Part shown: positions 1-22,936 of the stretch, in pieces | How positions within the stretch are numbered: position 1 is the stretch's first letter | Layout of the letters: every line of letters begins with the position of its first letter | Source of the DNA: a virus | Length of the DNA: 22,936 nucleotides | Reading direction: 5' to 3' (one strand) | Virus record (IMG/VR): IMGVR_UViG_3300030104_006545 | Span: 1 to 22,936 of that record | Notes under the pieces: model-generated | What the model saw: only the letters and a program-made list of their open reading frames with translations | Told to the model about the DNA's origin: nothing | The model's database searches: none | Position numbers and translations under genes: made by a program

Positions 1-75
1 ATTAGTTTCAAGGTTAAACGATTGGTCGAAGTTTGCGCCAACGTCAACTACAATGTTGCTTACATATGCTGCCAT
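1..75 (-). CDS. 5' end of a probable virion structural protein (3' end outside window)
   Basis: The first 25 codons only: MAAYVSNIVVDVGANFDQSF then NLETN, open to the left edge. The frame begins at an ATG 29 bases after an exact late promoter, and translation in that frame is uninterrupted. The I-V-V-D-x-G-A-x-F-x-Q-x-F-x-L-E pattern resembles the start of small structural proteins in marine T4-like phages (typically [IV][IV]xxGxxFxxxFxLE), as I recall them. No Shine-Dalgarno match is visible before the ATG. Late promoter and position support a virion role; the family cannot be named from 25 residues. Confidence 0.65.
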   Translation of the reverse strand, partial: MAAYVSNIVVDVGANFDQSFNLETN

Positions 76-104
76 TATTACAGTCAGTTAGATCTATCTA
101 CGTG

Positions 105-112
105 TATTTATA
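105..112 (-). promoter_or_regulatory. T4-like late promoter TATAAATA before the left-edge gene
   Basis: An exact TATAAATA on the minus strand overlaps the stop codon of the 77-residue gene and ends 29 bases before the ATG at 75. It marks the start of the next late transcription unit to the left. Confidence 0.85.
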
Positions 113-341
113 AATCATTTTTTGCTATGGATAATAGAAGAGACTTTATTTCCTGAATATCAGATTTCATCCCTTCCACATCATCCTTCAAATTTTTCAT
201 TTCCATCTTTTCTCTATACTTCTTTCTAGAGACTTCCATAAACTTATCATATTCCTTTTGATTGGAATTGACGATGGCACCATTGACCATATCCCTATAA
301 AGGGTATGGTCAGAATCAACTCTTAAACGATCAGAACTCAT
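108..341 (-). CDS. small coiled-coil protein of unknown function
   Basis: A 77-residue protein, hydrophilic, with a charged centre (KKYREKMEMKN) and a C-terminal heptad-like stretch LKDDVEGMKSDIQEIKSLLLSIAK, in which Leu, Val, Met, Ile and Leu fall at a/d-type spacing, so a short coiled coil is likely. The N-terminus reads DSDHTLYRDMVNGAIVNSN. Small proteins with a DxxLYRDxxxGAIxN start and a helical tail occur in marine T4-like phages as I recall, with no assigned function. Its start overlaps the end of the DUF4815 gene by 11 bp in another frame (ATGAGTTCTGA on the minus strand), so it is translationally coupled to a structural gene. It may be a minor virion component or assembly helper; that is inference only. 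Confidence 0.75.
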   Translation of the reverse strand: MSSDRLRVDSDHTLYRDMVNGAIVNSNQKEYDKFMEVSRKKYREKMEMKNLKDDVEGMKSDIQEIKSLLLSIAKNDL

Positions 342-3300
342 CGGAATCGAATGATCTTAGGGCAATTGCTCTGAAGTTCTTGACTCTTGGTGCTTCAGAT
401 TGGTCAGTTGATGACATGACTACTTTAATAGAGAATCCATTAAACTGTGGTGTGTTTTCTGCGGTATACTTATACTCGCTGAATCCATCTTCCTGACGAT
501 TTACGCCTACAAATTTATCTGGTGATCCATCATTATTGAATGGGAGATAAGTCTGCTGAATTTCATTTTCGTCATTTCTGAACAGTCTATAGAAGACCTT
601 GATGTTTGCATCACCCATTCTATGTGCGTCGAATTGAACAAATATGGAGTTAGAAATAAACTCAAGATTAATTCTCTTAGTCTCGTAAATTGAAGAGTGA
701 GGATCGAATCCAGGAAGATTAACTCTACTATCTCTAGTATAATCAATGACTGGGGCATTGATAAGATTACTGCTTGTAATGATATTAGTTGTATCAAGAT
801 CAACCATAGGTGATACATTCTCATCATCAGTTACTAGTAACAACTCCATTTCAAATGATTTTTCACCACTCATAAGTTCAGTTTCATTAACCTGTGACGC
901 GACTATTCTTGGTTTATCAAGACGATTTAACTTATTGATTGTAACAGATTCATAACCAGTATTGCTGAATGATGCCTCATTTCCACTTATACTCGTTCCT
1001 GTAGTTGTTCTAATTCTTGCAGAAACATTTGTTCCTGTAGGACTGACAAGATTGACTTTTGGATTGATGTACTCAAATGGCATGTTCTGTGATATCTGAA
1101 CACCAACTCCACCAACTGTTTTAGTTGTGTCAAATGCCTTAGTAGCATCAGAAAGACTTACATAGTAACTGTTGAATGTCTTCTCTCTTGGATCGATGTT
1201 GTGAATCTTGTTAATCTTGAGCAGAGATACGCCATTACACTCATACTTGAACACGTTTGCATTCTGGGCATGATTTGATAAGAGACTACCTGTGGTTGCA
1301 GAATTGAAGTTTCTTTCATTAATAGTAATTACGTCACCAGAGATTGTTTGGTAAGAAATAATCTCACTATCAATCACTATGTAACCAGTATTTGTAGCAC
1401 TAACTGCTGCTCCTTCAAAGGTAGCAAATCTAGATCCACTTCCAGCAGAAAGATTAATAGTTGAATCACCGTCATTGAGTGCCGCTGCCAGAGTTGTTGG
1501 GGCAACATCACTCTTAACATCCCTTATTTCCACTTTGTTTTGACTTGAATGCATGCCATGGTTGAAGTGACTAAACAACATGGTCTTACCGTCTCTGATT
1601 GGATCATCGTTGACGTATTCAATTGCTGGTTGAGTCGTGGAAGTTCCATTACTATCGACATAATTATATGCGCCAGTAGTAAAGTTGTTCTTGACATTAT
1701 CAACAACTATCATGTTAACAGTAGTTGAAACACCAACAGTAGCTCTTACACCACTTCCAGAAGCACCAAGTTGATTCATCAGTAGAAGGTCTCCGACCTG
1801 ATATCCAGCACCACCAGTAGCAACTGTAATAGTTTGAACTGCTCCATTATTAACAACAACATTTGCTGTCATGGATTGTCCGAAACCAGTGAGAGATTCA
1901 AATCCAATACCATTGTATGTAAAAGAACCAGATCCAGGTGTCAATCCAACACCAGATGTTGGTGAAACCAGTGCCGTAGTGAGACCTGCCTTCAGACCGC
2001 CACCAGTTGCAAAGATACTACCAGTATTTGTTCCTTGAATGACTTGATTACCAGCCACAAAATTCACAGTGGATGTATTGATACCAATAGTCTGTCTCTT
2101 AGCATATGCAGTAATTGGATTTTCCCTTCTAATAGTAACCTTAGGCAGTTCACTATTGTAGAATGAGACTGAAACAGGAGTGTTGGTTACAAACTTTGCC
2201 TTATTCAGTTTGAACTTAAGGTCTTCCAACTGACTTGGAGTCCATGTTGACTGGTTCTGTGACTTAAACAGTGAACCAAGGTATGGTTGCTTGTTATAGA
2301 CTGCCTTGAGCACGAGATCTTCTTCGCCCATTCTAGTGATGAATGCCAGATACTTCTCTGTGGGTGAAATAAGAACCAGAGCATATTCATATCCAGTTTG
2401 CAGATAAACAGGAGTATCAAACTTGAATTCTGTTGATACACTGCCATCTTCAGATAGATTGACATCATTTGCATCAATATTGACTTGACCGAATGGTACA
2501 ACGGTTACTGTTGGTGTACCATCTCTCATGGTTCTAATTTGAACCGTGACTGGAATTGTAGGATCTTTAGTCTTGAAGTATACTTCACCACCGGTTATGT
2601 ACACACCATCAGATACTGATCCATCATCATTATCAGCAGTAATCAAGAATGATTGTGCCAGAGGGTCAAAGTATTCACCAACAGTTGTCCTAGTTCCACC
2701 AGAAGAACTTCTTTCGGTTCTAGTTGTAGATCTTTCACTCTGAGTGAGTCTTACAGCATCAATAGCTTCAACAAATCTTCTGTCAACCTCTGGACTCTTG
2801 ACTGCCAAAACCTGTTCCTCATAACTCGTAGCGTATCCAGAAGACAGATACTCAGTTTCAGCAGAACTACCACCTGGATCCAATATAGGTGAATTGACAG
2901 GAGATGAAGTTATTATGATTGTGCTCGAACCAGTGGTAAACTTAGGATTAGCAGCAATAGTTGGATCTGGGATGTGAAGTGAATACTGTATTTCACCCTT
3001 TTCGTTAGACACTAACTGTATATCACCAATCTCTGCTTCTGCAGTTCCATCCTGATTGACAAGAACCATTCCTTTCTGAACATATCCAAGGTGATCTGGT
3101 TGTGTCTGATTAGAAAGGTCTGCGAGGTCAACATTGAGGAATTCTGAAGTTCCAGAATAAGAAGCACTACGTCCGGTGACTGTGGTTAATGGTGCATTAA
3201 ATGGACCAGTCTCATGGTTGGACTGTGCTACACGGAAGCGAACAGAAGGTGCTCCGATTACAGTTAAACCAATACTGGAAACAATATCACCAGTTTTGAA

Positions 3301-6300
3301 TGCACCCCTAATCATGGTGATTGGCAACTGCTTGGGGAAAGCAAATTGATTCATATCAACGCTTTCCATGAAGGTATAATACTTAGTACCTGGTTTCAGT
3401 TTCTGACCAGTTACATGGATATTTCTAGAGCGGCAGTTGTGAATGGTTTCAACACCAATAACTCTATCACCAAGACTAATCTCTTCTATTCCAGAGGAAA
3501 GTTCAAGACCAAATACGTTCTCAGTACCAGTTTCAAATGCAGTATCTGTCCAGTCATCTCGAATTGTAGATGTCCTGGTGGTTCTAGAACCTGTGGTTCT
3601 GATTCTACGAGCACCATTAGAATTTCTTTCAATTCTAGTTCTATCAATGTTTGAAGTCCTACTGCTACTGCTGAGTGTAGTACTACCGGTTAATTGAGTA
3701 TCAAAGACTCTATCATCACCGTTCCAGGTGAAGTCAGAAGAGTTCCACCAACTTGCTGCCATTCCACCATTCTCACGGTCTTCAACATTAAGCAATTCTG
3801 CCATACCGTTGAATACGGAATCGAATTGAACAATATCGGGAGTTTCAAGAACAATCTCTTCAACCCAATAGTCTGTGGCAGGAGACAAGTTGATTGATCC
3901 GGCATACAGTGCAATGTGATATGGATTCAGGTTTTCAGTTCTAGTTGCAAGTGGTTGGTCAATGAAGGGAACTTCTTCAAAGTTGAGAGTCATACCAGGA
4001 CCCCTTCTGGTCACATTGACATCAGAGAAGTCATTTGCCCAAGCATAATCAGCATCCGTGCGATTTGCTTCGGTTGTTACGGTTTCAAACTGCAGAGTAA
4101 CATTTCTTTCAGTAGAACGTGGGCGCAGTTCACCTCTCTTCAGGTCAATATCAAATAAAGATTCACCTTGAAGATTAGCACCATCGTGACTTCTGAAATT
4201 ATCTACAAAGAAACCAGATTTAAACTTATCTAATCCAGTGTTAGGATCTTTGACTGACAGATTCTTAGTATCAGTTTCAAGTAAAGACAGTGTAGTATAG
4301 TCTTCAAGAGTTTTAATTCTACTTTCAAGACCACCAATATCTTTCATGGTAAACCTCTTATGAGGAACCATTTTCAATCTGCAATCATAAGTTGCATTGA
4401 ACATGTATGGAGACAGGGTAAGAATAGCGACTTCAAATCCTTCGCTATTTCCAACTGGTATTTTTGGAAACTCTGATGGTTCTCCCTTTTTGAATGAGAA
4501 AGATCCATCCTTATTTAAATACAGTCTATCAATTCTTCCAAGGAAGAACGAATAGTCAACAACAAGGGTTCTATCAGATACAGCAGGTTCAGACTTTGAA
4601 TTTGTGAATACTCTCGATACAAATGCAAATGGTGAATCTGTCGAAGTCATGCTATATGCATTAACTCTGGGTCTTAGGTCAATGACATCAGATGCTCTTT
4701 TTCTACCAACAAATGGAATCTCTCTCATATAGTCGAGAGTATTATAACTGTTAACAGACTCTACCGTTCCAGATGATTCATCGGTATCAAGACGATCAAA
4801 GATAATTCTAAGTTGTCTAGTTGGTTCAGCAACACCTGGTCTTCTCTTGATTCTTGAGAAATCAGCATACTCAGTTCTCTGACCTTCATCTAACTGATAA
4901 TCAGCACTTACATTTCTATCACCAAGGAAAATGGTGGTAATGTTTGCAGTGATGCCAGAAGATTGCAGAGAAAGTGTCTCTAGTAACTCAAAATTCTTGT
5001 CGTTCTCATATACAAAGTTAAGTCTATTACCACTTACAACATCAACAACACGGGCAACTGCTCCTGAGTTTGCACCAATCATCTGTTCGCCAATTTTTAC
5101 ATTATTTGAGAATGAATCAGTTGCACTAGAAACAGTCAGTTGAGGAACATCTGCGGGAGCACTATCGTTGGACTCATATATGGCAAGAACTCTAGTAACG
5201 TCTGGTACATTCAGTGAAATGGTTTCATCTTGGACTCTTGTTCCAAATGGATACTGAGCGGACCAAGTTAATCCATCATCGAATGTTGTATTACCTGCAC
5301 CAGATCCCGGAGTTTTGGATCTTGATACAACTAAATTATTGCATCTTGAAACGTTCTTTGTCTTAGATGATATGGAAGACCTTCTACAGGTAACGGTAAG
5401 AATTGCACCTGACGCTGCCTTGCTAAGTCCCTTAATAGTAACTTCCTTAAGGTTAGTAGAAAGTGTAACCTGAGAGTCAAGAATGACTTCTTTGTGACCA
5501 TCAGCATAAGACAGAGTATAATTTTGCTGATTATATGGTTCTAAGAATAGAGTATCATCACCAAAAACACTTACATTAAAGGAGAGAGTTCGATTTGCTG
5601 GAACCTCAACTGTGCTTTGCTTTCTTACAATGTAACTGCTATCAAGAAGATTGACAGAAGAAACAACTTCGTTGGGGAGAGCAATAATTTTTCCTGAAGA
5701 AGCACCTTTTTCTATAAAACCTTGAGTAACATTCAAGTTCTGAACATTCTTGAGTTCATTGTCAGTACCAACATTAGTGGCCTTTACTGTGCCACCAGTA
5801 CATACACCAACTACTGTGCTAACACCAACCAGGTTGATTGAACCAGCATTAACTGCAGTTACTCTGTTGAATGTAGGCAGATTTTGACCTGGAATGGTAT
5901 ATGAAACAACATCACCAACTCTTACAGGAACATTTCTGAAGTCTCCAACAGATGGTGATGTTACAGTGGTGAGACCAGTAGCATCACCAGCAGAAGCACC
6001 ACTAATCTCGAATGACGAACCAGGTTCGATAAGATTGGTGGTCTGTTGCATTGCAACATTACATGCAAAGATGGTTCCCGAGGAAGTACCGATTGACTTG
6101 ACATCACGGATATCTTTGTTGCTAACTGATGTAATATTTCTACCTATAGAGATTCCATCAACCTCAATTGGTTCGTTGATTTGGAACTCACCTGATACAT
6201 CTGTAATAGTAAGAGTCGTTCCTGCTGTAACTGCACTCTTAAGGAATCCCTCTGCTCCACTGAACACACCTTTAACGTGTGCAGATTGGGGAGCAGTAAT

Positions 6301-7734
6301 GGCAAGTCCAAGTTCAAGGACACTAAACGTTTGAATATCGTAAAGTCTTAAATCAAATCTCTCTGTGCCAATTCCTGCTATATTTTTCTTATTGAAATCG
6401 TAAATCCTAGCATTACCAATGACTGCGCCACCGGTATCCAGTTGTCCATTATCGCCAAGTCTACGTTCTCTTAGTTCTACAACATATGTGTTATTGAATC
6501 CAACAACTGGCGCACCAAAAAGGTTTTCTACTTGAATAACGTTTCCGATATTAACTGGAACACTAATATTCTCTTTATTCTTGGTAGTTCTTGGTTTGTC
6601 GTTATCGAATGAAGTCGATGCAATCTTTTCAATTTCATATCCTTTTACATATGCCTTACCTGAGGATATCTGAAGGGTGAAAAGATCATCAGAAGGAGTA
6701 TTGCCTTGCTGAGTTAATTGACCTGGTGAGTAAATTCCCTTATTGCCAAGTCTGTCATTTAAAGTCTCTCTAACGTCAATAGCAAATCTCTTGACGTAAT
6801 AATCACCAGATTCGTCGTATGTTCTTCTTGCCAGTTCGTCTTTGAAGATATTATAATCAGTTTTATTAACTAACCGTTGAACAGTTCCATTTTCAACACG
6901 CAACAGTTCTACGAAGTTGGCATCGTTGTTGTCTGTGATTGATTTCTTGACTAGAGATGCAGAGATTTTAAGTCTATCTGCACCAGGGGCAGCTTCATTT
7001 GAAAATCCTTTAGCATTATCAAACAGATCACGATTTTCAGAAGAAGCAGTTATAATATCTTCTGAAATCTGAAGACCAACCTTAAAACTAGGTAAATTGG
7101 TATACTGATCTAAAATTACTGTGTCTGAAGTAACTTTTACAAAATATCCTCTAACAAAGAACACACCCTCACTGATTGAGGCAGCAGAACCAGTTGGAGT
7201 TGCATCAGATACAACAGCTCTAGCAAATGCATTATTTGCAGGAATGGTAGTATTAGAAAACTTAATGTCTTCTAATGTAATCAGATTTTCACCATCTGCA
7301 AATTTTGCTGTTAATCCGTCACTTCCAGAAGAAGTATACTTAATATAAAGAGTATCTACACTTTCTTCAGATTCGGCAACTGAAAGACAATTGACCACGG
7401 TTGCCTTAACACCAGAAATCTCACCTTGAATCTCAATGTTATTATCTTTAAGATACGAAGTATAAGCAGAAACAGGAACGTCTAAGAACGTTGGATCAAT
7501 CTTAACCGCAAAATACTGTCCGTCAAAGATTATTCCACCAGGGACAATCATTGCTCCTTCTTTGAAGAAGTGCTGTCCAAACTTCTCAATCTGACCTTGC
7601 AGGATAGATTGTAACGTAGTTAGTTCTCTGGATTGAATTGGGAATCCAGGTTTGAACAATACCTTATTATAATTCTTATCCTCGTCAAAATCGTCAAAAT
7701 AAGGCGATACATTGAGATTGGTGTTCTGGGTCAT
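331..7734 (-). CDS. giant DUF4815-type virion structural protein
   Basis: This is 2,467 residues with an N-terminus typical of the DUF4815 phage family: NVSPYFDDFDEDKNYNKVLF (8-27), then KPGFPIQSRELTTLQSILQGQIEKFG and FFKEGAMIVPGG. The middle contains FIDQPLATRTENLNPY (near 1260), a pattern I have seen in large phage tail proteins. FDPLAQSFLI (near 1688) follows a Ser/Thr/Arg-rich linker, and a similar linker lies near 1350-1400. Later come a GxGY repeat (ATGGAGYQVGD, near 1972), SHFNHGMHSSQNKVEI (near 2060), and an E-Y-RN-H module (near 2085-2155). The C-terminus holds FVQFDAHRMGDANIKVFYRL and GFSIKVVMSS, common endings in such proteins. No signal peptide or membrane helix is seen. Position after gp8 suggests a peripheral wedge or fibre-connector protein, perhaps analogous to T4 gp10, but I see no direct gp10 similarity. 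Virion location is likely; precise role is uncertain. Confidence 0.85.
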   Translation of the reverse strand: MTQNTNLNVSPYFDDFDEDKNYNKVLFKPGFPIQSRELTTLQSILQGQIEKFGQHFFKEGAMIVPGGIIFDGQYFAVKIDPTFLDVPVSAYTSYLKDNNIEIQGEISGVKATVVNCLSVAESEESVDTLYIKYTSSGSDGLTAKFADGENLITLEDIKFSNTTIPANNAFARAVVSDATPTGSAASISEGVFFVRGYFVKVTSDTVILDQYTNLPSFKVGLQISEDIITASSENRDLFDNAKGFSNEAAPGADRLKISASLVKKSITDNNDANFVELLRVENGTVQRLVNKTDYNIFKDELARRTYDESGDYYVKRFAIDVRETLNDRLGNKGIYSPGQLTQQGNTPSDDLFTLQISSGKAYVKGYEIEKIASTSFDNDKPRTTKNKENISVPVNIGNVIQVENLFGAPVVGFNNTYVVELRERRLGDNGQLDTGGAVIGNARIYDFNKKNIAGIGTERFDLRLYDIQTFSVLELGLAITAPQSAHVKGVFSGAEGFLKSAVTAGTTLTITDVSGEFQINEPIEVDGISIGRNITSVSNKDIRDVKSIGTSSGTIFACNVAMQQTTNLIEPGSSFEISGASAGDATGLTTVTSPSVGDFRNVPVRVGDVVSYTIPGQNLPTFNRVTAVNAGSINLVGVSTVVGVCTGGTVKATNVGTDNELKNVQNLNVTQGFIEKGASSGKIIALPNEVVSSVNLLDSSYIVRKQSTVEVPANRTLSFNVSVFGDDTLFLEPYNQQNYTLSYADGHKEVILDSQVTLSTNLKEVTIKGLSKAASGAILTVTCRRSSISSKTKNVSRCNNLVVSRSKTPGSGAGNTTFDDGLTWSAQYPFGTRVQDETISLNVPDVTRVLAIYESNDSAPADVPQLTVSSATDSFSNNVKIGEQMIGANSGAVARVVDVVSGNRLNFVYENDKNFELLETLSLQSSGITANITTIFLGDRNVSADYQLDEGQRTEYADFSRIKRRPGVAEPTRQLRIIFDRLDTDESSGTVESVNSYNTLDYMREIPFVGRKRASDVIDLRPRVNAYSMTSTDSPFAFVSRVFTNSKSEPAVSDRTLVVDYSFFLGRIDRLYLNKDGSFSFKKGEPSEFPKIPVGNSEGFEVAILTLSPYMFNATYDCRLKMVPHKRFTMKDIGGLESRIKTLEDYTTLSLLETDTKNLSVKDPNTGLDKFKSGFFVDNFRSHDGANLQGESLFDIDLKRGELRPRSTERNVTLQFETVTTEANRTDADYAWANDFSDVNVTRRGPGMTLNFEEVPFIDQPLATRTENLNPYHIALYAGSINLSPATDYWVEEIVLETPDIVQFDSVFNGMAELLNVEDRENGGMAASWWNSSDFTWNGDDRVFDTQLTGSTTLSSSSRTSNIDRTRIERNSNGARRIRTTGSRTTRTSTIRDDWTDTAFETGTENVFGLELSSGIEEISLGDRVIGVETIHNCRSRNIHVTGQKLKPGTKYYTFMESVDMNQFAFPKQLPITMIRGAFKTGDIVSSIGLTVIGAPSVRFRVAQSNHETGPFNAPLTTVTGRSASYSGTSEFLNVDLADLSNQTQPDHLGYVQKGMVLVNQDGTAEAEIGDIQLVSNEKGEIQYSLHIPDPTIAANPKFTTGSSTIIITSSPVNSPILDPGGSSAETEYLSSGYATSYEEQVLAVKSPEVDRRFVEAIDAVRLTQSERSTTRTERSSSGGTRTTVGEYFDPLAQSFLITADNDDGSVSDGVYITGGEVYFKTKDPTIPVTVQIRTMRDGTPTVTVVPFGQVNIDANDVNLSEDGSVSTEFKFDTPVYLQTGYEYALVLISPTEKYLAFITRMGEEDLVLKAVYNKQPYLGSLFKSQNQSTWTPSQLEDLKFKLNKAKFVTNTPVSVSFYNSELPKVTIRRENPITAYAKRQTIGINTSTVNFVAGNQVIQGTNTGSIFATGGGLKAGLTTALVSPTSGVGLTPGSGSFTYNGIGFESLTGFGQSMTANVVVNNGAVQTITVATGGAGYQVGDLLLMNQLGASGSGVRATVGVSTTVNMIVVDNVKNNFTTGAYNYVDSNGTSTTQPAIEYVNDDPIRDGKTMLFSHFNHGMHSSQNKVEIRDVKSDVAPTTLAAALNDGDSTINLSAGSGSRFATFEGAAVSATNTGYIVIDSEIISYQTISGDVITINERNFNSATTGSLLSNHAQNANVFKYECNGVSLLKINKIHNIDPREKTFNSYYVSLSDATKAFDTTKTVGGVGVQISQNMPFEYINPKVNLVSPTGTNVSARIRTTTGTSISGNEASFSNTGYESVTINKLNRLDKPRIVASQVNETELMSGEKSFEMELLLVTDDENVSPMVDLDTTNIITSSNLINAPVIDYTRDSRVNLPGFDPHSSIYETKRINLEFISNSIFVQFDAHRMGDANIKVFYRLFRNDENEIQQTYLPFNNDGSPDKFVGVNRQEDGFSEYKYTAENTPQFNGFSIKVVMSSTDQSEAPRVKNFRAIALRSFDSDEF
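2670..2770 (-). other. Ser/Thr/Arg-rich linker 2 in the DUF4815 protein
   Basis: Residues about 1655-1688 include RLTQSERSTTRTERSSSGG, directly before the FDPLAQSFLI segment. Composition is like linker 1, suggesting that the two bracket a separate structural unit of roughly 260 residues. Confidence 0.55.
3540..3690 (-). other. Ser/Thr/Arg-rich linker 1 in the DUF4815 protein
   Basis: Residues about 1348-1398 are dominated by Ser, Thr and Arg (for example SSSSRTSNIDRTRIERNS and TTGSRTTRTSTIRDD) between two beta-rich regions. The segment is strongly basic, predicted by eye to be disordered, and probably a flexible hinge. Confidence 0.6.
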
Positions 7735-7740
7735 TTCTTA
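7732..7740 (-). promoter_or_regulatory. coupled stop/start junction TAAGAAATG (gp8 to DUF4815 gene)
   Basis: Identical in all nine bases to the gp6/gp7-like junction. The gp8 stop is three bases from the ATG of the next gene, and no TATAAATA element lies just upstream, so expression of the giant downstream gene probably depends on gp8 translation and the promoter at 9315-9308. Confidence 0.55.
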
Positions 7741-9288
7741 GAACTCTACTACGATTTTTACTTCTTCTTTTTGGGATTCAGATCTACTGATTGGTGCTCT
7801 GTTATCAATGTAAATGATGTCACCTGAGAACTTTTCAACTTCTGGAGATGCCTTTCCTGCCGTGAAAGATTGTCCCAAATTACGTATATCACTATTGCTG
7901 AGGGTTACAGCAGTGCCAACAAAACTGGTATCAGGAATCAAAGTAGAACCACCTATACTTACACAAGTGATTGGTTTTGTGGTTCCTTCAAAATCAAAGT
8001 TTTTGAAACCATTAATAGATAAAGTTGACAGTCCAACAGGTTGATAATACCTTAAGACCCCAGTATCTCTATCCCAAGAAGCAACATAACCAACAGCAAC
8101 TGATGAAGCAGTACCAACAGTTTGACGGATCTCAGCATTCAATGGATAATTGGTCTGAGAAGTTGTAATACCAACGTCGGTAGTATCAGGTTTTAACTTT
8201 AATGCTCCAAGAGAAGTTGCGGTACTACTATTTAGAATCTCAGTCTGACTTCCATATATGGTTGGATTCCTTACAATACCGATTCTTGAGAAGTTGTTTT
8301 GTGCTGCAAAGTCATCAGCAATATCATACTTGGAGTGAACCATCACTCTGTATGCACCCAACTCACGATAGATATCCGCTCCATGACCACCTTTTGGTGG
8401 GATGATAACGTCAAATGCTGCACCAGATCCACCAGCACCATCAGCAACAAAGTTGATTACTCCTCTGGTGTAATCTTTTCCGGGATTTGAAACTGTAACA
8501 CTGGTAACCTGTCCATCAGTTACAATAACACTACACTTTCCACCAACACCATCACCAAAAATATCAATATCGTTATATGTATTTGATGTATACCCTGATC
8601 CTGGATCTTTAATGATGATTGTCTGAAGTGCTCCACGAACTGCAGCATTCTTCACTGATGCAGTATTGACATCTCCCCAGTTATTTGGAACTGGAATGAA
8701 TTTCTCTGTTACGAATTTAACAATGTCCGCTGGAGTGATAGTGTAAAGATACTTCCAACGATATCCGTCATCTACACTATCGTTTGCCTTTTGGACAGAA
8801 TTGGAGACAAATCTTGGTTCAAATTGTGATGGTCTGCCATTTCTAAAATCTGGGAATGACGTACCATTATTGATACAGAGATAAACTTTAAACTCAGAAG
8901 TTACAACATAGAAACGAGAATCGTATAATGTTTTTGCACTAGTTTGTGGTGCTGCGTTGCTGATATCATAATCATGCCTATACATGTCATAGGTTATACC
9001 AGCAGACCAATTGACTCTTGGTACAATTCTTGCAAAGTCATTGACGCCAATTCTATTCAAGAAAAGCATCGATCCATGATAGACACTCTCTTGCTCGAAA
9101 GAGTCTCTTGGATCTGGAACATTCTGTGGCCACCCATCAACACCGTATTCTTCGATGTCATCAAATTCAGGATTGGGGTGCGCCAAGAAGGTATAATAAA
9201 AGTTTGAAGTCGTGCCGATGCCAGTCACAGACTTAGCAAACGTCTCCGCATTCAAAATTCTAAATTGGTCAGTGATTATGGCAGGCAT
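7738..9288 (-). CDS. 8: baseplate wedge protein gp8
   Basis: A 516-residue protein with clear gp8 ends. DGYRWKYLYTITP (about 173-185) matches T4 DGYVWEYLFEIPP, and the C-terminus GDIIYIDNRAPISRSESQKEEVKIVVEF matches T4's GEMIYMENRPPI...Q.EEI.ILF.F ending. The N-terminus (ITDQFRILNAETF) and RIVPRVNW (about 88-95) fit the family too. T4 gp8 is 334 residues. The extra length lies in the middle: two GxGY-type repeats (DPGSGYTS about 226, NPGKDYTRG about 266), then HGADIYRELGAYRVMV (about 303-318) and a second insert to about 480. In T4, gp8 dimerises and binds gp7 and gp6 at the outside of the wedge, agreeing with its position here. An exact late promoter precedes it. The ATG at 9288 has only a weak ribosome-binding match (CGGACAG). 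Confidence 0.93.
   Translation of the reverse strand: MPAIITDQFRILNAETFAKSVTGIGTTSNFYYTFLAHPNPEFDDIEEYGVDGWPQNVPDPRDSFEQESVYHGSMLFLNRIGVNDFARIVPRVNWSAGITYDMYRHDYDISNAAPQTSAKTLYDSRFYVVTSEFKVYLCINNGTSFPDFRNGRPSQFEPRFVSNSVQKANDSVDDGYRWKYLYTITPADIVKFVTEKFIPVPNNWGDVNTASVKNAAVRGALQTIIIKDPGSGYTSNTYNDIDIFGDGVGGKCSVIVTDGQVTSVTVSNPGKDYTRGVINFVADGAGGSGAAFDVIIPPKGGHGADIYRELGAYRVMVHSKYDIADDFAAQNNFSRIGIVRNPTIYGSQTEILNSSTATSLGALKLKPDTTDVGITTSQTNYPLNAEIRQTVGTASSVAVGYVASWDRDTGVLRYYQPVGLSTLSINGFKNFDFEGTTKPITCVSIGGSTLIPDTSFVGTAVTLSNSDIRNLGQSFTAGKASPEVEKFSGDIIYIDNRAPISRSESQKEEVKIVVEF
8420..8621 (-). repeat. GxGY-type beta repeats inserted in gp8
   Basis: Two adjacent units, IIIKDPGSGYTSN and VTVSNPGKDYTRGVINFVADGAGGSG, lie at about residues 222-288, separated by a VTDGQVTSV hairpin. 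They match the repeats in the upstream giant gene and in the downstream DUF4815 gene, and they fall where this protein is longer than T4 gp8. Confidence 0.65.
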
Positions 9289-9307
9289 GTCTGTCCGATT
9301 TTTTGAT

Positions 9308-9315
9308 TATTTATA
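9308..9315 (-). promoter_or_regulatory. T4-like late promoter TATAAATA before gp8
   Basis: The minus strand carries an exact TATAAATA in the 47-bp gap between the giant gp7-like gene and gp8, ending 19 bases before the gp8 start codon. In T4 this octamer at -10 is sufficient for late transcription by host RNA polymerase carrying gp55/gp33 with the gp45 clamp. It would start the gp8-DUF4815-77aa unit independently of the very long upstream gene. Confidence 0.85.
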
Positions 9316-9335
9316 CTGTAATTAGTACTCTATAT

Positions 9336-12300
9336 TTAATAGAAGGATGCCAGTTGACTAGTTCTAGAAACATGTGCTGAAGTACTAACGCCAGAAAGAG
9401 GATCATGAGATTGGAATCCCAATGTTTGACCATTTCTGCTTCCTGTATTTATCTTACCCCAACTAAACGTTCCATACTGATAAAATTCAGGATCAGTATT
9501 GATTCCTGCTACAGAATGAACGTTTGTTGCAACCTGAACTCTATCTGTTCCAGCAAAACCAGTAACTTTTGCAGCACGATAAACATTATTAAGGAAACTA
9601 GAACCAACTGCAACAATATTTGCTTGACTACCATCAATTGAGGTAAGACCAGCGCCAGGACCGATAGTAGTATTTCTAATTACGAAGTAGTCGCCTGTTG
9701 AAATACCAGTTGTTTGAATCGTATTTGGTTCTCCACCATCAGAATATATTGATTGATGTGGGTAGAAGTCAAATTTAAGTGTTGGTAATGAATTTTCTGC
9801 ACCTGACTCACCTGAGTCAAACTCTAGAATATCGGTAATCTTTCCAAAGTCACCCTCATACGAAACTTCCTTAATCGTTTCGACAACTGGTAATGTGGCG
9901 TCTGTAACCGCTAAACCTACGAATGTGACATTATTGATAGACTGTGCAAGGTTGTCAACTTCGTCAAATGTCCAGACGTTTTCAGCATGTATCACAGTGT
10001 CCGTAGGACCAACAGATTGAATGATCTGAGTTGATGGATAATACAATGATGCATTAGAATTTCTTGACTTAGAAATCCTAAGACCATCAATAACAGTATC
10101 AGAAGTTTGCTTGGTCCATTCTATGGGTCTCAATAACTTATCTTCACTGTTAATACCAACTCCAGTGTAAGTTTCAGTCTCAACAGTATCAGCAGCAATC
10201 AATGCATAGATGGTTCTTCTTTCCTGACTGGTCACATCATTTTGACGTTCAAAAACATTAAACTTGTTGCCATCTGCGTCTACCTTTTCAACTTCAAAGT
10301 AAGACTCTTTTTGAAGTCTTAATTCATCACCTTCTTTAATTGTTTGATCAATATCAATTTCATCAAAGTCTAATGATGAACCAGCATAGAAGTATAGTCT
10401 AAATGAACTATTTGCTTTTGGTGCTTCTCTAAACTTCAATCTTGTACCACCACTGAACTCATAATCAATTCCTGGTCTCTGAAGAATATCATTGATGAAA
10501 ATCAACATATTGTTTTGAAGTATGATTCCAGATCCTTCCCTAGCAACAATACTGTAGAATTCTCTTTCAGTTTCTGTTCTAGTGATAAGGAATTGAGTTT
10601 TAGCACCATTAAACTGGTTGCTAAAGTCATCCATCTCAAGAAGTTGTCCGAATGTCCATCCAGAGAACTTATCTTGGAACTTGTTGCTAACAGTAGCAGT
10701 GAAAGGAATAGTGGTGATTCCAGGTCCCTGGAATGGAAGACCCTGAAGTTCAAGAACATCACCTTCTTCATATCCAACACCACGGTTTGACATGTTGAAA
10801 GTAACGACACTACCGCCAGTCCCAACAACAACATCCATTTCAGCACCAGAACCAGTTCCACCAGAAAGTGTAAGACCCTTATAAGGACTTGGTGGTGGTG
10901 CAGTGACAAAATCTAAAGTTGTAGATATGCCTGTGCTTGTATAACCAGTTCCTGGATTTGTAATGGTTATTGCAGTGACTATTCCTGCTGTTATTGAAGC
11001 AGTAAAGGTTGCATCTTCACCACCACCAAATCCAACATTAAGAGTTATTGTATCTGTAGTAAATGATGCTATTTCTAGTGTTTGACCAGCAGCTGGATCA
11101 GTTGATCTTGGGTATGAATGGTCAGATGTAAACCCATCTCTGGAACATCTGAATACTAATGAATCGTTATCAAGAGTAACTGTATTACCAAAAGTTAATC
11201 CATGATTAGCAATTGTCAATGTCAATAGACCAGTTTCAGAAATATAAGTTGCATTTGTTGGAGTTAATTGTGATCCACCTGTTACATTTACAGAATTAGC
11301 GGCAGAGGATACGAAAGTGTGTATAAAGTGCCTATCAGTTGCTGCAATAGAAACTATTGGTGCTGATATGTATCCTTGACCTCCAGTTACAATACCAACT
11401 GATTGAACTGTTCCTGCTGCTGATACTACTGCATGGAATACTGCCCTACTAGGAACCTGATAACCACTACTAACTCCAACTGTGAACTCATTGATTATGC
11501 CACCCTGTGGGAGATCTCCAACTTGTGGTGTTCCAGTAAAGTCAATTGCTTCACCAGTAGCAATCTTTTCAATTTCATAATCAGATCTAGAAGGAGCACC
11601 AATTGGTGAAAGGTATGGTTTCTGGAAGACATTATTGATCAGAACTACACCATGACTAGTGGTAAGACCAGTTACTGCAACACCACTACTGATTATCGAG
11701 AACTGACCAGTTGTGCCATTGAAAGAATTTGAGATATCATCGAAAATTGTATTTTCATTATACGACAATCTATAGAAGATTCTTCCTGAGAAAGTTGATC
11801 TGGTTGTTAATGATCCAATACCTGCAGGTCCATATGGTGCATCACTGAAGTAAATCTTACCCTGTTTGATTCTGTAATCGCCTGTGACGACGCTACTAGC
11901 AGCACCGACAGTATGTGCAGTAGCAACAGTACCCAGTGTTCCACGTTGAACATTAAGAACGTTACCAGCGCCTACCAGATCCACTTTGACAATCTCTCCA
12001 TCTCCAAATCGGAGTAGAGACTTACCTTGAATCTTTGATACATCGCTGACTGTAATCTGAGTTGAACCAATTCCAACTGCTTCAGACATAGTGATGGCAA
12101 CACCTACTGGTTTTACCGCAATAGGACTTTGAATAATATTATCAACGGTGATTAAACTCCTGGTAGTTGCAAGGTCACCATCTGTTGAGAAGGATTGGGT
12201 AAGACCAATTCCAGTTGTATTAGTGAATGTTACGAATCTTCCCAGTGCTACGTCTGCTTGACTGATAGCAACTTTAAATGTATCTTTAGTGAGACTAGGA

Positions 12301-15300
12301 TCACTGGGGAAAGCAACTACAAATACTTTATCTGGCAGAAGAGTGGTAAGACCAATACCAGGAACAGAAGTAGAACCAATACTCAGACGAGATCCAGTAT
12401 TGATACCAGCATTTGTTGGGTCATACAGAAGTTCTTCACCAGTGTTAAACTGATGATCTGTAACTGTAATTGTGCTACCAGCAATGCCAGTTACAGGATT
12501 AACGGAATGGTGAAGTAATGATTTGCTATCACTGAATATAGTGAAAGTGCTCAGACCAACAAGTTGACCAGCAGAGTTTCCAACGCCATTGAATTGAGGA
12601 CTGAGATCATCGATCATCAGAACTTTATTGGTTATGGATTCGTTGTAGTCAGTAATTATCTTAGAATCAAATGTAATGACCTTTGAAAGAGCTGTTGTAT
12701 CTGTGTCTTCTTTTGCAAGATCATAACTTATTCTTGTATGCACAGACGAAATACTATCAATATCAACATTGAGGTTGAGTTCTGTATCTGCAATTGATAC
12801 ATTTGCTGTCTTTGATGGTAATGAAATAAGTTGTAAGTCTGAGAAATTCTTATAACCAGCAGTGTGGTCTAGACTATCAACCGTCTCTTTCCAATCATCA
12901 AGTGCAACTTCACCACGAATACTATAAGCAAACCTTTGATAGTAATCATTATCGTGAAGTCTTTGTAGACTATCATTCAACTTACCAACATCATCCTTCC
13001 ACATTCCATTATCACAAGATACACTTCCCACATTAAAATCAAAGTCAAATGAAGTTACTTCTGCAATAGTTGCTTTAGCGCCACCAAGGGAACCAACAAC
13101 GATTGCATCTTCAGTAAATTTACCATTAACTTTATTCAGTCTCAATATACCTGATTCCTCATCCCAACCATTCTTTGCTACAATACCAAATATACTTCCA
13201 TCACTAGAAACAGCAACCTTTTCACCTTCTGAGAATCTTATGGGTGCAAATTCTGGTTTAAATGTTGCCAGGTCATCTACTTTGATAATTCTACCAAATT
13301 GTGCATTCTGAGCGATATTGTAGGTGCCGCCAGTATTACCTAAACCAGTGATTGGATAACTAATACTCTCAACTCCATTAGTAGTATTGGTTGTAGATAT
13401 ACCAAAGATTGCATAATTGTAATCACTTGAATTGTAACCATCTGCTGTATCACCATCAGTAATTTGGACATTTTCTACAAAGATTTTATCTCCAGTCTGG
13501 AATGGGAAAGGATTAGTAACGCCAAATCCAACATTTGGTGCTCTAAGGAAGAGTTGATTTACTCCATTACTGGAAACAGCATTAACAACACCAATTCCAT
13601 TTGAGTTCTCAGTTGCAACAATCCTGAGATCTTCTTCCAGATTACTATCACTACTAATAACTTTAACATCAGATACAGCACCACCACCTAATGTTGTCCG
13701 TGTAACGATGTTATTATTTCCGATTGCAATTACTTTTGGTGCAACGTTGTAATCATTTCCAGCAGTAACAATACCAACTCCTTTTAACGATCTGATATTC
13801 TTAAGTCTCAGGATAAGAGAACTATCTACTTTTGGTGCGATAGTTTTATCTACTGGGAATTCAATACCAGGACTAACAACCACACCATCTATAACTGCTC
13901 CGATTTCGGTATTAGTTAATTCAAGTTCTGCAGAAATACCTGTAGTAGTCCCTATGGATGTAATTGCTGGGAATTCTTTGACATTGACGCCACCATTTAC
14001 AATCTTGGTAGAATGGATACCACCAATTGCAGTCAGAGAACTAGTAGAATAGAATCCAGTGCTATATCCCGCAGGAACATAAGAATTTGTCTCAGCAGCA
14101 CCAACCAAGGTGAATCCGAAGGAATAATCTGTGCCTATTCCAATCGATCTAACTTTATAGTTCTGATTGAATTTGGACTCTACTATACGGATATTAGAGT
14201 AATTGCTTACAGATTCATCTGCAGAATTTGGATATGTACCTGTAAATGTGCTATCAACTCCTTCAAGTCTGTAATAAAAACTACCTGGAAGATTTTTGTT
14301 AATATCAAATATGATTTGCGAGGCATCAGAACCATCACCGATTACTCCTTCCTTCTTAAACAGAGTGGAATCATACCTAGATTGGAACTCTTTATCGTTA
14401 TAGAAATTGATATTATATCCAGAAAGACTCGTATCTCCGGTCTTCAGAGCAAATCTTCCACCATTGATAACATCGATCTTCGGATTTACCTTTGCAATTT
14501 CATGGGTTCCATGTCCTTGCTCTGTTATAACAATATTCTGGAATGGGAATGCTCTTGAATCAACAAAATTATCTGCAAGTCTAAACGTATTATCGTCAAT
14601 CTTAATTACATAATACTCTCTATTGTCCTGAAGAGGTGTTGCAACACCAACAATATTTGTATAAATTACAAGATCACCAGTATTCAATCCGTGATCCACA
14701 ATTGTAATATTAGAAGTAGTTACAGTTGCAATCCCAGCAGGAGCAAAAGTCTTAGGATCAACAACCAGTTTCTTCAGATAATCATTAAACTTGAATACAA
14801 ACTGTTGAACTTCATTAGGTGTAATGTGAAGTCTAACTTCATCTCCCTTTTCTATTCCATGTGCTTCACTAGTTTCAACCCTAGCAGATACCTTTTTGAC
14901 AATACCAGTGATATTATCTTTTACTTGTGATAATGTGTGATTGGTTCCGTCAGTAAGTTGGTTGAAGTAGAGAGTAGAGGTAATTCCAGCAAATGCCTTA
15001 GAAGTCGCAATACCAAGGAATTCATTTGATATTCTTACTGCAAAGAGACCAGTTGGGGGAAGGAAGAATGGATCTGCCAATGTATCAGTCACAGCGGCAC
15101 GAACTGTTCCTCCAACAGAAACATACTTCAGTTCATCTCCAGTTTGGAATCTATGACCTGGCAGGTAGATTGCACGTTCTGGAATATTAACTGTAACAGG
15201 TATACTTCCAGCAGTTCCTACAACAACTGAGGTATAAGTAGAACCTATACCGACAGCAGATGCACCAAAGTTTTCTACTTCTGGAAGTTCTATATTCTTA

Positions 15301-18300
15301 TTCTGCACCTTCTTATCGAGAAGGAAGGTAAATGTCACAGGTTGCTTGACTACCAGATCTCCCACATTGTGACTGCTTCCAGTGCTATCATTAACGACTC
15401 TTGTAACTCTATATTTGTTATTGACGACATCAACGCCAACAATCTCCATTAACTCACCGCTAATCTTAACGATATCACCTTTTTCAAATTTCTCTGTAAA
15501 TACAGAAGCAGACAGTTCGATACTAGTACTAATACCTGTTGTAGCAACAACAGGAATAGCAATTTTCATGTTGGTTAGAACTGTGCCTACTCCAACAGTG
15601 GGGAAACCTTCAAGGTTCTTGTATGATGCGGAACCAATACCAGAGACTTCGATGATATCACCATCAGAGAAACCATGTGGTGTGGTAGTCACACCGGTTA
15701 CAACCTGACCTTTAACACTAAAGATAGTATTTTCTAATACAGTATCACTAGTTCCGATAGAAACAATATTTTTGCCTAATACCTGTTCAACCTCTACATC
15801 AATTGATGGTTCATTGAAATTGACTTGCTCTCCAACTCTATAGTTAACACCAGATTCAAGCACAATGACATCATCTATTCTAGACGCTCTAACTTGATCT
15901 ACGTTAACTAGCACGTCAGATCTCATTGCATCTTGTAATGCTGGATATTCTCTGGTTGGAGTATTCACTCCAAGGTGAGTTACATTTCTCTTATAAGAAC
16001 CACTATTCAGAATTGAATCCCTCTGATCAGTATTTTGTTCGTAATTGAAAGATTCTGTTTGATTATGGTGTGACTTTGTGATATATGGATATGCAAGTTC
16101 TTTAGAAGCATCTAGAGTGGAGAAGTATGCATATGTTCCATTGGGATATTCTGGGGTCTGACAGAATCTACCATTATACTCGTCAAGAGTTTTAAGGGTA
16201 GCGGTTCCTGTGGATCTTTTATAGACAAAATCTTGTGTGAAATCTCCAGCATCAAATCCAACAGATGGTCTGAGTAATGCAGAAGATTCAACATCAAGAT
16301 CATAACCTGAACGCATTCTTGCAATTCCACCATTTGCCGCACCATCAAATTTGGGATTTGCATAACCATATGGACCATAGATCGGATTACCATCATATGC
16401 CCATCCAAGTATTGGAGAGTGATCTAATTCCTGACCTATACCACCGGTCTTTTCTGTTCCATCAGCAAGAGTATTGTCTCCCAGTCTTGTACGATAGAAT
16501 GCTCCGGGATAGAAGGAAACCAACTTGGATTCTTTTTCACTAAATCCAGAATTCATCTGAATCATTTCCCGATTGAGTCTATTATTTTTGGGAGCTGATG
16601 AATTGATTTCAAGTGCTTCTCTGTATCTCTGAACATTGTTAAATGTCCATTTATGAACTTCTGCTCCTAACAGTGCATCAGTACCAGATGGAATTACTTC
16701 GACTGTTGTACTATCCTGTTTATATCCTTGTCCTGGGTTAACAATAGTAACTCCAGTAATAGAACCATCCACAATAGTAACAGTCAGTTCTGCTAGAACT
16801 CCTTCACCAGTAACCTTAATTGTAGGTGGACTGGTATAATTCAAACCTGATTCTACAACAAATGCTCCAGTGATCTGCCCATCAACAACAATAGTTTTGA
16901 TGATTGCATTTCTTCCTGTCTTTACCTCAACAATAATATCTTTCTGATAGTTCATCACATTGGATACACCATACCCAACACCACCATTTCTGATGAATAC
17001 GTTTTCAAGACCTCCACGAACTACAGGAACGCCAATAGCGTTATAGTATGAAGGAGTGACATCAGTATTACCAGTGGAAACGATACCATTAATCGAAACA
17101 GTAATGTCTGGATACTTGAACGTATGTGTGCCTCCACCCACGTCGGTCATGTTTACATAGTTCTTATTATCATAATTGACGCTACTGATAGTGGTTGCTG
17201 TTCCTGCTTCACTCAGTTGGAATCTGTCTTCATCCAGAACAGTTACCTTATAATTTAATCCTGTCGATAGTCCAGCAATAGTTTGACCATCAAATGTATA
17301 TTCAATGTTATCACCACTCTTGAAACTGTGATTTCTTGCATAGATGTAATTCTTTTGAGTATTGATACCAACGAAATTTTTGTAGATATCTCGTTGGAAG
17401 AATGGTGGCCATGCAACAGCATCTACAACTACTTTCTTATTGGAGAAATCATCAGTAGAAGATATAATTCTGATATCATCAATAACTCTTCTATTCACTG
17501 TTGACGTAAATTTATGAACTCCATTACCAAAGGCATTCATATTGATCACAGTCTTAGCAAGTGCATTCTTCTTTGAGGTAGCAAGTGAGACTTGTGTATC
17601 ATTGATTTTTGCAATAAAATATCTTGCACCAGATGTTAATCTATCTGTAGAGAATCCAACAGAAGTACTTCCAGCACCAATAGGATTTCCTGTGGTGGTG
17701 TATATAATTTCTTCTCCATCTGCGAATCTATGATCAGATGAGAAGGTGATTATATCTGATTCCTGATTATCTCGTGCATTATCAGCAAAAGATTCAGAAT
17801 AAGACAATCCTCTCATTCTTGCTTCGGCAATTGCCTGTGTTCCATTTCCTCCAGAAATTTTTACAGTAGGGGTATCTGCATAATTGAAACCAGGAGCGGT
17901 AACAATAATATCTTCAATCTTTCCTTTAAGTTGACCTATAAGATCAGCACCAGAACTTCCTGCAGTATCTGCAACTCCAATCTGGGGTGCATTTACAATA
18001 TCGTAACCAGTTCCAGCATTTAGAATATTAATATTGTCTATCTGTCCATAATAGATTGAATCATTTGAGATTGGTGAATCGAATTCAACACCATTTAAGG
18101 CAACACCGATTGGTCCAATAATATCATTATGCTCAAGTGCTGGTTTTGGTTCTCTATTGATTTTCTTGAAATGATTCTGATTAAGTAGAGTTTTTCCACG
18201 TAAAGAATCTGGAGTCAGTTTATACTTACTATCTGTTGAACCACTAGAGATACCAACATAAATTTCACCATCAAGAGAAGAACGACTGAATGCTAACTTT

Positions 18301-20381
18301 AGAGTATTATCATCAACTACATGAGCGTAATACGCTCCTTCTAATACAGTGCTAATTCCAGCAGTTGTCTCAAAGTATATCTTCTCACCTCTTTCAAAAT
18401 TGTGAGCATTGATGGTAATCTCATCAGTTGTATCGTTTATATTAAGATGCTCAAATGTCTTGGATCTATCTGAAACTGTTACACTATCGTAACCAGGGAG
18501 TCCCGAGAATGCAACGTATGCGTTATTAACTGCATCGACAAAGGTATTTTGAATATTTCCTAAAATATCGTTTGGATTGATATTTGAGTTTGCAAACTTG
18601 AGTTTCTTCTTAAAAAGATATTTTTCAGTTACGTTAAGAGAGGTGCTTAAACCAACAAGACTAAACTGCCTTCTATTGTTTATAGCACCAACTGTGGCAG
18701 ATGACACAAGACTATTATCATTCTGAAGTATAATGTCTACTTTGTCATCTACATGTAAATGGTGATCAAGTCTAGTTTTAACATCACTTGATCCAATAAC
18801 TTCATCAACCTGTTGAATTACTACATTGTTATAGAACCATCTGTTGAATCTTACATCATCTTCTTCCACCTTTTCGCCAAGGTGTTTTACGGTCAGTTCG
18901 TCTCCTTTTCTAAACTGACTAGAAACATTTCCAGTAGATGAAACTCCTATGATTGTGCCAACAACTCGCATCGTAACGAGTCGGTCCATATCATTGCCCT
19001 CATAACCAAAGACATATTGACCATCAGTGATAGGATCATTATCCGAAAGCATGGTAGACAATCCTACACATCCGTAGAACTGGTTAGCACTCTTACTTGT
19101 ATAAGAGACTTCTACTAAATTACCCTTATCAGGATTCAAGAATGAACCACTGTCTGGGAATCCAAGAGTAGAGTCTACAGTCAGGGTTGCAAGTGAAGAA
19201 CCAACACCTAAGACTCTGGTTTGCTTACTAACATTGAATGTATTCTGAATCGCATTTTTGGGGAAGTATAACTTATGATAATACTTGTTGTTTAGAAGTA
19301 TTGCTTCAACTCTTGAAATAACACCCGATGCAGTTGGATTATCAACCGATCCTTGTAATATAGTTGTCTCCCCAAGTTGGTTCGCATCTCCACTGATAGT
19401 ATCTACGACAATAACATCAGAAAGTGAGTAATCGGCAGATGATGCTTGGATTGTATTCTCAAAAGGTTTTACAACATCAACATACTTTCCAAACAGAACA
19501 GCAAAGAGGATCTTCAGTGAAGTATCAGTTCCCTTTGAACTATAGAAATCCCTTGCTCTTGAAAGGATATTATCAATGTTGACGCTTTGGAACTTTCTAT
19601 CTTCGATTCCTGGTAAGAATAATTTTTTATACTTTTTGAAGAATTCTGCTAAGAATACCAAACTGAGATTGATAACTGGTGTTCCAGCATCATGGAATTC
19701 CGACTGACTGACATTAAAGTTTAAAAACTCACTACTGACATCATCAATACCAGAAAAACCTCTGATACATCCAGTAAAGGCAAAATTGGTGGCAGTGGGG
19801 AGAGTTGCACCTAATGGATTTGCTTCTGTAATATCTAATACGTCATCAAGAGAATCTTCGTTCTCAGAAATCGTAATTGTGTTAGAATCGATAACTTCGG
19901 TGACAAAATAAACCTGACCAGCAACAACACTTGAAAATGCTGTATCAAAAACGATAGTTTGTGCCCTAAACGAATCTAAACCAATAGTAGACGTTAGTTT
20001 GATGGTATTAAGAGTAGGATCAACCTGAGTGACCTTTTGAGCAAAAGAAGTTTTACCAGTGTAGGTAAAAATCTCACTTCCAATCTTTGCGAGTCCATTT
20101 TTTTCGATAAAACCAACATGATTGGTAACTTCGATCAGATCTTCATCGTTTGCGATGAATCTGGTCAGTGTTGGAGTAGTTTGAGTATATTTGACATCTA
20201 CAATACTCTGAATATTCTTTAAATCTTGAATTCTCTCTCCAAGATCAATAGTTCCGTACTCATGTTGCTGAGACAGATAGTATTGCTCCAAAAACTCTTT
20301 GAAGAGTGGATTGTCATCTAAAATAAATTCTGGAAGTTGACTTTCCAGAATATTGGAGATTTTTACTTTACTATCTGACAT
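9336..20381 (-). CDS. giant gp7-like baseplate wedge structural protein with YHYH motif
   Basis: This is a 3,681-residue uninterrupted frame, over three times T4 gp7 (about 1,030). Residues about 10-330 resemble the C-terminal part of T4 gp7: LPEFILDDNPLFKEFLEQYY (about 15-34), then DFYSSKGTDTSLKILFAVLFGKY (276-298, the DFYS.KG...LF.VL signature), followed by a beta-rich LGETTILQGS region. The remainder is a mosaic. HG[FL]xxGD repeats lie near 660, 880, 1015, 1568, 1739, 1838, 1895, 2640 and 3056. GxGY-type repeats lie near 789, 825, 1127, 1170, 1209, 1500, 2192, 2992, 3137 and 3194. A YHYH-like motif (GWAYDGNPIYGPYGY) is near 1326, and D.S..FNG modules are near 2590, 2880 and 3250. There is no signal peptide or obvious membrane segment. 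Its place between gp6 and gp8 matches the wedge order gp25-gp6-gp7-gp8. The gp7 link rests on remembered motifs and synteny; a host-recognition role for the expansion is inference. Confidence 0.85.
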   Translation of the reverse strand: MSDSKVKISNILESQLPEFILDDNPLFKEFLEQYYLSQQHEYGTIDLGERIQDLKNIQSIVDVKYTQTTPTLTRFIANDEDLIEVTNHVGFIEKNGLAKIGSEIFTYTGKTSFAQKVTQVDPTLNTIKLTSTIGLDSFRAQTIVFDTAFSSVVAGQVYFVTEVIDSNTITISENEDSLDDVLDITEANPLGATLPTATNFAFTGCIRGFSGIDDVSSEFLNFNVSQSEFHDAGTPVINLSLVFLAEFFKKYKKLFLPGIEDRKFQSVNIDNILSRARDFYSSKGTDTSLKILFAVLFGKYVDVVKPFENTIQASSADYSLSDVIVVDTISGDANQLGETTILQGSVDNPTASGVISRVEAILLNNKYYHKLYFPKNAIQNTFNVSKQTRVLGVGSSLATLTVDSTLGFPDSGSFLNPDKGNLVEVSYTSKSANQFYGCVGLSTMLSDNDPITDGQYVFGYEGNDMDRLVTMRVVGTIIGVSSTGNVSSQFRKGDELTVKHLGEKVEEDDVRFNRWFYNNVVIQQVDEVIGSSDVKTRLDHHLHVDDKVDIILQNDNSLVSSATVGAINNRRQFSLVGLSTSLNVTEKYLFKKKLKFANSNINPNDILGNIQNTFVDAVNNAYVAFSGLPGYDSVTVSDRSKTFEHLNINDTTDEITINAHNFERGEKIYFETTAGISTVLEGAYYAHVVDDNTLKLAFSRSSLDGEIYVGISSGSTDSKYKLTPDSLRGKTLLNQNHFKKINREPKPALEHNDIIGPIGVALNGVEFDSPISNDSIYYGQIDNINILNAGTGYDIVNAPQIGVADTAGSSGADLIGQLKGKIEDIIVTAPGFNYADTPTVKISGGNGTQAIAEARMRGLSYSESFADNARDNQESDIITFSSDHRFADGEEIIYTTTGNPIGAGSTSVGFSTDRLTSGARYFIAKINDTQVSLATSKKNALAKTVINMNAFGNGVHKFTSTVNRRVIDDIRIISSTDDFSNKKVVVDAVAWPPFFQRDIYKNFVGINTQKNYIYARNHSFKSGDNIEYTFDGQTIAGLSTGLNYKVTVLDEDRFQLSEAGTATTISSVNYDNKNYVNMTDVGGGTHTFKYPDITVSINGIVSTGNTDVTPSYYNAIGVPVVRGGLENVFIRNGGVGYGVSNVMNYQKDIIVEVKTGRNAIIKTIVVDGQITGAFVVESGLNYTSPPTIKVTGEGVLAELTVTIVDGSITGVTIVNPGQGYKQDSTTVEVIPSGTDALLGAEVHKWTFNNVQRYREALEINSSAPKNNRLNREMIQMNSGFSEKESKLVSFYPGAFYRTRLGDNTLADGTEKTGGIGQELDHSPILGWAYDGNPIYGPYGYANPKFDGAANGGIARMRSGYDLDVESSALLRPSVGFDAGDFTQDFVYKRSTGTATLKTLDEYNGRFCQTPEYPNGTYAYFSTLDASKELAYPYITKSHHNQTESFNYEQNTDQRDSILNSGSYKRNVTHLGVNTPTREYPALQDAMRSDVLVNVDQVRASRIDDVIVLESGVNYRVGEQVNFNEPSIDVEVEQVLGKNIVSIGTSDTVLENTIFSVKGQVVTGVTTTPHGFSDGDIIEVSGIGSASYKNLEGFPTVGVGTVLTNMKIAIPVVATTGISTSIELSASVFTEKFEKGDIVKISGELMEIVGVDVVNNKYRVTRVVNDSTGSSHNVGDLVVKQPVTFTFLLDKKVQNKNIELPEVENFGASAVGIGSTYTSVVVGTAGSIPVTVNIPERAIYLPGHRFQTGDELKYVSVGGTVRAAVTDTLADPFFLPPTGLFAVRISNEFLGIATSKAFAGITSTLYFNQLTDGTNHTLSQVKDNITGIVKKVSARVETSEAHGIEKGDEVRLHITPNEVQQFVFKFNDYLKKLVVDPKTFAPAGIATVTTSNITIVDHGLNTGDLVIYTNIVGVATPLQDNREYYVIKIDDNTFRLADNFVDSRAFPFQNIVITEQGHGTHEIAKVNPKIDVINGGRFALKTGDTSLSGYNINFYNDKEFQSRYDSTLFKKEGVIGDGSDASQIIFDINKNLPGSFYYRLEGVDSTFTGTYPNSADESVSNYSNIRIVESKFNQNYKVRSIGIGTDYSFGFTLVGAAETNSYVPAGYSTGFYSTSSLTAIGGIHSTKIVNGGVNVKEFPAITSIGTTTGISAELELTNTEIGAVIDGVVVSPGIEFPVDKTIAPKVDSSLILRLKNIRSLKGVGIVTAGNDYNVAPKVIAIGNNNIVTRTTLGGGAVSDVKVISSDSNLEEDLRIVATENSNGIGVVNAVSSNGVNQLFLRAPNVGFGVTNPFPFQTGDKIFVENVQITDGDTADGYNSSDYNYAIFGISTTNTTNGVESISYPITGLGNTGGTYNIAQNAQFGRIIKVDDLATFKPEFAPIRFSEGEKVAVSSDGSIFGIVAKNGWDEESGILRLNKVNGKFTEDAIVVGSLGGAKATIAEVTSFDFDFNVGSVSCDNGMWKDDVGKLNDSLQRLHDNDYYQRFAYSIRGEVALDDWKETVDSLDHTAGYKNFSDLQLISLPSKTANVSIADTELNLNVDIDSISSVHTRISYDLAKEDTDTTALSKVITFDSKIITDYNESITNKVLMIDDLSPQFNGVGNSAGQLVGLSTFTIFSDSKSLLHHSVNPVTGIAGSTITVTDHQFNTGEELLYDPTNAGINTGSRLSIGSTSVPGIGLTTLLPDKVFVVAFPSDPSLTKDTFKVAISQADVALGRFVTFTNTTGIGLTQSFSTDGDLATTRSLITVDNIIQSPIAVKPVGVAITMSEAVGIGSTQITVSDVSKIQGKSLLRFGDGEIVKVDLVGAGNVLNVQRGTLGTVATAHTVGAASSVVTGDYRIKQGKIYFSDAPYGPAGIGSLTTRSTFSGRIFYRLSYNENTIFDDISNSFNGTTGQFSIISSGVAVTGLTTSHGVVLINNVFQKPYLSPIGAPSRSDYEIEKIATGEAIDFTGTPQVGDLPQGGIINEFTVGVSSGYQVPSRAVFHAVVSAAGTVQSVGIVTGGQGYISAPIVSIAATDRHFIHTFVSSAANSVNVTGGSQLTPTNATYISETGLLTLTIANHGLTFGNTVTLDNDSLVFRCSRDGFTSDHSYPRSTDPAAGQTLEIASFTTDTITLNVGFGGGEDATFTASITAGIVTAITITNPGTGYTSTGISTTLDFVTAPPPSPYKGLTLSGGTGSGAEMDVVVGTGGSVVTFNMSNRGVGYEEGDVLELQGLPFQGPGITTIPFTATVSNKFQDKFSGWTFGQLLEMDDFSNQFNGAKTQFLITRTETEREFYSIVAREGSGIILQNNMLIFINDILQRPGIDYEFSGGTRLKFREAPKANSSFRLYFYAGSSLDFDEIDIDQTIKEGDELRLQKESYFEVEKVDADGNKFNVFERQNDVTSQERRTIYALIAADTVETETYTGVGINSEDKLLRPIEWTKQTSDTVIDGLRISKSRNSNASLYYPSTQIIQSVGPTDTVIHAENVWTFDEVDNLAQSINNVTFVGLAVTDATLPVVETIKEVSYEGDFGKITDILEFDSGESGAENSLPTLKFDFYPHQSIYSDGGEPNTIQTTGISTGDYFVIRNTTIGPGAGLTSIDGSQANIVAVGSSFLNNVYRAAKVTGFAGTDRVQVATNVHSVAGINTDPEFYQYGTFSWGKINTGSRNGQTLGFQSHDPLSGVSTSAHVSRTSQLASFY
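10420..11745 (-). repeat. duplicated D-x-S-x-x-FNG modules near the gp7-like C-terminus
   Basis: Two long copies can be aligned by eye. Copy one (about residues 2879-2937) has FDDISNSFNGTTGQFSI, then VVLINNVFQKPY, then SDYEIE. Copy two (about 3247-3320) has MDDFSNQFNGAKTQFLI, then LIFINDILQRPGIDYEF and KFREAP. A shorter fragment with IDDLSPQFNG is near residue 2590. The pattern resembles a common phage tail module in which QFNG is followed by a LxxNxxxQxPxxxY hairpin. Its specific role is unknown. Confidence 0.6.
10745..11405 (-). repeat. second cluster of GxGY beta repeats in the gp7-like protein
   Basis: Three further copies near the C-terminus: IVTGGQGYISAPIVSI (about 2993), ITNPGTGYTSTGI (about 3138) and MSNRGVGYEEGDVLEL (about 3196). 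Each follows a short Gly-containing beta segment such as AAGTVQSVG, ITAGIVTAI or GTGGSVVTF. An HGL repeat (near residue 3056) lies between the first and second. Confidence 0.65.
16340..16425 (-). other. YHYH-like domain core within the gp7-like protein
   Basis: Residues about 1320-1346 contain DHSPILGWAYDGNPIYGPYGY-type sequence (HSP, GWAYDG, PIYGPYGY). This matches the core of the YHYH family as I recall it, a domain found in secreted bacterial and eukaryotic proteins of mostly unknown function. The flanking region continues with RMRSGYDLDVESS, and further on with YNGRFCQTPEYPNGTYAYFSTLD and ITKSHHNQTESFNYEQ, suggesting a folded domain of roughly 200-250 residues (about 1280-1480). Function is unknown; a carbohydrate- or surface-binding role is speculation. 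Confidence 0.7.
16690..17000 (-). repeat. cluster of GxGY beta repeats in the gp7-like protein
   Basis: Three consecutive units of the protein-level repeat x-G-x-[GN]-Y: IRNGGVGYG (about 1129), VVESGLNYTSPPTIKV (about 1174) and IVNPGQGYKQDSTTVEV (about 1211). Each sits after a VxGxIxxxxI strand pair such as VDGSITGVTIV. The pattern (strand, PGxGY turn, strand) is a recurring phage structural module and also occurs in the two downstream genes. Confidence 0.7.
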
Positions 20382-20387
20382 TTCTTA
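20379..20387 (-). promoter_or_regulatory. coupled stop/start junction TAAGAAATG (gp6 to gp7-like)
   Basis: The minus strand reads TAAGAAATG: the gp6 stop, three bases, then the start of the gp7-like gene. The identical nine bases occur at the gp8/DUF4815 junction (7740-7732). With no promoter nearby, the giant gene is probably translated by ribosomes that have just finished gp6. Confidence 0.55.
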
Positions 20388-22298
20388 TCGAGTAAATTTC
20401 TTGCTGCTAGTGTAACTTGAAGGTGGAACGTATTTTGTTGCAGAATTGTTTGATCCTGAGGTGATCAAATCTTCTTTAAGCGTTAAAACACTTTGTCCTG
20501 TAGTATCTAGGACGATATAAAGGTTCTCTTTTGCGATGATATCGTTTGACTCGGGTGTGACTCCAATTTCAATACGATTGGGCAATGCAGTCGTCGAAAT
20601 GTTGATTGGGAAGAGAATAATCTCGCCTTTTACGTAATCAACAGTTCCAGCATTCTCAATAACAGTAATAACCTCATTACTTTCATTAAATTTGATCACA
20701 GATATAGATCCAGTCGTTGGTGTGACCTGTTGGGGTCTTCCAGGAATGGTAATACTGGTATCAGGGACATCAGTCAAGAAGAGATTGCCTTCAATACCGG
20801 AAACTGTAAAACTAGATGACCTAATATTGAAACCTTCCAATTCAGCATGGAATTTATTTGCATAACAGAGTTCATAATTGGCAAGAGTGTCAAATGCAGG
20901 AACCAAATTCCTTCTCATTACCAAATTAGTGATATTTGACGTAATTCCAGAATCAACATTGTCAATTTGGCGAAGAAGTTTACTATACTTCAGTCTTCCG
21001 CCGAAAGAATTGATATCAGTTGACTTAGAGTAGTTTACAATTGCATCTTGGACCCTACTGAACAGATCTGCAGTGTTTGTAACCTTACCTGGGTCGTATG
21101 AGACCGTGCTATCATACTCCACATATAGGTATTTCAGATCTAAGAACTCCTGACGGATACCAGCAATGGTGTATTCCTTCAATCTGCTCTTAATCGTGTT
21201 TTTTGCCACATCAGACAGAAAATCACCATTCTTGGGTTTGATTGTAATGAAGACTTTACCGTATTCTGGGGGATCAAGTTCTTCGCCACCGTATGCAGAG
21301 ACAGAATCAACGTTAGGATACAGAAAAGGTATCAGTGAAGTGTAATCATTGGCAGTGACCGCTCTGTATTGCGATGCATAGACCCTAGGAGCAAGATATT
21401 TGATGGTATCGATGTCTTCTATGTCATCACCGTTCTCTGCCGCTTGTAGGGTCGTTATGGCGGAGATGCCAGATGTTACATTTCGGTCTCTTCCTGCAGT
21501 TTTTGCAACTAATTGACCAGAGAAGGTGAAGTTAACCGCACCATTTGCTGCTTCACCGGTTGTTTCAATATAAGTGACTTCAATCTTGCTTCCATTTGCA
21601 GGTTTTTTACCTAAAATGTTGTCTCCGAAGAGAATTTGATACTTTTCATCCGAAATTTCTTGCACAAGGTACAAACGAGTGTCGGCATCAACGTTAAAAA
21701 TGTTGGTATATGGCGTATATTCCTCTATTGCGGTCCCAATTGTCCGAACACGGATGGTAGAGGTGTCAATATTCGCATTTGGAAGGATATATTTCTGGTC
21801 TGGCAGCGAATCATTTACGGTAAACACCTTTTTCAGTAGATTTCCTTCTAAAATCTCGATATTACTGAAGGTTACACGCTTGTTAGAGTTCGGAGTTGCT
21901 GTAATATCCTCTGGAATTGAGAAAATATAGTTTGCATTGTCAGCAGCACCCAGTGCAACAACACCTTTCTTCAGTGTGACCGACCTTGCCGATACATTTG
22001 ATGCACTAAAGGTGACTCTTGCGCTTGCTGCCTTCTTTGATCGGGGTACATATCCAATATTTCTTGCTAACGATACGACATTCTCTCTTAATGTCGCACT
22101 ATCAATGAACGATTCGTTCACTGCCATACTTGTATTGTAGGCAGTAAGGTAAGAATTATACGCTAACGTGTCGATTAGGATCGCAAAATTCGATCCCTCA
22201 AAATCAAAGTCCGTAAAATTAGTATTCGATCTCAGATAATCCTTTATCTGCTCTCGGATATCATTAAAATCGAGATTGGTAAACTGATTGAATGCCAT
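20385..22298 (-). CDS. 6: baseplate wedge protein gp6 (baseplate J-like)
   Basis: At 637 residues it is close to T4 gp6 (660). The N-terminal segment resembles the family closely: DYLRSNTNFTDFDFEGSN (residues 20-37), then LAYNSY and ESFIDSATLRENVVSLARNIGY to about residue 83, matching the DFEGS...LAYN...A.LR..V...A...GY pattern I recall from T4 gp6. Further along are TGEAANGAVNF (about 255-265), RAVTANDY (about 310-317) and KPKNGDFLSD (about 352-361), all typical of J-like wedge proteins. In T4 gp6 dimerises to form the continuous ring of the baseplate and links gp25/gp53 to gp7. The start is fixed by the one-base overlap with gp25. The gene ends 3 bp before the gp7-like gene. The C-terminal 150 residues are less conserved and beta-rich. 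Identification is firm. Confidence 0.96.
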   Translation of the reverse strand: MAFNQFTNLDFNDIREQIKDYLRSNTNFTDFDFEGSNFAILIDTLAYNSYLTAYNTSMAVNESFIDSATLRENVVSLARNIGYVPRSKKAASARVTFSASNVSARSVTLKKGVVALGAADNANYIFSIPEDITATPNSNKRVTFSNIEILEGNLLKKVFTVNDSLPDQKYILPNANIDTSTIRVRTIGTAIEEYTPYTNIFNVDADTRLYLVQEISDEKYQILFGDNILGKKPANGSKIEVTYIETTGEAANGAVNFTFSGQLVAKTAGRDRNVTSGISAITTLQAAENGDDIEDIDTIKYLAPRVYASQYRAVTANDYTSLIPFLYPNVDSVSAYGGEELDPPEYGKVFITIKPKNGDFLSDVAKNTIKSRLKEYTIAGIRQEFLDLKYLYVEYDSTVSYDPGKVTNTADLFSRVQDAIVNYSKSTDINSFGGRLKYSKLLRQIDNVDSGITSNITNLVMRRNLVPAFDTLANYELCYANKFHAELEGFNIRSSSFTVSGIEGNLFLTDVPDTSITIPGRPQQVTPTTGSISVIKFNESNEVITVIENAGTVDYVKGEIILFPINISTTALPNRIEIGVTPESNDIIAKENLYIVLDTTGQSVLTLKEDLITSGSNNSATKYVPPSSYTSSKKFTR

Positions 22299-22300
22299 TA
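22296..22300 (-). promoter_or_regulatory. gp25/gp6 stop-start overlap (TAATG)
   Basis: The minus strand reads TAATG: the TAA that ends gp25 shares its last A with the ATG of gp6. This supports the chosen gp6 start and implies termination-reinitiation coupling of two proteins that assemble together. Confidence 0.75.
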
Positions 22301-22696
22301 TACCCTAGAAGGTTGTAAGATAAACTCTATTGCTTGTGTGGGAAGGGGTAATCCAACAATGTCATAGTCAATCTGAATGAATAATTCGTTAGTATCGTCC
22401 TGACCTTCGACAAAAACGTTGGTCAGTTCAATTCTAGGTTCATAGTTCTGCAATAATGTAACAATTTCTTCCCTTATGACTCCATTATCAAATGAATTTA
22501 ATTCAAAAAGTGCATCACCAACAGATGTTCCCAATAAATCGTTAAAAAATCTCTCCCCAACACGAGTTCGGACCAGATTTATAACAGATCTTTTGATTGC
22601 ATCTTCATTTCTGAGGAATGTTACGTCGTTTGTAATGGGATGACGCTTAAAAGACAGACTAATATCCCTAAAACTACGTGATCGCTTTAATGCCAT
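22298..22696 (-). CDS. 25: baseplate wedge protein gp25 (lysozyme-like fold, T4 gp25 family)
   Basis: This 132-residue protein has the same length as T4 gp25. It carries the family hallmark NYEPRI around residues 84-89, preceded by a helical region with TRVGER (44-49) and the FNDLLGTSVGDALFE segment (51-65). In T4 and other contractile injection systems, gp25 joins gp6 and gp53 in the inner baseplate core bundle, and its EPR-containing motif is important for sheath assembly. Despite the lysozyme-like fold name, it is structural rather than a wall-degrading enzyme. The stop codon shares one base with the gp6 start (TAATG on the minus strand), so the two are likely translationally coupled, matching their direct contact in the wedge. 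A possible late promoter lies just upstream. No strong Shine-Dalgarno sequence is visible. Identification is firm. Confidence 0.96.
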   Translation of the reverse strand: MALKRSRSFRDISLSFKRHPITNDVTFLRNEDAIKRSVINLVRTRVGERFFNDLLGTSVGDALFELNSFDNGVIREEIVTLLQNYEPRIELTNVFVEGQDDTNELFIQIDYDIVGLPLPTQAIEFILQPSRV

Positions 22697-22720
22697 CAGT
22701 TTTGATACACTTTAACATAC

Positions 22721-22728
22721 TATCTATA
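22721..22728 (-). promoter_or_regulatory. possible degenerate T4-like late promoter before gp25
   Basis: Read on the minus strand this is TATAGATA, a 7/8 match to the T4 late promoter element TATAAATA. It lies in the short gap before gp25, 24 bases from the start codon, a spacing similar to the exact elements before gp8 and before the left-edge gene. The single mismatch makes it tentative. It may be a weak late promoter, or this gap may simply be AT-rich. Confidence 0.4.
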
Positions 22729-22732
22729 ACGG

Positions 22733-22936
22733 TTAATACCGATTTGGAATTGAATCATAAGGTGATTCTTCCGAAAGCATCTGTTTTTTACTACCACCAA
22801 CGGGTTTTGCCTCGTCATTCAGCACCTCTTTCAACTCTACAGGAGTATCTTGAGGTGATTCACCGGGTAATGACCAGTGATCTGTGACCAAATGAGTCGT
22901 TCCCCATGTTTCTTTCATATACTTACTGTCTCTATC
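22733..22936 (-). CDS. 3' end of an unrecognised protein (5' end outside window)
   Basis: The last 67 codons of a reading frame are visible. It is open to the right edge with no in-frame stop, so the real start may lie outside the window. An internal ATG at 22918 would give a 61-residue protein, but no clear ribosome binding site precedes it (upstream bases are AGTAAGT then AT). The visible part is hydrophilic, rich in Glu, Pro, Ser and Lys, and has no obvious membrane segment. It contains VTDHWSLPGES near the front and ends SPYDSIPNRY. It ends 36 bp before gp25 and is read the same way, so it belongs to the tail/baseplate cluster; in T4-like marine phages this position is often near gp5 or small spike-associated genes. 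I do not recognise the family. It could be either a short complete protein or the tail of a larger one. Confidence 0.6.
   Translation of the reverse strand, partial: DRDSKYMKETWGTTHLVTDHWSLPGESPQDTPVELKEVLNDEAKPVGGSKKQMLSEESPYDSIPNRY

Follow-up and report, generated by a model that had tools for sequence, protein, structure and literature searches.

What is a protein of 3,681 residues doing between gp6 and gp8 in a T4-like baseplate operon, and is it gp7? T4-like cyanophages count among the most abundant viruses in the sea. The locus lies in a 22.9-kb IMG/VR virus fragment (22,936 nucleotides, referred to here as the window). It has been stated that gp7 is absent from cyano- and pelagimyophages and that VrlC stands in as its replacement (PMC7029224). 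An earlier note on the window proposed that the protein is a gp7-like wedge protein, expanded by modules added after its conserved part. The reading favoured here, to which we give a probability of about 0.78, is that the window comes from a T4-like marine cyanophage and encodes its gp7 orthologue, with a split core and extra parts that would act as an outward scaffold and dock fibres.

The open reading frame and its surroundings are as the earlier note described them. ORF calling and translation recover the frame on the minus strand (a detail absent from that note), with an ATG at 20381, a stop at 9336-9338 and a product of computed pI 4.8. Matches to PF04965, PF21379/PF21387, PF09215 and PHROGs 261, 219 and 438 bear out the synteny gp25-gp6-X-gp8, where X is the giant gp7. 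The full operon order is gp25-gp6-giant gp7-gp8-VrlC (Table 1), and the intergenic gaps are 1-4 bp save for 47 bp ahead of gp8. The slot between gp6 and gp8 is likewise that of gp7 in P-SSM2, P-HM1 and S-SM2. The giant size is not an assembly artefact, because 41 relatives of 2,600 aa or more, mostly from separate metagenomic contigs but including that of S-SSM7, align over the full length. The short contigs of the near relatives carry no psbA. The gene appears only in a more distant relative, on its 247-kb contig, so a picocyanobacterial host for the window phage is likely rather than proven.

Table 1. Genes of the window and segments of the giant gp7 (positions are those of the window; A, FCCH-like barrel; B, GxGY beta module).
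Feature	Residues or length	Position	Strand	Basis
gp25 (sheath initiator)	132 aa	22298..22696	-	PF04965 and PHROG match
gp6 (baseplate wedge)	637 aa	20385..22298	-	PF21379/PF21387 and PHROG match
Giant gp7 (baseplate wedge)	3,681 aa, 397 kDa	9336..20381	-	ORF, PHROG 2885, T4 gp7 homology
N-terminal helical element, putative equivalent of the core-bundle helices of T4 gp7 (helical domain, 643-689)	1-65	20187..20381	-	
Beta module between N-terminal helices and KGT element	66-225	19707..20186	-	alignment
Helical DFYxSKGT...LF.vLFG element, counterpart of T4 gp7 ~724-760	226-310	19452..19706	-	hhalign, hmmsearch
Beta region, counterpart of T4 gp7 domain V start	311-460	19002..19451	-	hhalign
Insertion of beta modules between gp7 halves (~1,950 aa)	461-2410	13152..19001	-	collinear second element
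A1	640-727	18201..18464	-	HMM self-comparison
B1, common to gp8	776-850	17832..18056	-	HMM self-comparison
A2	872-960	17502..17768	-	HMM self-comparison
A3	1004-1090	17112..17372	-	HMM self-comparison
B2, multiple units; strongest gp8 match (gp8 207-286), E 1.6e-13	1115-1250	16632..17039	-	
YHYH-family module	1320-1425	16107..16424	-	PF14240 E 1.3e-21, profile positions 92-184 of 193
B3, common to VrlC	1497-1575	15657..15893	-	HMM self-comparison
A4	1729-1820	14922..15197	-	HMM self-comparison
A5	1877-1965	14487..14753	-	HMM self-comparison; sub-threshold Pfam E1_FCCH
B4	2107-2255	13617..14063	-	HMM self-comparison
Second conserved gp7 element, DNDYYQRFAYSI...VDSLDHTAGYKNFSD, counterpart of T4 gp7 ~864-889	2411-2600	12582..13151	-	hhalign
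C-terminal arm	2601-3681	9339..12581	-	variable; separate gene in S-SSM7
Arm modules: A6; B; C pair	2632-2720; 2965-3032, 3100-3160; 2803-2937/3175-3309			HMM self-comparison
gp8 (baseplate wedge); GxGY module at residues 207-290	516 aa	7738..9288	-	PF09215 and PHROG
VrlC / DUF4815 structural protein	2,467 aa	331..7734	-	PF16075, PHROG 358

The case for gp7 begins in the N-terminal region. The signature DFYSSKG...LFAVLF, given in the earlier note, is real and reads DFYSSKGTDTSLKILFAVLFG at residues 278-298. Side by side, T4 gp7 has DFYSTKGIEASYKFLFKVLYNEEVEI at ~734-759 and the giant gp7 has DFYSSKGTDTSLKILFAVLFGKYVDV at 278-303. The proposed common ancestry with the C-terminal region of T4 gp7 is borne out by profile-profile comparison, PDB search, reciprocity between genomes and PHROG assignment. 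When a profile of 75 cyanophage N-termini was compared with one of eight T4-type gp7s, hhalign returned P 2.3e-11 over residues ~269-386 of the giant gp7, reaching T4 ~830. The score of this pair was 89.5, about 3.4 times the best of 100 column-shuffles (26.2). With the cyanophage N-terminal family profile, an hmmsearch of 177,635 PDB sequences put T4 gp7 first (E 9.8e-7) and the gp7 of a second phage next (E 5.7e-6), with no other significant match. These matches need profiles: as a single sequence the giant gp7 finds nothing in the PDB up to E 10. PHROG 2885, 'baseplate wedge subunit', matches the giant gp7 with 2185.6 bits (best stretch 196-2608), and T4 gp7 itself matches both PHROG 2885 and the compact-gp7 PHROG 26741.

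A separate gp7 elsewhere in the genome would have spoken against this assignment. As the window is a fragment, the search was made in genomes of relatives, and none was found in five complete cyanophage genomes or the 247-kb cyanophage contig. In five of these six the T4 gp7 profile matches at one place each, always within the giant gene; in the P-HM1 genome it finds no match. Conversely, the cyanophage profile matches the T4 genome inside gene 7 only.

Structure prediction for this region is consistent with the same identity. An AlphaFold model of residues 1-960 has a pLDDT of 59.8, falling below 50 in the core helices, and in a Foldseek search of 350,542 PDB chains phage gp7s rank first and second (E 8.6e-4 and 1.7e-3, with low TM-scores). 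This fold match gives weak support to the gp7 identity. A full-length model of the compact marine gp7 (874 aa, 39 close sequences) reached a pLDDT of 45.4, which makes it unusable for the joint core elements, and the compact gp7 family profile alone finds no match in the PDB. The first helices are harder to place than the KGT element. The direct match of residues 1-65 to T4 651-689 falls in the correct place and is not significant. The gp7 of Cr30 provides a bridge: the cyanophage profile covers it from residue 1 and the T4 profile covers it from T4 649. Within the beta module that follows, an insertion of ~85 aa at residues ~110-195 (window ~19797-20054, minus strand) is specific to the lineage, occurring in close relatives only and being larger in one of them (L019). 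Occupancy of residues 101-200 is 0.43 among 41 aligned homologues.

Where does the rest of gp7 lie? The second conserved element (YYQ..H-GY) lies at residues 2411-2511, with its core at ~2480-2511, some 2,100 residues downstream of the first, and its T4 counterpart is SYYVMKIKSNLPSSRWKSDVIRFVHPVGF. The direct alignment with T4 covers a short stretch of about 30 columns, with hhalign P 5e-5 and a score of 44.8 vs 27.7 for the best shuffle; repeated with a broader alignment, the test gave 35.7 vs 21.7. Matches to the gp7s of Yut3, Cr30, phiM12 and Mosig are stronger (P 2.5e-8 to 7e-12). The gp7s of Yut3 (503 aa), Cr30 (767), Mosig (874), phiM12 (1,007) and S-CREM2 (1,937) carry the two elements in this order too; in S-CREM2 the second element lies at 1882, 56 residues from the C-terminus. 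At the level of homology, residues 1-460 and 2411-2600 thus correspond, in order, to T4 gp7 ~649-830 and ~864-889 (domain V of T4 gp7 spans 766-861).

Since both gp7 elements are present in order and lie ~2,100 residues apart, the halves of the core have been moved apart, and it is not the case that modules were added only at the end. These alignments show a gp7 core split by an insertion of ~1,950 residues and followed by an arm of ~1,080 residues. The earlier proposal that the extra residues follow the conserved part is therefore right for the final arm and wrong for most of the extra mass, which sits inside gp7. Its other observation, that the N-terminal two thirds of T4 gp7 have no equivalent, stands: T4 residues ~1-640 give no significant match. 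No counterpart of T4 domain VI was found in the giant gp7 either. Neither part is defining for the wider gp7 class, because compact orthologues such as that of Yut3 are also without matches to them.

The inserted modules were delimited by HMM self-comparison of the giant gp7, which reveals six FCCH-like (A) modules, several GxGY (B) beta modules and a duplicated C-terminal unit. The count of about 3,300 residues of repeat modules given earlier is too high, as detectable copies account for ~1,370 residues out of the ~3,220 that follow residue 460. The insertion as a whole is well kept, with an occupancy of 0.85-1.0 across the 41 homologues. In the structure model, A1 aligns across 84 columns with Uba1, an enzyme that contains an FCCH domain, at a probability of 1.0. 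GxGY modules are also found in gp8 (residues 207-290) and in VrlC (~1950-2030), which makes them building blocks common to three large baseplate proteins. On sequence grounds this points to module exchange among adjoining baseplate genes. In VrlC, residues 1949-2030 and 2077-2142 hold GxGY and 'EIITYT'-type modules in common with the giant gp7.

One module of the insertion belongs to the YHYH family, which has been proposed, as a prediction, to be a tail-associated metal-dependent hydrolase (PMC7824862). It is kept in most but not all relatives. The YHYH motif is present in two bacterial proteins (L190 and L191), has the variant form YHHH in two others (L192 and L195) and is absent from the phage copies. 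An active metal hydrolase was accordingly downgraded as a candidate. The profile match covers only the positions given in Table 1, and the conserved YHYH motif and histidine triad of a metal-dependent YHYH enzyme were not recovered. Because the motif is missing, the module is probably structural or binding and not catalytic. Long phage-type ORFs with a YHYH/GxGY arrangement also occur on a 188-kb contig of Nonlabens xiamenensis (L197) and on marine MAG contigs (L185-L189). This suggests that such bacterial and archaeal contigs are prophage, or phage contigs binned with hosts.

The arm varies in length. Counted from the YYQ motif, it ranges from 176 residues (L031) and 324 (the L063 group) through ~1,200 (the window) to ~2,700 (P-SSM2). 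It is also separable: in S-SSM7 (L083/L206, record 57561-76655) the core (3,007 aa) and the arm homologue (3,001 aa) are encoded by two genes with a 341-aa gene between them, and the record labels both as gp7. Among close relatives the identity of the arm is 65% and that of the insert 63%. Arm content does vary, and residues 3001-3120 are mostly absent elsewhere. The idea of a hypervariable receptor-binding arm was rejected, because among these relatives the arm is not faster-evolving overall.

What if VrlC has replaced gp7 after all, and the giant product is an unrelated structural protein? The published statement is in favour of this, and T4 gp7 has hardly any direct BLAST-level match to cyanophages. 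However, VrlC is a different gene, lying downstream of gp8 in P-HM1, S-SM2, phiM12, Mosig and the window (the slot is annotated as VrlC in P-HM1 and S-SM2), and the giant protein bears both gp7 elements. Since the T4 profile leads to the giant gene in five of six cyanophage genomes or contigs, and the cyanophage profile leads back to gene 7 of T4, replacement by VrlC is already largely refuted and seems scarcely credible. The comparisons contradict the statement in PMC7029224 and argue that gp7 is retained in cyano- and pelagimyophages.

The giant protein might still be something other than one large wedge protein. Perhaps it is a host-recognition or fibre protein with a captured gp7-like anchor, its extra mass mainly binding receptors or cutting the cell surface by way of a YHYH hydrolase. 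The hydrolase prediction would fit such a role, as would the variable length and content of the arm and the fact that the separate arm protein of S-SSM7 also matches the 'tail fiber' PHROGs 5342 and 17885. However, the YHYH motif of the bacterial relatives is missing, the arm is about as conserved as the insert and so not hypervariable overall, and a Pfam search finds no known receptor-binding fold; we consider this unlikely. It is also conceivable that one polypeptide is cut after translation into a gp7 of ~2,600 residues and a free arm. In S-SSM7 the genes divide naturally after the second gp7 element, which invites this thought, yet no cleavage site was identified and the fusion is kept in one frame in most relatives, so that cleavage appears decidedly improbable.

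How might a gp7 orthologue with a split core work? By analogy with T4, XM1 and AlgoCIS, the two conserved elements would assemble with a pair of gp6 subunits to form the core bundle and trifurcation unit of the wedge. In T4, XM1 and other contractile tails these parts hold the sheath initiator gp25, and they would do so here. From this core the insertion would loop outward as a rigid scaffold of beta modules. Together with the arm, gp8 and VrlC, which contain the same modules, it might build an outer baseplate that docks the receptor-binding fibres and passes the attachment signal to gp6-gp7 and gp25. There are precedents. XM1 anchors its tail spikes on inserts within its gp7 orthologue (PMC10457771), and in AlgoCIS an inserted domain of the wedge protein forms a spike cage (PMC8894135). 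XM1-like spike holding, an AlgoCIS-like cage or both would fit, and on these analogies an outer scaffold that docks fibres is favoured. We infer the six copies of the protein, the extra layer and the function of this layer; the literature searched yielded no baseplate structure for any marine T4-like cyanophage. A more tentative proposal is that marine cyanophage baseplates have a large additional shell or cage, of ~2.4 MDa given six copies, which extends from the middle of gp7, and that the insertion point is a site of evolutionary growth, where beta modules, some common to gp8 and VrlC, are added or removed to adapt the outer baseplate to a host.

It is clear that giant gp7s as such are not new. 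Records of many cultured cyanophages have carried such annotations for a long time, so that the identification itself is no surprise. Annotated examples are those of P-SSM2 (5,195 aa), P-HM1 (4,446), S-SM2 (4,156), S-SCSM1 (4,120) and S-SSM7 (3,007). The window protein shares family, gene slot and overall plan with the cyanophage 'gp7 baseplate wedge initiator' of PHROG 2885 and is 45% identical to the gp7 of S-SSM7 over the aligned N-terminal region. It differs from the annotated giants in its own length and module set and in the extra ~85-aa insertion near residue 110, shared only with close uncultured relatives. Compared with T4 gp7 (PDB 5iv5, 5hx2), it has the same gene order and, in the same order, the KGT element, the start of domain V and the YY..HP-GF element. 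However, it is without ~1-640 and domain VI and has the ~1,950-residue insertion and the long arm. In the compact gp7s of Stenotrophomonas phage Yut3, Caulobacter phage Cr30, Pelagibacter phage Mosig and Sinorhizobium phage phiM12 (PF23786), which occupy the same gene slot, both elements flank a module-bearing middle as well, but this middle is roughly 200-700 aa and most have little or no arm. At the other extreme, XM1 gp17 (242 aa), the minimal wedge protein of a simple contractile tail, is ~15-fold smaller than the window protein. The NCBIfam tail-domain profile TIGR02242 matches the helical element weakly in 17 of 26 members (E up to 1, best 1.5e-4); the window protein scores 14.7 bits at the KGT element, below the curated cut-off of 51.85. 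In the AlgoCIS Alg11 spike cage, too, a core-bundle wedge protein carries a large inserted domain, and a cage role here is an analogy only. That a gp7-slot protein is part of the virion is documented for S-CREM2, where the 1,937-aa product was detected by 91 unique peptides at 27.2% coverage (PMC10665884, Table 3); its gene was verified as the gp7-slot orthologue.

What is new here is the split-core architecture and the evidence against the claim that VrlC replaces gp7. In the open-access papers searched, neither the split core nor the division of the S-SSM7 gp7 into core and arm genes turned up. If gp7 is retained as argued, this and the entry point of the ~3,000 extra residues correct the published statement that it is missing. 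Domain boundaries are now concrete enough for cryo-EM modelling and truncation, and the middle of gp7 as a growth site for outer-baseplate modules becomes a testable idea.

Two smaller observations concern annotation and expression. The gp7 of Mosig (L103 9545-12169, 874 aa, annotated as hypothetical) has its best match to PHROG 3465, 'head closure Hc2'. For this protein the label looks wrong, and common GxGY modules may be the cause. In the window, TATAAATA, the T4-type late-promoter consensus, occurs at 9306-9313 on the minus strand, ~18-25 bases upstream of the gp8 start. It sits in the sole gap of the operon longer than 4 bp, a position suggestive of a candidate late promoter.
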